A stretch of 64,000 nucleotides of DNA from Aurantiochytrium sp. KH105 (taxonomy: Eukaryota > Sar > Bigyra > Thraustochytrida > Thraustochytriidae): positions 62,001 to 126,000 of the forward strand of contig BGKB01000184.1 in assembly GCA_003116975.1 (NCBI GenBank), given 5' to 3'. Within the stretch, counting starts at the first letter, position 1. Each line of letters starts with the position of its first letter. Positions 1 through 64,000 of the stretch are shown piece after piece. The position numbers and the translations under genes were made by a program. The notes under the pieces are model-generated. The model did not search any database and was not told the DNA's origin. It saw only the letters and a program-made list of their open reading frames with translations.

Positions 1-1575
1 CGCGCGAAAGGTAGGGCCAAAGGTATAGACATCGGAGAGGGCGCAGGCATAGGTCTCCACGTTGAGCTGTCCGGAGACCGTGAGAAAAGCAGGCTTGCTG
101 AAGAAATCCTTGGTATAGTCCACGTCACCCTCCTTGAGCTTGGTGTTCGGGTCATCGAGCGCGTACTTCTTTGCGAGCTCGGCCGTGACCGTGGGAAGCT
201 TACCCTTGTTCTCCTCAGCCTTGCCGAGCATAGTGGTGACAGCCATCATCTCACCTGCACCCTCGCAGTCGCTGGCCGTGATAATTGGCGTGTGCACGTA
301 CTGAAAGCCCTGAAGGCGGAAAAAGTCATGGATGGCAAAGGCGCAGGCGTTGCGAACGCGGGCCACGCAGGCAATGAGGTTGGTGCGCGCCCGAAGGTGC
401 GCCTGCTCACGAAGGAACTCCACACTGTGGCCAGCAGACTTGTTGCCGGTCTTGGAGAGAGGATATTCCTTGGGATCGACGGTACCGAGGACCTCGACGA
501 TGTCGGCCTTGAGCTCGATGGCCTGCTCGGCGCGCTGCGGCGCGACAAGAGTGCCGACGAAGCGATGCGAAGAGCCGACGCCACCGGCGCCAACAAGTTG
601 ATCAAAGTTGGTGGTATCCTGAGCGCTGCAGACCACCTGAAGACTGGCCTGGCAAGAGCCATCGTTGAGCTCAACAAAGGCGAGCGAGCCCTTGCCTGCG
701 GAGCGCACGGTGCGCGCCCAGCCGCACACTGAAACGGTCTTGCCGACGGCAGCCTTGCTATCGGTCTCGAGGATGTCCTTGACGCGCGAGTGTGAGCGCT
801 TAAAGAGTTTGCCCATGGGTACTTGCTCTGCGCCCATGGCCGCGCCGGTGATGGAGGTGGCCTTGGCAGCGGCCTTGGCAGCGGCCTCACCGGCGGCAGC
901 AGCCTGAGCGGCCTTGCCAGCGTAAAAGGAGAACGGACTCTCGAGGCAGGCATCCATGCTGGACTCCTTGAGGATGGTTTCGAACCAGCGCGAGACGTTG
1001 GAGAGCTTGCTCTGGCGGGGCTTGGCCTCGATGGCGGAGCGGAGAGGGCCGACCAGAGCGCTGGCTACGGCGACATCGGCAAAGGTGAGGGCGTCGCCCA
1101 CGAGGTAGGAAGCCTTGCGGAGTTTTTTGTCGACAACGGCGCAGACCTCATCGACGAGAGCCTTGGTGGACCGGGCGGTGACCTCATCTGCAGCATCACC
1201 TGCGACCTTGGCAAGCGACGTGCCGGCCTTGAGGCAGGCGACCTCGGCGAGGGGGTCGAGAACGTCGACGGCGTACTCCATCCACTGGTCGACTTCGGCC
1301 TTGGTAGCGGCATCTGCACCACCGAGGAACTTGCTATCGGCACTGTCAGCAGCGCGCGCGAGCAGCTTCATGGCCGAGACGGAGCTAAAGGCCGCGCACC
1401 CGTCGGATCCCTTCCACAGCGCTGGGAGCTTGTTCGTCGGGCTCGTGCCCTTTTTCGGGGCGTTCTTGAGCAACTTGGTCTCCATTTCCGCGCCAGTGAG
1501 CTTCGCTGCGCTCTGCACGCGCAGCGTGCGCGCGTTGTCGCCCGGCAGGGCGTGCAAGACCCAGGCGGCCGTCAT
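1..1575 (-). CDS. asparaginyl-tRNA synthetase with GST-like N-terminal domain, 3' end outside window
   Basis: Charges tRNA-Asn with asparagine in the cytosol. The minus frame is open from an ATG at 1575 to the window edge (525 codons). Residues about 1-220 look like a GST C-terminal fold, with the typical SYLVGDALTFADVAVASAL helix. From about residue 250 there is an OB-fold anticodon-binding domain (VSVCGWARTVRSAGKGSLAF). The class II core follows, ending at LTVSGQLNVETYACALSDVY and the motif 2 start GPTFRA. That C-terminal context is characteristic of AsnRS rather than AspRS. The rest of the catalytic domain (motif 2 loop and motif 3) lies left of the window. The GST-like extension resembles those that dock synthetases into multi-synthetase complexes, which is inference here. 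No intron is needed in the visible part. It is divergent from the kinase gene at 3088. Confidence 0.9.
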   Translation of the reverse strand, partial: MTAAWVLHALPGDNARTLRVQSAAKLTGAEMETKLLKNAPKKGTSPTNKLPALWKGSDGCAAFSSVSAMKLLARAADSADSKFLGGADAATKAEVDQWMEYAVDVLDPLAEVACLKAGTSLAKVAGDAADEVTARSTKALVDEVCAVVDKKLRKASYLVGDALTFADVAVASALVGPLRSAIEAKPRQSKLSNVSRWFETILKESSMDACLESPFSFYAGKAAQAAAAGEAAAKAAAKATSITGAAMGAEQVPMGKLFKRSHSRVKDILETDSKAAVGKTVSVCGWARTVRSAGKGSLAFVELNDGSCQASLQVVCSAQDTTNFDQLVGAGGVGSSHRFVGTLVAPQRAEQAIELKADIVEVLGTVDPKEYPLSKTGNKSAGHSVEFLREQAHLRARTNLIACVARVRNACAFAIHDFFRLQGFQYVHTPIITASDCEGAGEMMAVTTMLGKAEENKGKLPTVTAELAKKYALDDPNTKLKEGDVDYTKDFFSKPAFLTVSGQLNVETYACALSDVYTFGPTFRA

Positions 1576-3087
1576 GGTGGGTGGGTGCTGTTGTCGATGT
1601 TGTGTTGCAAGGCCGACGCCGCCGCTTCGTTCGCCTGCTCGCTCGCGGGCTCGCTGGTAGGTCGCGTGGCGTGACTAGCGCGGTGCGGAGGCCGGCCTGT
1701 CGCCTGGAGAGAGGGTCGCTCGGAGCGCGTGCGTGGACGCGATGGCGGTCTAGTAGTTGTCGCCAAGCTAGCAGCCGCACAATATCGCGAAAGTGCACCC
1801 AGCAGTAGCTTTCTCCTCCTCAAGATCGATGACGATGCACGTTTTTCCCGAACAACACCTTCTTCTTCTATGATACAACCTCTGTCATGGAGGTTGCGTT
1901 CCGGCGCCGCGCCGTAGCATTCGCGAGGCGAGGCGAGGTGATGCGAGGCGATGCGAAGGAATGTATTGCGGGGGGGTGGGTGGGTATGCACGGACAGTTG
2001 GTAAGCGCGAGCGAGGACTGTTCCGGGAGCAACGATCGTCATAATGGATCGCTTTGGCTGCTGCTACGGCTCGCGAGGACGCGTCGACATACTTCAAGAG
2101 GACATTGACCCATTCGAACGAATTCATGTGCATGAACTGCGATGGTCTGAGTGTCGCCTAAGATCACCCTTTTTTTCTTGGCACGTCACCACCTTTTCAT
2201 TGATCATTGATCCTCATCGTCCTCATCCATCATCCTCCTCGCCCTCTCGTTGCTTCATTCCCAATCACCTGGCAACATCACTGGCTCACGCGTACTTGCT
2301 GGCTCGTATAGTGGCCATGGTGGCCGGCCTGAGACGGACGTTCGACGCCAACATCGGACGTCGCTGTTCTCTTCCGCGCCGCCAGTAGTATAAATGTGAC
2401 TGACTGGGCCGACATCTGCATGCCATGCGCTGCAGCTGGTAGCTGTGGCCGCATCCACCCGTCGTCCCGCACGGCGCCGAGATCAGGAGCCTCCGCCGCC
2501 TCGCCATCGCCACCTCGCTCCGAACGCGGAGGAACGTCTCCGCCTTGCGCGTCACGTCCTGGCTGGGCCTTGCGAGCCCGCGAGCTCGCAAGGCGTCGAA
2601 GTCGAAGTCCACACATGCCGAGCCAAGACGACCACGATTCCGACAAGACCGACCGCCTGCCCGCCGGAGTCATCGCGGCTCATCTCGAGGAAACCAATCG
2701 CATCGACGCCGACGCCAACGACGACGACAGACAAAGAAGAAGAAGAAGAAGAAGAAGAAATTAACGACGATGACGACGACAATGAAGAAGAAGAAGAAGA
2801 AGAAGAAGAAGGAGAACCAGAAGAGAGTGGAGGCGACGCGACGATGGCCGCGATGCATTGCAATCAATGCTCGCGCGATCCTCGGCGCGGCCAAGTGAAC
2901 CTGCGGTGGGTGCAAGTCGGCTATCCGCCCTCCGCCCACTTTCGCGCGCGAATAGCCCACTTGCGGCGCCGCAGCCGCCCCCACTTCTTCTTCTTCTTCT
3001 TCTTCTTCTCCTGGCGGAGTCGAGGCCGCGCGCAGAAGCGCTTCGGGCACGTGCGGCGGCGTGCGTGCGGCGTGCGTGCGGCGTGCG
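1576..3087. other. divergent intergenic region with purine-triplet tracts
   Basis: Separates the minus-strand AsnRS from the plus-strand kinase, so it should carry both promoters. It holds GCGAG/GCGATG pentamer tracts at about 1921-1960, (GAA)n tracts at about 2722-2760 and 2783-2812, and a complementary (CTT)n tract at about 2983-3010. A short open frame at 2615-2764 (49 codons, beginning MPSQDDHDSDKTDRL, ending in an Arg run) has coding-like composition. It could be a leader peptide or the remains of an exon. I could not support a gene. Confidence 0.5.
2722..3011. repeat. inverted (GAA)n / (TTC)n triplet tracts
   Basis: Two GAA/AAG-type purine runs (about 2722-2760 and 2783-2812) are followed about 170 bp later by a CTT-type pyrimidine run (about 2983-3010). 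The arms are complementary, so a transcript or single strand could fold back. Such tracts also form triplex DNA. They lie upstream of the kinase start. Confidence 0.75.
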
Positions 3088-5040
3088 ATGGCGCTCGCGG
3101 GGGCCGCGGCGCGGAGGGCGCCCGCGCGGAGGGGCGCCGCGCTCGCGGGCGGGGCCGCGCGCGGGAAGGCGAGCCTGGCGGCGCCATGGACCCGATCCTC
3201 GACGCCGACGCCGAGGATGACGCCGACGGCGCCCGCGGCGGCGGCGGCGACGGCGGCGACGGCGGCGACGAGGAGGACCGCGGGCGCCGCTGCGAGGGCG
3301 CGCGGCGCGCGCGCGAGGGGCGCAGCGCTCTCGAGCAGCGCCGCCTCGGCCGCCAGCAAGGGCGTGTCCGAGGGCGGCAAGGTCTTCACGCGAGACGCAT
3401 GGAAACGCGCGCTGTCGGCGAGCGTGCACGAGCGCCTGCGCGACGGCGAGGGGGGCGGCGCCAAGGGGGCCCACGGCGGCGGGAACAAAGCCTCCGAGGC
3501 TGAGGCCGCCGCGTCAAAGTTCGCGCGCGAGACGGAAGAGTGGTCCGCGCGCCGCGCCGCCATGTTCGAGGTGGCGCAGTTGCAACGACTCGTGCTGCCG
3601 TCAATAACGTGCGGGTCGTCGCCCAGCAGCTGCATCGCGGGCAGAGTGGTCCCCGCCATTAGCGTCTGCCCCGATGGAGACTGGGGAGAGGTCATGGGCA
3701 AGCGGTGCCCGGAGGAGACCTGGGCCTGCGAACCGACACAGGTATTGGAATCCACGGTCGTGAGCTCGACACCCATCGATCGACTCATGTGCAAGCGGAG
3801 CGTGACCATGCCGCTCAAGTCGCTGGCGTCGTCGGGCCCTAAGAAGAAGGGCCGCATTAAGCCCATGCGATCTGTTGTCCGTCGCCTCGGAGACGACGTC
3901 ATTAATCATCGGGGCAAGTTCGTGGACCTTACGCACCTGCGGACCCGCATTGCCGACAAGCTCATGACCCTGCACGAGCCGCGACTGTGCGACACGTACG
4001 AGGTGGACATGACGGCCAAAGGCTATCTCGGCGAGGGCCGACAGGGTGTGGTCCGCATTGGGCATCGGCTCAAGGCCACCGATTTTGCAAGGGCCGGAGC
4101 GATCTTTGACAGACTTACGGGGAAGCGCCTGGTGGCCGAGGTTTGCGCCGACCCGAACGACGCGTACTCTGTCAAGACCTGCAACAAATTTCAAAAATTC
4201 TTTCGCAAGGAAGACGTGGGCTCAGTACGCCACGAGGTGCGCGTGCTGCGGCGGTTGTCGCCGCACCCACATTTGCTCCGCTTCGTGGAGTCCTTCGAGT
4301 CCCCTATTAATATTCACATTGTGGCCGAGTACTGTACAGGTGGGGACCTCTTTTCGTTTCTCAATAGCCACGACTTTGACCGCCAATTAGAGACTGATGC
4401 CGCCTGCGCCGTGCGCGACTTGCTCTCTGTGCTCCAACACGTGCACAAGCATGGCGTCGCGCACTTGGACATCAAGCTGGAGAACATTATGCTGCGCACT
4501 CCTGCGTCGACGCTGGACCAGGCCGATCTCGTCCTTGTCGACTTTGGCCACTCGCGCGATCTTCCCAGCAAGGCGAGCGCTACTGCGCCGCTCGGCAGCT
4601 CTGTTATTTCTGGCACACTCCGGCGTCCCGTGGGCAGCCCAAGCTACGCGGCTCCCGAGGTCGTGCTCGAGAGCCAGTACAGCGCGCGTTCGGACGTGTG
4701 GTCGCTTGGCGTCATTACGTATGTGCTGCTTCAAGGTTATCTGCCCTTTCCGCATTTGCAAACCAAGCAATGGCGCGATTTTAAGACGTCAGATTACACC
4801 GCCTCGCAGAATTCGCCCTTTCGTTTTCAGGACGATTGGTGCGACCTTTCCCCGGAGGCCTCTGACTTCGTGCGGCGTTGCCTTACGGTCGACCCGGAGC
4901 GCCGACTCACGGTCGACCGCGCACTTGCCCATCCATGGATCAAAAAACAAACGGCTGCCGCAGAGAAAAAGGCCGCCTCGCAAGAGAATGAGACTCCGTC
5001 CAAGTCGGGTGGCGGCATTCTCTCGCGTTTCTTTTCATGA
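3088..5040 (+). CDS. CAMK/SNF1-like serine/threonine protein kinase
   Basis: Predicted Ser/Thr kinase of 650 residues. The catalytic domain covers about 310-615: glycine loop GEGRQG, ATP lysine K363 in YSVK, an alpha-C glutamate in VRHEVRVL, catalytic loop HLDIKLEN (D461), DFG at 485-487, APE at 522-524, and a final HPWIKK. HLD in place of HRD is shared by several CAMK kinases, so activity is expected. Residues 1-100 are Ala/Arg/Gly-rich and poorly constrained. The reading frame is convincing only from about nt 3340, so the start is uncertain. The ATG at 3088 is the first in this frame, while another frame has a strong-context ATG at 3186 that would need a splice. No regulatory domain follows the kinase. 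Substrate and pathway unknown. Confidence 0.85.
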   Translation: MALAGAAARRAPARRGAALAGGAARGKASLAAPWTRSSTPTPRMTPTAPAAAAATAATAATRRTAGAAARARGARARGAALSSSAASAASKGVSEGGKVFTRDAWKRALSASVHERLRDGEGGGAKGAHGGGNKASEAEAAASKFARETEEWSARRAAMFEVAQLQRLVLPSITCGSSPSSCIAGRVVPAISVCPDGDWGEVMGKRCPEETWACEPTQVLESTVVSSTPIDRLMCKRSVTMPLKSLASSGPKKKGRIKPMRSVVRRLGDDVINHRGKFVDLTHLRTRIADKLMTLHEPRLCDTYEVDMTAKGYLGEGRQGVVRIGHRLKATDFARAGAIFDRLTGKRLVAEVCADPNDAYSVKTCNKFQKFFRKEDVGSVRHEVRVLRRLSPHPHLLRFVESFESPINIHIVAEYCTGGDLFSFLNSHDFDRQLETDAACAVRDLLSVLQHVHKHGVAHLDIKLENIMLRTPASTLDQADLVLVDFGHSRDLPSKASATAPLGSSVISGTLRRPVGSPSYAAPEVVLESQYSARSDVWSLGVITYVLLQGYLPFPHLQTKQWRDFKTSDYTASQNSPFRFQDDWCDLSPEASDFVRRCLTVDPERRLTVDRALAHPWIKKQTAAAEKKAASQENETPSKSGGGILSRFFS

Positions 5041-5318
5041 TCATGATCATACGGATCATGATGACGATGATGACGATAATCTGCTGCCTGCTTTGCAGCA
5101 TTATAACTGCGTGAAATTGATCATTTTTTGTTGACCCTTTCTTTCTTCTGTCGCCAATGATAATCACAGCCTTTGCTTCCTTGAAAGGAAGAATCTAACA
5201 GCCTCAGTTTGTCGCAAAGGTTGTTGCTGCAGCTGAGAGGGGCGCACCAATGTCAGAAGTCGCCCTAGCAACGATGCTGCTGATATGGTTTTTCATGCTG
5301 GCTGCCGAGACGAGATCT

Positions 5319-5621
5319 TCACAGAGCGAGACCACGACCATGAACACTTGCACCCTCCATTCCAGTATCTTCATCGCTGCTTGGCGCCTCTCTCACAAGC
5401 ATCATCGAGTCCTCGCCTGCACCGCTCTTGCGTCGCGAGAAGGCGGCGCTCCCGCTTCGCACGCCGCGCGCAAAGTATCGCTTGCTCGTGCGCACAAAGC
5501 ACGGTTGCGCCTGCATCTCCACGTACACCAGAACGGCGACCACCGTGACGGCGAGTGCCAGCGCCGCAAGTACGTGCGGCACCTTGACGAAGCGCTCCGC
5601 CTCGTCGGCGTCCATCTCCAT
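5319..5621 (-). CDS. small single-pass membrane protein, hypothetical
   Basis: A frame of 100 residues starting MEMDADEAERF. One strong transmembrane segment lies at about 15-35 (VPHVLAALALAVTVVAVLVY). It is followed by a basic stretch (RTSKRYFARGVRSG) and an acidic Ser-rich tail. The positive residues just after the helix suggest the C-terminus is cytoplasmic or matrix-side. No family recognised. It lies between two plus-strand genes and its start is 226 bp from the M32 fusion start, so the two could share a divergent promoter. Support is only the composition and the clean membrane segment. Confidence 0.45.
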   Translation of the reverse strand: MEMDADEAERFVKVPHVLAALALAVTVVAVLVYVEMQAQPCFVRTSKRYFARGVRSGSAAFSRRKSGAGEDSMMLVREAPSSDEDTGMEGASVHGRGLAL

Positions 5622-5847
5622 CGTCCCGAGGCTCGGGCGGCTGTTTGTTCCCGGTCTGAGCTGTGCTTGGTCTCTCCTCGTCGACCAACAAAAGCACGTG
5701 AAGCGATCGACGTGAAGAATGAATGACGGACGATGATCTCGCGTCTTCAAGACCGCAACTTGCTTTCGGCCCGTCCCGCGGCCACGGTAACCTCGCTCGG
5801 CTCGGCTTGGCTTGAAGTAGTGTCGCGCGGGGGAGGACAAAAGGACA

Positions 5848-7842
5848 ATGCAGCAACGCGCGGTGCTGGGCGTGGTGCGGCGCGTGGCCGCTCACCCAAA
5901 TGCAGACAAGCTCCGACTTTGTGAGGTCGATGTGGGCGCCAAGGAGGCGCTGCAGATCGTCTGCGGCGCGCCAAACGTGCGCGAGGGACTCCGCGTGGCC
6001 GTGGCGCGCGTCGGTACGCAACTCGAAGTCCCCGAGTTCAAGAGCGAGGCGGCAGAGCCCCTGAAATGGTCCAAGATGAAGTTGAAAAAGTCGAAAATCA
6101 GGGGCGAAGCGTCCAATGGCATGATGTGCTCCTTGCACGAGCTTGGATTCACCTCGCAAACCGAAGACCTGCACGCCGGGATCTGGGAGATTCAGGACGA
6201 GGTCGTTGCCGACGCACAGCCCGGGTCACCCATCGGAGACGACTGGCCTCAACGTTGCATCGCTGATGCCGTCTCGGTGCAAGATGCGCGCGCCCCGCTG
6301 ACGAGTCTGGAAAAACACTGGGATACTGCTGGCGCACTATCCGAGGCGGGCGCTCTGTTGCAATGGGATCGATCTACCATGATGCCCGCCGCAGCTGCGC
6401 CTGCGCGAGCCCGCCAGCAGAGCGTGCTCACTCGCGTTGTCCACGAGATGAACACGAGCGCCGAATACGATGGTCTCTTGCAAGAAGCGCGATCTCCCAC
6501 TGTCCAGGCTAACCTCAACGCTTTCGAAAAGCGTAGTGTCGAGCTTGCAACGCGAGAACTTGCTCTCAACAAGGCTGTTTCGTCCGAGACTGTTGCCCAG
6601 CGTGCCAAGCTGCAAGCGGAGACCCTTACTCGCTGGGAAAAGGCGCGCGAGCTTGGAAAATGGAAGATTGTCGAGCCGGTCTTTGCCGACCTTCTCGAGA
6701 TCTCTCGCGACATTGCCCGCGACCAAGCTGCCGTCCTTGCCCAAGTCGCGCCGGATACAGCGCCCAAGGGAGCCTACGGTGCTCTTGTGCAAGAATATGT
6801 CATGGACATTGACGAGGATGGCATTGCCGACATCTTTGCCACGCTAAAGAAGCGTCTCTCCCCTCTGGTTCAGGGCGCCGAGGCTGCGGCACCTTCTCCA
6901 GCTCTCGATGCCTCAGCTTCGGGGACAGCTTTTGAAATCGCCAAGCAAAAGGAGTTTTCCAATGCGGTGCTCAAGTCGGTCTTCGGCAAGGAGCTCGCCA
7001 AGACGCGCCTTGATGAGAGCGTGCATCCGTTCTCCATCGGAATCTCTGATGGCGACGTACGGATCACCACGCGCTACAATCCTGATAACCTGCGCGAGGG
7101 TCTCATGGGATCAATGCACGAGGCAGGGCACGCGCTTTATGAGCTCGGGGCGCCCGCTCGAGGATGGCCTGCGGGTACGTTTCTCGACATTGCCACGCAT
7201 GAATCACAAAGCCTCTTTCTTGAGCGCATGATTGGCCAGAGTCGTCCGTTTTGCAAGTGGATCCAGGGCCGCTACGCACAGACCTTTGGCTATGGCCGCC
7301 TTGACCAGGATCAGCGCGCAGGACTGGAGGACCTTCTCCTCGCTGGCCTCAACGCGCGCTCGGACACCTTTGTTCGCGTAGATGCCGACGAGCTCGCATA
7401 CCCATTGCACGTGATCGCTCGCTTTGAACTCGAACGCAGCCTTTTTGACGGCTCCCTTGCTGTCAAAGACCTGCCTCAGGCCTGGATTGATACCCATGCC
7501 GAGCTTCTTGGCCGTGCGCCGCCTGCCGATGATGGCAAGAAGAACGTCTTGCAGGACACGCACTGGTACGCAGGATACTTTGGTTACTTTCCGAGCTACA
7601 CTATTGGCGCAATGGCGGCGCATCAGCTTTTTACTACGATGCAAGGTGATCTTGGCGCAGACAACGTGTCAGGTCTGATTGAGAAGGGCAACTTTGAACC
7701 CATCGTCGGCTGGCTCCGTGAAAACGTTCATGCTCATGGCCGCATGGACTCGGGTGTTCAGGGTCTCTTGAAACGGGTCACTGGTCGCACGCTTGATGCA
7801 AACGCCTATTGCGACTATCTCGAGCAAAAGTACTCGTCGTGA
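5848..7842 (+). CDS. PheT-type tRNA-binding domain fused to M32 (Taq-type) metallocarboxypeptidase
   Basis: 664 residues with two modules. Residues 1 to about 135 form an OB-fold like the N-terminal B2 domain of bacterial PheRS beta (HPNADKLRLCEVDVG, LQIVCGAPNVREGLRVAVA, KLKKSKIRGEASNGMMCS). From about 140 the protein is a full M32 carboxypeptidase, beginning LLQWDRSTMMP. The zinc motif is HEAGH at 424-428. The downstream DIATHESQS motif supplies the third ligand, E452. The C-terminal signature is HWYAGYFGYFPSYTIGAM. M32 enzymes remove C-terminal residues from peptides. The tRNA-binding module in front is unusual and suggests RNA or translation-linked localisation, which is inference. All catalytic residues are present. 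The ATG at 5848 (GGACAATGC) begins directly with the OB-fold. No targeting peptide seen. M32 is patchy in eukaryotes, so transfer from bacteria is plausible. Confidence 0.9.
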   Translation: MQQRAVLGVVRRVAAHPNADKLRLCEVDVGAKEALQIVCGAPNVREGLRVAVARVGTQLEVPEFKSEAAEPLKWSKMKLKKSKIRGEASNGMMCSLHELGFTSQTEDLHAGIWEIQDEVVADAQPGSPIGDDWPQRCIADAVSVQDARAPLTSLEKHWDTAGALSEAGALLQWDRSTMMPAAAAPARARQQSVLTRVVHEMNTSAEYDGLLQEARSPTVQANLNAFEKRSVELATRELALNKAVSSETVAQRAKLQAETLTRWEKARELGKWKIVEPVFADLLEISRDIARDQAAVLAQVAPDTAPKGAYGALVQEYVMDIDEDGIADIFATLKKRLSPLVQGAEAAAPSPALDASASGTAFEIAKQKEFSNAVLKSVFGKELAKTRLDESVHPFSIGISDGDVRITTRYNPDNLREGLMGSMHEAGHALYELGAPARGWPAGTFLDIATHESQSLFLERMIGQSRPFCKWIQGRYAQTFGYGRLDQDQRAGLEDLLLAGLNARSDTFVRVDADELAYPLHVIARFELERSLFDGSLAVKDLPQAWIDTHAELLGRAPPADDGKKNVLQDTHWYAGYFGYFPSYTIGAMAAHQLFTTMQGDLGADNVSGLIEKGNFEPIVGWLRENVHAHGRMDSGVQGLLKRVTGRTLDANAYCDYLEQKYSS

Positions 7843-8089
7843 TCTCCCATTCATTCATAGACAAAATCAACAACATCATCATCGTTTTGACATTGCAAAA
7901 GAGCATCTGCGCACCATCAAGTGTTGGGCGACTGACTGTAAATGCCTGGTGCAGACAGACTGAGCACCACGAGCAAAAGGAAGGCGCCGCGATCTCGATC
8001 ATTCGATCGTGCCTTGCCTTGCCTTCACTCTGCAAACTTTGCTCATCAGCAAAGAATCAAACAGCCAAACGTTCTGCGAGGCGGCAAAA

Positions 8090-10846
8090 ATGGCAAGCAA
8101 CCTCGAGAGCGGCGCGGAGGGCGACGAAGACGCAGGGCGAGCCCGCGGAGCCGACGCGGCCCCAGAGGCGGACCCTGCGCTGGACTCAGACTCTGCGTCC
8201 GAGTCTGACGATAGTGCAGATGAGGCGGCCGAGATCGAAAGGCTCGAAAGAGCAGTCGCGAGTGAGGACAGCGCCAGCGCTCACGCCGCGCTCATCGAGA
8301 AACTGCGGTCAGCGGGCGAACTCGAGCGGCTTCGCGCAGCCAGAGAGGCGTTTGCGAACAAGTTTGAGCTCGGCGAGGCCGATTGGATCGCCTGGGTCGA
8401 GGACGAGAGCAAGCTTGGCGGGGACCTTGCAGACCTCTTCGCGCGTGCTCTCAAGAGCTATCCGTGCTCCGTCGACCTCTGGCAACGTCGTCTTGCTGCT
8501 TCAAAGCCACCAGCCGCCCGTGAAGACTATCAAGAAGCCGCACGCTCGGCTGGATTCAATGTGCGAAAGGGCGTCGTCATTTGGAATGCATGGCAGACCT
8601 TTGAAGAATCCAATGGTAATGTCGGAACCAAGCTCGCGCTGGCCGAAGAACGAGTGCAATGCCCCATTCTCGACGCAGGGCTCATGGCAAGTTTATTACG
8701 CCTTGGCATGTCTGACGATGATGCTAAAGCGGCCATGGCTCGCGGCGAAGAGCAAAAGAAACTCGCCGTCGCCGCCGACGCCTACGAGCGTCGACTCGAG
8801 CAGCACTATCCCGAATCAGAGCCTGCGTCAAGGGCCTCGGTCGTTTCCGCGCTGCCCGAAGGCCTTGCCGATGTGTGGATCGACTACGTAGAGGCCATGC
8901 AGCAGCAAGTCCGTAGACGTTTGTCGCAGGTATGGGCCCAATGCTTTTTGCGCGCTCTCTTTGATCGTGCCGTGAGCATCTGCGGCGCACATTCTCCTGC
9001 GCTCTGGGAAGGATACATCTCCTTTTGTAGACTACATTTGCGCGACCTGTCGCTCGCCGAAGCTGTGGCAGAACGCGCGTTGCGTCCATGCCACGGCATT
9101 CTTGCGCTCTGGCGCGAGCGTCTATGCGTGGGCGAACAACGGGTTGCCGGCAACGCAGAGGCTCTTGTGGAACAGGTGTCTTCGATTACTTATCGCGGTC
9201 TGAGCGCTGGGATGGCGAGTCAGGACCTATGCGATTTTCTTCTCTCATCCTGTCACGTGTATCGTCGATGCGCCGTAGCCAATGAGTCGCACCATGCGTT
9301 GCAAGATCAGCTTGACAAGCAATTTGCATACTCAATTACTGTTCTGCGCACAATGTTTCCGGGGGAGCCAGCGCTCCGACTTCGCGTTGTCGAAGAGTAC
9401 ACACGATGTCTCTGCCAAGGCGAGCTCTTTACAGACGGTGGGCCCGTCAACGATCCAAGAGAAAGGGCAGCGAAGCTTTGGGATGATCTGCTTGAAGAGC
9501 TTCCCGATGCGGTTGGGAATTACTTTAAAGCCATATCTTTCTTTCGGAGCCAAGGAGACCTGGGACGCTGTCGCAAGCTTTATAAGCGTGCGCTGCATGT
9601 TGCCAAGACGCTCGATGAAGCCGCAAATGCCGGCGCACGGAAAAGATCGCACGGGGCAAGCAAGTCAGGTGCTGCAGTCGGCGTTGCGCGTGCGTGGGAG
9701 GATTTCGAAGCAAAGTACGGAACGCTCGAAACCCTTGAAGAGGCCCAATTGCAGGCTGCCCGTACTCTCTCCTTGCGCGAGCGCGTGCACTCAACCGCCA
9801 ATGTACGTCCTGCTCGTACGAAACCGACCAAGCGCAAGGCTTTGCGGCGTGACGATGCTGCCAAGAACGCCAACGTCTCGGGGACGGGTGCAAAGAAGCT
9901 CAAAAGAGAAGGCGCTCTGCCTGCCACGACAAGCGAGAACGAGAATGGTGATCTTGTGGACGGTGTGACGCGAATGGAGATCGAAGGCAACCCTTCTGAT
10001 GCGCAAGTCTCGGAAAAGAGCGGCCATCAAGGAGCTAACGATGAAGGATCGTCGAAAATGGAGACGGATAGTACGCATCCGAGCGAGGATGCACAGGCCA
10101 AGAGCGCGAAACGCGAGGCGGAGCGAGAACGCAGTATTTTTGTCATTAATCTATCGTACAAGAGCAGCGAAGAGGCGATCCGTCAGCATTTTTCGACGTG
10201 TGGAAAGGTACTGCGAGTGATGATGAAGCGCAACATGCATGGCCAATTCAAGGGACAGTGCACTGTCGTTTACAAGGCACGGCCCATGGCCGAAGCTGCC
10301 TTTGCACAGCTGCAGGGTGTACCTCTTGAAGGTCGTGCACTCCAGCTACGCGAGGTAAAGGCGCCTGGCGAGAGGCGACAGCCCAAGGCCTCGGACACGG
10401 CGACGACAGCAGCGGCGGCGACACCTGAAATTTCGGCGGAACAAGCGCCCCGGACAGTGCACGTGACGGGCTTGCCGCCAACGCACTGCAGCGAAGAAGA
10501 GCTCAAGCACGGCACGTCAGCCTTTGCCGAGGCTCTTCGAGCGTGCGGTAAAATCGAAGCTGTCAGCCTTGCGGGGAATCGAGCCTCTGCAGATGTACGT
10601 TTCACCACCGCAAAATCTGCTGACGAAGCGCGCACCAAATTACATAAAAAGTCATTTGCGTGGCCGAAACTTGCGGCCAGCACCACGACCACCACCACCA
10701 GCAGCAATGACGAGGGCACGTCCATTGAAACGACGGTTAGTGTGCAGCCTACGCGAACGAAATACCTCGCTCCAGCCGCGTCTATGCCGCAAATGCTCCC
10801 TCGGGCCGTACGCCTAAGGCAAAAGACCCGGCTCAATCTTGGGTGA
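8090..10846 (+). CDS. SART3/Prp24-type U6 snRNP recycling factor (HAT repeats + two RRMs)
   Basis: 918 residues, starting at the ATG in good context (AAAAATGGC). The acidic N-terminus is followed by helical half-a-TPR (HAT) repeats from about 60 to 560. Diagnostic pieces include WIAWVEDESKLGG, VDLWQRRLA and DVWIDYVEAM. A basic nuclear-localisation linker (KPTKRKALRR) follows. RRM1 lies at about 680-755 (SIFVINLSYKSSEEAIRQHF) and RRM2 at about 787-855. This order is that of SART3, which re-anneals U4 and U6 snRNAs after splicing. The end has MLPRAVRLRQKTRLNLG, recalling the SART3 LLPRAL region. The final SNxDF-type LSm-binding tail known from SART3/Prp24 is not visible. The stop is 56 bp from the stop of the convergent gene. 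Confidence 0.87.
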   Translation: MASNLESGAEGDEDAGRARGADAAPEADPALDSDSASESDDSADEAAEIERLERAVASEDSASAHAALIEKLRSAGELERLRAAREAFANKFELGEADWIAWVEDESKLGGDLADLFARALKSYPCSVDLWQRRLAASKPPAAREDYQEAARSAGFNVRKGVVIWNAWQTFEESNGNVGTKLALAEERVQCPILDAGLMASLLRLGMSDDDAKAAMARGEEQKKLAVAADAYERRLEQHYPESEPASRASVVSALPEGLADVWIDYVEAMQQQVRRRLSQVWAQCFLRALFDRAVSICGAHSPALWEGYISFCRLHLRDLSLAEAVAERALRPCHGILALWRERLCVGEQRVAGNAEALVEQVSSITYRGLSAGMASQDLCDFLLSSCHVYRRCAVANESHHALQDQLDKQFAYSITVLRTMFPGEPALRLRVVEEYTRCLCQGELFTDGGPVNDPRERAAKLWDDLLEELPDAVGNYFKAISFFRSQGDLGRCRKLYKRALHVAKTLDEAANAGARKRSHGASKSGAAVGVARAWEDFEAKYGTLETLEEAQLQAARTLSLRERVHSTANVRPARTKPTKRKALRRDDAAKNANVSGTGAKKLKREGALPATTSENENGDLVDGVTRMEIEGNPSDAQVSEKSGHQGANDEGSSKMETDSTHPSEDAQAKSAKREAERERSIFVINLSYKSSEEAIRQHFSTCGKVLRVMMKRNMHGQFKGQCTVVYKARPMAEAAFAQLQGVPLEGRALQLREVKAPGERRQPKASDTATTAAAATPEISAEQAPRTVHVTGLPPTHCSEEELKHGTSAFAEALRACGKIEAVSLAGNRASADVRFTTAKSADEARTKLHKKSFAWPKLAASTTTTTTSSNDEGTSIETTVSVQPTRTKYLAPAASMPQMLPRAVRLRQKTRLNLG

Positions 10847-10902
10847 ACGATTTGGCAACATTATAGTTGGCGAAGGTGAATAAGTAGTTTTCTTTTGGTC
10901 CC

Positions 10903-11883
10903 TCAGATAGGATGCGGAGCCGAATCGTGAACGGAAGCAAGTTCATGTTTCTGAACCATGTCGAAGAGTGCATCGGCAACGGTCTCTTCTCGCTGCAGCG
11001 CGTCGAGAACAGAGGTGTGCATCTTTGAAGCCTCGATTCGAAGCTTCGCCAGCACCATTTCCACGCCGTGTGGCGCCCTGTGATCATGAAGTGCTTCGAG
11101 GGCACTAGAAATCTGTTTCCAGAGCTGCGCCGTCGTCGCTCGATCCCGACTTGACCGTTCGGTGAGAAAACTTGGATGGTGCAACGCTGCATGTTTTGCA
11201 ACGAAACGATCAATCACTTCTTCTTTGTCCCGTTCTCGCTTGACAAGGGCCGCCTGAAATTCGAGATGTTCGACCTCAAGAGCAGCTTTGGCCTGATCGG
11301 CGCGCAAGGCGTCGCGACGACGCTCGAGGGCGTCAATGTCCTGTCCAGCGATGTGCGCTCTTGCGTTGAGGGCTGCCCACTGAAGACGTTCTCTTTCCAA
11401 GGCCTCTTCTTTTTGCGCAGTCTCACGACTCAGTCGTTGCACGGCGAGAGCCATGCTATCGGCCGAGATCTGATCGATGGCGTCGCGTCGACGCTGCGTG
11501 CGGAGGGCCTCGAGCTCTTGGCGTCGAGTTGCTGCGTTTTTGGCAAGGTCGGCAATATCCCTGCGAAGGACACGGCAGGTTCCAGCGGTAACAGGCACTG
11601 CATCTTCGTGTTCGTAGAGAAGGTCTTCGAGTTTTTGTACGGATTGTTTGATCGCAGCTGTCTCTTTTTTCGCAAGTCGCTGGAGTTCTCTTGCGCGCTC
11701 GTCGAAAATTTCCTGTTGCAGCACAGCGCCCTCAAGTCTTCTTGCTTGTCCTCGGAGTTTTACATTTTCCAGTCGAAGATCATCAAGCTCTAGATCTTGC
11801 GTGGCCGCGGCCTCCAATGCCGCAGCTTCTGCTGCAGCCCGTGCCACGCGCAGTCGTTTCAGTTCTCGCGGCGTTTTCGCCAT
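10903..11883 (-). CDS. coiled-coil protein of unknown function
   Basis: 326 residues beginning MAKTPRELKRLRVAR. Most of the chain (about 10-250) is heptad-rich coiled coil full of Ala, Glu, Arg and Leu. A shorter helical C-terminal part contains RDRATTAQLWKQISSALEAL and ends DMVQKHELASVHDSAPHPI. Length and layout resemble cytoskeletal or ciliary CCDC proteins, but I cannot name a family. The start was chosen because upstream codons in this frame are Arg-rich and look non-coding. It is convergent with the SART3-like gene (56 bp between stops) and divergent from SRP14. Confidence 0.75.
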   Translation of the reverse strand: MAKTPRELKRLRVARAAAEAAALEAAATQDLELDDLRLENVKLRGQARRLEGAVLQQEIFDERARELQRLAKKETAAIKQSVQKLEDLLYEHEDAVPVTAGTCRVLRRDIADLAKNAATRRQELEALRTQRRRDAIDQISADSMALAVQRLSRETAQKEEALERERLQWAALNARAHIAGQDIDALERRRDALRADQAKAALEVEHLEFQAALVKRERDKEEVIDRFVAKHAALHHPSFLTERSSRDRATTAQLWKQISSALEALHDHRAPHGVEMVLAKLRIEASKMHTSVLDALQREETVADALFDMVQKHELASVHDSAPHPI

Positions 11884-12538
11884 GTCGCCGCCCGCCCGCC
11901 CGCCCTTCTCGACGTTGACCGCTAACAACAACCAGAGCACGCGTCGCTGACGTCTTGGCCCTCGCCTTCGTCTGCGTCCACGTCTGCGTCCTCGTCCGTG
12001 AACGCGCCGGCGCTCGTTTCCCAAGAAGAGGAACCAGCAAACCCGCAATGCTCGTCGCCCACGCTCATCCCATTCCCGTCCTCCTTCCCGTCGATGTCGA
12101 GCGACACGAAAAACGAGACACGAAAAACCGTCCCACAAACACAAGGCGAGACGCGCGATGCGCAACCGCTCCGACGCGAACGTCGTACCGACGGTTACGG
12201 TCCGAGCGGTTACGTCCGCCTCGTGGCTTCTGGAGCAGCCAACTCGATGAGAAAGAAGCTTTTCTGCGCATGCAGACCAAAGACGCGCGCCCGCGACCGT
12301 CTGCGCGCGAGCCCCGACCCGCGGCCGCGAGGCTCGGAGCAGACGCCGCCGCCGGCGCCACGCGCGCGTCTCTCGAGGCGCGAATCCGCGCCGGAAGCTC
12401 CGTCTTTGGCTCGGGGGCCCAGCACGAAGGGGCGAGCGGTGAGGTGGCACGAGCTCGCTCGCCGCCGTACCGCGACGCCGGAGAAAGCTCTGGGCGGAGC
12501 GCGCGCAGGAGCCGCGCGCAGGAAGGGGCGTGAAGAAG
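11884..12538. other. divergent promoter region
   Basis: Lies between the minus-strand coiled-coil gene and plus-strand SRP14. GC-rich with many CGCG and Arg/Ala-type codon strings. No start-to-stop frame here looks conserved. Nothing else identified. Confidence 0.5.
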
Positions 12539-12961
12539 ATGCCTCGCGTGAGCAACGACGAGTTCCTGGCGCTTCTCGGGGAGATGTACAAGGAGACGCG
12601 AGAGTCTGGGTCCGTGACGTTGAGCATGAAAATGGTCAAGGATCAGGACCTTTCGCGCGGCCCGAAAGCGCTGCGCGCCGAGGTCCCGAACGGCAAAGCA
12701 TGCATGGTTCGCGCGCAGGTCATGGGCGGCGTGCGCGAGGGCTCTGTATTTGCAAACAAGGAGGCAGGCAAGACGAAGCGCGGCGAAAAGGCCAAGATCA
12801 GCACGATCCTCACGGGAGATCAGCAGGCTGTCTTTCACAAGCGCTTCAGCGAAATCATCAAGGAGCACACAGGCAAGCTCAAGCGTCCACGTGATCTCAA
12901 GCGTATTGAAGAGCGGCGCCAGCGACGTGCGGCCGCGGCGGCCACCCAGGCCTCATCGTGA
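12539..12961 (+). CDS. SRP14: signal recognition particle 14 kDa subunit
   Basis: 140 residues, within the usual SRP14 size range. SRP14 pairs with SRP9 on the Alu domain of SRP RNA and slows translation while the ribosome docks at the ER. The recognisable blocks are VSNDEFLALLGEMYKETRES, the SGSVTLSMK strand, KACMVRAQVMGG, KAKISTILTGDQQAVFHKRF, and a basic tail (KLKRPRDLKRIEERRQRR). SRP14 proteins of plants and animals have the same order. The first ATG is at 12539; a GTG 9 bp upstream is not a credible eukaryotic start. Intronless. Its partner SRP9 and the SRP RNA are not in this window. Confidence 0.88.
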   Translation: MPRVSNDEFLALLGEMYKETRESGSVTLSMKMVKDQDLSRGPKALRAEVPNGKACMVRAQVMGGVREGSVFANKEAGKTKRGEKAKISTILTGDQQAVFHKRFSEIIKEHTGKLKRPRDLKRIEERRQRRAAAAATQASS

Positions 12962-13437
12962 ACGAGGAAGGGAAAAAAGAAAAAGCAAAAAAAGAAAGGA
13001 TGGAGGGGGCCAAGGTTCGTGTTCGGAAAGAAAATGCCAATTTTTGTACGCGTAGATGGCGGTGACGTTTTCGTTTCGTGCACTCGTTAAGCCAACCCAA
13101 ATGCTCGAAGAGGGCGGGCTCTTCTCTTCTTTTTGGCTAGTGAAGGAGGGTGGCTCTTTGTGGGGGAGCCCGGTGAGCGCTTCTTCTTCGTCGTCGTCGT
13201 CGTCTTCTTCTTCGTCTACTACAACTTCGACTTTTTTCTTTTTTGTGATTGGCAAGAAAGTGGGAGAGAAACACTTATTGATGATAAAAACAAAATGACG
13301 TAATCAACAAAAAAGAACTTGTTTCGTACGTAGCAGCAACAATGTTCTCGCTCGTGAAAAAGAAAAGAAAAGAAAAGTCAAGAAGAAGAACCCATCAACG
13401 AACGTGAGTGTCCAGACAGCCCGAGCCTGGACTCGCC
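12962..13437. other. convergent 3' intergenic region
   Basis: Between the ends of SRP14 (+) and the RhoGAP gene (-). Contains TTC/GTC triplet runs at about 13180-13215 and A-rich stretches near 13365-13380. No gene seen. Confidence 0.5.
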
Positions 13438-14982
13438 TCATGCCGCCTCCGGAAAGGTGACGCGCGTGTTCTCCATGACGTCGCGCTTTTTCGGTTGTGG
13501 TAAACGATCCGCATGCATGATAAAGACCTTGATGGCTGCGATGGAGGCCTGCATGTCGCGAAGAACAATGTTTGGCGGGACATCTTCGGGAGCGCGAAGG
13601 AGACTCGGGGCCAGACAGGTGGCCAAATTTCCCGCAGACATTTTGTTGCTTGGCTCGTGATCGGCCACCTCGGCCAAGAGCTTGGCGAGGAAGCCAAGGA
13701 GTTCCCGATTGACCGCAGGCAAACTTGTGGAGAACTCCAGCACCGCCGACACGGTGAGGGGATTCTCCAGCGAAACGTCGCCGCGCACGAGAGAGACGAG
13801 CGACTCGTACTGCTCAGTGGGAATGAGCGGATGGGGAAGCTCGCGGAACCACAATTTGAGCAAGCCCGCGGCGTCATGCACCGAAACCTCAAAGTCAGTC
13901 CTCACGATGGCGCCCTGAGCGCCATCATCGTAAAGTGCCCGAAGTTGGTCCAAGACGTCTTTGCTGGCCGACACGCGAAAGATGCCTTCGACATGGAGGC
14001 CCTTGGCACGAATGAAGGCAATGGCATCGCATACGACAGGAGGGGTGCTTGACGAGAGCGGGAGACCAAAGGCAACACCCTGAGGGCGATGTGTCTTGCG
14101 TCGACGCACAGTGGCGTTGAGGTTGGTAATATTGGCCATGCCCTCGACGTCGAGCTCTTGCGCGCGCGGAGGCTCCTTGTCGTATCGTTGAAGCGTGGCT
14201 GCAAAGAGGTCCGTGCTTTCAAAGAGAGGCTTGACTTCTTCGAGGCGCGTCATGGTCTCGCGCAAATAGTGTAGTTGACACGCAAGAAGAGCCGACATCG
14301 GACCCTTGAGGAGGGCGCCGGATTGGTGATGGCTGTCCATCTCCTCGAACTGTTCCATGAGCCACTTTGTGGACTCGTCTACCGCGGCCTCGGCCTGTTC
14401 GACCTTGACCTTGCGTTGTGTGATTTCCTCTGCAATTTGCGACTCTGACTTGCGACGCGTGAATGGCAGCTTCCCCGTCGCAGCTTTGTTGCCCCCCTTT
14501 TCGGTGCGGTCCTGCATTTCATTGGCTGCGCGTGCTGCATTCTCGTACTTGCGCAAGTGAGCGTCATAGTCGAGGAGAAGCTTTTTGCGCCGCCGGATGT
14601 TGTCCTCGACCTCGGGGACTTGCCATAGAAGAAGCTCGGTGGCCGCGGTGACTTCTTCTTCATAGAGACGTTCTACGGATGCAAGGTTGACGCGTTCTGC
14701 CTCGGCATGGGCTTGTCCCAAGGCGACGGTGGCCTTGGCAGCCTGTGTGTGCTGGTGAAAGGCTGCAAGCTCGACGGTGAGCGCGGCAGCGGACGCCTGC
14801 ATTGCGCGAATGGTGTCGAGGTGTACCTCCATGGACTTGCGTAGACTTTTCAGCGCCACGCATGTGTTTTTGTAGGCGTAATAGTCCTCTTTAAAGTCCG
14901 AGTCCTCTGTGGCTTCTGCAACGCCCAGCGTTTGCAGCGCTTGCTGCTTCATGCGTCGCCTCGCATCCTTGAAGCCCTTCAT
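13438..14982 (-). CDS. BAR domain + RhoGAP protein
   Basis: 514 residues. The N-terminal half (about 5-255) is a long amphipathic helical region with N-BAR character: it begins MKGFKDARRRMKQQ and has YYAYKNTCVALKSLRKSMEV, then LEEVKPLFESTDLFAATL. The RhoGAP domain covers about 300-490. The arginine finger R336 sits in VEGIFRVSAS. Other RhoGAP motifs are DAAGLLKLWFRELPHPLIP and NKMSAGNLATCLAPSLL. It should stimulate GTP hydrolysis by Rho/Rac/Cdc42 proteins on curved membranes, as in the RICH/SH3BP1 families with the same BAR-RhoGAP order. The catalytic arginine and conserved Lys/Asn positions appear intact. A short Thr/Arg linker at about 285-300 joins the modules. Intronless. Confidence 0.9.
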   Translation of the reverse strand: MKGFKDARRRMKQQALQTLGVAEATEDSDFKEDYYAYKNTCVALKSLRKSMEVHLDTIRAMQASAAALTVELAAFHQHTQAAKATVALGQAHAEAERVNLASVERLYEEEVTAATELLLWQVPEVEDNIRRRKKLLLDYDAHLRKYENAARAANEMQDRTEKGGNKAATGKLPFTRRKSESQIAEEITQRKVKVEQAEAAVDESTKWLMEQFEEMDSHHQSGALLKGPMSALLACQLHYLRETMTRLEEVKPLFESTDLFAATLQRYDKEPPRAQELDVEGMANITNLNATVRRRKTHRPQGVAFGLPLSSSTPPVVCDAIAFIRAKGLHVEGIFRVSASKDVLDQLRALYDDGAQGAIVRTDFEVSVHDAAGLLKLWFRELPHPLIPTEQYESLVSLVRGDVSLENPLTVSAVLEFSTSLPAVNRELLGFLAKLLAEVADHEPSNKMSAGNLATCLAPSLLRAPEDVPPNIVLRDMQASIAAIKVFIMHADRLPQPKKRDVMENTRVTFPEAA

Positions 14983-15571
14983 GGTCGCGCCAAACGCAGC
15001 GCCAGGCCACCCTCGGGGTCGTCCTTTCGCCGCGTGTGCGAACTCTTATCAAGCAAACCCGGCTGGCCTCGAGCAGACCACGACGCGACTGACCGGTCGG
15101 CTCTGCTGCTGCAGAAGCACACTTCGCCACGCTCGCAGCCCGGGCCAGCTCGCTGCGCTTCTCGCGAGACGTCTCGATCGCCTTCGGCGCCTCGGGTCGC
15201 TCTTGGTCTGTCGCAAGGGGAGGTGGCGTATTTGCTCTGGCTTTGCTCGGACAGTCTTGACCCCAGCCGCACCCTCCGAGTCTCCGCGAACCCCGTTTCC
15301 GCCTGCCCGCCTGCCTCGAGAAGGGAAAGCCCGCCGCCCAGCCCGGCTCCGCCCTCGCGCTCGTCGCGCAGCTCGCCGCCCAGCTCGAGCTCGCGAGCTC
15401 CGCGATCGCAGACTGCGCGCCCGGGTGAAGTGAAGAGGGTCGAGGCCTCGCGCGTTTCGGGCCCGGGTTCCGCCGCGGTTCCGCAATAGTTCCGGAACTA
15501 GTGGGCCACGGTTTTATGGCCCACCGCGCCTCGAACTTCAGGTTGGGCGCGGACTTCGTCCGAGTCCTCGG

Positions 15572-15607
15572 GATGCGATGCGATGCGATGCGATGCGATG
15601 CGATGCG
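15572..15607. repeat. (GATGC)n pentanucleotide tract
   Basis: About seven copies of GATGC in a row. Related GATGC/GAGGC pentamer strings recur in other intergenic regions (about 1921-1960, 47390-47455 and 49080-49120). Confidence 0.9.
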
Positions 15608-15768
15608 AGGCCGAAAGGAAATCGCGCGGCTGGATGGGAGGGTGGGTGGATGGAGGTGCGAAAAAGCGCGAGCCGTGCGGCCTGCGAAAGTGGAGCTCTC
15701 GAGAGTGGGTTTTTGCTGAGAGCGGAGCGGCCAGAGGACGGTCGGTGTGTTAGACCGGGGCGGTCGAT

Positions 15769-15830
15769 TGCTTGCTTGCTTGCTTGCGTGCTTGCTGGCT
15801 CACTTGCTTGCTTGCTTGCTTGCTTGCTTG
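15769..15830. repeat. (GCTT)n tetranucleotide microsatellite
   Basis: An interrupted run of TTGC/GCTT units in two blocks, separated by a GTGCTTGCTGGCTCAC interruption. Confidence 0.9.
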
Positions 15831-16816
15831 TGAGGGCTGAGAGGTAGATGGTAACGTTTTCGTTTTAGTACTGCCAGGGTGGAAGAAGGCGTGGTCTGTC
15901 TAGATCGATCGGTTCAAGGCTTTGCATAGCTTGGCATGGAATGGCATAAGACGACGCGTCGCATGACTGTGGCCTTTGGAGAGCTTACTTTGCTGTAGTA
16001 AGCGAGGGCAGTAAACTGTTCGGCCAAGAAAAAGTTGAAGGAAAGTCTCGGAACACATGCATGTGCGCCACCTACGTGACAGGCGGCCGGACAAGACAAG
16101 AAAAAATAATGGAGAGACGAGGCGAGGCGAGTCAAGATGCGCAGGTGGGGCAATTAACCAATAAACATTCTCTATGTTTTGGGCGCAACAAAGACGGGTC
16201 CACCCGCAACCGCTGTACTACCCATGCGGGAATCGAGCAACAAGAAAGGAAACAAAACGAAAACAGAACGATCTCGTCTCCACTTTTTAAAATTAAAAAA
16301 AAAGTATTTCGATTAGAACAGAGCGAGCATCCACGTGCCAAAAGCTTGGCACGATGTATAACCTCGCCAAATGTCTCGAACCCTTTTGCTTTTTCTTTTT
16401 GCATTGTGTCCTTTTCTCCCGTCGAGTAGACAGCGAGCGAAATGCATGGATAGTAGCAAAGAGCAAAGGAAGAAAAGCGAGGTGCGCCACATCTTGTCCG
16501 CCTTGCGATGGGCATGCGAAAGACAAGTGTCAGCGAAAGAGACAAGACATACGACCCACGGGACGAAGCGCAGCATGGCGCGTGCGACTAGCTGGCTAAC
16601 GATGCACAATGCCCACATGAGACATACATGGCCAGGCGATAAAAGGGCACGCCACGTTGACCGCTGGGAGGCGAGCGAACAAGGTGACGACGAGGCGGTC
16701 TGGCCACGCGCCTGCAATCTCTCTCTCCCCCCCCCCCCCTTCCCGCGATTTTTGTACACGACCGTCCAGGTGCGCACCTGCGCGCCCTGATAACGCTCTC
16801 GGGTGCACGATACAAA

Positions 16817-17780
16817 TCACGTGCGACGGCGGCGCTCCTTTGCAGTCGTTTTTCGTCCCTTCTTGCTCTTCTTTCCCTTTTTGGTGCGAAGGATGTTCGA
16901 AACCTTGGCCTTGGAATTCTTGCCTCCGCCGACGAGCGCGCGAGCGTGGGCGCGGCGATTCTTTTTGTGCTGCAAACGCTGGAGCATGCGCTCCGCCTTG
17001 CCCGGCGTGTATTCGGCATTTTTCTCGCCCAGCAAGGCAACAGGCTGTTTGGCCGCCTTGACTGCAGCATAGGCCTTGGGGTCTAGCGTTTCTTCATCTT
17101 CTTCATCATCGTCTCCAAGAGTTGTAGTTGTCACGGTGACAGTGCCGCTGCCGAACATATCTTTGGAGAAATCGTCCTCGACTTGCTCTTCTTGAACAAC
17201 AGCCTTTTGACCTGTCAACTTGCTCACCATGTCCATATCCTTGGCGCCTTGCTCCTGTTCTTCTTCCTCGTCGCTGTCGTCATCATTGTCGTCGCCGTCG
17301 TCGTCGTCGTCTCGGGTTGAGCCGTCGAGGACGTCCTTGACGACCTTTTTACCTGATTCAGTCTCGTCGTTGTCGTCGTTGTTGCGATTTCTCTCCTCTT
17401 CGTCCTCCTCTTCCTTGGCTTCACGTCGCTTCTTTCGGAGCTCGGACGATTTGTCGCGGCGTTCGAGTAGAATTGCCCGTCGCTGTGTATTGTCGATAAA
17501 AGAGCGAAACAAGAGGTCAAGGTCTGGTGGTCAGCTTTTGATGTTTTCAACAAGAAAAAGACGAAGAAGAGGTTGTGAAAAAAACCAAACGTACCTCGTC
17601 ACGCGCTTCTTTGCGCTCTTTCTCGACCTGTTTCTTGAGGTCTGAGATGGCCTTTTCCTTGCGCTGCTGCTTGCGCCTGTGCATGCCCGTCACGAACTCG
17701 CGCCTGGCTTCCGGGTCAAACTCCACAAACAGCTTGCGTGGTCTCTTGTTCTTGCCGGCATCCGATTTCTTGCGGCCCAT
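16817..17780 (-). CDS. NOL12/RRP17-family nucleolar rRNA-processing protein, two exons
   Basis: Exon 1 is 17780-17595 (62 codons from ATG); exon 2 is 17482-16817. The intron is 17594-17483 (112 nt, phase 0). It has donor GTACGT, branch-like CTGAC near 17534-17530, a pyrimidine stretch and acceptor ACACAG. The spliced protein is 283 residues, starting MGRKKSDAGKNKRPRKLFVE. It carries the family block FDPEARREFVTGMHRRKQQR, continued across the junction as KEARDE/RRAILLERRD. The later TVTVTTTTLGDD matches the HTVTVTTI segment of NOL12. Long Asp/Glu stretches and a Lys/Arg-rich C-terminus are typical nucleolar features. RRP17 proteins act in pre-rRNA processing as 5'-3' exonuclease-like factors. 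Reading exon 1 through the intron reaches a stop, so splicing is required. Confidence 0.85.
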
Positions 17781-18668
17781 CTTTCCTGCTCCCTTTCGCC
17801 CCGCTCCGCTCCGCCCCTGCCCCGCCTGGTCCGCCGAGTCTGTCTGCGTCGCCGCGCTTCAGGTCTGCACGCTCGCCGACCTTGACTGGTTCTCCATAAA
17901 CCCCCTGCTTGGTGATGTTGCCCAAAGAGAATTTTTTTCTTGTTCTTGCTTTTTTGATGTAGTAGGCCTAGGACTCGGGGTCGGAGCCTGAACAATGGAA
18001 TGAGAGTCAGGCGCCAGAGGCTGGGGCGACCGGCCTTGAGCCTGCGTCATGCAATGGATACTTGCGGAGACAACAAAGTCTGCGGCCGCGCGAAGGAGCT
18101 TCAGTTTGCCACGATTTTCATTGACAGAAATGTGGGTAAACTCAGTATCCTTCAAACCTCCATAATAAAGAAAAGTTGATGCTCTCGTCTCATCTTCGTA
18201 AAGGCGATTATAACATTGGATCGATAACGCTGAGGCGCATCTCAATGGGCATCCCTTTCTTCATTTTGGTTTTTCCAAGCATTCTGATGTTTCGTAAAGC
18301 TGGACGTCTTTGCGTCAAAAACTCTGGTATACAACAACCACTCACTGGACCTATACCAGGCTTGACTTGGCTCCTTTCTCCACAAAGGTCCCTTCATCAT
18401 CCACACCATCTGGCAGCTGCATTACGATGTTGTGCTGCAACGCGTGACGCCCATGACCTTCCTTTGCCCATGACATTGACAAGATGAGACCATCGCTGTG
18501 CATCTGCAGCTGGGCAGTATCTTTTCGCCGCGAAGGCTCGCGGGACGCGCGGCGCCAAAGCGTGTGGAAAGGGCGCAGCGGAGCTCGAGCTCGCGGGCAG
18601 GCGCGCGGGCGCGCGATCGGCCGGACGCCCGGGAAGACGTGTCGCGTGCAGCGAAAGACCTCCTCAAG
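17781..18668. other. divergent intergenic region
   Basis: Between NOL12-like (-) and PSD (+). A minus-strand frame at about 17859-18245 has reasonable composition (RLYEDETRASTFLYYGGLKD, then a Pro/Ser-rich tail) but no plausible ATG at its head. It could be an exon of an unrecognised gene or chance. The rest looks like promoter sequence. Confidence 0.4.
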
Positions 18669-20048
18669 ATGCTAGGCCTTGCTCGAGGTAGCGGCGCGTG
18701 GGCGCGGGGGCCGGCCGCAGCGACGCTGCGAACACGCGGCCTGGCGTCCAAGGCGTCGAGCGGCGGTAGTGGCGGCAGCGGCGGCGGCGGTGGGCTATGG
18801 CAAGAATGGAAAAAGTACCGACTGCCCGTGACGCTAGGATTCGTTTGCCTCGGCACGCTGCAGGCGCGTAGACTTTATAACGAGCAGCAGGCGAACCTGC
18901 CCCGAACGAGGTCGCGAGGCCCCGTGGCAGCGCCAATTGGTGCCACAGACGCAGGAGCACAGCAAGGGGCATATACCGGTGAGTCGGTCTTGCCGGCAAG
19001 CTGGCTTCCCGAGTTTTCAGATGTGTGGAATAAGTTCGCGCTTGGCTTTATCAACTACGGCCCGCCGTACCGTTGGCTTTCGCACGCTTGGGGCGTGGTC
19101 GCACACGTGGACTTGCCGTTTGGCTGGATGCGTGAGATCGTGTATCGCGGCTGGGCATTCATGTATAGCTGCAAGCAACATGAAATGAGGGACCCGTACA
19201 CTAGCTATCCAAGCTTGTCGGCATATTTTCGAAGGCCTCTGAAGAATGGAGTCCGGAGGGTCGACGCAGACTCGCCAGGCGCCGTCGTGTGCCCTGTAGA
19301 TGCCAAGGTGCTCCACGTCGGCAGCACAGACTTGGCCAAGGGTGTTGAGGCCGGAGGCGTACGTCTCGAGCAAGTCAAGGGGGTTTCGTATCCGATGGAA
19401 GACTTTGTGGGCAGGTTCCCATCTGGTCTCGACACGGACTCGCCAGCGCCGGGACGGACGCTGCAGACTGTAGTCTTGTACCTTGCTCCTGGCGACTATC
19501 ACCACTTTCACTCGCCGGTCGACTGGACGATTGACCAGAGGAGGCATTTTCCGGGTCGTCTTTTACCTGTGCGGCCGTGGGCTGCGCGCCGCGTCGAGGA
19601 CTTGTACTGCCGCAACGAGCGCGTTGTCCTCAACGGCACCTGGGAAGGAGGCTTTTTTAGCTTTGGCGCGGTCGGCGCGCTCAATGTGGGCTCTATCGAC
19701 ATTTGTTTTGACGAGGATGTCCTCACAAACAAGGAATCGCGTTTTCCGTACCAGAGGTACACGAAGGCTGTCTCAGAGCGTAACTATGCCGAACCCATTG
19801 ATGCGGTGCGCGGCCAGCCTGTGGGCTCCTTTGACTTTGGGTCCACGATTGTGCTCGTCTTTGAGGCCTCGAAGGACTTCACCTTTAACGTTACACCCGG
19901 TCAAACGGTCCGTGTCGGCGAGCGCCTCGGTACGGATAAACCTCGCGAGCGTCAGCGTCCGCTGACCAACTGCCCGCCGTGGCCAGGTGATTCATCGAAC
20001 ACGCTCACGCTGCAACGTCTGCGTGCTCTGCGGGAAGAAGATGAGTAG
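18669..20048 (+). CDS. mitochondrial phosphatidylserine decarboxylase (PSD1 type)
   Basis: 459 residues. Converts phosphatidylserine to phosphatidylethanolamine at the inner mitochondrial membrane. The N-terminus is a typical targeting peptide (MLGLARGSGAWARG). One membrane-spanning segment lies at about 55-73 (RLPVTLGFVCLGTLQARRL). Core motifs are SYPSLSAYFRRPLKNGVRR, VVLYLAPGDYHHFHSPVDW and VGSIDICFDEDV. The self-cleavage site is FGST, with Ser392 in FDFGSTIVLVFEA. Cleavage before this serine makes the pyruvoyl cofactor and splits beta and alpha chains. The tail after the FGST is short, as expected for the alpha chain. The start is the first ATG in frame; an upstream open stretch has only GTG. 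Intronless and complete. Confidence 0.93.
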   Translation: MLGLARGSGAWARGPAAATLRTRGLASKASSGGSGGSGGGGGLWQEWKKYRLPVTLGFVCLGTLQARRLYNEQQANLPRTRSRGPVAAPIGATDAGAQQGAYTGESVLPASWLPEFSDVWNKFALGFINYGPPYRWLSHAWGVVAHVDLPFGWMREIVYRGWAFMYSCKQHEMRDPYTSYPSLSAYFRRPLKNGVRRVDADSPGAVVCPVDAKVLHVGSTDLAKGVEAGGVRLEQVKGVSYPMEDFVGRFPSGLDTDSPAPGRTLQTVVLYLAPGDYHHFHSPVDWTIDQRRHFPGRLLPVRPWAARRVEDLYCRNERVVLNGTWEGGFFSFGAVGALNVGSIDICFDEDVLTNKESRFPYQRYTKAVSERNYAEPIDAVRGQPVGSFDFGSTIVLVFEASKDFTFNVTPGQTVRVGERLGTDKPRERQRPLTNCPPWPGDSSNTLTLQRLRALREEDE

Positions 20049-20609
20049 TCAACTTTTAACAATCTCGCATGTTTCTTGTCATGATGCTGACTTTCAGACT
20101 TTATTCTTTACAGGGCAGAAGAGGAGGAGGAGGAGGGGAAGAGAGGACAGCATGTCGACCTGGATAAGGCTCGCAAAAAGATCCCAACATTTGCTCCAAA
20201 ACAAGAAGAAGAAGAAAAAAAAGGAGTTGTCAATGCTTGCTTTTCTTAAAGTGTTAATCCTGCATGCTCTGCAATGATGCTCCGTGCTAAAGAGGCTGGC
20301 CAATCCAACATTCATGTAAGAAAGATTGAGAGGCTTTGAAAAAAAAATTTGGAGTACGGGAGCACAGCGAGCTTGTGCACAAGTCTGCACGAGCGCATAC
20401 ACGCGTGGAAAAAAGAAGGGGGCCGCATGGACGGGACGTGCGCGATCTCGAGGAATCCTGAATGCAGGCGAAAACAAGAAGCTCGACATCACGTGCGCGA
20501 CCCTTTCTTGTTTTTCTTTTGTCTTATTCTTCTCCTTCCACACGGGCATGTGTTCGAGCACATGTTGCCAGTCTAAATGTCTGCCTGCTTTGATATGACA
20601 GCGAGCTCT
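20049..20609. other. convergent 3' intergenic region
   Basis: Between the ends of PSD (+) and the NDUFS5-like gene (-). A/G-rich tracts occur near 20115-20145 and 20205-20225. No gene seen. Confidence 0.5.
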
Positions 20610-21126
20610 TTATTCTGATGCTTCTGGCTTGGCCGGCTCCTCGGGAGGCGGGATCACGCCGCCGCGCTTGCGCAGCTCCTTGGCCACAGCATCACGGTGG
20701 GCAAACTACGCAACGGGATTTGCGGAAACGAGCAGTACAAGGGGTTAGTTTGGTGCGTGGTCGTGAATCATCATCTTTGGGCCCCCAAGCAGATGAAACC
20801 CCCATAGCGTGCAGAACGACTTACCTCCTTGCGGTGGTGCAGGCACTCAAAGTAGTCTTCGCGGATAGGGCGGCACTTGGTGGTGTCCTCCTCGGCTTTC
20901 TGTGGCGCATCGCGATGAATCAGGTATTGTCATTCTCATGCGTCAGTGCTTTTGTTTCAATTGATCCAGGCGTCGCGCTCTGGACGCTCTTGTCGACGCC
21001 GGAGTCGTTGTGGCCGTCGTCGCTCTCGCGGTCGTCGGCGCCGCCACGTACCATGCACTCGGCGAGATCAATGTAGAAGCCGTGGCAGCGACCCGTGGGG
21101 GTCTTGAAGCCGAAGCCGGAGGCCAT
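20610..21126 (-). CDS. complex I twin-CX9C subunit (NDUFS5/15 kDa type), three exons
   Basis: Exons are 21126-21052, 20899-20825 and 20705-20610, encoding 25+25+31 = 81 residues. Intron 1 (152 nt) runs GTACGT...CCACAG; intron 2 (119 nt) runs GTAAGT...GCGTAG. Both are phase 0. Exon 1 carries GRCHGFYIDLAEC and exon 2 carries KCRPIREDYFEC, each an exact CX9C pair, followed by LHHRKE. Exon 3 gives RDAVAKELRKRGGVIPPPEE, matching the Lys-rich, PPP-ending tail of NDUFS5. Twin-CX9C proteins are imported by the Mia40 route and form two disulfides in the intermembrane space. NDUFS5 belongs to the membrane arm of NADH dehydrogenase. The gene is too fragmented by introns to appear as one open frame. Confidence 0.85.
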
Positions 21127-21688
21127 CTTGCTTGCGGGGCTGGCTGGCGGCGGCGGTCTATCCGTCCGTCCTCGTCCTCGTCCGCGTGCTCTCTCTCGGC
21201 GTCGCGCGCTCCGTCAGTCAGTCAGTCGATTGTCTTGCTCGCTCGTGGCAGCCTCGGGCGGCCTCTGCAAGTGCGCCAAGCAGGCGCGCAAGTCAAGTAA
21301 ACATTGCAGTTTCACTTACGCGCTCCTTTTGCCACACTTGAGCGTGCGGCTGCAGCAGCGGCTGCAGCAGTCACTGCAAACGAGGATTTCCTGGTATAAA
21401 AGTTTATTATTAAACTTGAAGAAAGGTCACCGCCTAGTCGCGGTCAACAGAGAAATTATAATTGGGGCTCGCAACGACGATGCCTTTGCCTGCATCTTCA
21501 GGTCCTTGAGGTGAGTACATGGACGATTATCGTTCTTTATGATCTCCGACACATCTCTCTTTCGTCCGCACAAAGGTCTTCTTCATGTTTGTAGAAAATA
21601 TGAGCTGTGTTTTTATGAACAAAAGAAGGGTTGGGGGGATGAGTTATGGTGACACCCACGTTGGGCTGTGAGGCAGGTCCGAGGGTAT
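21127..21688. other. intergenic region between two minus-strand genes
   Basis: Carries the NDUFS5-like promoter and the 3' end of the PDZ/RING gene. A GGCTGCAGCAGC-type patch lies at about 21350-21378 and a TATAAAAG string near 21394. No gene seen. Confidence 0.5.
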
Positions 21689-23722
21689 TTACGGTTCCTC
21701 CGGAAGGACTGGCCCCAGGACATCACTGTGCGTGGCCCGGAGCTGGTCAAGCACGGCTTCCCGTATGTGTTTGGCCTCGGGGACAATTTTGTCGCGCCAA
21801 TATTCAGAAAACAAGGTCTGCGCGCGCGCAGCATGGACTTGGTGGACCTCAGCCAGCGAGGCGTAAAAGACGCCCGGCCGAGGCGACGCCTGACAGCGCA
21901 TGACGTGCGAGTGAGAGAATTGCCCGCAGTCTTTGAGACACCAAGCGCAAAAGTAACACTGGGGCCGACAGCGCGTGCAGGTGAGCGCGAGGCAGCCATC
22001 AAAGTCGAAAAAGGGGTGGCCATTACGCGGACACTTTAGCGTGAGGATTTCGTTGGCCACATAGTTTACATGCTTTTGGATGGCCGAATCCTTGAGCTCT
22101 TGACGATCGCGCTCTGCCTGTAGGACGGCCTGCTCGTGACTTCGAAGACCTGCTCGCAAAAGGTCTTGAAAGTCTTCTTGTGAAATGTACTGCGCGAGCT
22201 CAAAGGCCGAAATCGGGTCCGCTGGACAGTCTGGAATTACACAGCGAAGCGACTGGTTATCCGGCCCAAGCTGCGCCTCGTTGCCGACCGAGCTGGCAAA
22301 GGTAACAAAACCATTGATACAGTCGGCGCAGATGAGGTGGCCCGCTCCGCACGAGAGGCTCGAAGGCGCGACAGCATCGCCTTGCATGCACACGGCACAG
22401 ACACGAGACTCTTCATCGGCGGCGGGGCCGTCTTTATCGGTACATTTGTGATTCGGGGTCGGAGCAAGTATTGCGTGTGCCTCGGGGCCCTGGGCGCTGC
22501 TCACGGAGCTCTTTGCAGACTCGGTCCCGTCTGCAAGCTCTGGGGAAGATGCGCTCGTCAGCGAGCCCTTGGATGGAAGTGACATGGAGACCGCGGAGGA
22601 AGATGTTTTGTGGCGGGTCAGTCGCCCAGCATCGCGGAGATCCCCAACGTCGAAGGAGCTGGCGCGATCAAGATGGACGCGCGGAGATCCCTCGCGGAGC
22701 ACGAGCACGAGGTACTTTGGCGCATCGCGGATCATCCGGAGTTGCTCGCGAAAGGAAATGTTGTCGACGCGCACGCCTTGGATGGACCGAAGATGGTCGC
22801 CCACTTCGATCATGGAGGTTTGGTCGGCGGGTCCATGGCGAGCCAAAGAACTCACGAGCGCACAGGCCGCGCGCTCGTTCCAGCAGAGACTCATGCCCAT
22901 ACCGGAAGCGTCCTTGACAATTTCTACAACATACTCTTGGTCCTTGAGCAGCGAGCGCGAGCGACGACGCGCCTTGGCGGTGCGTCGCACGAACTCGGGT
23001 GTTTCAAGGCAGGTCACTTCGGCGCGGAGGTTGACGGGCTTGATGAAGCTGGTCCCGGTAAAGGTGGCCAGCATCATGGATCCTTCGTCTTCGAGCTCGA
23101 CGGTGAAGTCGGCGCGCTGGTGCGGGTGTCGTTTGTCGAGCACAAGTGTTTTGCGCAAAACGACGCGCGAGCCGGAGGCGTCGAGGACCTGAATTTCTAC
23201 GGAAGCCTTGCGGCGGCGCTGCAAGAGGCGCTCGTCGAGCTGGGAGCGAACGGTGAAGACGTAGGCGCCTGCGGCCAGCACGGGGGCGACGATGAACTGC
23301 TGCTTGCTGGCCTTGCCGCGGAGGGCGACGTCTCGCGTCCACAGCGTCGCGCGTTCGAGCGCGCGCTCCCGGGGCTGTCCATTGGTGAAGACGACCTCGA
23401 TCCCTTCTTCGAGGAGATCAAAGTACCTCTGCTGCGACGCGCGCGACCCGAAGATGACGCCCTCGCTCTGCGCGTACGCGTCGGCGGGGCGCAGTTCGCG
23501 GCCGTCCACGGGGTCGCGGACCCGCGTGCACAACCGCGTCGCGGCCTCCATCTTCGAGCTCCGCGCGCCATCCTCGCCATCCTCCGCGCCCGCGCCCCCT
23601 CCGCCGGCCCCGCCTGCGCCCGCGCCTGCGCCCGTGCCCGCGCCCGCGCCCGCGCCGGCCCCGCCTGCGCGCGCGCCCGCCGCGGCGCCGCCGCTCGCGC
23701 TCATCGCGCGGGCCTGCTGCAT
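21689..23722 (-). CDS. PDZ domain protein with C-terminal RING/IBR-like zinc fingers
   Basis: 677 residues from the ATG at 23722 (MQQARAMSASGG). After an Ala/Gly-rich leader comes a beta-rich region at about 110-245. It includes QQFIVAPVLAAGAYVFTVRS and TGTSFIKPVNLRAEVTCLE, reminiscent of C2-like/calpain domain III folds. The PDZ domain lies at about 260-345, with carboxylate loop GMGMSLCW and IEVGDHLRSIQGVRV. A Ser-rich linker precedes a C3HC4-like finger at about 435-500 (CAVCMQGD, CGAGHLICADC). An IBR-like Cys/His cluster follows at about 555-600 (CLALTCTRCRPQCYFCAWC, then CGQFSHSHVMRC). This suggests an RBR-like ubiquitin ligase targeted through PDZ, which is inference. The frame stays open upstream to 24376 but with low-complexity Arg/Ser, so the start is uncertain. 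Confidence 0.8.
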   Translation of the reverse strand: MQQARAMSASGGAAAGARAGGAGAGAGAGTGAGAGAGGAGGGGAGAEDGEDGARSSKMEAATRLCTRVRDPVDGRELRPADAYAQSEGVIFGSRASQQRYFDLLEEGIEVVFTNGQPRERALERATLWTRDVALRGKASKQQFIVAPVLAAGAYVFTVRSQLDERLLQRRRKASVEIQVLDASGSRVVLRKTLVLDKRHPHQRADFTVELEDEGSMMLATFTGTSFIKPVNLRAEVTCLETPEFVRRTAKARRRSRSLLKDQEYVVEIVKDASGMGMSLCWNERAACALVSSLARHGPADQTSMIEVGDHLRSIQGVRVDNISFREQLRMIRDAPKYLVLVLREGSPRVHLDRASSFDVGDLRDAGRLTRHKTSSSAVSMSLPSKGSLTSASSPELADGTESAKSSVSSAQGPEAHAILAPTPNHKCTDKDGPAADEESRVCAVCMQGDAVAPSSLSCGAGHLICADCINGFVTFASSVGNEAQLGPDNQSLRCVIPDCPADPISAFELAQYISQEDFQDLLRAGLRSHEQAVLQAERDRQELKDSAIQKHVNYVANEILTLKCPRNGHPFFDFDGCLALTCTRCRPQCYFCAWCLKDCGQFSHSHVMRCQASPRPGVFYASLAEVHQVHAARAQTLFSEYWRDKIVPEAKHIREAVLDQLRATHSDVLGPVLPEEP

Positions 23723-24501
23723 CCCATTCCGGACTGCCGCTGCTCCTCCTCCTCCCTTCTTCTCGCGTCTGCGCAGCGGGCACGCCGCGGCGCCCTTGGA
23801 GAAGAGCCGCGCCTGGACGAGGAGCGCGAGGACGAGCAAGAGCTCGAGCTCGAGGTCGTGGTCGCGGGCGAGGACGGGGCGAGGCGGAGGCGGAGATGGA
23901 GATGAAGATGGAGATGGAGATGGAGAGGAGAGGGGAATGGAGATGGAGATGCGAGAGGGAGAGGGGGATGAGGGGAGGGCGGCGACGCGACGCGCTTCCA
24001 GCGACCTCGAGCGCGAGTCGACGTCGCGTCGCGCGGCGAGGAAGATGTTCTTGGGGAGGAGGAGGAGGAAGAGGAGGATGGAACGAAGATCGAAGGAGAT
24101 TGGCGCGTCGGACGCGGGTGGGAAGGCCAGCTGGCCGGTCTTCCGGCCTTGCTGCCTGCAGCGAGTGAACGACGCGAAGGAAGTCGCGCGCTTCCGCCGC
24201 GGGATGCACGACACGCGACACGGAGGCCAGCGACGACGGCGACGATGCGCGAGGTGAAGAGTATCGCCGCGAGAGGCAGGCCGACGAGAGGGATGTCCCG
24301 GTCGCTGTCGGCTGTGAAGGGTGTCAATCACCCAGGCAGGATACATACATACAGGCGACAGACACTCATCACACAAACACGCGCGTTCGTTCGCAGCAAC
24401 CTTGTTGAGGCGCTCGCTATCACAGTCGCGTTATAAGAAAGAAGCCGAAGACTTATCGTCTGCATCGTCATCATCGTCGGCACCAATTTTTCCACCATCG
24501 C
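23723..24501. other. promoter/leader region upstream of the PDZ-RING gene
   Basis: The PDZ-RING frame continues open to 24376, but the translation is Arg/Ser/Pro low complexity. GGAGATGGAGAT-type purine repeats occur at about 23884-23965 and GGAGGA runs at 24052-24080. I read it as leader and promoter, though a longer protein cannot be excluded. Confidence 0.45.
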
Positions 24502-24915
24502 CTACCTTCCTGAGATTCGTGGATCGTCCCTTCCAAGCCACGCCCAGCCCGAAATGATCTCCCCGTGCAGGCCCTGCTGGAGCTGCTGCTGCAACTGCAG
24601 CTGCAGCTGCCTGCTGCTGCTGGCGCACGAAGCGCCCCGAGCGAGCGCCCACGCTCCCTGACCCTCGACGCTTGTCGTCGAATTCGCATTCAGTGTGTGC
24701 GCCCATACTTTCGTTAAGCACTTGGTCACCACCTTCTTCCCCTTCCGCTCCACCTCCTCCTTCACAGTCAGCCTGCAGGCCTTGCGTACCGCCTTTGCCA
24801 GCGCAGCCGCAGCCCGCATCTCCTCCGCAACCAACACCTTGCCGCTCCGCTCCGCCAGCAGCAGCAGCAGCTGCTGCACCTGCTGCTCGTGCACAGCCGC
24901 CGCGTCGCGCGCCAT
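24502..24915 (-). CDS. hypothetical small protein, gene model uncertain
   Basis: Frame of 137 residues starting MARDAAAVHEQQVQQ. The first 70 residues are a convincing helical block (LLLLLAERSGKVLVAEEM, then LAKAVRKACRLTVKEEVERK, KKVVTKCLTK). After that comes low-complexity Gln/Leu/Ser. A donor-like GTATGG begins at 24708, right where composition drops. A different minus frame ending at 24431 closes with an acidic tail (GADDDDDADDKSSASFL) that looks coding. A two-exon model joining the helical block to that acidic end is plausible, but I could not fix the acceptor. Family unrecognised. Divergent from the DUF218-like gene at 25381. Confidence 0.45.
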   Translation of the reverse strand: MARDAAAVHEQQVQQLLLLLAERSGKVLVAEEMRAAAALAKAVRKACRLTVKEEVERKGKKVVTKCLTKVWAHTLNANSTTSVEGQGAWALARGASCASSSRQLQLQLQQQLQQGLHGEIISGWAWLGRDDPRISGR

Positions 24916-25380
24916 GAGCGGCAGCGAAGAACGACAAGAGGAGGCGGCCGCGAAACCGCCGCCGGCGCCGTTTCGCGTAACGCCCCGCGTCGACAGCGGG
25001 GGCACGTGCCCGCGGTAATAATGCTGTGACTACGCGCAGGCGTCTCGCCCACTCCATTTCCATTTTCCGCGTTCGCAGACACGCAACTCCGGACGCGCAG
25101 AGAGAGACCCCTGCTTCGCGAGCGGACGCACGCCGAGCGCGGCCCGCGCAGACCGCAGCGAGCAGCAGGAGGGCGCGGCGGGGGGCGGGAAAGCAAGCGG
25201 CAGCGGCGGGCGGGACGACAGCCCGAGGACGACGATTCGCACGCTTATCCTGCGCTCGACGGGCCTCGCGCAACCTGCTGCAGCGACGTGCGCGGGAGGC
25301 TGCGCGGACGAGGACTCGCGAACGCGGCGGCAGCAGCAGCGGCAGCAGCAGCGGCAGGAACGGGGCCGGGACGAGGACGG
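24916..25380. other. divergent promoter region
   Basis: Between the hypothetical minus gene and the first DUF218-like gene. CAG/CGG-type repeats lie at about 25325-25360, directly upstream of the plus-strand start. No other gene seen. Confidence 0.5.
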
Positions 25381-25944
25381 ATGGAGCCCGATATGCGCCG
25401 CATCATGGTGGTGCTGGGCCAGCAGCTGAACCCAGACGGGAGCATGACCAAAATCCTCAAGGACAGGTGCACGCGCGCAGCCATCGCGTTTGAGGAGATC
25501 TCGGCCAACGAGGGTCTCAAGACGTCCATCATTGTCTCTGGGGGCGGCGTCGAAAAGGTCGGCTTTCCCGAGAGCAAACTTATGCGCGAAAACCTCGTCG
25601 AGGGTCACGGTCTCCCCGACGACTGCGTGCACGAAGAGGGCGAGTCGACCACTACCGCAGAGAATGCAACAAATGTCAAGCGGATGCTCGACGAGGACGC
25701 CCTCGGCTTTACTCCCCGCGAAATTCTCCTCGTCACGAGCAAATTTCATATGCCCCGTGCCCATTACCTTTTTGAACGCGAGTTCAACGGAGATGTCGAG
25801 ATCAGAGAGGTCATTGCCTCGGACGCCGGTCTTCCCAAGGAAGATGGCGATCTCGACGGCCACATTAACCAGTACAGCGTCGAGCAGCGCTACGCGTTCG
25901 AGGCCAAACTGCTCGAAGAACTTCGCGCCGCCGACGAAAACTGA
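25381..25944 (+). CDS. DUF218/YdcF-like protein, tandem copy 1
   Basis: 187 residues beginning MEPDMRRIMVVLGQQL. It follows the DUF218 (YdcF/SanA/ElyC) fold: first strand and loop MVVLGQQLNPDGSMT, then TSIIVSGGGVEKVGFPESKL, then GESTTTAENATNVKRML, then EILLVTSKFHMPRAHYLFER. The E-S-x-T-T-x-x-N and S-x-x-H-x-x-R motifs are the family's conserved polar cluster. YdcF binds S-adenosylmethionine and other members act in envelope biology; the eukaryotic role is unknown. Soluble, with no signal or membrane segment, unlike many bacterial members. A GTG-started extension in the same frame is Ala/Gly-rich and was not used. Paralogue of the gene at 26524. Confidence 0.85.
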   Translation: MEPDMRRIMVVLGQQLNPDGSMTKILKDRCTRAAIAFEEISANEGLKTSIIVSGGGVEKVGFPESKLMRENLVEGHGLPDDCVHEEGESTTTAENATNVKRMLDEDALGFTPREILLVTSKFHMPRAHYLFEREFNGDVEIREVIASDAGLPKEDGDLDGHINQYSVEQRYAFEAKLLEELRAADEN

Positions 25945-26523
25945 GTCAATTTCACATTCTGCTCGACTTTTATGGCACTTCGTCTCCCACTGTCGTGCAC
26001 AGTGTCACACCATTCGCATACATTCAGTCGATTGCCCTCATACCTAGCACATGTAGAATCGTAGCTCGCCAGGGCGCTCTGTTTGCTTTCGTTTCTGCTT
26101 CTCCAAACCCACCACCCTCTTTTCCTCTTTCACCGTTGCACAGGCATAGCCAAAACCAATGTTCAATTTTACCTCCATTTTTACTATGTTGTTGGGCGCT
26201 CTTGCGAAGTCGCCAAAGACGCGCTCGGCCCTTATTACGCCTAAAGATTGACCCTCGCGTGTAGGGCCCGATTCGGGCCCCACACGCGAGATTCGAGCTA
26301 GATGCGATATAGCATGAACATCCGCTTACGTGTCCGTCCAGCACTACTCCATGCTGCAACAAGGGGTGGGAAGTAGCAACCGAGACGAGGTGTTTCTGAC
26401 GCATCGGGCCCATGGCAAACCGCAAATGAACGAGGGAGCGGCAGTTGAGGAGAGACCAATCGATCGCTGCTGCAACGCGCAAGTGACTGATTGACTTCTG
26501 TCCACAAGCCGTGGGTTGTTCTC
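25945..26523. other. spacer between the DUF218-like paralogues
   Basis: Contains the 3' end of copy 1 and the promoter of copy 2. A strong hairpin lies at 26254-26290. Otherwise lower in GC than its neighbours. No gene seen. Confidence 0.5.
26254..26290. repeat. 16-bp inverted repeat (hairpin)
   Basis: Arms 26254-26269 and 26275-26290 are complementary with one mismatch, around a 5-nt loop (GATTC). The stem is GC-rich (CTCGCGTGT...GGGCCC). It sits 234 bp before the start of DUF218-like copy 2. It could be a terminator for copy 1, an RNA structure in the copy 2 leader, or a protein-binding palindrome. Confidence 0.85.
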
Positions 26524-27120
26524 ATGCACGCCAAGCGCGTCATGGTCGTGCTCGGGCAGCAATTGAACCCGGACGGAAGCATGACCAAAATATTAGAGGA
26601 TAGGTGTAAGACCGCAGCCGAAACGTACAGCGAGCTCAAGAACACGGAGGGGAGCAACGTGCCAATCATTGTCGCCGGCGGCATCGTGGAGGATATCGGC
26701 ATCACGGAGGCCGATGGAATGAAGCGTGAGCTCGTCGAAAAGTACGGCATCGACCCAGCTGGTATTTTCCTAGAGAGAGAGTCGACCACGACCTTTGAGA
26801 ACGCTTTGTACGTCGAACGCATGCTCCAGTGCGGCGTTTTCACGACCGACATTCCTTGTGAGATCTTGCTCATCACAAGCGAATTCCACATGCCTCGTGC
26901 ACGATTCTTGTTCGAGCAGCGTCTTGGCAGCAAATTCGTTGTTGTAGGTGTTCCAGCTTCAAATGAGGGACTCCCGCGTCAAGATGGTGACCCAAATGGC
27001 CACATTAACCAATTCAGTCTCAAACAACGCCGTGCCTTTGAGGAGAAGCTGCTCGCAGAGCTTCGTGCGCACGCCAATCCTGCCTTCAGTATTAATGCAG
27101 AAGCCAAGGACACAGTATGA
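26524..27120 (+). CDS. DUF218/YdcF-like protein, tandem copy 2
   Basis: 198 residues starting MHAKRVMVVLGQQLNP. Same fold and motifs as the gene at 25381: VPIIVAGGIVEDIGITEADG, RESTTTFENALYVERML, EILLITSEFHMPRARFLFEQ and DPNGHINQFSLKQRRAFEEK. Identity to copy 1 looks near 50%, so the duplication is old and both copies keep the conserved Glu/Ser/Thr/Asn and His/Arg positions. The C-terminus is about 12 residues longer. The first ATG in frame is 26524; an upstream TTG is ignored. Shared head-to-tail orientation suggests a simple tandem duplication with independent promoters. Confidence 0.85.
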   Translation: MHAKRVMVVLGQQLNPDGSMTKILEDRCKTAAETYSELKNTEGSNVPIIVAGGIVEDIGITEADGMKRELVEKYGIDPAGIFLERESTTTFENALYVERMLQCGVFTTDIPCEILLITSEFHMPRARFLFEQRLGSKFVVVGVPASNEGLPRQDGDPNGHINQFSLKQRRAFEEKLLAELRAHANPAFSINAEAKDTV

Positions 27121-27599
27121 GGAAGCGAAGACGAAAGTTTGTATAATGAAAGCTTTGCATAGAACTCCATACTTTTTAGTTGGCGACGCACTCGAGAAGT
27201 CGCAAGAATCGAAAGGTCAGCAAACCAAATGATATAAATAAACTTTGTGTTGTGTGATCGTATGGATTTAGATTGAGTTTCTTTTGCAATTTTGGTATTG
27301 CTTTCTTTCTCTGTTGCGCGCGCATTGAAGACTGGAGACACGCGCAAAGGCCATCTTTCCAAAACGGAAGACCCGAGTCAGCTGAAAGAAGCTCAGCAAT
27401 AGAATGCATTGCATAGAATCTTTCAATGCACCCATCGATACTTTGTGATTTTTTGTGTCACTCAAAAGAAGCAGTGAAACGGCATACATTTCCACCCGCT
27501 CGAATGTTCAAGTGTTCGAAAAGTTGTACGAAAAGAATGCTTTTTAAAACTTTATTCTCCAGCAAGTCATGTGTTCTATGCGCAAGGATCACCTCGTCA

Positions 27600-28421
27600 C
27601 GTTTGTTGCCTCTGAGACTCAACAGAGTCCCGCATGCTTGTCTCTGAATGCATTACTTTGCTATAGGAATGATTGCGCATGGTCGCGATGATCTCTTTGC
27701 CGACCTCAACCTCGTGGCCGAAAAACAACTTTTGGCTATCATTGCTGCCTGAAAGATGCATCTTTTTGAATAAATGAGCTTCATGGATGGTTGTACACTG
27801 TCGCGGCCATGTCCTTGCCGACCTCAAGCTCCGTCCAAAGAATATCTTTGTTGCGAGCATTAACTGTGAGACACCAAAGAGCTCCGCATGCAATCACTTA
27901 GACAGTTCTACTCTCGGGATGGTTGCGCATGGCCGCAACGATCTCCTTGCCGACCTCGAGCTCTTGCCCGAGGATCACTTGTTACGAGATTCGAAAGAGC
28001 AGAGCAAGCATATTTTTGAACGCCTTCGCTTTCGGGATGGTTGAGCATGGCCGCGACGATCTGCTTGCAGACCTCGAGCTCTTGCCCGTGGGTCACCCTT
28101 GTTGCGATCATTGAATGCGAGATTCGAAAGAGCTCCACATGCGCTCACCTGAATGATTGCGCTCCCGGGATGGTTACGCATGGCCGCGACCATCTCCTTG
28201 CCGATATCGAGCTCTTGCCCAAGGAGCTTCTTGTTGCGGTCATTGTGGGCTGCGAGCTTCAAAAGAGCAGAGCATGCTTTCGCCTGTGCACTCTCGCTCC
28301 CTCGACCGAGGCGCATGGCCGCAATGATCTCCTTGCCGAACTCGAGCCCCTGTCCAAGTCTTTCCACATCAACATCATTTCCATCGAACTGCCAATTCGT
28401 TTTGTCTCCTTTTACTTTCAT
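27600..28421 (-). pseudogene. decaying copy of the ARM-like 44-residue repeat gene
   Basis: Minus-strand remains of the intact gene at 29548-33225. Recognisable repeats include GLEFGKEIIAAM, GQELDIGKEMVAAMRNHP, GQELEVCKQIVAAMLNHP and, further 3', GHEVEVGKEIIATMRNHS. The 132-bp repeat period is broken: neighbouring units are 133 and 118 bp apart (near 28172, 28039 and 27921), giving a +1 and a -14 shift, so the frame is lost twice within 260 bp. The 5' part (28421 to about 28105) reads as about 105 in-frame residues. Beyond about 27900 homology fades and stops accumulate. No start or full set of repeats is present. It lies in the same orientation as the intact gene, about 1.1 kb away. Confidence 0.8.
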
Positions 28422-29547
28422 GTTTTCCGCCCACGTAATTTTTTGCGCAGCAACAATCTGTTGGTCGTCCTCAACTTCTTGCCCTCAATTCAGGTTTGGT
28501 CTTGCGCATGCGCGGAACTGCTGCGTCGCTCAACACCTTCTTGACAGCCTGCTCGCGCGATGTACGGTTCTCTTGTATACACTGCCCATTGACCACGACG
28601 ACGTTGAGCAACCTCCAGAAATGCACTTCCAGTCACGCCTAGGTAGCACGTTTCCTAGGATCGCGACCCGTACCTTGTCCATTCTGATCGCTCTCTGTCG
28701 CTCGTCCTCGCACGCAGGGCAGCTCGCGAAGAGCGGCACGACGAGACGGCGACGGAAGTTGACTTCGACCAGAATGTGTTCATTGAGGCGGAAGGCCAAG
28801 CGCGCCAGCGCGGTCTGGACCTTGCCCGTCTTTCTCTATCTGGCGTGCGTCCGCCTCGCGCCCTCGCGCGTCCTCGCGCATCCTTGGGAGTCCTCGCGCG
28901 CAGGTCGTGGCACGAATCCATTTGCGCAATCCCTCGTGCTCGTCGGCGGGAGGATGGTGTGCAGCGCTCAAAGTGATTGGACAGCAGGAATAGGGACAGC
29001 TCGGCGGTCAGAAAGGACCGCGTCTTTCATGTGCACCGCGCCCGGTTCGGGCCGCCAGCTTCTTTCTTGGACCGCCCCGCCAATCCACTTTGCACCAGGC
29101 CAGAGCCCGGCGTTCGCCAGGCCTGGAGAGAACTGTCACGAAAAGGAGAGGGAGCGATTGCGCGGCAGCTGCGAGAGCAGGCTCGCTGGGATGGATGTAG
29201 GAAAGGCCAGTTCAAGGGGAGAGCGAAGGGACTGCAGGGGGGCGGGAAGGAGACCAGGACGTGGTCATTCGGCGATAACCTTATCGCATGGTACGCCACG
29301 CCGTTTGTTTGGGATGGCTTCTGTTCGAGACATTCGACACGCGTAAGCAAAGATCTCGTGACACGAAATCGGCCAACGTGGAAAGGATCGTGAGAGCTGC
29401 GATTGTATTTGATGCCGTAAGGTTTTCATAGCGCGTCGCGCAATTTTTAAAGACAACTAAGGACAGAGTTCTGCACGCATGTCAATCCACTCAACTTTCA
29501 GAATTTTCTCATGCAAAAGCCAAGGACACGGTAAAAGGAAAGTATTC
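28422..29547. other. region between the ARM-like pseudogene and gene
   Basis: A minus frame at about 28530-28800 has coding-like composition (RLNEHILVEVNFRRRLVVPL, then PACEDERQRAIRMDKVRVA) but no good ATG. It may be a remnant of the 5' exon of the decayed copy or of another gene. The remainder shows nothing recognisable. Confidence 0.4.
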
Positions 29548-32500
29548 TTATAATAATTGGAAATTCTTGTGACCGAATGCGATGTACAAGAGAACGCTGA
29601 GTAGAAAAACGGGGATCAAAGACTTGGCAGAGTCGAGAATTTCTGTTGAGAGGTTTGATTTCGCAATCTTTGCAGCTTGAAGCGATCTAAACCGATTGCA
29701 AGTCCCTTCCTCTGCCTGCAAAGTGTCTTGGTCTCGAAGGATTCTTCTTACAGACGAGTTAAGAGAGAGTGTTGCAAGAAGGCTGCAGCTGTGCTCCTGC
29801 AAGAGTTCAAGCGTGGGATGGTTGCGCATGGCCGCGACGATCTCCTCGCCGACCTCGAGCTCTTGCCCGAGGATCACCTTGTTGCGATCATTGACTGCGA
29901 GATTCCAAAGAGCACCGCATGCACATTTCTGAATGCCTTCGCTTCCGGGATGGTTGCGCATGGCCACGACGATCGCCTTGCCGACCTCGAGCTCTTGCCC
30001 GAGGATCACCTGGTTGCGATCATTGGCTGCGAGATTCCAAAGAGCAGAGCATGCGTTCTCCTGTATGATTGCGCTCTCGGGATGGTTGCGCATGGCCGCA
30101 ACGACCGCCTTGCCGACCTCGAGCTCTTGCCCAAGGATCACCTTGTTGCGATCATTGCATGCGAGATTCGAAAGAGCACCGCATGCACAATTCTGAATGC
30201 CTTCGCTTCCGGGATGGTTGCGCATGGCCGCGACGATGTCCTTGCCGACTTCAAGCTCCTGCCCGAGGATCACCTGGTTGCGATCATTGACTGCGAGACT
30301 CCAAAGAGCTCCACATGCTTTCTCCTGTATGATTGCGCGCCCGGGATGGTTGCGCATGGCCGCGACGATCTCCTTGCCGACTTCAAGCTCTTGCCCGAGA
30401 ATCACCTGGTTGCGATCATTGACTGCGAGACTCCAAAGAGCAGAGCATGCGTTCTCCTGTATGATTGCGCTCTCGGGATGGTTGCGCGTGGCCGCGACGA
30501 TGTCCTTGCCGACCTCAAGCTCTTGCCCGAGAATCACCTGGTTGCGATCATTGACTGCGAGACTCCAAAGAGCTCCACATGCTTTCTCCTGTATGATTGC
30601 GCTTCCGGGATGGTTGCGCATGGCCGCGACGATGTCCTTGCCGACTTCAAGCTCTTGCCCGAGAATCACTTTGTTGCGACCATTAAATGCGAGACTCCGA
30701 AGCGCAGAGCAGGCATATCTTTGAACATCTCCGCTCGCGGGATGTTTGCGCATGGCCGCGACGATGTCCTTGCCGACATCGAGCTCTTGCCCAAGGATCA
30801 CCTGGTTGCGACCATTGACTGCGAGACTCCAAAGAGCAGAGCAGGCATATCTTTGAACATCTCCGCTCGCGGGATGGTTGCGCATGGCCGCGACGATGTC
30901 CTTGCCGACCTCGAGCTCTTGCCCGAGAATCACTTTGTTGCGGTCATTTGATGCGAGATTCCAAAGAGCAGAGCATGCGTACTCCTGTATGATTGCGCTC
31001 TCGGGATGGTTGCGCATGGCCGCGACGATGTCTTTGCCGACCTCAAGCTCTTGCCCGAGGATCACCTGGTTGCGACCATTGAATGCGAGACTCCAAAGAG
31101 CTCCACATGCTTTCTCCTGTATGATTGCGCTCGCGGGGTGGTTGCGCATGACCGCGACGATGTCCTTGCCGACTTCAAGCTCTTGCCCGAGGATCACTTT
31201 GATGCGACCATTGAATGCGAGACTCCGAAGCGCAGAGCAGGCATATCTTTGAACATCTCCGCTCGCGGGATGGTTGCGCATGGCCGCGACGATGTCCTTG
31301 CCGACCTCAAGCTCTTGCCCGAGGATCACCTGGTTGCGACCATTGACTGCGAGACTCCAAAGAGCAGCGCAGGCATATTCTTGAACATCTCCGCTCGCGG
31401 GATGGTTGCGCATGGCCGCGACGATGTCCTTACCGACCTCAAGCTCTTGCCCGAGAATCACTTTGTTGCGGTCATTTGACGCGAGACTCCAAAGAGCAGA
31501 GCAGGCATATCTTTGAACATCTCCGCTCGCGGGATGGTTGCGCATGGCCGCGACGATGTCCTTGCCGACCTCAAGCTCTTGCCCGAGGATCACCTGGTTG
31601 CGATCATTGACTGCGAGACTCCAAAGAGCACCGCATGCGTTCTCCTGTATAATTGCGCTCCCGGGATGGTTGCGCATGGCCGCGACGATCTCCTTGCCGA
31701 CCTCGAGCTCTTGCCCAAGGATCACCTGGTTGCGACCATTGACTGCGAGACTCCAAAGAGCAGAGCAGGCATATCTTTGAACATCTCCGCTCGCGGGATG
31801 GTTGCGCATGGCCGCGACGATGTCCTTGCCGACCTCGAGCTCTTGCCCGAGAATCACCTGGTTGCGATCATTGGCTGCGAGATTCCAAAGAGCAGAGCAT
31901 GCGTTCTCCTGTATGACTGCGCTCCCGGGATGGTTGCGCATGGCCGCGACGATGTCCTTGCCGACCTCAAGCTCTTGCCCGAGGATCACCTGGTTGCGAT
32001 CATTGACTGCGAGACTCCAAAGAGCACCGCATGCGTTCTCCTGTATAATTGCGCTCCCGGGATGGTTGCGCATGGCCGCGACGATCTCCTTGCCGACCTC
32101 GAGCTCTTGCCCAAGGATCACCTGGTTGCGACCATTGAATGCGAGACTCCAAAGAGCAGAGCAGGCATATCTTTGAACATCTCCGCTCGCGGGATGGTTG
32201 CGCATGGCCGCGACGATGTCCTTGCCGACCTCGAGCTCTTGCCCAAGGATCACCTGGTTGCGATCATTGGCTGCGAGATTCCAAAGAGCACCGCATGCAC
32301 ATTTCCGAATGCCTTCGCTTCCGGGATGGTTGCGCATGGCCGCGACGATGTCCTTGCCGACCTCAAGCTCTTGCCCGAGGATCACCTGGTTGCGATCATT
32401 GACTGCGAGATTCCAAAGAGCACCGCATGCGTTCTCCTGTATGATTGCGCTCGCGGGATGGTTGCGCATGGCCGCGACGATCTCCTTGCCGACCTCGAGC

Positions 32501-33225
32501 TCTTGCCCGAGAATCACTTTGTTGCGGTCATTTGACGCGAGACTCCAAAGAGCAGAGCAGGCATATCGTTGAACATCTTCGCTCTCGGGATGGTCGTGCA
32601 TGGCCGCGACAATCTCCTTGCCGATCTCGAGCTCTTGCTCAAGGATAATCTTGTTGCGAGCAATATTGGCTGCGAGGTTCATAAGAGCACGGCATGCTTC
32701 TTTCTGAATCTCTGCGTCGTGAAGATGCACGCGCATAGCGATAAGAGTTTTGCTCCGGGCCTCCATGTCTTGCCCGAGGAATTCCTTGTTGCGGATCTTG
32801 CTAGCCGGGAGACGTTCAATTGCCCAGCGTACAGCCTCCTGGACACGTGCGTTCCTGGGATGCTCGCGCACCGCCTCAACAATCTCCGCCCCGACACAGA
32901 ACTTATCCCGGAGAATATCCTGGTTTCGATCATTGACTGCGAGATCCAAAAGCGCAGAGCATGCATATTCCTGAACAATCTCGATTTTGGGATGGTTGCG
33001 CATGGCCTCGATAATATACTTGCCGACCTCGAGGTCTTGCCCAAGGATCACCTGATTGCGATTGTTGCTGGCTGCGAGAAACCAAAGAGCTCCGCATGCA
33101 TTTTCCTGAATGATTGCGCTCTCGGGATGGTTGCGCATAGCCGTGACGATCTCTTTGCCAAGGTCGTGCACCTCCTGATCAGAGACGCGCTTGGCCGTAG
33201 TCCAAAGATGCTCACACTCCCCCAT
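29548..33225 (-). CDS. giant ARM-like solenoid protein with about 26 tandem 44-residue repeats and a C-terminal membrane anchor
   Basis: 1225 residues. After a short N-terminus (MGECEHLWTTAKRVSDQEV) there are about 26 repeats of 44 residues: ILGQELEVGKDIVAAMRNHP, a variable stretch, then ACSALWSLAVNGRNQV. The helix pattern is that of ARM/HEAT solenoids. Repeats 1-3 and the last are divergent; the central 20 or so are nearly identical at DNA level (132-bp period, for example 29821, 29953, 30085). Variation clusters in a six-residue window (ASGDVQ, GSAIIQ, GSEGIQ, ESAIIQ). The C-terminus has a hydrophobic span (SLIPVFLLSVLLYIAF) and an 8-residue tail, so it is probably tail-anchored with the solenoid in the cytosol. 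Likely a protein-binding scaffold; partner unknown. No intron. Confidence 0.88.
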   Translation of the reverse strand: MGECEHLWTTAKRVSDQEVHDLGKEIVTAMRNHPESAIIQENACGALWFLAASNNRNQVILGQDLEVGKYIIEAMRNHPKIEIVQEYACSALLDLAVNDRNQDILRDKFCVGAEIVEAVREHPRNARVQEAVRWAIERLPASKIRNKEFLGQDMEARSKTLIAMRVHLHDAEIQKEACRALMNLAANIARNKIILEQELEIGKEIVAAMHDHPESEDVQRYACSALWSLASNDRNKVILGQELEVGKEIVAAMRNHPASAIIQENACGALWNLAVNDRNQVILGQELEVGKDIVAAMRNHPGSEGIRKCACGALWNLAANDRNQVILGQELEVGKDIVAAMRNHPASGDVQRYACSALWSLAFNGRNQVILGQELEVGKEIVAAMRNHPGSAIIQENACGALWSLAVNDRNQVILGQELEVGKDIVAAMRNHPGSAVIQENACSALWNLAANDRNQVILGQELEVGKDIVAAMRNHPASGDVQRYACSALWSLAVNGRNQVILGQELEVGKEIVAAMRNHPGSAIIQENACGALWSLAVNDRNQVILGQELEVGKDIVAAMRNHPASGDVQRYACSALWSLASNDRNKVILGQELEVGKDIVAAMRNHPASGDVQEYACAALWSLAVNGRNQVILGQELEVGKDIVAAMRNHPASGDVQRYACSALRSLAFNGRIKVILGQELEVGKDIVAVMRNHPASAIIQEKACGALWSLAFNGRNQVILGQELEVGKDIVAAMRNHPESAIIQEYACSALWNLASNDRNKVILGQELEVGKDIVAAMRNHPASGDVQRYACSALWSLAVNGRNQVILGQELDVGKDIVAAMRKHPASGDVQRYACSALRSLAFNGRNKVILGQELEVGKDIVAAMRNHPGSAIIQEKACGALWSLAVNDRNQVILGQELEVGKDIVAATRNHPESAIIQENACSALWSLAVNDRNQVILGQELEVGKEIVAAMRNHPGRAIIQEKACGALWSLAVNDRNQVILGQELEVGKDIVAAMRNHPGSEGIQNCACGALSNLACNDRNKVILGQELEVGKAVVAAMRNHPESAIIQENACSALWNLAANDRNQVILGQELEVGKAIVVAMRNHPGSEGIQKCACGALWNLAVNDRNKVILGQELEVGEEIVAAMRNHPTLELLQEHSCSLLATLSLNSSVRRILRDQDTLQAEEGTCNRFRSLQAAKIAKSNLSTEILDSAKSLIPVFLLSVLLYIAFGHKNFQLL
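29780..33000. repeat. 132-bp tandem repeat array
   Basis: DNA-level view of the repeats of the ARM-like gene. Units start every 132 bp and differ mainly in a short variable block. The same order of variants recurs in super-units (ASGDVQ followed by GSAIIQ or another ASGDVQ), suggesting recent multi-unit duplication. The length is a multiple of 3, so unit gain or loss keeps the frame. Confidence 0.93.
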
Positions 33226-33541
33226 TGTGCCAGAGCATACGTCTCCCGGTCTTTATTGATTCAAGCTCTTCTCGAGAAGCGGATTTGCTTTCACTTCTCC
33301 TGCCATGATGAGGTCGTTGAAATCGACGTTCGTTGAAATTGGACCCTGGCAGGCAGGCAGGCAGGCAGGTTGGGCAGTCAGTCGCGCTTGACCAAGTCCA
33401 CTTTGACGATCCATTTTCTCACAAACAGCAGAAATTGGTTGCTGCGAAAAATCAATTTATTGAAGGAAGCAAAACAAGTTCAACATAGCAGGAAGAGAAA
33501 AGAAATTTGAGACGTGGTTATTATAAAGGAAAAATAGATTC
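33226..33541. other. spacer with (GGCA)n microsatellite
   Basis: Promoter side of the ARM-like gene and 3' side of the Tubby gene. A GGCA tetramer tract lies at about 33347-33369. No gene seen. Confidence 0.5.
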
Positions 33542-36064
33542 TTACTCGACTGCGAGCTTGGAGTGGAGGGAAGAGACGCAGACTGCGAGGGCGGCGACGG
33601 GGGAAATGGGCCAGCTCATGTCCATCGTAAAGGTGTCGGTGCCGATGCGACCGAACTGGAGCACGACGTCGTCGTTGTTATCGGGACGAACGAGTTGAAA
33701 GTTCTTTACACTGGAGCGCGTGACCCGGCCGTGAAAGTTGAGGACCCAGGCGCGATGCTTCTTCGACCACGAGGGCTTTTTGTTGACCAGAGGTTGGAGG
33801 TTGGGAAAGTCAAGAGTGTTGAGCGCCTGGAGCATTCTGGAGCGGCGCACAGACCCTTGGTGCATCCACTCGACGAGCTCCGTCTCGGACCCTTGTTTGA
33901 GCGCAGGCAGAGCAACCTGGAACTTGCGCGGGCCGCGACCGACGTTTCGCGCGTAGACAATGCTGCAGAGGTCCCGCGGCTTGCCCTTGTGTGCGGACAC
34001 GTTGTTGTGACAGACAAAGTTGGTCCCCAACGAGTTGAAGATGAGCGCCGAGATGACCTTGCCGGCTTCGCGCGGGTTGACGCTTCCGATTTCTAAGTTG
34101 TAGTACGAGTCGATGCCGAACTTGCGGTGCTTGCGGGCACACATGATTTGCGGGCCAAGAGAACCGTCATCCTTTTCCAGAAAGACCTCGTACAGGTTAT
34201 AGTTGACGTGGAGGCCGACGACGGATCGTTTGATCTTGCAGCGAACGGTGCCGAGCTTCTTGGGAAGACTACGCGTGAGGAAAAGGTACAGAGCGTCGAC
34301 GCTCGAGAGATAGTTCTTTTTCAACTCCGCGTAGCCGACCACCTTTGGCGGTTTCGGTGCGTCTTCGTCATCCATGTCGGCCACGGTCAAAGGATGCGCC
34401 TCGCCTGCCGAGGCCTCGGAGTCCTTGCGTGTGCTGGGGTCAAAAAGATCTTCTTCGTCGCTCCACTGCACGCCCCAGTCGTCGTCAGTGCTGGGCTGCA
34501 TGGCCGGCGGCGGGGCGCCACCTGCGCCTCCACCGAGCGCAGGGGGAACGCCCGGGCGCTGTTCGCCACTGAGCGCACGCATGAGCAGGGCCTTGCCCCC
34601 GCCATCTGGCCCCGGTTGCGGGGCATTATAGGGCGGGAATGCCTCGGACCCGGCGCTGCCTCCCCAGGGAGCGCCTTGCGCCGGCGGCGGCATGGGCGGC
34701 GCCGGTGACATTCCACCATAGGCATCATAGCCGCTGCCGCCCGATTGCGGTGCGCCAAAGGGGTTGTTTGGGTCGTACGGAGCCGAAAAGTCGGTGCCGT
34801 ACATGCCGCCTCCGCTGCCAGCAGCATTCATGTCATAGGGGCTCGTCACGCCGTCAAAGCGCATGCTGCTGCCGGTGTTGGGGCTGGTCATGCCTGAGGC
34901 ATCAAAGTAGCCCGACACTGGTCCCTGGGCATCCATTTCGGCTTGCTTGGCCTTGGCTCCTGCCTGGTCGCCTTCGCTGAGAAAAGCGCCCTCACCTTCG
35001 GGAAAGAGGAGGCCGAGCTGGACAAAGAGGTCGTCACCGCTGTTGGCGAGCTTGACCTTGGAGAACTCGTTAAAGTAGCCCTCTTGGAACCAGTCGCGCA
35101 TTTGCTTGCCTGGAAAGGGGCCCTGGACCTTGTCTTCGTCATCGAGGTACACCCACATTGTATCGCCGACCTTGTTGATTTTCGGCACGGTCTGAAAGGC
35201 GTCCTGAACGCTGGGAAAGTACTCTTGCAGTTGTGCGGCCTGTGGTTCTTCATTCTCGACATTGAGGGCGACGGGCGTGTCCAGCGAGAGCTCGCGCGTA
35301 TCAAATCTGCGGCGCATTTCGTCTTCGGTGAGCGGGCCCACGCGCTGGCCATTGCGGGTCCAGAAAAAGTATTCTCGCTTTTTAGACACGGGCAGACGCT
35401 CGGGTTCGCCCTTTTGAAAGCGGCGCTCGCGCTCGCGCCACAGCTCGAGGGTCTCTTTGAACTGCGACGGGTTCGTCACATTGTACTGGTCTCGGGATCC
35501 GGCCGAGGTCGCGGAGGACGCGCTCAGAGCGTAGCTGTGCCTGCGTGCACCCTTGTTGTCATTCGAGGTCGAAGACGGCAGGGCCGCGTCGAGCGTGCTC
35601 ATTTGCTCAAAAGGGTTCGCGCCACTGTTGCTGCTGAGGCTTCCGTTATTATTGCCATTCTGCTGCAGGCCAGCGTTCAAGGCCGGTGGCGGGGCGCTAA
35701 ACTGGTCAGCACTCTCCGAGGTCGTCGTTGTTGAGAGCGACGGCACGTTGGCCGGCGGCCCAGAGGGCGCATATTGCGCCTGGGGCGGTGCTTGTTGCTG
35801 CTGCGGCTGCTGCTGGAGCGGCTGCTGCTGCTGCGAGGGCATGGGCATTTGTCCGTACCCGGCGGACGCGCCTTCGTCCGAAGGCTTGGCGATTTCAAGG
35901 TAGCCAAAGGGAACAAAGCCCTGCTGGCCCGACCCGAGCGACTTGACCTCGAGCCAGCCGTCCATCGGGGTGTTGTTCTGCGCCATGACCAGCTCGCCGG
36001 CCCCGACGCTGAGCTCGCCGGGCCCTTCGGCCTGAAAGGCCTGCATGGCGCGGTACTTGAGCAT
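33542..36064 (-). CDS. SH3 - GYF - GYF - Tubby domain protein
   Basis: 840 residues. The SH3 domain is at 1-62 (LKYRAMQAFQAEGPGELSVG, MDGWLEVKSLGSGQQGFVPF). A Gln/Pro-rich linker follows. A GYF-like domain is at about 230-285 (EYFFWTRNGQRVGPLTEDEM) and a clear GYF at about 300-360 (WVYLDDEDKVQGPFPGKQM, WFQEGYF). A long Pro/Gly-rich linker with an acidic patch (DDDWGVQWSDEEDLFD) leads to a C-terminal Tubby domain at about 575-840. Its end is diagnostic: KKHRAWVLNFHGRVTRSSVK and FTMDMSWPISPVAALAVCVS, finishing LHSKLAVE. Tubby domains bind phosphoinositides; SH3 and GYF bind proline-rich peptides. It therefore looks like a membrane-tethered adaptor, which is inference. The ATG at 36064 begins with the SH3. 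Intronless and complete. Confidence 0.88.
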   Translation of the reverse strand: MLKYRAMQAFQAEGPGELSVGAGELVMAQNNTPMDGWLEVKSLGSGQQGFVPFGYLEIAKPSDEGASAGYGQMPMPSQQQQPLQQQPQQQQAPPQAQYAPSGPPANVPSLSTTTTSESADQFSAPPPALNAGLQQNGNNNGSLSSNSGANPFEQMSTLDAALPSSTSNDNKGARRHSYALSASSATSAGSRDQYNVTNPSQFKETLELWRERERRFQKGEPERLPVSKKREYFFWTRNGQRVGPLTEDEMRRRFDTRELSLDTPVALNVENEEPQAAQLQEYFPSVQDAFQTVPKINKVGDTMWVYLDDEDKVQGPFPGKQMRDWFQEGYFNEFSKVKLANSGDDLFVQLGLLFPEGEGAFLSEGDQAGAKAKQAEMDAQGPVSGYFDASGMTSPNTGSSMRFDGVTSPYDMNAAGSGGGMYGTDFSAPYDPNNPFGAPQSGGSGYDAYGGMSPAPPMPPPAQGAPWGGSAGSEAFPPYNAPQPGPDGGGKALLMRALSGEQRPGVPPALGGGAGGAPPPAMQPSTDDDWGVQWSDEEDLFDPSTRKDSEASAGEAHPLTVADMDDEDAPKPPKVVGYAELKKNYLSSVDALYLFLTRSLPKKLGTVRCKIKRSVVGLHVNYNLYEVFLEKDDGSLGPQIMCARKHRKFGIDSYYNLEIGSVNPREAGKVISALIFNSLGTNFVCHNNVSAHKGKPRDLCSIVYARNVGRGPRKFQVALPALKQGSETELVEWMHQGSVRRSRMLQALNTLDFPNLQPLVNKKPSWSKKHRAWVLNFHGRVTRSSVKNFQLVRPDNNDDVVLQFGRIGTDTFTMDMSWPISPVAALAVCVSSLHSKLAVE

Positions 36065-36497
36065 CTCGGCCGTGCGCGCGTGCGCGCGTGCGTGCGTGCG
36101 TGCGTGCGTGCGAGCGGGCGTAAAGACCTCGAGCGTCCCTCTTGCTCGTGCTCGTGGTTTGCTTCAGCCCGCGCTCCGTCCGCGCGTCCTCCTCGGCGAA
36201 GGTTGCTGTGGCTGCAGCTGGCTGCTGAGGCTCTGTTTCGAGGCTCGCCCTCGCGGCTCCTCTCTCCGTCCTCCCTCCAAGCAAGCAAGCTCGGCGGCGC
36301 GGGCGCGGGGGCTGCAGGCGCGCGGGGGCTGCAGGCGCACGGGCGGCGGGCGCGGGAGCTGCAGGCGCGGGGCGGGCGTGCCGGGCGCGCGCGAGTCGCC
36401 TTCGCGGGGGCTGGCCGGCCTGCTGCGGCTGGTCGCGTCGGATGGATCGAGTTCTGCCTGACATGTGAGAGAGGCCGAAAAGATATCGAGCACGCTG

Positions 36498-36735
36498 AGC
36501 AAGAAAGAAATCCAAATTCAAATGAACAATTTCAAATGAACAAATGAACAAATTCAAATCCAAAAAGAACCAAATTCAAATGGACAAATGAGCAACCGGC
36601 AAATTCAAGTTCCAATTCAAATCTAACAGCAAATTCAAATCCAAAAAGAACCACAAATCCAAATTCAAATCAAACATGAACAAATTGAAACACGGACAAA
36701 TTCGAAAGAAATGAACAAATTCAAATCCGAAGGAA
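36498..36735. repeat. AT-rich CAAATTCAAATCC-type short tandem repeat
   Basis: Imperfect repetition of CAAATTCAAAT with variable spacers (CCAAAAAGAACC, GAACAA). It stands out sharply from the GC-rich flanks. It lies between two divergent promoters and could be a promoter spacer or a scaffold-attachment-like element. Confidence 0.8.
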
Positions 36736-36878
36736 AGAAAGCAATGGCAAGTAAGAAAAAAGAAAAGAAAGAACTTGAAAGCCAAAATGGACCGTGCGTG
36801 TCCCGGCGTCCGCGCGCGGCGCGAGCGCGGGGAGGACTCCGCGGGCGGGAGGAACAAAGACCGACCGAGGAGGGCGCC

Positions 36879-37003
36879 GAGGACGCCCGCGCGAGCACGC
36901 AGCTGCTGCCCGCCAAGAGCGAGCGCGTCTTCGCGCGGAAAGTCTCGCCGACGAGGGAGGGAGGAGTAAACTGAATGAACCAGGGACGATTGTCTGGATG
37001 CCC
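36879..37003 (+). repeat. dispersed repeat, copy A
   Basis: About 125 bp that align with 43803-43920 at roughly 80-85% identity with one 6-nt gap. Shared blocks include GAGGACGCCCGCGC, CGCAG, TCTCG and the exact 20-mer AATGAACCAGGGACGATTGT. Both copies lie on the same strand, next to but outside genes. In the + frame both would encode LPAKxERVxARxVSxTR, so it may be a fragment of an old gene or element. Confidence 0.8.
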
Positions 37004-37264
37004 ACGGCGGTGAAGATGGCGAAGAAACGCGCAGAACCGCGCGCAGCGGGACGCGCGCGAAAGGCGCGAGAGGCGGGCGGCGCGGGCCCGCGCGAGGAGG
37101 GCAGGGCAGAGCGTGCGCGGTGACAAGATCCGCGAGCGCGAGCGAAAGAAGCGCTGCCCTCGAACTGCATCCGAACCGGCGACCCGTGGCCGCGGGCGGG
37201 CTGACCATCGACCGCTGCAGGACCGCGAGCCTCGCCGAGCCAGGAGCCAGCTCGCAGGGCGAGC

Positions 37265-38098
37265 ATGCTGGCGGCGGCGGCGGCGACGGCGACCTCGTCG
37301 CGGGCGGCGCGGAGAGCGCTCGCGCCCGTGCTGGGGTGGACCGTGCAGGAGCGTGAGATCAAACAGTCTGCGCCCATCGTCAAGGCCTGCGTGTCCGTAG
37401 TACTGCTCTTCCCGACCGTGTGGGTCATCGCGCTGCTGAGCACGACCGTCTCGTTTTCATGCGCGCGCGAGAGTGATTCCCAGGCGAGTCGCCAGACGCC
37501 AGGCTTTCTCACGGCGTCCGTAGATGAAGACACGTGCTGGCTGCGATTGCTCTGCGCAGTTCTGTCCATGGTCTTCTTGCTCCCGTTTCTTCACGAATGC
37601 GTCACCATCGTGCTCGAGGTTGCCAAGTGCGAAACAATTCCATTTCTCAAAGGAACTACCGTGTACGCCAAACGCTCCGAGGTCAAGGACCTTCTCATCA
37701 ACTGTGCTGTAATCTGCGCGCTTCCTGTCTTTCTCGTTCTTGTCCCTCTATTCCCCTTTTACAAGGTTGCCAATCGAGTCTTTGGCGTCAAACTCGAGTT
37801 CAAGATTGTGGGCACCATTTTGATGTTGTTGCCGGACTTTTGCCTCACGGTTGCGCTTTTCCCACTCAGCTTTCTTGTCGTCGCTTCGTCCGAATCTCCG
37901 GGCGACATCATTGTCAATATTGTCGCGGTCCAGGTCTTTGCGCAACTCGATGACATTATTGTGCGCATGCTTGTGCAGCACAACGCATCTGTGGGACAGG
38001 CGCTCGATGCCTATTGCGTCGGTCCCTTTGACGAATGGGTTCGCGTGCGAGAGCGAGAGGGCACCTCTGCTATCAAGGTCGTCCGGGAGCGCGTCTAA
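37265..38098 (+). CDS. multi-pass membrane protein, hypothetical
   Basis: 277 residues with at least four hydrophobic segments: about 38-62 (IVKACVSVVLLFPTVWVIAL), 91-116 (LLCAVLSMVFLLPFLHECVT), 146-170 (LLINCAVICALPVFLVLVPL) and 180-208 (IVGTILMLLPDFCLTVALFP). A further moderately hydrophobic stretch ends in VAVQVFAQLDDIIVRML. The N-terminus is Ala/Arg-rich (MLAAAAATATSSRAARRALA) and could be a mitochondrial or plastid-type leader. No family recognised. It starts at the first ATG in frame. The conserved-looking LDD after the last helix may be a functional site, but that is a guess. Confidence 0.75.
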   Translation: MLAAAAATATSSRAARRALAPVLGWTVQEREIKQSAPIVKACVSVVLLFPTVWVIALLSTTVSFSCARESDSQASRQTPGFLTASVDEDTCWLRLLCAVLSMVFLLPFLHECVTIVLEVAKCETIPFLKGTTVYAKRSEVKDLLINCAVICALPVFLVLVPLFPFYKVANRVFGVKLEFKIVGTILMLLPDFCLTVALFPLSFLVVASSESPGDIIVNIVAVQVFAQLDDIIVRMLVQHNASVGQALDAYCVGPFDEWVRVREREGTSAIKVVRERV

Positions 38099-38845
38099 AC
38101 TAGGAAGCTCGCGATAGTCTGCGCATTTCTGCGCGTACAACCTGTACTAAACAAGCAATCTTTATCTATTGTGCATTTGTAGCCCCCCGCCGGAAGCATT
38201 CGCTTTCGACATTCCGTAGAACGAAACTCTTCAAAGAAGATAATATCTCCTTCGCTTTCGTTCCCAGAGGAATTTCCCTCCTTGTGGAATACTTTCGACG
38301 CGGAGCAATCCAATCATCTCCTCAATGTCTTTCACATTTCTGCTCTTGCTTTCTCCAACGCCGCGCGCGAGCTGTCTGCCTCACAAGGTTGCCCCCGAGC
38401 GAGCCTTGCCTTCCCAACGGTGCCCTCGCTCCTTTTAACTGTAAGGGAGCAGCCAACCCACTTGCGCTCTCTCTTCAAGCGCGGGACGACGCACGCAGAC
38501 GCGTGCGTGGTCGATCGGAGAGGGTTGGCGCGCGCGCGCATCATAATGTCTCGACGCAAGCACAGACGCAGACGACCGGAAAAGGTCGAGCTTCATATTC
38601 GAGAGCGCCCAGCACTCTCGCGGCGCTCTCGCAGTGCTCTCGCGGCGCTCTCAAAAGCGCTCACTCGCTCTCTCGGGGCCTTAAAAGTCCGGCGAGCCCG
38701 CGAAGAAATATGGGGAGACCGGAGAGAGCATGGCCGGAGCGACGAGCAGAGCCTTTCGCCAAACCCGTAAGCTGACCTAAGCCAAAGCTTGTTCACTTGC
38801 AAAGACGACAAGAGACCGAGACGCAGAAGACGAGGTGCTTGCACT
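38099..38845. other. intergenic region upstream of the coiled-coil family member P1
   Basis: GCGCTCTC-type direct repeats occur at about 38600-38690. No gene supported. Confidence 0.45.
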
Positions 38846-40081
38846 ATGACGAGCAATGACGATATCGTGGCAGTAGTGCATGGCGACCAACGCCACGCGC
38901 AGCTCCGAGTATCGCATACCCCGGACTTCATGGGCGAGAGTAGAACAAGAGGGGGACTGGATTTGACCTTGGAGGACAACGAGATGTCCGGCGATGACAG
39001 CCTTTGTCAGAATGGCGGCGCCCGTGTCCGAGAGAACAGCGGTGGTGGAAAAAATGAACATGGCAACGATGGCCATGGCAATCGCTTTCAGAACGAGAGC
39101 AATGGTGAGTCCGAAGAGGGAGATCGCACTCTTGGACTCGGTGCTGCTGAGCCACTTTCCAATGACGGGAAACGGCAACGCAGAGCCAGGGGCATCGGCG
39201 AAGAGCGACGCCGCAAAAGCCAGCAAGACAACGATGCAGAAATGAATGCCCACGAGCAAGGACATGGACCGCCGCGTCGGAACCATTCGAATGATAACGA
39301 GACGCTGGAGCACATTGTCGCTGAACACACCAAGGATGTTGTGAATTTCGCTCAAAGCAAGATTTCCGGGATTGGCAACATTGAGGCGAAACTCTTTCTC
39401 TACAAGAATTCGGGATACAGCATGGAGTTCCAGTCCGAGTCAAACGACAAGAAGAAGATAACGAATCTCAAGCGTTCACACTCGGTGTTCATGGAGGCCC
39501 TCGAAAATCTTTTCAAGAAGTCGAAGGTTGCCTCTACTGGCCTTTTGGACTATGAAATTTATGAGAAAGCCTGGAACCGCGCGTTGGAATCAGAAAAGGT
39601 TGGTCTCAGCGTGAAAGTACAAGCTGAAACGGAGCCGTCGAAAAGCTTCCGCATTAAATTCAAGGTCATCGTGCCGTCTCAGAGCCCGAGCTCAGACAAC
39701 ACCCCAGCACCGCAGGTTCAGTCCACCAACCATCGAGTGGCCGTGGCCTCGTCGTCCTCTTCGACCTTGGCTCGCCTTGCGTCAGGCCAAGAGGATCCTA
39801 CACTTAGCAATGAGACTGTTGAGAACCCCAAGCAGAGAGCCAACAAGTACAAGCGCAAATTTCGGCAAGAGGAAGACGCACACACTGCAACAAAGAAAGT
39901 GATCTGTGCACTCAGGTCGCAAATAATCGATCTAGAGGAAAAAATTTGTCTTCTCAAGCGTGAGAACGAAGACCAGGCGCAACAAATCGCCGCGCTGACG
40001 AGAGAAGTGAAGGATGCCGAGCGCAAAGCTCGCGAGAGGGTCAGAGCCGAGTACATCAACAACCTCCAAAACATGAACTAG
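38846..40081 (+). CDS. acidic / globular / coiled-coil family protein, member P1
   Basis: 411 residues starting MTSNDDIVAVVHGDQ. Residues 1 to about 170 are Asp/Glu/Asn/Gly-rich and disordered-looking. A compact domain follows at about 180-278 (KLFLYKNSGYSMEFQSESND, ending YEKAWNRALES, then FRIKFKVIV). A Ser/Thr linker leads to a basic patch (KQRANKYKRKFRQ) and leucine heptads (IIDLEEKICLLKREN). The same order, with a WNxAL core and a closing F-x-V strand, is seen in the genes at 56498 and 60640. The basic patch before the coil suggests nucleic-acid binding and dimerisation, but it is not a canonical bZIP. No known family recognised. An upstream TTG in frame was not used. Confidence 0.75.
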   Translation: MTSNDDIVAVVHGDQRHAQLRVSHTPDFMGESRTRGGLDLTLEDNEMSGDDSLCQNGGARVRENSGGGKNEHGNDGHGNRFQNESNGESEEGDRTLGLGAAEPLSNDGKRQRRARGIGEERRRKSQQDNDAEMNAHEQGHGPPRRNHSNDNETLEHIVAEHTKDVVNFAQSKISGIGNIEAKLFLYKNSGYSMEFQSESNDKKKITNLKRSHSVFMEALENLFKKSKVASTGLLDYEIYEKAWNRALESEKVGLSVKVQAETEPSKSFRIKFKVIVPSQSPSSDNTPAPQVQSTNHRVAVASSSSSTLARLASGQEDPTLSNETVENPKQRANKYKRKFRQEEDAHTATKKVICALRSQIIDLEEKICLLKRENEDQAQQIAALTREVKDAERKARERVRAEYINNLQNMN

Positions 40082-40586
40082 CCCGGAGCTCACGACATAC
40101 GCCATCTCTTCTCGATCTGGCAAGCAGTTATCTGAAAGAAGCTATATCTTCGTCCCTTTGCATTCTGGCAAGCAATCATCTGATTTGATTTGTTTGTTGA
40201 CATGCCGGAGAAACCCGACATTTCTCTGCCTGCCACCCTTGTCAAGCAAGACGGCTCGAATTAGCCATGTATCCATGGAAGAAGCGGCCCTATTTTCCCC
40301 ACTTCGAGCGAATGACATTCTGGAGGCGCCAGCACATCAGCCGCAGCGCAGCAGCAAAAGACCTTTGCCTGCTCGCCCAGATTGCGCTCGCCCTCGCCGG
40401 AGCGCGGGGAGCGTGTGTGCCCGCTTGTGCCCGGCACCGCATCTGCTTGCAGCGGCACTCGGCGCGCGCTCGCGGCGCGACCGAGCTTCTTCCTGAGCTT
40501 TCCTTCATCATCGAGGTTGTTTCGCCCCCGTGGCGCGCGGATACGAGGTCGCTCTGCACGTGGCGCGCGGAGGGAGGACGTGCACG
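40082..40586. other. promoter region of EMC1
   Basis: Between P1 and EMC1, both plus. The EMC1 frame is open upstream to 40530 but only from a GTG. No further gene. Confidence 0.5.
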
Positions 40587-43580
40587 ATGGTGACGGCGAC
40601 GGCGCGCATGGCGGCCGCCGTGCTGGCGGCGGCCGTCAGTGTGGCGCACGGCCTGCACGAGGACCAGGCTGGCGTCAACGACTGGACGGTGCGCAATCTC
40701 GGCGCCTATGCGCACGGCGTCTTTTTGGATGACGACCTGGCCCTCGTCGCAACGACCCAGGCCACGATCGGCGCCGTGCGCATGACGGATGGCGAGGTGG
40801 TCTGGCGCGAGACCCTGCCCACGGCACGATCTGCGCCGTTGGCTTCTCGAGTCAAGCACGAACTTTTTGCGACGGCATCGGCCAACGCGTGCGTCATCGA
40901 GCTTTGGGCGACCCCGTCCGGTGGCGTGGTGACGTCTGACTCCCGCCAAGCCGGCCTCGAATGGGACGCCAAGATCTGCGACAATGCCGATGCGGATGCG
41001 ACGGGTGTTCTCGAACTTCTCGACAACGATTTTAACAACGATGGCACGCCAGACGTGGCGGCTCTTACGCCGTTTCAATTTGTCGTCTTGGACGGAGTTT
41101 CGGGACGCGTGCTGCACGAGGTCGATCTCGACAAGTCCATTGCGTGGCAAGGTCTTGTCGAGGCCGCTGGTAGCGCGACGGGTGGCAAGCGCAAGCGCCC
41201 CTCTATCATGGCCTATGGCGTGGATATCAAGACCGGTAAGCTCGAGGTTCGCAAGCTCGCGAACTCGGGCGCAACCCTTGACCCGGTTTCGGGTCTCGAA
41301 GGCGTCTCTGCTGATGAAATCACCGTGCTTAAGAGCGGCGTGGCCAAGGTGGGCTCTGCACTACTTTTTGTGCGCAAGGAGTCCGGTGCCCTCGTCGCTT
41401 TTGACTGCGTTGCGAACCAATTGCAAGAGCTCACGAACGCTCCCTCGATCAAGGGCTCGGTACAGTCGCTTGGCTCCGCGCGCTTCTTCGCCACGGATGC
41501 TGGTGTTATCTACGCGGTTGATGGCGAACTCAAGATTGCAGAGGCTCTCAAGGGCGTCGAGGCCGCTGCAATTGGTGTGAGCGGTGCATCGGTCATCGCC
41601 GCGGTGCAGAGCAGCACCAGTTCAGGTACCGGTGACGAGGCGCAGTGCGGTCCAATCTCGCGCGTGCTCGTGCAGTCGGCAAGCGGCGTCACTGAGATTG
41701 CATTTCCGGAGCCGCAAGGCCAATCGGGTGCGCGCGGCCTCGTCGAAAAAATCATCGTGGGCGACTCAAGCACTGGCACGCGTGCCATCTTTGTGTTTGA
41801 GGATGCGTCTGCCGTGGGCATCGAGATCGAGTCTGGCGCAAGCGATGCGAGCACGCTCTTTGTTCGCGAGGAGGCTTTGGCCAACGTCGTGGAAGCTGTG
41901 GCGGTGGATTTGCCGCCGACGGATGAAGTCGGATCGCTGGGTGACGAGGCCGCGCACGTCTTTGCGCACGGCTCGCATGCAAGCATTCTCATGTTCAGGC
42001 TCAAGGACCAGGTGCGCACGGTGCAACGCTTTGTTCAGTCTCTCTTTGGCGCGGCCACACAGCATCTGAGCGAGTTTGTCGCTTCGCAGGGCAAGATGCT
42101 GGTGCAGGCCATCCGCGGGGAGCTCCCGCGTGCCGAGAGCCTTTCGCAGGGCGAAATGTTTTCCTTTGGCTTTCGCCGTGTTTTGGTCTTGCGCAGTGCG
42201 AGCGGCAAGGTCTTTGGCCTCAACTCGGCCGATGGCAGTCTCCTTTGGGCCGCGCAGTCCCCTGGATCGCGTCTTTTCGTCACGCGCGCGCGCGAAGCCG
42301 GTCTTGATCACCCTGCCGAGGTGGCAATCGTGGACGAAGCGCACGGCCGCGTCACTTGGCGCAATGCCATTACTGGCGCGGTGACCAGGGTCGAGGACAT
42401 TGACACGCCCTTGGCGCAAATTGCTGTTCTCCCAGGCGATATTTTCCCCAGCGCCGCGTCCAGTGAAGAAGATGTCAGCCCCGCAGCCGTCTTGATTGCT
42501 CTTGACCACGCGCAGCGGGTGCACGTCCTTCCCTCGAGCCGCACCGAATCCGTCTTGCAGCTCGAGGACCAGTTGCGCGCCCTGCACTTTGTCGTCTATT
42601 CGAACGAGACGGGCGCACTCACGGGCTATGCCGTCGACCCCTCGCAACGCGCTGGCGTAGAGCTGTGGTCCATGATCGTCCCTGCGTCGCAGACCCTTCT
42701 CGCTGTCGAGGGCCAAAGCGGCGGCGCGCTCAACAATCCGGGCATCAAGCGCGGCGACGGAGCCGTGCTCGTCAAGTTTGTGGACCCGCACCTCTTGATG
42801 GTGGCCACGCAGAGTGGTCCGCATTTGCAAGTCTCTATTCTCAACGGAATCTCGGGTCGGGTGATTTCCCGTTTTACTCACAAAAAGTCGACGGGCCCTG
42901 TCCATGCTGTTTTGGCCGACAACACGGTGACCTATTCGTTCTGGAACCAGGTCAAGAGTCGCCAGGAGGTGTCTGTGGTGGGTCTTTTTGAGGGCGAGAT
43001 TGGTCCCCGCGAGCTGAACATCTGGTCATCGCGTCCCAACATGGGCAGCGGCAAGGCAATGTCTGCCTTTGACGACTCGATGATGCCGAATGTGCAGCAA
43101 AAGACGTTTTACACGGAGCGCGCCATTGCGGCTCTTGGCGTGACCAAGACTCGCTTTGGTATCGCGGACCGCCGCGTGCTCATTGGCACGGCGAACGGGG
43201 CCGTGAACATGCAGCTGCCGCAGATTCTCAGCCCTCGGCGGCCTGTTGGCAAGCTGAGCGACATGGAGAAGGAGGAGGGCCTCATGCTGTACGCGCCGGA
43301 GCTGCCCTTGATTCCAACGCAGACCATTACGTACTACGAGTCTATCCCGCAGTTGCGTCTCATTCGCAGCTTTGCGACGCGCCTCGAGTCGACCTCCCTG
43401 GTTCTTGCTGCAGGTCTCGATATCTTTTACACGCGTGTCATGCCTTCTCGCGGTTTCGATGTTCTCGACGAGGACTTTGCTTCGGGTCTTCTTCTCGCTC
43501 TTATTGCTGCGCTTCTCGCACTCACCATCTATCTGTCCAAGGCGGTGGGCAAGTCGACGCTGGATGAGACATGGAAGTGA
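40587..43580 (+). CDS. EMC1: ER membrane protein complex subunit 1
   Basis: 997 residues, close to the human 993. EMC1 is the large lumenal beta-propeller subunit of the ER membrane insertase. The start gives a signal peptide (MVTATARMAAAVLAAAVSVA). The lumenal part has PQQ-like propeller repeats (GVFLDDDLALVATTQATIGA, GEVVWRETLP, TPDVAALTPFQFVVLDGVSG). The C-terminal DUF1620-type region is diagnostic: RRVLIGTANGAVNMQLPQIL, SPRRPVGKLSDMEKEEGLM, LESTSLVLAAGLDIFYTRV, PSRGFDVLDEDF. One transmembrane helix (ASGLLLALIAALLALTIYL) lies before a short cytosolic tail ending DETWK, as in human EMC1. An upstream GTG in the same frame was rejected. Intronless and intact. Confidence 0.94.
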   Translation: MVTATARMAAAVLAAAVSVAHGLHEDQAGVNDWTVRNLGAYAHGVFLDDDLALVATTQATIGAVRMTDGEVVWRETLPTARSAPLASRVKHELFATASANACVIELWATPSGGVVTSDSRQAGLEWDAKICDNADADATGVLELLDNDFNNDGTPDVAALTPFQFVVLDGVSGRVLHEVDLDKSIAWQGLVEAAGSATGGKRKRPSIMAYGVDIKTGKLEVRKLANSGATLDPVSGLEGVSADEITVLKSGVAKVGSALLFVRKESGALVAFDCVANQLQELTNAPSIKGSVQSLGSARFFATDAGVIYAVDGELKIAEALKGVEAAAIGVSGASVIAAVQSSTSSGTGDEAQCGPISRVLVQSASGVTEIAFPEPQGQSGARGLVEKIIVGDSSTGTRAIFVFEDASAVGIEIESGASDASTLFVREEALANVVEAVAVDLPPTDEVGSLGDEAAHVFAHGSHASILMFRLKDQVRTVQRFVQSLFGAATQHLSEFVASQGKMLVQAIRGELPRAESLSQGEMFSFGFRRVLVLRSASGKVFGLNSADGSLLWAAQSPGSRLFVTRAREAGLDHPAEVAIVDEAHGRVTWRNAITGAVTRVEDIDTPLAQIAVLPGDIFPSAASSEEDVSPAAVLIALDHAQRVHVLPSSRTESVLQLEDQLRALHFVVYSNETGALTGYAVDPSQRAGVELWSMIVPASQTLLAVEGQSGGALNNPGIKRGDGAVLVKFVDPHLLMVATQSGPHLQVSILNGISGRVISRFTHKKSTGPVHAVLADNTVTYSFWNQVKSRQEVSVVGLFEGEIGPRELNIWSSRPNMGSGKAMSAFDDSMMPNVQQKTFYTERAIAALGVTKTRFGIADRRVLIGTANGAVNMQLPQILSPRRPVGKLSDMEKEEGLMLYAPELPLIPTQTITYYESIPQLRLIRSFATRLESTSLVLAAGLDIFYTRVMPSRGFDVLDEDFASGLLLALIAALLALTIYLSKAVGKSTLDETWK

Positions 43581-44135
43581 GTTCACGCGATTTTTCTTTT
43601 ACGAGGTCGAGGCGCGAGGGAAGAAAGTAGTTTCAACGCATTTCGATGAGGCGCGCCTGAAAAGATGAAAGCAAGCAAGAAAAACGAAAAAATCATCGAT
43701 GCATTTCGTCAATGAGCATGAGTGCAAACTAGCAAATCGAAAAGAGAACTTTTATTTGAGATATACAGAATGAGCGAGAGAGAGAGAGAAGAGAGGGAGA
43801 GAGAGGACGCCCGCGCAAGGACGCAGCCGCTGCCCGCGAAGAACGAGCGAGTCTACGCGCGGATGGTCTCGCTGACAAGGGATGGAGAAAATGAACCAGG
43901 GACGATTGTTTGAATGTCCAGGATCTATCTCTGCGGACGCTTGATTTATCATTTTGGCCCTCAAGCGGCTCGATGTTACGTGAAAAAAAGTAATAAAAGA
44001 ATCGAATGCCGAAGCTAGACAAGTGCTTGGCCTTGAAGGCTGATTCTAGCAAGTTGTCAAAGGAAACAAGACTTGTGGTTTATCGAGTGAAAACACGAGA
44101 AAAAAAAAATCTTCGTTTTTCCCAGGCTAAGCTGT
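43581..44135. other. convergent 3' intergenic region with dispersed repeat
   Basis: Between the ends of EMC1 (+) and NNT (-). It holds a GAGA run at about 43775-43805 and dispersed repeat copy B. No gene seen. Confidence 0.5.
43803..43920 (+). repeat. dispersed repeat, copy B
   Basis: Partner of copy A at 36879-37003. Ends with the same AATGAACCAGGGACGATTGT block followed by diverged sequence. In the + frame it reads ARARTQPLPAKNERVYARMV up to a stop just after the shared block. Located in the EMC1/NNT 3' spacer. Confidence 0.8.
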
Positions 44136-47100
44136 CTAAAGGTTGGAGCGGATCTGCTCGAGGGTATCCTTGGCAGAACCGAGGAGCAGGTCGCAGTTGT
44201 TCTCGCCAAAGGTAGTGTTGGCAAGGTTGGCGTAACCGGAGCGCGGGTTGGCGCTGCGCTTGAGGACGACGCAGTGCTTGGCGAGCCAGACGGGGATGAC
44301 GGGCATGCCAGCAATGGCGCAGGAAGGATCGTCGCGAGCGGCCTTGTTGATGGTGTCGTTGGCGCCAATGACGACGGCAACGTCGTAATCGGCCATCTCG
44401 TCGTCGGAGATCTCCTCCATGTCGAGGACAATGTCGTAAGGGACGCCGGCCTCGGCGAGAAGCACGTTGAGCTGACCAGGCATGCGGCCAGCGACCGAAT
44501 GGGCGCAGTGGTGGACCGTCTTGCCCTCGGCAATGAGCTTGCTGGAGATGTCAGCAACAATGCCCTGGGCCTGGGCCACGGCAAGACCGTAGCCGGGAAC
44601 AAAGAGCACCTTGGAGGCACCCTTGAGGGCCTCGGCGGTGCCAGCCGAGTCAATCTCGGTAACAACGAGGTCGTCATCCGAAGCGACACCAGCACCACCG
44701 GTGGAAGTGCCAAAGCCGCCAAGGATAACGTTGGCGAGCGAGCGGTTCATGCCCTCGCACATGACGTTGGTGAGGAAGGCCCCGGAGCTGCCAATAAGGG
44801 CACCGACGATGGTGAGCACAGGGCTGTCGAGGATCATGCCCTCGGCGCAAAGCGCCCAGCCAGAGTACGAGTTGAGCAGAGTGATGACAACGGGCATGTC
44901 AGCGCCACCAATACTGGCGGTCATGTGCAGACCCATGAGACCACTGAGACCAACACCCGAGGCGAGGCAGGCGCCAGCAATGGTCGGGTCCGAGGTCGTG
45001 AGGAAGCCAGCGAGACCAAGGAGCGAGCCAGCGCCCATGCCAATGTTGAGGGCGTCACGGCCGGGGAGCGCAAGGGCATCGGTGGACATCATCTCGGCGA
45101 GCTTGCCAAAAGCAATGACGGAGCCCGTGGCGGTGATGCTGCCCATAAAGGCACCGAGGTAGATGGACGAGGCGTGGAAGCCGTCAAAGTGGGTAAAGTC
45201 GTGGGTAAGGAAGTCACCGACGGCCGTCGAGGTAGCGGCAACACCGACGAGCGAGTGGAAGCCAGCGACAGCCTGGGGGAGCTGGGTGGGTCCAATGCGA
45301 CCGGCGAGGGCGTAGCCGACACCACCGCCAATGGCCGAGGTGATCGCGAGCTGGCCGTACACGGATGCAGGGACGTCCATGGCCTGAAGAGCGCTGGCAA
45401 TACCCATGCCGACACCACCCATGGCGGCGTAGGGAGCAATGCGGGTCGTGGACTGGCTGGACATTTGCGAGATACCAGCAATGCAGCCAAGACCCGAGGC
45501 GAGACCGAGGGTGCCGGCGACGGCGGAAGAGTTGCCGGCAAGGGAAGCGAGGCCGAGGCCACCAACGGCGACGGCAGGGGGAAGGAGGTAGTAGTGGTTG
45601 AACTCAGGGGGGTCATCCTTGCGACGGAACATGTCGAGCATCTTGTTGGTGACCATGAAGCCACCCGTCAGGTTGACGGCCGAGAGCGTGACAGCCGTGG
45701 CGCCGAGAAGCTGGGGCATGGTGTGGGGGAGAATGCCGCCGCCGAGCTGGAGCATGCCGCCAACGATGGTCATACCGGAGATAGCGTTGGTGATGCTCAT
45801 GAGCGGGGAGTGGAGCGAGTGGGCGACACCGCGGACCGAGCCGGAGCCGAGCCAGACGGAGAGGGCAAAGGTGGCGAGGAGACCCGTGTCGGGGACCTTG
45901 GAGCCAACGCCAATGGCGGCGCTGGAAATACCGGTGCCGAGGAGAACAGTCTCGAGGGTCTTTTGCTGGGGGTCAACGGGCTTGGGCTCCTCCTTGGGCT
46001 CATCCGAGACGGGAGCGACAGGGGGCGGGGGCGGGTTGTAGGGTTCGAGCTTCTTGCCGGCGTTGACGATGAGCATGGAGCGCACGGCCTCGTCGCTCTC
46101 GTTGACCACAAAGTTGCCCTCCTTGTCGTACATGCTGAGCAGGAGCTTGGACACGTTGCCACCAAAGAGCGTACTGGCGACCGAGGCCATGCGCGCGGGC
46201 ATGTTGCCGTAGCCGACGCAGTTGATGGTTTGGCCATTCTTGCCGGTGATGGAGACGACCTTGTCGAGCTGGGTGGTCTCGACGTTACCGCCGGTGGAGG
46301 CAGCGAGATCAACCGTGACACCGCCGCTGGGCATGGCCTCGACCATCTCCTTGGTGATGAGGACGGGAGCCTTCTTGCCGGGGATCTGTGCGGTGGTGAT
46401 GATGATGTCGGTGGAGGCGCACTCCTTGAGGAGCATCTTGCGCGCGGCTTCAAACCACTCGGCGGACATTTCCTTGGCGTAGCCGCCCGCGGCGGAACCG
46501 TCCTCGTCGCTCTCGACCTTGAGAAAGTTGGCGCCCATGGACTGGACCTGCTCGGCGGCGGCGGCGCGCACATCAAAGGCGTTGACGACGGCGCCAAGGT
46601 TCTTGGCGGCCTGGATGGCCGCAAGACCGGCGACACCGGTACCGCATACGAGGACGCGAGCCGGGTTGATGCGGCCGGCGGCGGTCATCTGGCCCGCAAA
46701 GGGGCGCTGGAATTGGTAGCCGGCCTCGATGACGGCACGGTAGCCGGCGACGTTGGCCTGGGAACTAAGGACGTCAAAGGCCTGGCCACGCGAGAGGGTG
46801 CGCATGAGCATGTCGAGGCTGAGGCCGGTGGCCTTTTGCTCGGCAAGCTGGTCGTAGACGGCCGGGTCGTTGCGGGCCTGGAGCTGAGAAACGATGAGGC
46901 GGTCCTCGAGCTTCTTGAGGTCATCGGAGGAGGGCTTGTTGATGGTGACAACCACGTCGCTCTTCCAGACCTCTTCGCCGGAGACGATCTTTGCGCCGGC
47001 GGCCTCGTACTGGCTGTTGGAGAACCCGGCGGCGACACCGGCTCCGTCCTGCACTTGGACCTCTGCGCCCTTCTTGACGAGCTTGTCGAGGTTCTCAGGG

Positions 47101-47291
47101 ACCATGCCCACGCGCTCCTCGCCCTCCTTGATGATGCCGATGCGGATGTTCTTGCCCTCGCCCTGCGAGGCCGCTACGCTCAGCGCCCTCGCGGCGTGCG
47201 CGCGCGTCCCCGCGAGCGCGTTCCTCTGCGCGGCCGCGCGCACGAGGCCCGCGCCGTGGCGCAGCATGGCGCCGTGCATGTTGGCCACCAT
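44136..47291 (-). CDS. NNT: mitochondrial proton-translocating NAD(P)+ transhydrogenase, single-chain
   Basis: 1051 residues. Couples proton flow across the inner mitochondrial membrane to hydride transfer from NADH to NADP+. The N-terminus is an Arg/Ala-rich presequence (MLRHGAGLVRAAAQRNALAG). Domain I (about 48-420, NAD-binding) starts IRIGIIKEGEERVGMVPENL and contains RVLVCGTGVAGLAAIQAAKN. Domain II (about 440-860) is a run of membrane helices. Within it are MSITNAISGMTIVGGMLQLG and GLHMTASIGGADMPVVITLL. Domain III (about 870-1051, NADP-binding) has FVPGYGLAVAQAQGIVADIS and closes NPRSGYANLANTTFGENNC. Order alpha then beta in one chain matches animal NNT rather than two-gene bacterial PntAB. 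Complete, intronless. Confidence 0.95.
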   Translation of the reverse strand: MVANMHGAMLRHGAGLVRAAAQRNALAGTRAHAARALSVAASQGEGKNIRIGIIKEGEERVGMVPENLDKLVKKGAEVQVQDGAGVAAGFSNSQYEAAGAKIVSGEEVWKSDVVVTINKPSSDDLKKLEDRLIVSQLQARNDPAVYDQLAEQKATGLSLDMLMRTLSRGQAFDVLSSQANVAGYRAVIEAGYQFQRPFAGQMTAAGRINPARVLVCGTGVAGLAAIQAAKNLGAVVNAFDVRAAAAEQVQSMGANFLKVESDEDGSAAGGYAKEMSAEWFEAARKMLLKECASTDIIITTAQIPGKKAPVLITKEMVEAMPSGGVTVDLAASTGGNVETTQLDKVVSITGKNGQTINCVGYGNMPARMASVASTLFGGNVSKLLLSMYDKEGNFVVNESDEAVRSMLIVNAGKKLEPYNPPPPPVAPVSDEPKEEPKPVDPQQKTLETVLLGTGISSAAIGVGSKVPDTGLLATFALSVWLGSGSVRGVAHSLHSPLMSITNAISGMTIVGGMLQLGGGILPHTMPQLLGATAVTLSAVNLTGGFMVTNKMLDMFRRKDDPPEFNHYYLLPPAVAVGGLGLASLAGNSSAVAGTLGLASGLGCIAGISQMSSQSTTRIAPYAAMGGVGMGIASALQAMDVPASVYGQLAITSAIGGGVGYALAGRIGPTQLPQAVAGFHSLVGVAATSTAVGDFLTHDFTHFDGFHASSIYLGAFMGSITATGSVIAFGKLAEMMSTDALALPGRDALNIGMGAGSLLGLAGFLTTSDPTIAGACLASGVGLSGLMGLHMTASIGGADMPVVITLLNSYSGWALCAEGMILDSPVLTIVGALIGSSGAFLTNVMCEGMNRSLANVILGGFGTSTGGAGVASDDDLVVTEIDSAGTAEALKGASKVLFVPGYGLAVAQAQGIVADISSKLIAEGKTVHHCAHSVAGRMPGQLNVLLAEAGVPYDIVLDMEEISDDEMADYDVAVVIGANDTINKAARDDPSCAIAGMPVIPVWLAKHCVVLKRSANPRSGYANLANTTFGENNCDLLLGSAKDTLEQIRSNL

Positions 47292-50043
47292 CGCCCGCCC
47301 GCGCGATCTGCGGCCTCTCCGCCGGCCCTTTCTCCGCTCGCGCTCCGCGACCGCCGCTGCTGCAGGCGAGCCGCCCGTGCGATGCGCCGCGCCGCGCTGC
47401 GATGCGCCGCGCCACGATGCGCTGCGCTGCGGTGCGATGCGATGCGGGTCTGTCTGCGTCTGTCTCGCCCTCGGCGTGTCTCCCTTGCGTCTGCGTCTCG
47501 CGCCGCCTTTGCGCCCGTAGCGGGCCTAAACCGGCCTCGCCCCGCCTCGAAAATATCTTCTCCCCGCCCTTCCCTGCGACTCGACTCCTCTCCTCCCTCC
47601 CGCCCTCCCTCGCGCGCCCGAGCCGCCGCGCGCGCGCTCTCCTCCCCGCTCGCGCCCCGCGCCCTCGCTGCCCGGCGCGGCTGCCGCGGCGTGCCGCGGC
47701 GCGGTGCGGGCGCGGGAAGCGGCGCGAGGCGGGGGATGAGATGGATGTGGAAAAAAGGGAGATTGGGATGACGCACGCGGCGCGGGCGAGGCCGGGCGGC
47801 GACGCGCGGCGCGGAGGCGGCGACGCGGCGGCCGCGGCGGGGATGGAGACGGGGATGGCGACGGAGAGCAGGAGCGGGAGCGCGAGCGGGAGCAAGAGCA
47901 GCAGCGAGGGCAAGGCAAGGCAAGGCAGGAGCAAGAGTGTGGTGCAGCGGATCGATGGGGAGCGAGGTGGGCAAGTCCTGGCGACGCCAGAGCCGCACGT
48001 TTTGGAGGAGGGAAAGAGGAAGTGGGAAAGCGATGCACGCGCCGGGTGCCTGATTTCGCCATCAAGGCGGGCAAGAGCGGGAGATGTATATACTCGCGAT
48101 TTGGAGTCCCGCCGGCGAAGGATGAGACGGTCGGAGGCCGGCGCGTTCTCGCAGCGGCGCCTCTTGTCACGTCGACCGGGTATAGTAGTAGACGAAAGCT
48201 TTTGGAGCAGAAGGAAGGAGGTGGGTCTTGGCGCAAAAAGTACTACAGCGATGAGCGCGAGCAAGTACTAGCAGCGATGCACACTAATCAACCCTCGCGT
48301 GGCGCTTGCGTTGCCGTTGGCAAACGCGGTGCGGTGCGATGCGGTGACTACTAGCAGTGCGTGCCTGCAGCTATCTATCCATAACCCCCGCGTCGAGGTG
48401 AGGCGCTCGGCTACCTTTGATTACACGTTCACCCTCTTTACTTGTAACTGCATTCTCACCGCGCACCGTATGCGTTGCATTACATACCGCCGCCGCAGTC
48501 AAGTCAAGCAAGCCCCATCACCACCGCCGCGTCGCCGGCGATGAGCCATCGCTCGCTCCCTCCCTCGACCGCAAGCCGTCACCGACCACGTTAGGCAATT
48601 TGTTCATTCATCATCGATGATCCGGTCGCTACTGATGGCGATGTTGCCTGCGCCGAGCGTGCGTGCGCGGTGAGACGTGACCAGGTATCTACGCTTCCGC
48701 TGCCGCTGCCGCCGCCGCTGCTGCTGCTGCTGCTGCTGCAGAAGACAACCCGGCGCAAGTCCCAAGCTTGGCGCGGCTTGTGGAGAAGCTGGCTTGGCCT
48801 TGCCGCCGCACCGATTTCATCGTTCCCGCCACGCGCCTTGGCGGCCGCAGCCGACGTCATCGCGGACTCCGGGGCCGCGCTCTGGCCGGGCCTACCGACG
48901 TCGCCGCCTCGAAGACACACGCACGGCCAAGCAGCGCTTCTGTGCGGCATCGCGGTTTCCTGCTTCTTTGCTTGCCACTTGGTTGCTCGCTCGCTCGTGC
49001 TTGTTTGTCCCACGCGCGCTGCTCGGGGAACGCGACCTCGCTGCCGACACGACAGACACGATCCAGACCGCTCGAAAACACGCTCGCAGCGCAGCGCTTC
49101 GCAGCGCATCGCAGCGCATCGTCGCGGCACGACGCGAGCGCAGAGTCCTGGCCGCTGCCGACTGCTGTTTCTGTGACCTCCACAGAACAACAACAACAAA
49201 AAAAAAAGAAAAGGAAAAAAAGCTACGTCACCTTTCCTCACAGGAGAGGTTACCAACTACGTAAGCAAAATGGCGAAATGCGTTGTGGCACATTCGTGCC
49301 GCTCCTCCCCATCCCCGCGAGGACTCGGTGAGTGTGGCACACACCAAAGGTGTGCGCCGCGCAACGTTGCCAAAACCTTATCTTTTTTTCCGGAAGGAAA
49401 AACTTTTTTTCCCCCTGTGCGTTCGTTTTTCATGGACGCTGGCAGAGTTTCCGCAGTGGCCGCTGCCGCTTGTGCTTCCGCTTCTGCTTCTGCTCCCGCC
49501 CAGCCAACTCGCTCTCTCAGCAGCCAGCCCCGCCGGCTGCGCGACCGCCAGCCCGCCAGCCGGCCGCGACCCTCTCTCCCTCCACCAGTCGCGTCGCGTC
49601 GCGTCGCTCTGGGGCCTAGCCGTGAGGCCCAGCCCACGGCGCTTACTATTAGCACCGGTAGTAGGCCCAGTACTAGCAGGCAGCGTCCCTGGGACTGACG
49701 CAGGATTCAGGGCCCCGATTCAGGGCCCGCGGCGCGGCCACAACGCCGCGCGAAGCTCTCGGAGCAGAGCAGGTGCGAAAAGATCGCAGTGGCCGCAAAA
49801 CACGATCCGACCTGGCCTGCCGAAGAGACGAGACGAGACGAGACGAGACGAGACGACGAGACAGCGGTGCACGATACAGCGGTGCGCTGCGCACCTGCCC
49901 AGAGACTCAGAGCGGGGGCGGAGCCAGCGGCAGAAGCGCGCAGAGCCCGAACTGGCGGCGCACGAGCTCGAGCACGAGCACGAGCACGAAGGAAGGAAGG
50001 GAGGAAGCAAGGAAGCAAGGAGCAAAGCAAAGTTTTCGGGAGA
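47292..50043. other. 2.75-kb divergent region with many simple repeats
   Basis: Between NNT (-) and glutamate decarboxylase (+), the longest gene-free stretch here. It carries GATGC/GCTGC-type tracts at about 47390-47455 and 49080-49125, a CTG/CCG triplet tract at 48697-48741, an A-run at about 49196-49222 and a GAGAC pentamer tract at about 49825-49860. Several open frames on both strands are Arg/Ala/Ser low complexity without ATG or domains. I found no gene I can support. Confidence 0.5.
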
Positions 50044-51540
50044 ATGAAGGAGGTGTACGCGTCCGATATGGCCATGCAGATGGCGCCGAGCCTGACGATC
50101 CCGGAGGAGGGCATGCCCGCCGGATGCGCCAAGACCATCATCTCGGACGAAATGCTCCTGGACGGGTCCACCCTGCAGAACCTGGCCACCTTCGTCACGA
50201 CCTTCATGGAGCCCGAAGCAGAGGAGCTCATGCGCGCAGGCATGCGCGTCAACGCGATCGACTTTGACGAGTACCCGACCACGAGCGCCATCCACCAGCG
50301 CTGCGTTAACATGATCGGCAACCTCTGGAACGCCAAAATGGAAGACGACAAAATCACCGGCACGGCCACCGTCGGCTCAAGCGAGGCCATTATGCTCGCC
50401 TGCCTCGCCATGAAGTGGCGTCATCGCGCCTGGCGCAAGGAAAAGGGCCTCACGGACGCCTACAAGCCCAACCTTGTCTTTGGATCCAATGTCCAGTGCT
50501 GCTGGCACAAGGCCTGCAAATACTTTGAGATCGAGGGCCGCGAGGCGGACATCTCGGACGACTGCCTCGTGCTCACGGCCGAGCGCGCCGAAAAGCTCGT
50601 CGACGAAAATACCATTGGCGTATGCCCCATCCTCGGAAGCACCTTTAACGGCGAGTTCGAGGACGTTGCCGCCATTTGCGCAATGGTGCAGCGCGTCAAC
50701 GACGCCAAGGGATGGAACATCCCCGTGCACGTGGACGCCGCCTCGGGAGGCTTCATCGCCCCCTTTACGCGCCCGGAGCTCCTCTGGGACTTTCGTCTGC
50801 CCCAAGTTAAGAGCATCAACGCAAGCGGACACAAATTCGGCCTCACGTATGCCGGTCTCGGATGGCTCGTCTTTAGTGAAAAGGCCTCTTGCCCCGACGA
50901 CCTCGTCACCACCGTCGACTACCTCGGTGGTAGCCAGTCGAGTCTCACGCTCAACTTTAGCAAGCCTGCGTCCACCATTCTTGCGCAGTACTACATGTTT
51001 CTGCGCCTCGGCAAGGGCGGCTACGCGGCCATCATGAAGAATGGTCTCAGCAACGCAGCATATCTGCGCGACATGCTCAAGGCCACCGGCCACTTTGAAG
51101 TGGTCGACAAAGGCGACATGCCGCTCGTCGCCATTGCGCTCAAGGATCCGGTCAAGTCGGGATTTACCCTTTACGATCTCCAGGACGCACTCAAGGCGCG
51201 CGGCTGGACCGTGCCGGCGTACCAGTGCCCCAAAGGCGCGCAGCATCTCGTCATTATGCGTGCTGTCGTCAAGCAGAACATGAGTCGCAACATGATCCGT
51301 CTCTTGGTTGACGACATTGCCCGTGCCATCGCTTTTTACGAGGAGCATCCCTCGCACCTCTTGCACCCCAAGAACAAAAAGTACCGCGACGACGATCCTC
51401 GTCTCAACAAGAAGCGCAAGCTCGACAAAGCCGAGACGGACAAGCTTACCCACAAACTTTCCCGTAACATTACTACGCGACTCATGGGCGGCAATCTCAA
51501 CCACATTGAGAACGACAACTCCACCAAGGGAGTTTGCTAG
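50044..51540 (+). CDS. glutamate decarboxylase (PLP-dependent)
   Basis: 498 residues. Converts glutamate to GABA and CO2. It follows the bacterial/plant GAD pattern: DEYPTTSAIHQRCVNMIGNL, TGTATVGSSEAIMLACLAMK and NIPVHVDAASGGFIAPFTRP. The PLP-lysine site is SINASGHKFGLTYAGLGW (K264). These motifs differ from animal GAD65/67, so the gene belongs to the GadB-like branch. The C-terminus is Lys-rich (KNKKYRDDDPRLNKKRKLDK) and ends HIENDNSTKGVC. I do not see a plant-type Trp-containing calmodulin site. The ATG at 50044 is supported by the start of homology; upstream codons are low complexity. Cytosolic, with no targeting peptide. Intronless. Confidence 0.94.
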   Translation: MKEVYASDMAMQMAPSLTIPEEGMPAGCAKTIISDEMLLDGSTLQNLATFVTTFMEPEAEELMRAGMRVNAIDFDEYPTTSAIHQRCVNMIGNLWNAKMEDDKITGTATVGSSEAIMLACLAMKWRHRAWRKEKGLTDAYKPNLVFGSNVQCCWHKACKYFEIEGREADISDDCLVLTAERAEKLVDENTIGVCPILGSTFNGEFEDVAAICAMVQRVNDAKGWNIPVHVDAASGGFIAPFTRPELLWDFRLPQVKSINASGHKFGLTYAGLGWLVFSEKASCPDDLVTTVDYLGGSQSSLTLNFSKPASTILAQYYMFLRLGKGGYAAIMKNGLSNAAYLRDMLKATGHFEVVDKGDMPLVAIALKDPVKSGFTLYDLQDALKARGWTVPAYQCPKGAQHLVIMRAVVKQNMSRNMIRLLVDDIARAIAFYEEHPSHLLHPKNKKYRDDDPRLNKKRKLDKAETDKLTHKLSRNITTRLMGGNLNHIENDNSTKGVC

Positions 51541-52189
51541 ACTCTTTCTCTGCTTTCTTTCATTGTCTTTTTTGCTAGATTTCTTCAACCAGCCAGCCAA
51601 ACAGTTTTTCTTTATCTATGGTATATAGCACAAGCTTGGATTTCTAGAACACGCCGGTTTTTAGAAAAAGGAATGGCAAGCTTGCAACAAGGTCAAATAA
51701 ATGTTCGCTTTGCTAAACTTTTTGTCCATCTGTCTTCCTTCCTTGGGCCAATTTATACACGTATTGCAATCGCGATGTATTCGCTCGCTTGCAACAAGGT
51801 AAATGTTCGCTTTGCTAAACATTTTTGTCCATCTGTCTTCCTTCCTTGTGCCAATTTTTACACGTATTGCAATTGCGCTGTATTCGCTCACTTGCTTTCT
51901 GCACTGGTTTTCCCGACCCATCGTCCCTTGCATTCCCACGTACTACGTTGTCCCTGGCATTGTCACGGTCCCTTGCTTGCGCTTGCATTCATTCACTGTC
52001 AAGTTCTTGTCCGCCCAAAAAATTCCGAGTTGGTTTTAGAAAAAAGGCAAAAGCAAAAGCTCTGAGGCGACGTGCCGGCCAGCTGCGCATACGAGCAGCT
52101 CGGCGCAGAGACGATATAAGCCACGCGTGCGTGTGCAGCATTCTGCAGCTGTCGCGTGCGACGCAGGCAGCAGAGAGAGTGCGTGCAAG
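51541..52189. other. spacer between GAD and eEFSec with tandem duplication
   Basis: Contains the GAD 3' region, two copies of a roughly 105-bp unit and the eEFSec promoter. More AT-rich than neighbours. No gene. Confidence 0.5.
51680..51889. repeat. tandem duplication of a 103-107-bp unit
   Basis: Unit 1 is 51680-51786 and unit 2 is 51787-51889. Both start GCTTGCAACAAGGT and end TGTATTCGCTC. They are about 90% identical with small indels. Located in the GAD 3' region. Confidence 0.92.
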
Positions 52190-53923
52190 ATGGGCGGCGG
52201 CGGCAAAGTGGTCAACGTGAACGTGGGCGTCCTGGGCCATGTGGACTCCGGCAAGACCTCGCTGGTGCGCGCACTCAGCACGATGCTATCGACCGCGGCG
52301 CTAGACAAACATCCGCAGTCGAAAGAGCGCGGAATCACGCTTGATCTCGGCTTTAGCGCCTTTACAGTGGAGGCCCCCGAACAATTGGCCGATGCAGGCG
52401 TCAAGCAAGTGCAATACACTCTCGTCGATTGCCCCGGGCACGCATCCCTCATTCGCACAATTATCGGCGGCGCGCAAATCATTGACCGCATGATTCTCGT
52501 CGTTGACGTAACCAAGGGCATTCAAACACAGACCGCCGAGTGCTTGGTGATTGGTGAAATCCTCACAAACGATCTCATTGTTGTGCTTAACAAGATTGAC
52601 CTGCTCCCGGAAGCCACACGCACAGCGTCTGTAGAGCGCGTTACCAAAGCCATTGAACAGGCCCTCTCCTCGACACGCTTCAAGGGAAGCCCCATTGCTT
52701 GCATCTCTGCCATTGTCGGCGGAGACGGAAAAGCGGGCGTCGGCGAGGGAAGCGCGGCCGCGCCGCCTCAACCCCCTGCTGCGACTGCCAAGCAACAAGG
52801 CCAAACGGGTTCGAGTGGTATTGAGACACAGGGTCTTGAAGACCTTGTGCAGCTCATTCGGCGCACCACAGCCATGCCAGAGCGCGGTGACGCCTCGAAA
52901 GAGCCCCTTTACTTTGCAATCGATCATTGTTTTCCAATCAAGGGCCAAGGCACCGTGGTGACCGGCACCATGCTCGGCGGCACCGTCAATGTTGGTGACA
53001 TGGTCGAGATCCCCCAGCTCGGACTCGAACGCAAGGTGAAGTCCATGCAAATGTTCCGCAAACCAGTCGAACACGCCGCAAAGGGAGACCGCGTCGCACT
53101 GTGCTTTGCTAATTTGAATGCCGACGCCTTGGAACGAGGAACCATTACAACTCCAGGAAGCGTCCCTAGTACCTCAGCGGCCATTGTACTCTTACGCAAG
53201 GTGCGCTTCTTCCCGCTTGCTTGCAAATCAGGTTCCAAGCTCCACGTCACGGTTGGTCACGCCACCACGGTGGCCAAGGTTACCTTTTTTGGTTCAGCCG
53301 AACTCAAAGAAGTTGCAGCTCAACACCTCGGCAAGAACCTTCCAATGCTCGCGTTTGATCACGAGCAAGAATTTCTCTATGACGAGGAGCTGCGTGGCGG
53401 AGGCAAGGCCAAGGGAGGACCTTTTCTGCAATGGGCGCTTCTCAATTTCGATCAGCCCGTCATTTGCCAGGCCGGAGCAACTGTCATTGGATCAAGGCTC
53501 GACATGAGCGTCGAGACAAAATCGTGCCGCATTGCATTTTATGGACGCGTGGCTTCGCAATACACCAAGACTCCCACCGAAGAGGAGCTTGCACGGCTTC
53601 GTGTATATCGCTTCAAGGAAAGACATGGAGCCGTTGACCGTATTGTGGACAAGAAACCCGACGAGGTGGGTCGGGTGCGTGACGTTGTGGCGCGGAGCAT
53701 GTTCTCCAAGGATACAGACATGAGCAAATTTATCAACCTCACCGTCGAGACTGACGCTGGCGCGACGGGTCGCATTCAGTCTGCCTTTGGTAAAACGGGC
53801 AAGTTCAATGTGCATTTTGGCGGCGATGGTGCCGTCGTGAAAAAGGGGGATCGTCTCACGCTTCGGCACAAGCGCATGATCTTTGCCACGGCGGAGGATC
53901 GCAAGCGTCTTTTGCAAGATTGA
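52190..53923 (+). CDS. EEFSEC: selenocysteine-specific translation elongation factor
   Basis: 577 residues. Delivers Sec-tRNA to the ribosome at recoded UGA codons. G1 is GHVDSGKTSL (about 16-25), G3 is DCPGH, and G4 is NKID. The SelB-type switch region has ERGITLDLGFSAF and the body has IDHCFPIKGQGTVVTGTMLG and LERKVKSMQMFRKPVEHAAK. A low-complexity insertion (about 183-215, Ala/Gly/Pro/Gln) interrupts the G domain region. After domain III comes a C-terminal domain IV-like part (INLTVETDAGATGRIQSAFG, KRMIFATAEDRKRLLQD), as in eukaryotic eEFSec. EF-Tu or EF1A is ruled out by this extension and by the G-domain wording. It implies the organism makes selenoproteins. Confidence 0.93.
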   Translation: MGGGGKVVNVNVGVLGHVDSGKTSLVRALSTMLSTAALDKHPQSKERGITLDLGFSAFTVEAPEQLADAGVKQVQYTLVDCPGHASLIRTIIGGAQIIDRMILVVDVTKGIQTQTAECLVIGEILTNDLIVVLNKIDLLPEATRTASVERVTKAIEQALSSTRFKGSPIACISAIVGGDGKAGVGEGSAAAPPQPPAATAKQQGQTGSSGIETQGLEDLVQLIRRTTAMPERGDASKEPLYFAIDHCFPIKGQGTVVTGTMLGGTVNVGDMVEIPQLGLERKVKSMQMFRKPVEHAAKGDRVALCFANLNADALERGTITTPGSVPSTSAAIVLLRKVRFFPLACKSGSKLHVTVGHATTVAKVTFFGSAELKEVAAQHLGKNLPMLAFDHEQEFLYDEELRGGGKAKGGPFLQWALLNFDQPVICQAGATVIGSRLDMSVETKSCRIAFYGRVASQYTKTPTEEELARLRVYRFKERHGAVDRIVDKKPDEVGRVRDVVARSMFSKDTDMSKFINLTVETDAGATGRIQSAFGKTGKFNVHFGGDGAVVKKGDRLTLRHKRMIFATAEDRKRLLQD

Positions 53924-54621
53924 CATGAGACAAGGATGGCGTGGTGTCGAGATGTCGGGACTAACTGTGGCAAGTTGGCCACATCAATCGAGCCCACTGA
54001 TGAGCTATGTGAATATGCAAAATGGCGTTCACAAGTAGCAAAGAAGAAGAAAATAGCAAAGTAGAAAAAAGGCGCATGGCTCACAGTTCTTATTTCTTTT
54101 CCCCCCACTCGGGATTCTTATCAGGCATAGAAATCCTCTGCTTGGGACATGCGCTACCAGGAGCGAAGAGGCGGTGATAGGTTTGAGAAAAAACACTTAG
54201 GAAACAATGCCGACTCTCGTTTCTTGTTGTTGTTCAATCCAGCGAGCTTTACCATGACTGGAAAACAGATGAAACGAGGCGCCGGCGAGCTCAATCTCAT
54301 TCTTTTCTCCTCGATCGGCGCTCTTGTTCGATGTATCTCCATCTTTTGACGTGTTTATGCTCGTGTTACGCAAACGCTCGTATGCGGACGGGCAGAGACA
54401 GGCGTGTAGGCAGGCAGACAGGTGGACGGACAACGACCAGCAGGCCAGAAGCTGCCGTTTCAACAGAGGTCTTGCGTTGATTGCACTGGCAGCGCGTAAA
54501 CGCCATGTATCTTCTTCTTCTTCTTTCTTCATCTATTTTTTTTTCTCTTTGCCTTTGATTGGTTGGTTGATAGGTTGATCGGTTGGTGATGCTGTTGTTG
54601 TGGTTGTCATAGGTGTCATGT
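53924..54621. other. convergent 3' intergenic region
   Basis: Between the ends of eEFSec (+) and the RMDN-like gene (-). Low-GC, T-rich in places (about 54505-54550). No gene seen. Confidence 0.5.
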
Positions 54622-55629
54622 TCACTTTTTGACCTTCTTTTCGACGCGCGCAAGGACCTCGCGCGCCTGCTTGAGGATCGCCTCGTCATCGGGGTTGATG
54701 ACCAGCCGACGCGTGGTGTATTCGCACCACTCGACGGCCTTGGCGTACTCGCCCAATTTCTCGTACGTCTTGGCGATCATGAGAGCGTTCTTGTTCCAGA
54801 ACTCGGGCTGTACCTGCTCGGCCCGCTGAAAGTACTTGAGCGCCTCCTCAAAGCTGCTCTGTGGAGGCGTTGCAAAAATGGTGCTAGCGATCTGACGCTG
54901 CATCCAGCCCAGGTCAGCGAGCTCAAAGCACCACATGCCAATGCAATAAAAGCACATGCCGTCCTTGGGGTTGAGCCGCACAGCCTGCTCAAAGTGGGAG
55001 CGAATATCGTTGAGGTGGGTGATCGTGTACTTGGTGCCCTCGAACTCGCCCACGGCCTGGATCGCGATACCGCACCAGTAGTGCGAGCGATAGTCGTTCG
55101 GGGCCACCTCGAGCGCCTGGCGCGCGTACTTGAGGGCGTCCATCGCTAGCTCCTTCTTCTGCTCCTGGGTTCCGCAAACCTCCTGGTCGCCGGAGTCCTT
55201 GCTGTAGACGAGGTTGTAGTTCGCGCGCGCGAGACGCCAGCACAGGTCCACCATCTCGGCCTTGTCCGTGCTCGCCATGTACATTTCGTTGAGCTTCTCA
55301 AGGCAGCGCGAGAGGTTGCCGTTGACGCCGGCCTGCTCGTAGAGCACGTCGACATCCTGCAGGTCGCCGGCGGGCACGCCGTCGAGCAGCTTGATCTTGG
55401 GCGGCTCGCAGCGCGCCTCGTCGACACCGGTGGCTGCGAGCATGGCCGCGGCCGCGACGCCGAGGCCCACGCTCGCGAGTTTCCACGTCTGGCCGCGGCC
55501 CGCGGGGCGCGCCGCCGCCGCGCGCGTCGCCATCGTCGCCGCGCGGCCGGCGTGCCGCTGCGCGCGCGTCGTCGTCGCCGCCGCCGCCGCCGCCATCGCG
55601 CGTCGCGCCGCGGGTGCTGCGCGGAGCAT
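54622..55629 (-). CDS. RMDN/FAM82-type TPR protein, probably mitochondrial
   Basis: 335 residues. The N-terminus is a long Ala/Arg presequence (MLRAAPAARRAMAAAAAA) followed by a hydrophobic helix (LASVGLGVAAAAMLAATGV), indicating import into or anchoring at mitochondria. The body consists of TPR-like helices with the regulator-of-microtubule-dynamics signature: LCWRLARANYNLVYSKDSGD, EFEGTKYTITHLNDIRSHFE, RLNPKDGMCFYCIGMWCFEL, RQIASTIFATPPQSSFEEAL. RMDN3 (PTPIP51) tethers ER to mitochondria; other members touch microtubules. Which role applies is unknown. The ATG at 55629 is the first in frame; a GTG 12 bp upstream is disregarded. Complete, intronless. Confidence 0.88.
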   Translation of the reverse strand: MLRAAPAARRAMAAAAAATTTRAQRHAGRAATMATRAAAARPAGRGQTWKLASVGLGVAAAAMLAATGVDEARCEPPKIKLLDGVPAGDLQDVDVLYEQAGVNGNLSRCLEKLNEMYMASTDKAEMVDLCWRLARANYNLVYSKDSGDQEVCGTQEQKKELAMDALKYARQALEVAPNDYRSHYWCGIAIQAVGEFEGTKYTITHLNDIRSHFEQAVRLNPKDGMCFYCIGMWCFELADLGWMQRQIASTIFATPPQSSFEEALKYFQRAEQVQPEFWNKNALMIAKTYEKLGEYAKAVEWCEYTTRRLVINPDDEAILKQAREVLARVEKKVKK

Positions 55630-56497
55630 GGTCCCAATCACTCGCTCCCGCCGCGCCGACGCCGCTCCCGCTCGCGCTCCCGCTCGCGCTCGCGCCGCGC
55701 TCGCCCGCGTCTGCGTCCCGTCCGCCGCTGCGCCGCGCTCGCCCGCCCGCTCGCCAGCTCGCTCTTCGCCGCGCGCGTCTCGGAGTTAGTTCCTGTTCTG
55801 CAGCGCCTCCCGCGACTCCGTCTCGATCGAAGCTGACGCCGCGCTCGGATGATGAAGGCGAGAAGGAATGGCGCGAGCGAACGAACGAACGATCGATCGA
55901 ACGAACGGACGAACGAACGAGGCGCGAGCGCAGGAAGGGTATCCCGCCGCCCCGCCCGCGCGCCCGCGCGAGAAGAAGGAGCGAGAGATCCAGTCGCCCG
56001 CACGCAGCCGAGTCGCGGCTTGGCACGACGTGCGGCGGCAGACGCGACATGACATTTCATGAATGACATGACATGCGATGACAAGACCGGGCGCAAGCGA
56101 CGGGCGCGAGCTCGAGCTCGAGCTCGAGCTCGAGCTCGCGGGCGGCGGGCTTCGCGAGGGCGCGGCGCCCGCGCGCGCGGCGGAGCGGAGGCCGGCGGGG
56201 TTTTTCGGCCGGGTCGGCGGAGGGAGGAGAAGGGGCCGCCTCTCCTCGGCAAGGAGGAGAGGCGGCGTGAACGCCGTCCTCCCGGCACGGACGGGTCCCC
56301 CACGCAGAGGGGACCCGCGGGGACTTTATGGGGCTGACTTGTGGCTGCGAGACCATCGCGGACGAGGGTGGAGCGCGAGCGAGCTGGGAGGCGAGGAGAA
56401 GGGGACGAGCATGGCGGAGAGGGGGAGAAATGATTGGCGGTTTAGGGCGTTCAAGGCTTATTTATGGGCGCGCGGGCGGGCGGGCGGGCGGGCTGGC
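55630..56497. other. intergenic region with simple repeats
   Basis: Upstream of the RMDN-like start and downstream of the P3 gene end. Contains a GAAC/CGAT tract (about 55875-55921), a self-complementary GAGCTC tract (about 56106-56139) and a GGGC tract (about 56468-56492). No gene supported. Confidence 0.5.
56106..56139. repeat. palindromic (GAGCTC)n tract
   Basis: About five GAGCTC units in a row. The unit is its own reverse complement, so the tract can form hairpins on either strand. Confidence 0.85.
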
Positions 56498-57625
56498 TTA
56501 GAGGTTCTTGGTGTTGTGGATGACAAGCTGCCTGAACAGGCTCCCGGTCTGCTGGAGGTGCGCGAGCTCTCCTTTCATCTTTTTAAGACTGGCTTCGAGG
56601 GCGGCGATTTTGGTCTGGGCAGCGTTGAGGTCAGACTGGAGTTCCCGAGACCGCTCTTCAGAGATAGAACGCTGTCTCTTCGCCTTCTCGAGCTCGTTCT
56701 CGAGGTCCGCATAGCTGCGCTTGAGACCGGAAGTCTTCGTCAGGCGGGCCTGAGCTGCCGTTGAAGAGAACGATTGCCGACGCGGGGGGTTGGACCGCGT
56801 CGCCGGAGGAGACATGGCAGGACTTGTCGGAGAGGCAAACGAGACCGAGGTGGACGAACGGCTAGCGCGGGCGCGTTGGCCTCCTTGCGAAGCGGTCGCA
56901 GCGGTACGTTGCACAGTGAAGCGCGTGATCATCTTCCTTTCGTTTGTCTTTCCGCAATTTTGAAAAACTCTTTCAAGGCTCGTGATCATGAGGGGAATTC
57001 CGCTTTGCTCGAGGGCAGCATTCCAAATCCCACGGAACTCCTCTGGATTGCTTCCGGCGCCAGTGATGTACCCGCATAGGGTTCCACTTGAGATCTTCTG
57101 CGAATTCTTGTTGAGTTTAATGGAAGGACCATCTTTTTTCGACTTGAAGTAAAGACTTTTCCCCTTTCCCCCATTCTTCGGAGAACGCACTGTACAAAGT
57201 TCAGAGTCTTTACCTTCCGGAATTTCCTCTCCAATGGCTGTGGTATATTCCACGAGATAAGCGTCTCGCTTCTTCCTTTCTTTCTGGTTGCTCACCATGA
57301 TCGTCTTCTCTTTGACGACCTTTTGCCCGCTCGACCTGTACGTGGATGCCCCGCCATCATTGCCAACATAGTCCCCGTCAGCGTCATCATCGTCGTCATC
57401 GTCGGCCTCCTCGTCCTCATCGACGGCCTCCTCGTCCTCATCATCGTCCTCGTCGTCTTCACCGACACGGTGGTTGTCGTTGTCCATGGCGCCATCGGTA
57501 TCATCACTTGTAGAAACGTCGCGCAGAGCCTCTCTCTTGTCCTCCTCGTCAAACGCCGCTCTGTTCCAATCGCTCGTCTCCTTCACCTCCTCGCCGTCAT
57601 TCAGGATGACAACCTCGTGGGCCAT
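56498..57625 (-). CDS. acidic / globular / coiled-coil family protein, member P3
   Basis: 375 residues starting MAHEVVILNDGEEV. It has an Asp/Glu run at about 45-95, then a domain at about 145-245. Key pieces are GKSLYFKSKKDGPSIKLNKN, SQKISSGTLCGYI, EEFRGIWNAALEQSGIPLMI and MITRFTVQR. A Ser/Pro linker (STSVSFASPTSPAMSPPATR) leads to a C-terminal coiled coil of about 65 residues (YADLENELEKAKRQRSISEE, IAALEASLKKMKGELAHLQQ). The N-S-x-K-I-S and I-W-N-x-A-L blocks match the gene at 60640 and, less well, that at 38846. An upstream TTG extension is Arg/Ala-rich and not used. Function unknown; composition suggests a nuclear protein. First of three tandem minus-strand members. Confidence 0.75.
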   Translation of the reverse strand: MAHEVVILNDGEEVKETSDWNRAAFDEEDKREALRDVSTSDDTDGAMDNDNHRVGEDDEDDDEDEEAVDEDEEADDDDDDDADGDYVGNDGGASTYRSSGQKVVKEKTIMVSNQKERKKRDAYLVEYTTAIGEEIPEGKDSELCTVRSPKNGGKGKSLYFKSKKDGPSIKLNKNSQKISSGTLCGYITGAGSNPEEFRGIWNAALEQSGIPLMITSLERVFQNCGKTNERKMITRFTVQRTAATASQGGQRARASRSSTSVSFASPTSPAMSPPATRSNPPRRQSFSSTAAQARLTKTSGLKRSYADLENELEKAKRQRSISEERSRELQSDLNAAQTKIAALEASLKKMKGELAHLQQTGSLFRQLVIHNTKNL

Positions 57626-57832
57626 CTTGCTCGCTTCTTGTCCGTCTCGCTTCGTTCTCCAAGCCGGTTTCCTCGAGCTCGTTCGGGGTCTGCTGCCCGC
57701 TGCCGCTTCGGCCAGCCAGCCTCGCCAGCCATCACGCCCCTCCCTGACGGCGCCCGCGCGCGCGCGCAAGGACAGTCTGAAGTTGAGAGCAAGAAGTCGA
57801 GAGCAAAGTTGAGAGCGGGTGTTCTTGGAAGT

Positions 57833-57902
<70 letters not shown>

Positions 57903-58334
57903 AGCGGGTGTGCGATCGGGAGCGGCCGCAGCTCATTGGGAGCGGCCGCAGCTCATCGGGAGCGGCCGCAGCTCATCGGGAGCGCGGACGAGGGCGCGTG
58001 CGGTGCTCTCTCATGGGCTGCCATCGGGAGACGGAGGACACGCACGCAGAGGAGAGCGCTTTGCCTGGTGGGAAAGAAAGTGCTCGTCGTGAGTTGGGTG
58101 CAGTCCAGCGGGAACTCCGGCGTCAAGTTAGCAGGGAAAGATCTGGGTGATGGACGCGGCACGTGCGGTCTGCATGAATATGTGCCTACCTGAATCATGG
58201 CGTTCCAGGGCATGTATGATGGAACGATTGCGTAGGATACGCTGGTGCGGGGATATCAAGTCCAAGGCAAGGGTCGGGAAAGAAAAGAGACAAAATGCTG
58301 GCCGTCATTCTTGCGTTGCGTAGGTTCATGAAAT
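57626..58334. other. P2/P3 spacer with microsatellite and duplicated 3' flank
   Basis: Holds the P3 promoter and the P2 3' region. In order: a GACA tract, three 20-bp units GGGAGCGGCCGCAGCTCATC (57918-57977), then the shared duplicated segment from 57971. No gene. Confidence 0.55.
57833..57901. repeat. (GACA)17 microsatellite
   Basis: Uninterrupted GACA units, about 69 bp. Sits directly before three 20-bp NotI-site-containing repeats and the edge of the segmental duplication. Confidence 0.97.
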
Positions 58335-58803
58335 TTATTCGAAAAAGCGCTGCAAGCCTTTATAGGTCTTCTGCTGAGATGCTCGGCGAACCTCTTGCAA
58401 TACTTCCTCTTTTTTTTGGACTTTGTTCTGAGCAGCTCTTTCCATTGCAGCAATGGCCTCCCAAGTGCTCTTCGCTCTTGCGAGCTTTTCCTCGAGGCAC
58501 TTGCATTGCTGATTATGAGATTCGAGTTCGGCACGCAAGCGTTCCAAGTTCACCTTCGCAGCTTTCAGCTCTTTTTTCTTTTCGCGGATTTTTTGGAACT
58601 CACATTTCACTAGCTGCAGCACTCTGGTCTGTCCTTCGTCCTCCTCGTCGTCCTCCTCGTCGTCCTCCTCTTGGAGTGACGAACTCTTGCTCCTTTCGAC
58701 GAGTCGGCTGTTTGATGCAGCATCAGGAGCCTCCTGGCGTCGTGAAATCGAAGCTGTCCCGGAAAAGCTTGGGGATGTCGTTGAAACAAAGAGAAGATGT
58801 CTC
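57971..58803. repeat. segmental duplication, copy 1 (P2 3' end)
   Basis: 833 bp matching 60268-61108. I count about 16 substitutions and one 8-nt indel, so about 98% identity. It covers about 156 codons of the P2 C-terminus, the stop and about 360 bp of 3' flank. Homology stops abruptly within the coding region at 58803 (after GAAGATGTCTC). Confidence 0.92.
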
Positions 58804-59852
58804 GAAGTGTTCGCGTCGCGCGAAGGTACGCTTGTTGAGGTCGAGCCAGATTGACCAGACGCCTTCAGTGTTTCCATCGAGGAACTACTTGAAGACGCTT
58901 TTCTTTCGGGGCTTGCCCAGCCCTGAAGCGTTCGCGCTGCTACATCGCTGGTCTTGACATAAAAACTCATACTCAAAGTGTTCCCACCGGCCAGATCGAG
59001 CTTGCCCTTTGTGATGCGAAAATTTGGCGGATATCTCATTTTCTTGATGGCGTCATTCAAGACCTGCTTAATGCTGGCGCCAGTCCACATACCATGATTC
59101 CCCGCGAGGCAGCGGAAAGCTTGGACGATGAGCTCAAAGGAAACGCCGTGGGCATCGAAAATCGACGGGGGAATGCGTTCCCCGTTCAGCTCGAGTATCC
59201 ACTTTTTTCTCACCAACGCTGTTGGAGTTTGCGAAGATGCCGCTTCGCGATTCTTTAAACGCACATGCATCAACTTCTCTTTTTCCATGTACTTGTCGAG
59301 GGAACTCAGGAACCTCTTGAGATCTCGCAGCGACTGCTCGGGTGTACGCGAGTTGGCATTTGCCGAATTTTTCTTTTGAGCTACCTCTGTGCATTGTCCG
59401 CTTGAGCCGCTCGCATCAGCTTTGCTTGTTATTTGCCGCTTCTGCTTCTCCTCCAGCGCCGTTGCAGTCTGGCGGAATCCTTTTGCTTTCTCAGATCTTA
59501 CGCGCTCGGGTGTGCCTTTCCCGATATTTGCACGCTGAAAACACTTCGAGACATCAATTCGGACGTCTTCGTCTCGAGGGTTCTCTCCGATGGTGCTCTC
59601 GTTCTCCCTGCGAAGACGCTTTGGGGCTTGCTGACCTTCGCCAGGTCCAGCGGCTTCAGAGTCGTCATCGTTGTTTGCGTCTCTCCCGCCTCTCTTGAGC
59701 TGATCTCTCGGTCTGCTCTCTGTATCCACGGTCTCTGTCGAGCTTTCGTAGTTCTCGCCGTTATCCTGCGTAGCATCATTTGCGACGTCGTCGTTTCCGT
59801 CGCCGGTGGCGACGCTCGCCACCTCGTCGACCTCGTCTGCGAGCCCCGCCAT
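58335..59852 (-). CDS. acidic / globular / coiled-coil family protein, member P2
   Basis: 505 residues starting MAGLADEVDEVASVATG. The N-terminal 150 residues are Asp/Glu/Asn/Thr-rich with a basic cluster (APKRLRREN). A helical stretch (RDLKRFLSSLDKYMEKEKLM) precedes the domain at about 215-305 (KKWILELNGERIPPSIFDAH, VSFELIVQAFRCLAGN, FRITKGKLDLAGGNTLSMSF). The domain is the most divergent of the family: L-N-D-A-I replaces W-N-x-A-L. The Ser-rich linker and Glu/Asp patch lead to the coiled coil (FQKIREKKKELKAAKVNLER). The last 155 residues are almost identical to those of the gene at 60640, while the rest is not. Function unknown. Confidence 0.75.
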   Translation of the reverse strand: MAGLADEVDEVASVATGDGNDDVANDATQDNGENYESSTETVDTESRPRDQLKRGGRDANNDDDSEAAGPGEGQQAPKRLRRENESTIGENPRDEDVRIDVSKCFQRANIGKGTPERVRSEKAKGFRQTATALEEKQKRQITSKADASGSSGQCTEVAQKKNSANANSRTPEQSLRDLKRFLSSLDKYMEKEKLMHVRLKNREAASSQTPTALVRKKWILELNGERIPPSIFDAHGVSFELIVQAFRCLAGNHGMWTGASIKQVLNDAIKKMRYPPNFRITKGKLDLAGGNTLSMSFYVKTSDVAARTLQGWASPERKASSSSSSMETLKASGQSGSTSTSVPSRDANTSRHLLFVSTTSPSFSGTASISRRQEAPDAASNSRLVERSKSSSLQEEDDEEDDEEDEGQTRVLQLVKCEFQKIREKKKELKAAKVNLERLRAELESHNQQCKCLEEKLARAKSTWEAIAAMERAAQNKVQKKEEVLQEVRRASQQKTYKGLQRFFE

Positions 59853-60639
59853 CGCGCTTGCCGCTCGCTGGCTGACTATCCTCCCTGCAAGCCGCGACGC
59901 ACGCGAGCGCGGGTGCTCTCCGCTTCGACTCGCCTCGCCTCGCTTCGCGCCTCCGTGCAGACTTCGCCGGGCCAGGCTCGTCGTCCTCCTCGCTTCGATC
60001 GCGGTCTGTTGCTCCTGCCGCGAGAGCGCGGCTCGTTCTCGTGAGAGCGCCCTGAGAGCGAGGGTACAAAGTCAATCGGTCTCCAAGGAGGAGAACGGGA
60101 CTCGCGCGCATGGCGACGACTGGGACGTTATGGAGGCGGTGGGGGGCGCCATGCATCAATGATGAGCAGGGGCACGCACGTGGGTTGTGGTTCTGGCGGG
60201 GCGTTGACAGTGACTTGGTTGAATCGCAGCAAAAGGGATCTGGCATGCCATTCGATGCGCGGCCGGCGCTCATCGGGAGCGCGGACGAGGGCGCGTGCGG
60301 TGCTCTCTCATGGGCTGCCATCGGGAGACGGAGGCCACGCACGCAGAGGAGAGCGCTTTGCCTGGTGGGAAAGAAAGTGCTCGTCGTGAGTTGGGTGCAG
60401 TCCAGCGGGAACTCCGGCGTCAAGTTAGCAGGGAAAGATCTGGGTGATGGACGCGGCACGTGCGATCTGCATGAACATGTGCCTACTTGAATCATGGCGT
60501 TTGTTGGCTGCAGGGCATGTATGATGGAACGATTGCGTAGGATACGCTGGTGCGTAGATATCAAGTCCAAGGCAAGGGTCGGGAAAGAAAAAAGACAAAA
60601 TGCTGGCCGTCATTCTTGCGTTGCGTAGGTTCATGAAAT
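59853..60639. other. P2 promoter and P4 3' region
   Basis: From P2 start to P4 stop. The right part (60268 on) is duplicated sequence. A continuous minus frame at about 59776-60570 reads through but crosses duplicated non-coding DNA and P2's start, so I treat it as chance. Confidence 0.5.
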
Positions 60640-61108
60640 TCATTCGAATAAGCGCTGCAAGCCTTTATAGGTCTTCTGCTGAGATGCTCGGCGAACCTCT
60701 TGCAATACTTCCTGTTTTTTTTGGACTTTGTTCTGAGCAGCTCTTTCCTTTGCAGCAATGGCCTCCCGAGTGCTCTTCGCTCTTGCGAGCTTTTCCTCGA
60801 GGCACTTGCATTGCTGATTATGAGATTCGAGTTCGGCACGCAAGCGTTCCAAGTTCACCTTCGCAGCTTTCAGCTCTTTTTTCTTTTCGCGGATTTTTTG
60901 GAACTCACATTTCACTAGCTGCAGCACTCTAGTCTGTCCTTCGTCCTCCTCGTCGTCCTCCTCGTCGTCCTCCTCTTGGAGTGACGAACTCTTGCTCCTT
61001 CCGACGAGTCGGCTGTTTGATGCAGCATCAGGAGCCTCCTGGCGTCGTGAAATCGAAGCTGTCCCGGAAAAGCTTGGGGATGTCGTTGAACCAAAGAGAA
61101 GATGTCTC
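60268..61108. repeat. segmental duplication, copy 2 (P4 3' end)
   Basis: 841-bp partner of 57971-58803. The only indel is 8 extra nt near 60500 (TTGTTGGCTG region). In the coding part six of seven codon differences change the amino acid, plus a TAA to TGA stop change. Confidence 0.92.
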
Positions 61109-62157
61109 TGGCGACTTACTGGCGTTTCTACGGGCGCACGAGGGTGATTTTGAGGCTCAGATGAGAGAGACACCAAACTGGCTCGGTTGCTTGATGGAGT
61201 AGTTGTGTGGATGACGCGCACAACAACAAAGGACGTAACCTTGGTAATCTTCTTCTTCTTCCCACGCTCTTCCATTCTTGTCTCGAACTCCTCGATTCGT
61301 AAACAACTACCCTTGTTAGCGAGTGCATTGTTCCAGAGCTCAACAAAATTCTCTCCTTGGGACTCCGCGTCGTCGATGTAATCGCGGAATTTCTGATTGG
61401 ATATCTTCCGGCTATTCTGACGGAGTACGATGGATTCTTTCTTGTTTCCCAATGTCCGATAGAGACTCTGTCCACCTCCTCCTTTCACTGGAGGGCTCAG
61501 CTCGAATCTGGCAGAGCTGATTTCTGCCAGAACTTCTTCTTTGATGGCGCAAGCGAACTTGAAAAGAAACTTATCTCTGTCGAGTGCATCCGCGAAATCG
61601 ATGTCGTCTTCGTCTTCTTCATCAGCATCCCTGTCCGCATCTCCATCTTCGGCAGCTCCCTGACAGTGGCGCCTGAGGTCATCGCGAGCCTTAGCCCCGG
61701 CTGACACGGAGGGAGCAGAGTTTCTCTCAGCGATCTCCTCAGCCAAAGCTCCCGATCTCGCTGATGCTAATCCTTCAGAATGGCCATTTTCACTATGTTT
61801 CCACCATTCTGTCGATGATTGTTGCTCTTGCTCTACCATCATCGCTGTTTGCTTTCTTCCCTTCGTCTTCGCAGATCTTTGGCGCTTGATGGACCTCTCG
61901 TTGGTGTTTTTGTCATCCTCCGGACGATGACGCTTTACAGCATCCGCTCGGGCATCTTTGTTGCCGGCATTATCGTCTTTGTCTTCCGCTCCTCTTTTCG
62001 ACTTGTTCGTCTCATTTCGCGCGTCCACGTTGTTCACCTCGTCCACATTGTTCTGAGTCCTTGAATTTGAGGTCTCGTCATCGACATAATCCTCGCCTTC
62101 ATTCTGCGTTGGAGCCGTTGCAACCCAGTCTTCATCGGACTCGTTCTCGCTCTCCAT
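60640..62157 (-). CDS. acidic / globular / coiled-coil family protein, member P4
   Basis: 505 residues starting MESENESDEDWVATAPTQNE. Acidic, Asn/Asp-rich N-terminus with basic clusters (NERSIKRQRSAKTKGRKQ). The domain is at about 200-325: FKFACAIKEEVLAEI, GGGQSLYRTLGNKKESIVLR, NSRKISNQKFRDYI, FVELWNNALANKGSCLRIEE, VTSFVVVRV. It is clearly closest to the gene at 56498. The linker, acidic patch and coiled coil are shared with the gene at 58335. About 40 codons upstream of the ATG stay open in frame (RPRFAGRAAANRKLQEVIVE) with coding-like composition but no ATG. An AG acceptor-like TGTAG precedes them, so an upstream exon is possible. Function unknown. Confidence 0.75.
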   Translation of the reverse strand: MESENESDEDWVATAPTQNEGEDYVDDETSNSRTQNNVDEVNNVDARNETNKSKRGAEDKDDNAGNKDARADAVKRHRPEDDKNTNERSIKRQRSAKTKGRKQTAMMVEQEQQSSTEWWKHSENGHSEGLASARSGALAEEIAERNSAPSVSAGAKARDDLRRHCQGAAEDGDADRDADEEDEDDIDFADALDRDKFLFKFACAIKEEVLAEISSARFELSPPVKGGGGQSLYRTLGNKKESIVLRQNSRKISNQKFRDYIDDAESQGENFVELWNNALANKGSCLRIEEFETRMEERGKKKKITKVTSFVVVRVIHTTTPSSNRASLVSLSSEPQNHPRAPVETPVSRQRHLLFGSTTSPSFSGTASISRRQEAPDAASNSRLVGRSKSSSLQEEDDEEDDEEDEGQTRVLQLVKCEFQKIREKKKELKAAKVNLERLRAELESHNQQCKCLEEKLARAKSTREAIAAKERAAQNKVQKKQEVLQEVRRASQQKTYKGLQRLFE

Positions 62158-63172
62158 GATACTCTTGACCTCTTGGTCGTTGTCTGGGTTATCTGTCGGT
62201 CTTAAGTTCCTCCTGATTTCAACAATTACCTCTTGCAGTTTGCGATTTGCTGCCGCTCGTCCGGCGAATCTCGGTCGTCCGTTATATGCCTACATGTGTC
62301 ATGATTTTGACTTTTGTGACAGCACGGCCATGGCCTTGCTTCTGGGAAGAAAGACACTCCAGCTGCAAGGGAAAAACCACTCTCTCGTCAAATGACAGCG
62401 AGAATTCTTGACATTCACCGTGCAAGCCGACAGTTGAGAAAAAATGGATTTTTTCGCTTGACCCTCTCAATCGCAGTTGTCGTCAAAGGAAAGAGCACTC
62501 CACTTTTCCAGCTCTACTTTCATGATCACACGATCCTCCTTGGATGCCTTGCTTGGCCCATTCTCTGCTAAACCCGTGTTTATCGAATCGCAAATTTCGG
62601 TCGTCAGTCAGACGTGCCTGAAGTCGAAAACTAGCAAATTGGACAAGCAAAGCGTCCAAGGACGAAAGTGTGATCGGTGAAGTGCAACTGGGAAAGTGGA
62701 TTGCGAGTTCATTTGACGACGACTATGCTTGACAGGGTCAAGCGCAAAATCCATTTTCTCGACAAGGGCGTGCACTTCAAATATCATGATTTTGTAGCAT
62801 TCGGTTGACAATAAGAGTGACTCCTTCTTTGCAGCACGCGTCCTTGTCTTTTCGGAAGCAAGGTCGTCGACGCGCTGTCATATCAAAGGACATTTCGTGA
62901 CACAGGGAGGCAGCACAAGCCTTGTTTTCATTATTTTATTTTCGGTCACGTGAAGAAGAGAGGGGGGGGGGGGGGTCTCATTTCCCCCCCTTCCTTCACG
63001 TGCTTTTCTTCCTCTTCGTTGGACCACGCTCCCTGTCAGGAGACGTGAACAATTGGTCCAGCGGCAGGAAGCTCGAGCCGCTGCTACTCGCTTGCTTCCC
63101 ATTCACTCGAGTTGGCTGGTCCGGTCACGAAAACTCATAACCCACTTTTTATTTAGAGGAGCATCTATTTAT
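62158..63172. other. spacer between P4 and P5
   Basis: Contains the possible upstream exon of P4 (about 62158-62278), then lower-GC DNA without a supported gene. A homopolymer hairpin lies at 62947-63002. Confidence 0.45.
62947..63002. repeat. G-run/C-run inverted repeat
   Basis: CACGTGAAGAAGAGA followed by about 14 G on the left; 7-8 C followed by TTCCTTCACGTG on the right. The arms are complementary apart from small gaps, with a TCTCATTT loop. The G-run alone could form a G-quadruplex or triplex. Confidence 0.85.
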
Positions 63173-64000
63173 TTATCTTTGCTTCTGCATTTCTTCATCA
63201 GCGCGCTGACGTTTCGGAGACGCGTCCGAGGTCTCGCCGCTGTTGTCAGTGGCATCTTGTTCTTGACGAGGGCGCTTCTTATCCTCGCCGACGCGAAACA
63301 TATGCGCCCTGACATCCTCAAACTTATTCACTCTGTCTTGAAGGTACTCGATTTCAGCTTTCAAATCGCTGTTCTCTTTGCTGAGACGCTTGTTGTCGGC
63401 TTTCTCTTGGGTGACTGCAGCTTTCAAGCCGCTGACCTCGGCTTCCAGCCGGCTGACCTCAGCTTTTAATTGGGTCTCGCGCGCGTCTTTTTCATCTTGG
63501 AGATCCTTGTTCTTCTTCTCGAGTTCCGCTTTCTTGGTGCGAAGCTGTTTTATGGTGGCACAATCAATCTGCCTCTCTTGGGCAAGTTTCTCGCGCGAAG
63601 CCACAAGAGCTGACATTTCCTTCTCAAGGAACTCCATGGTTCGTCTCAAAGAGTCATTGACCGAGAAGTCTGTAGGCAGAATTCTCGCGCCGGTGAATCT
63701 TGCCGGTCCAGTTCTCCGAGCCGAAGAGCTCACGGACTCAACTTCAAAAGCAGCTGTGGCATCTGGGTCAACATTCAACGTTTCGCCGGCAGTCGTCAGA
63801 GAGTTCTCCGTGCTGGTCAAGGTGGCCTTGGTCGCTTCAGGGGTGCCGCTGGACGTCGCTGAAGATTGCGATGTGGCCGGAGGCGGCGAAGTGATCGTCG
63901 GTTGCGACGTGACAGTAGGCGTTGATGTGACGGTTGGCTGTGATGTTCCTGCAGGTTGCGTGATGCCCGCAGGCTGCGATGCAACCGTGGGCTGCGATGC
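63173..64000 (-). CDS. Ser/Thr-rich coiled-coil protein, probable family member P5, 5' end outside window
   Basis: The minus frame is open from the right edge (275 visible residues and a stop), so the true start lies beyond the window. The visible N-terminal part is a Thr/Ser/Pro/Gln linker with repeated SQPTVTS units. A helical coiled coil of about 110 residues follows, with heptads such as LRRTMEFLEKEMSALVASRE, LEKKNKDLQDEKDARETQLK and LEAEVSGLKAAVTQEKADNK. The C-terminus is polar and basic (EDKKRPRQEQDATDN, SPKRQRADEEMQKQR). Linker plus C-terminal coil, orientation and position next to P2-P4 suggest a fifth member of the same family. The globular domain would lie outside the window, so this is unproven. 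Confidence 0.65.
   Translation of the reverse strand, partial: ASQPTVASQPAGITQPAGTSQPTVTSTPTVTSQPTITSPPPATSQSSATSSGTPEATKATLTSTENSLTTAGETLNVDPDATAAFEVESVSSSARRTGPARFTGARILPTDFSVNDSLRRTMEFLEKEMSALVASREKLAQERQIDCATIKQLRTKKAELEKKNKDLQDEKDARETQLKAEVSRLEAEVSGLKAAVTQEKADNKRLSKENSDLKAEIEYLQDRVNKFEDVRAHMFRVGEDKKRPRQEQDATDNSGETSDASPKRQRADEEMQKQR

Follow-up and report, generated by a model that had tools for sequence, protein, structure and literature searches.

Gene complement and protein layout

The window analysed in the current work is a 64,000-nucleotide stretch corresponding to bases 62001-126000 of contig C184, and genome searches covered the 76-Mb assembly of 367 contigs; coordinates without a prefix are window positions, those prefixed by "C184:", "C28:" or "C48:" being contig positions. 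Three minus-strand ORFs, P3 (56498..57625, 375 aa), P2 (58335..59852, 505 aa) and P4 (60640..62157, 505 aa), lie next to one another and are followed by the C-terminal 275 aa of P5 (63173..64000, minus strand), an ORF that is open at the window edge and carries linker repeats, a coil and a basic tail. The full P5 ORF encodes 878 aa and runs on into the adjoining contig sequence, in which its core is located beyond the window edge (C184:126604-127002), a position that the earlier note had missed. The remaining ORF of the family within the window, P1 (38846..40081, plus strand, 411 aa), lies at a distance from this cluster. All five had been put forward as genes (P5 as a probable one), which the length of the ORFs and the in-frame indels described below bear out.

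For P1 and for every gene of the cluster there is a syntenic counterpart on contig C85 (P1 and P3 being represented there by alleles), and the distance between P1 and P3 is approximately 16.5 kb on both contigs. Considering that all family genes of the window have syntenic partners there, C85 is read as the second haplotype. The host is read as a diploid thraustochytrid closely related to Hondaea fermentalgiana, the source of the database protein nearest to P1. A bacterial, plasmid or viral origin of the window was ruled out, as the neighbouring genes resemble ordinary eukaryotic-type genes; judged by eye, we take these to encode a TPR protein, an elongation-factor-like, a decarboxylase-like and a PDZ/PH-like protein.

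Three further members, not reported in the earlier note, are present on other contigs. P1b, located on contig C66 with a likely allele on C42, is 57% and 55% identical to P1, respectively, while P6 and P7 constitute a second tandem pair (C28:572853-576061) whose members are 50% identical and whose flanking genes have a single copy each in this assembly. In both haplotypes P1b stops at the same TAG, thereby losing the homologous end of the coil. The family thus amounts to at least eight loci, P2 counted, among the best candidates scored in the genome search, and is divided here into group I (P1, P1b, P6 and P7) and group II (P3, P4 and P5), P2 having the family layout and a core without detectable relationship. 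The P5 core also matched weakly, over 47 residues (E 0.0015), within a frame of 95 residues at C48:391795.

The architecture previously ascribed to the five genes of the window, with an acidic N-terminus, a linker rich in Ser and Thr and a tail of coiled-coil type, was recovered by charge, composition and heptad score. In all of the 14 sequences analysed the N-terminal part has a negative net charge, between -7 and -49, whereas the net charge of the core lies between -2 and +12, i.e. close to neutral or basic, with P6 slightly acidic (-2). Ser and Thr make up 25-40% of the first 60 residues past the core. The tail heptad score of nine proteins, a simple home-made measure applied to the last 110 residues or, for P5, to a hand-chosen stretch of 120 residues, was matched by 0 to 11 of 1000 shuffles. 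Clusters of the type K-[KR]-x-[KR], which are pattern counts without a chance control, are found N-terminal of the core in P1, P2, P4, P5 and P6 (5/8 members), in the C-terminal part only in P3 and P7, and not in P1b. Between P6 and P7 the protein sequence of the linker (dN 0.21, dS 0.89) has changed less than that of the coils (dN 0.63, dS 0.96), which suggests that a short functional motif may reside in the linker of this pair.

Several repeats were observed in and around the cluster. The gap between P4 and P5 contains a 626-bp imperfect palindrome (62287-62912; 67% between strands), which is present in both haplotypes and for which a DNA search of the genome returned no other match. A minisatellite of the T-S-Q-P-T-V type, with 54-base steps, occupies the P5 linker from 63867 to 64000 and onward past the edge, and varies in length between the haplotypes by blocks of 36 and 144 bases, both of which keep the frame. 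Upstream of P3, a CAGA tetranucleotide tract (57833-57901) is found at which the haplotypes differ in length by 52 bases.

The core domain and its relatives

The core, of approximately 120 residues, was delimited in P1 (39299..39682, plus strand, residues 152-279) by the profile match between groups I and II, and in P3 (56897..57280, minus strand, residues 116-243, including a few flanking residues) and P4 (61204..61590, minus strand, residues 190-318) by profile comparison; the corresponding stretch of P2 is 58944..59348 (minus strand, residues 169-303). The core profiles of group I and group II align with a score of 36.3, which is reached by none of 200 column-shuffled controls (shuffle maximum 19.9), and within the groups the scores are 60.6 for P1+P1b against P6+P7 and 48.7 for P3+P4 against P5, each reached by 0/100 shuffles. 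By these profiles, the cores of P1, P1b, P6 and P7 are homologous to those of P3, P4 and P5. When the two parts of group II were compared separately with group I, P3+P4 alone scored 29.5 (shuffle maximum 18.0) and P5 alone 22.0, over 17 columns (shuffle maximum 18.2); because P5 alone scores only 22.0, the link between the groups is carried mostly by P3 and P4.

The single globular core that had been attributed to the five family genes of the window is hence upheld by profile for P1, P3, P4 and P5 but not for P2. The P2 core did not rise above the shuffle level, its scores against group I, against group II and against the two combined being reached by 98, 103 and 38 of 200 shuffles, respectively, so that its homology to the other family cores is not detectable at profile level. 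P2 is tied to the family by a weak N-terminal match to P4 (E 0.008), by its layout and by its position in the array, and by nothing else; a 146-residue stretch enclosing its core is 99% identical between haplotypes. The W-N-x-A-L motif that had been proposed as common to the cores follows a similar pattern: it is present in P1 (WNRAL), P3 (WNAAL) and P4 (WNNAL), takes the form WNSAI in P5 and is absent from P2, which lacks the W (LNDAI). The N-S-x-K-I-S motif given for P3 and P4 is present in both sequences.

The predicted order of elements is the same in the cores of P4 and P1, H-E-E-[E or H]-H-H-E-E, at modest confidence and with one extra short helix in P1; the single-sequence model of the P1 core has a pLDDT of 64.7, and the model of P4 reached 79.9 in the best of five runs, the only one of the five to be good. 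Neither P1 nor P4 gave a fold match at E 0.001 or below, the N-terminal domain of PilB/GspE/VirB11-type secretion ATPases being a structural neighbour without a match at that level, and a viral structure library searched with P4 likewise yielded none (best 0.0074).

In agreement with the earlier failure to recognise a known family, no existing domain model was found for the core in Pfam or the PDB. A Pfam scan of seven of the eight cores (P7 was left out) reached no gathering score, the one weak match among these being Rpn3_C in a single core (E 0.15), and the best PDB sequence matches of queries A1 and A3, to a deoxyribose-phosphate aldolase (E 0.0079 over 47 positions) and at E 0.62, were taken as chance. 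Pfam matches below threshold were obtained for P1, P3 and P5, mostly in the tail, and align with coiled-coil regions of diverse proteins. The C-terminal coil also recalls bZIP (PF00170), part of which is matched by P5 (E 0.0028); however, the C-terminal 275 residues of P5 attain 18.2 bits against a curated cut-off of 27.6, and the match spans profile positions 25-61 of 64, missing the start of the model, which is where the basic region of the bZIP model lies. The family furthermore differs from bZIP by an extra predicted alpha/beta core upstream of the coil, and bZIP_1 was not found among the Pfam matches of P1, P2, P3 and P4.

A family search among relatives, performed in the protein database, returned proteins of Hondaea and no others. 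The P1 core retrieved one match among 76 candidates, from Hondaea, the P3 core none among 54, and a full-length family profile at least three proteins, all from Hondaea, among 7993 candidates scored. Because this search depends on five-residue words in common and on comparable length, distant or differently sized relatives may escape it; the P3 orthologue, contained in a 666-residue model just above the length limit, was missed with the P3 core and found with the full-length profile. The nearest database protein to P1 is FCC1311_031422, an apparent orthologue without functional name that is 94% identical and differs at 25 of 411 residues from the C184 allele and at 11 from the C85 allele. FCC1311_031362, likewise without functional name, is this 666-residue model; it is apparently orthologous to the stretch P4-P2-P3 and combines P3 with the P2 core and the beginning of P4. 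Similarly, in the Hondaea model called "zinc finger CCCH domain-containing protein 50" an apparent P1b orthologue makes up the C-terminal part and is joined to a CCCH zinc-finger gene. FCC1311_031362 and the CCCH-P1b models (P0002, P0003) are read as annotation fusions of separate neighbours, though they may be real fusions. The truncated P1b copies on C66 and C42 and model P0003 share their final residues. In the literature on Hondaea, thraustochytrid genomes and lineage-specific families the family was not met, at the level of the opening lines of abstracts.

Divergence between haplotypes and the tail of P4

Alignment of the two haplotypes revealed 15 indels within P3, P2, P4 and P5, all of which (15/15) are multiples of three, as compared to 10/30 between genes, 20 of these 30 originating from the space between the TPR gene and P3 (Fisher p 1.2e-5). 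Two end gaps (at the TPR gene and at the far end) were left out of this count, as were 19 rows in the copied tract described below (60255-61110), because P4 is there non-homologous between haplotypes. Since all 15 genic indels preserve the frame, the genes are considered real; P1, which was outside the indel alignment, has gap-free haplotype copies.

Across P1-P5, with P4 counted up to residue 318 only, pN between haplotypes is 0.037 (208.5/5644 sites) and pS is 0.065 (104.5/1610), as opposed to a pN of 0.0032 (13/4024) and a pS of 0.053 (64/1217) in four neighbouring genes. Non-synonymous divergence is thus approximately 11-fold that of the neighbours at similar synonymous divergence, the excess being protein change. 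Synonymous divergence is itself somewhat raised in P4 (0.110) and P5 (0.085) relative to 0.053 (Fisher p 0.0035 and 0.0084, respectively). Together with the tandem arrangement and the Hondaea-only matches, the high pN sustains the clustered, fast and lineage-specific evolution that had been proposed, the restriction being apparent within the searches made.

Haplotype dN/dS is 0.45 for P1, 0.53 for P2, 0.51 for P5 and 0.49 for P1b, and the paralogue pairs P1/P1b and P6/P7, both with a dN/dS of 0.68, keep open frames at dS values of 0.39 and 0.57, the P1b stop excepted. The P2 core is constrained (dN/dS 0.09) and the P4 core moderately so (0.25), constraint on whole genes being moderate. Constraint cannot be claimed part by part, because P3 (1.07), the N-terminal part of P4 (0.85) and the P5 core (3.3; one synonymous and 11 non-synonymous changes) depart from this. 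The P5 core and the P3 coil (0 synonymous, 13 non-synonymous changes) changed only or mainly in protein; these numbers are small and positive selection is not claimed.

A different kind of change was found at the end of P4. On C184, the tract 57962..58803 (minus strand), encompassing the end of the P2 linker, the coil and the 3' flank, is 96.9% identical over 850 columns to 60259..61108 (minus strand), which spans the corresponding parts of P4. No such tract pair is present in the 20 kb of C85 compared, where the linker of P4 ends differently and leads into another coil; outside the cluster, a genome search with this C85 coil gave at best weak matches (E 0.02 or higher). The P2 tail is the same on both haplotypes, and its C85 version aligns at 91.4% with the C184 P4 tract; in protein, the C184 P4 tail agrees with P2 of the same haplotype at 149/155 residues and with P2 of the other haplotype at 138/150. 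The simplest reading is that approximately 850 bp of P4 were replaced in frame from P2 on the C184 lineage, the direction being deduced from the fact that the P2 tail is shared by the haplotypes and the P4 tail is P2-like on C184 only. As the order of the flanking genes is conserved on both haplotypes, we infer conversion and not unequal exchange. The tail shared by P2 and P4, as judged from these alignments, is a recent haplotype-specific copy and not inherited architecture, a distinction that escaped the earlier note. Considering that the copy, and the P4 tail as such, is known from the assembly alone and that P2 adjoins P4, P2 sequence may have been misplaced into P4 during assembly; this is very improbable, as the P4 tail matches neither P2 allele exactly (96.9% for the same and 91.4% for the other haplotype) and small indels separate it from P2.

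Possible role and diversification of the family

The reading we favour, at a probability of about 0.5, is that of a lineage-restricted coding family of at least eight loci, P2 counted, whose probably nuclear, coiled-coil-dimerising proteins diversify by duplication and tail exchange. The acidic N-terminus would resemble activation or histone-contact regions, the small, mostly slightly basic alpha/beta core would likely be a binding module, and the Ser/Thr linker would lead to a coil that chooses the partner, nuclear entry and dimerisation both being suggested by sequence features. Tandem duplication would enlarge the family, its members diversifying quickly, and copying between neighbours would pass coil and 3' flank in frame, as seen at assembly level for P4, where the swapped tail would alter partner or regulation.

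The main rival retains the orphan family but places it in the cytoplasm, as a coiled-coil scaffold or adaptor of, for example, the ectoplasmic net or cytoskeleton, with the acidic and basic stretches merely disordered. We regard this as possible but distinctly less probable: sub-threshold Pfam matches of the tails point to proteins that are often cytoplasmic, ATG16, ADIP and HAUS1 among them, and P3 and P7 have C-terminal basic clusters only and P1b none, but the coil matches are non-specific and under every curated cut-off, and 5/8 members have basic clusters N-terminal of the core (a count without chance control). It is unlikely that the genes are young or decaying duplicates of little function, under weak constraint and with a neutral conversion as the origin of the P4 tail. 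Such decay would fit the narrow distribution, the P1b coil shortened by a stop in both haplotypes and the dN/dS of P3 (1.07) and of the N-terminal part of P4 (0.85), but is opposed by the in-frame state of 15/15 indels, by frames that are open at paralogue dS of ~0.4-0.6 with a dN/dS of 0.68, and by the haplotype dN/dS of the P2 (0.09) and P4 (0.25) cores. More speculative still, and improbable, is a diversity-generating recognition locus in a little-studied protist group, likened to a mating-type or compatibility locus, at which the coils of tandem nuclear proteins would choose partners and conversion would make both haplotypes of a diploid cell differ in dimerisation specificity.

Returning to the favoured reading of a diversifying, probably nuclear family, it belongs to a known kind, that of fast-evolving lineage-specific families, and the haplotype-specific exchange of the tail is its most distinctive part. 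The core points to a domain for which the searched libraries have no model, the family, with its very fast protein change, has so far been seen in one protist lineage only, and two public Hondaea gene models are suggested to join separate genes. P4 provides an assembly-level case of coil exchange between tandem paralogues in one haplotype only, and if the coils set partner choice, the rewiring of interactions by gene conversion would be directly testable in a culturable protist.
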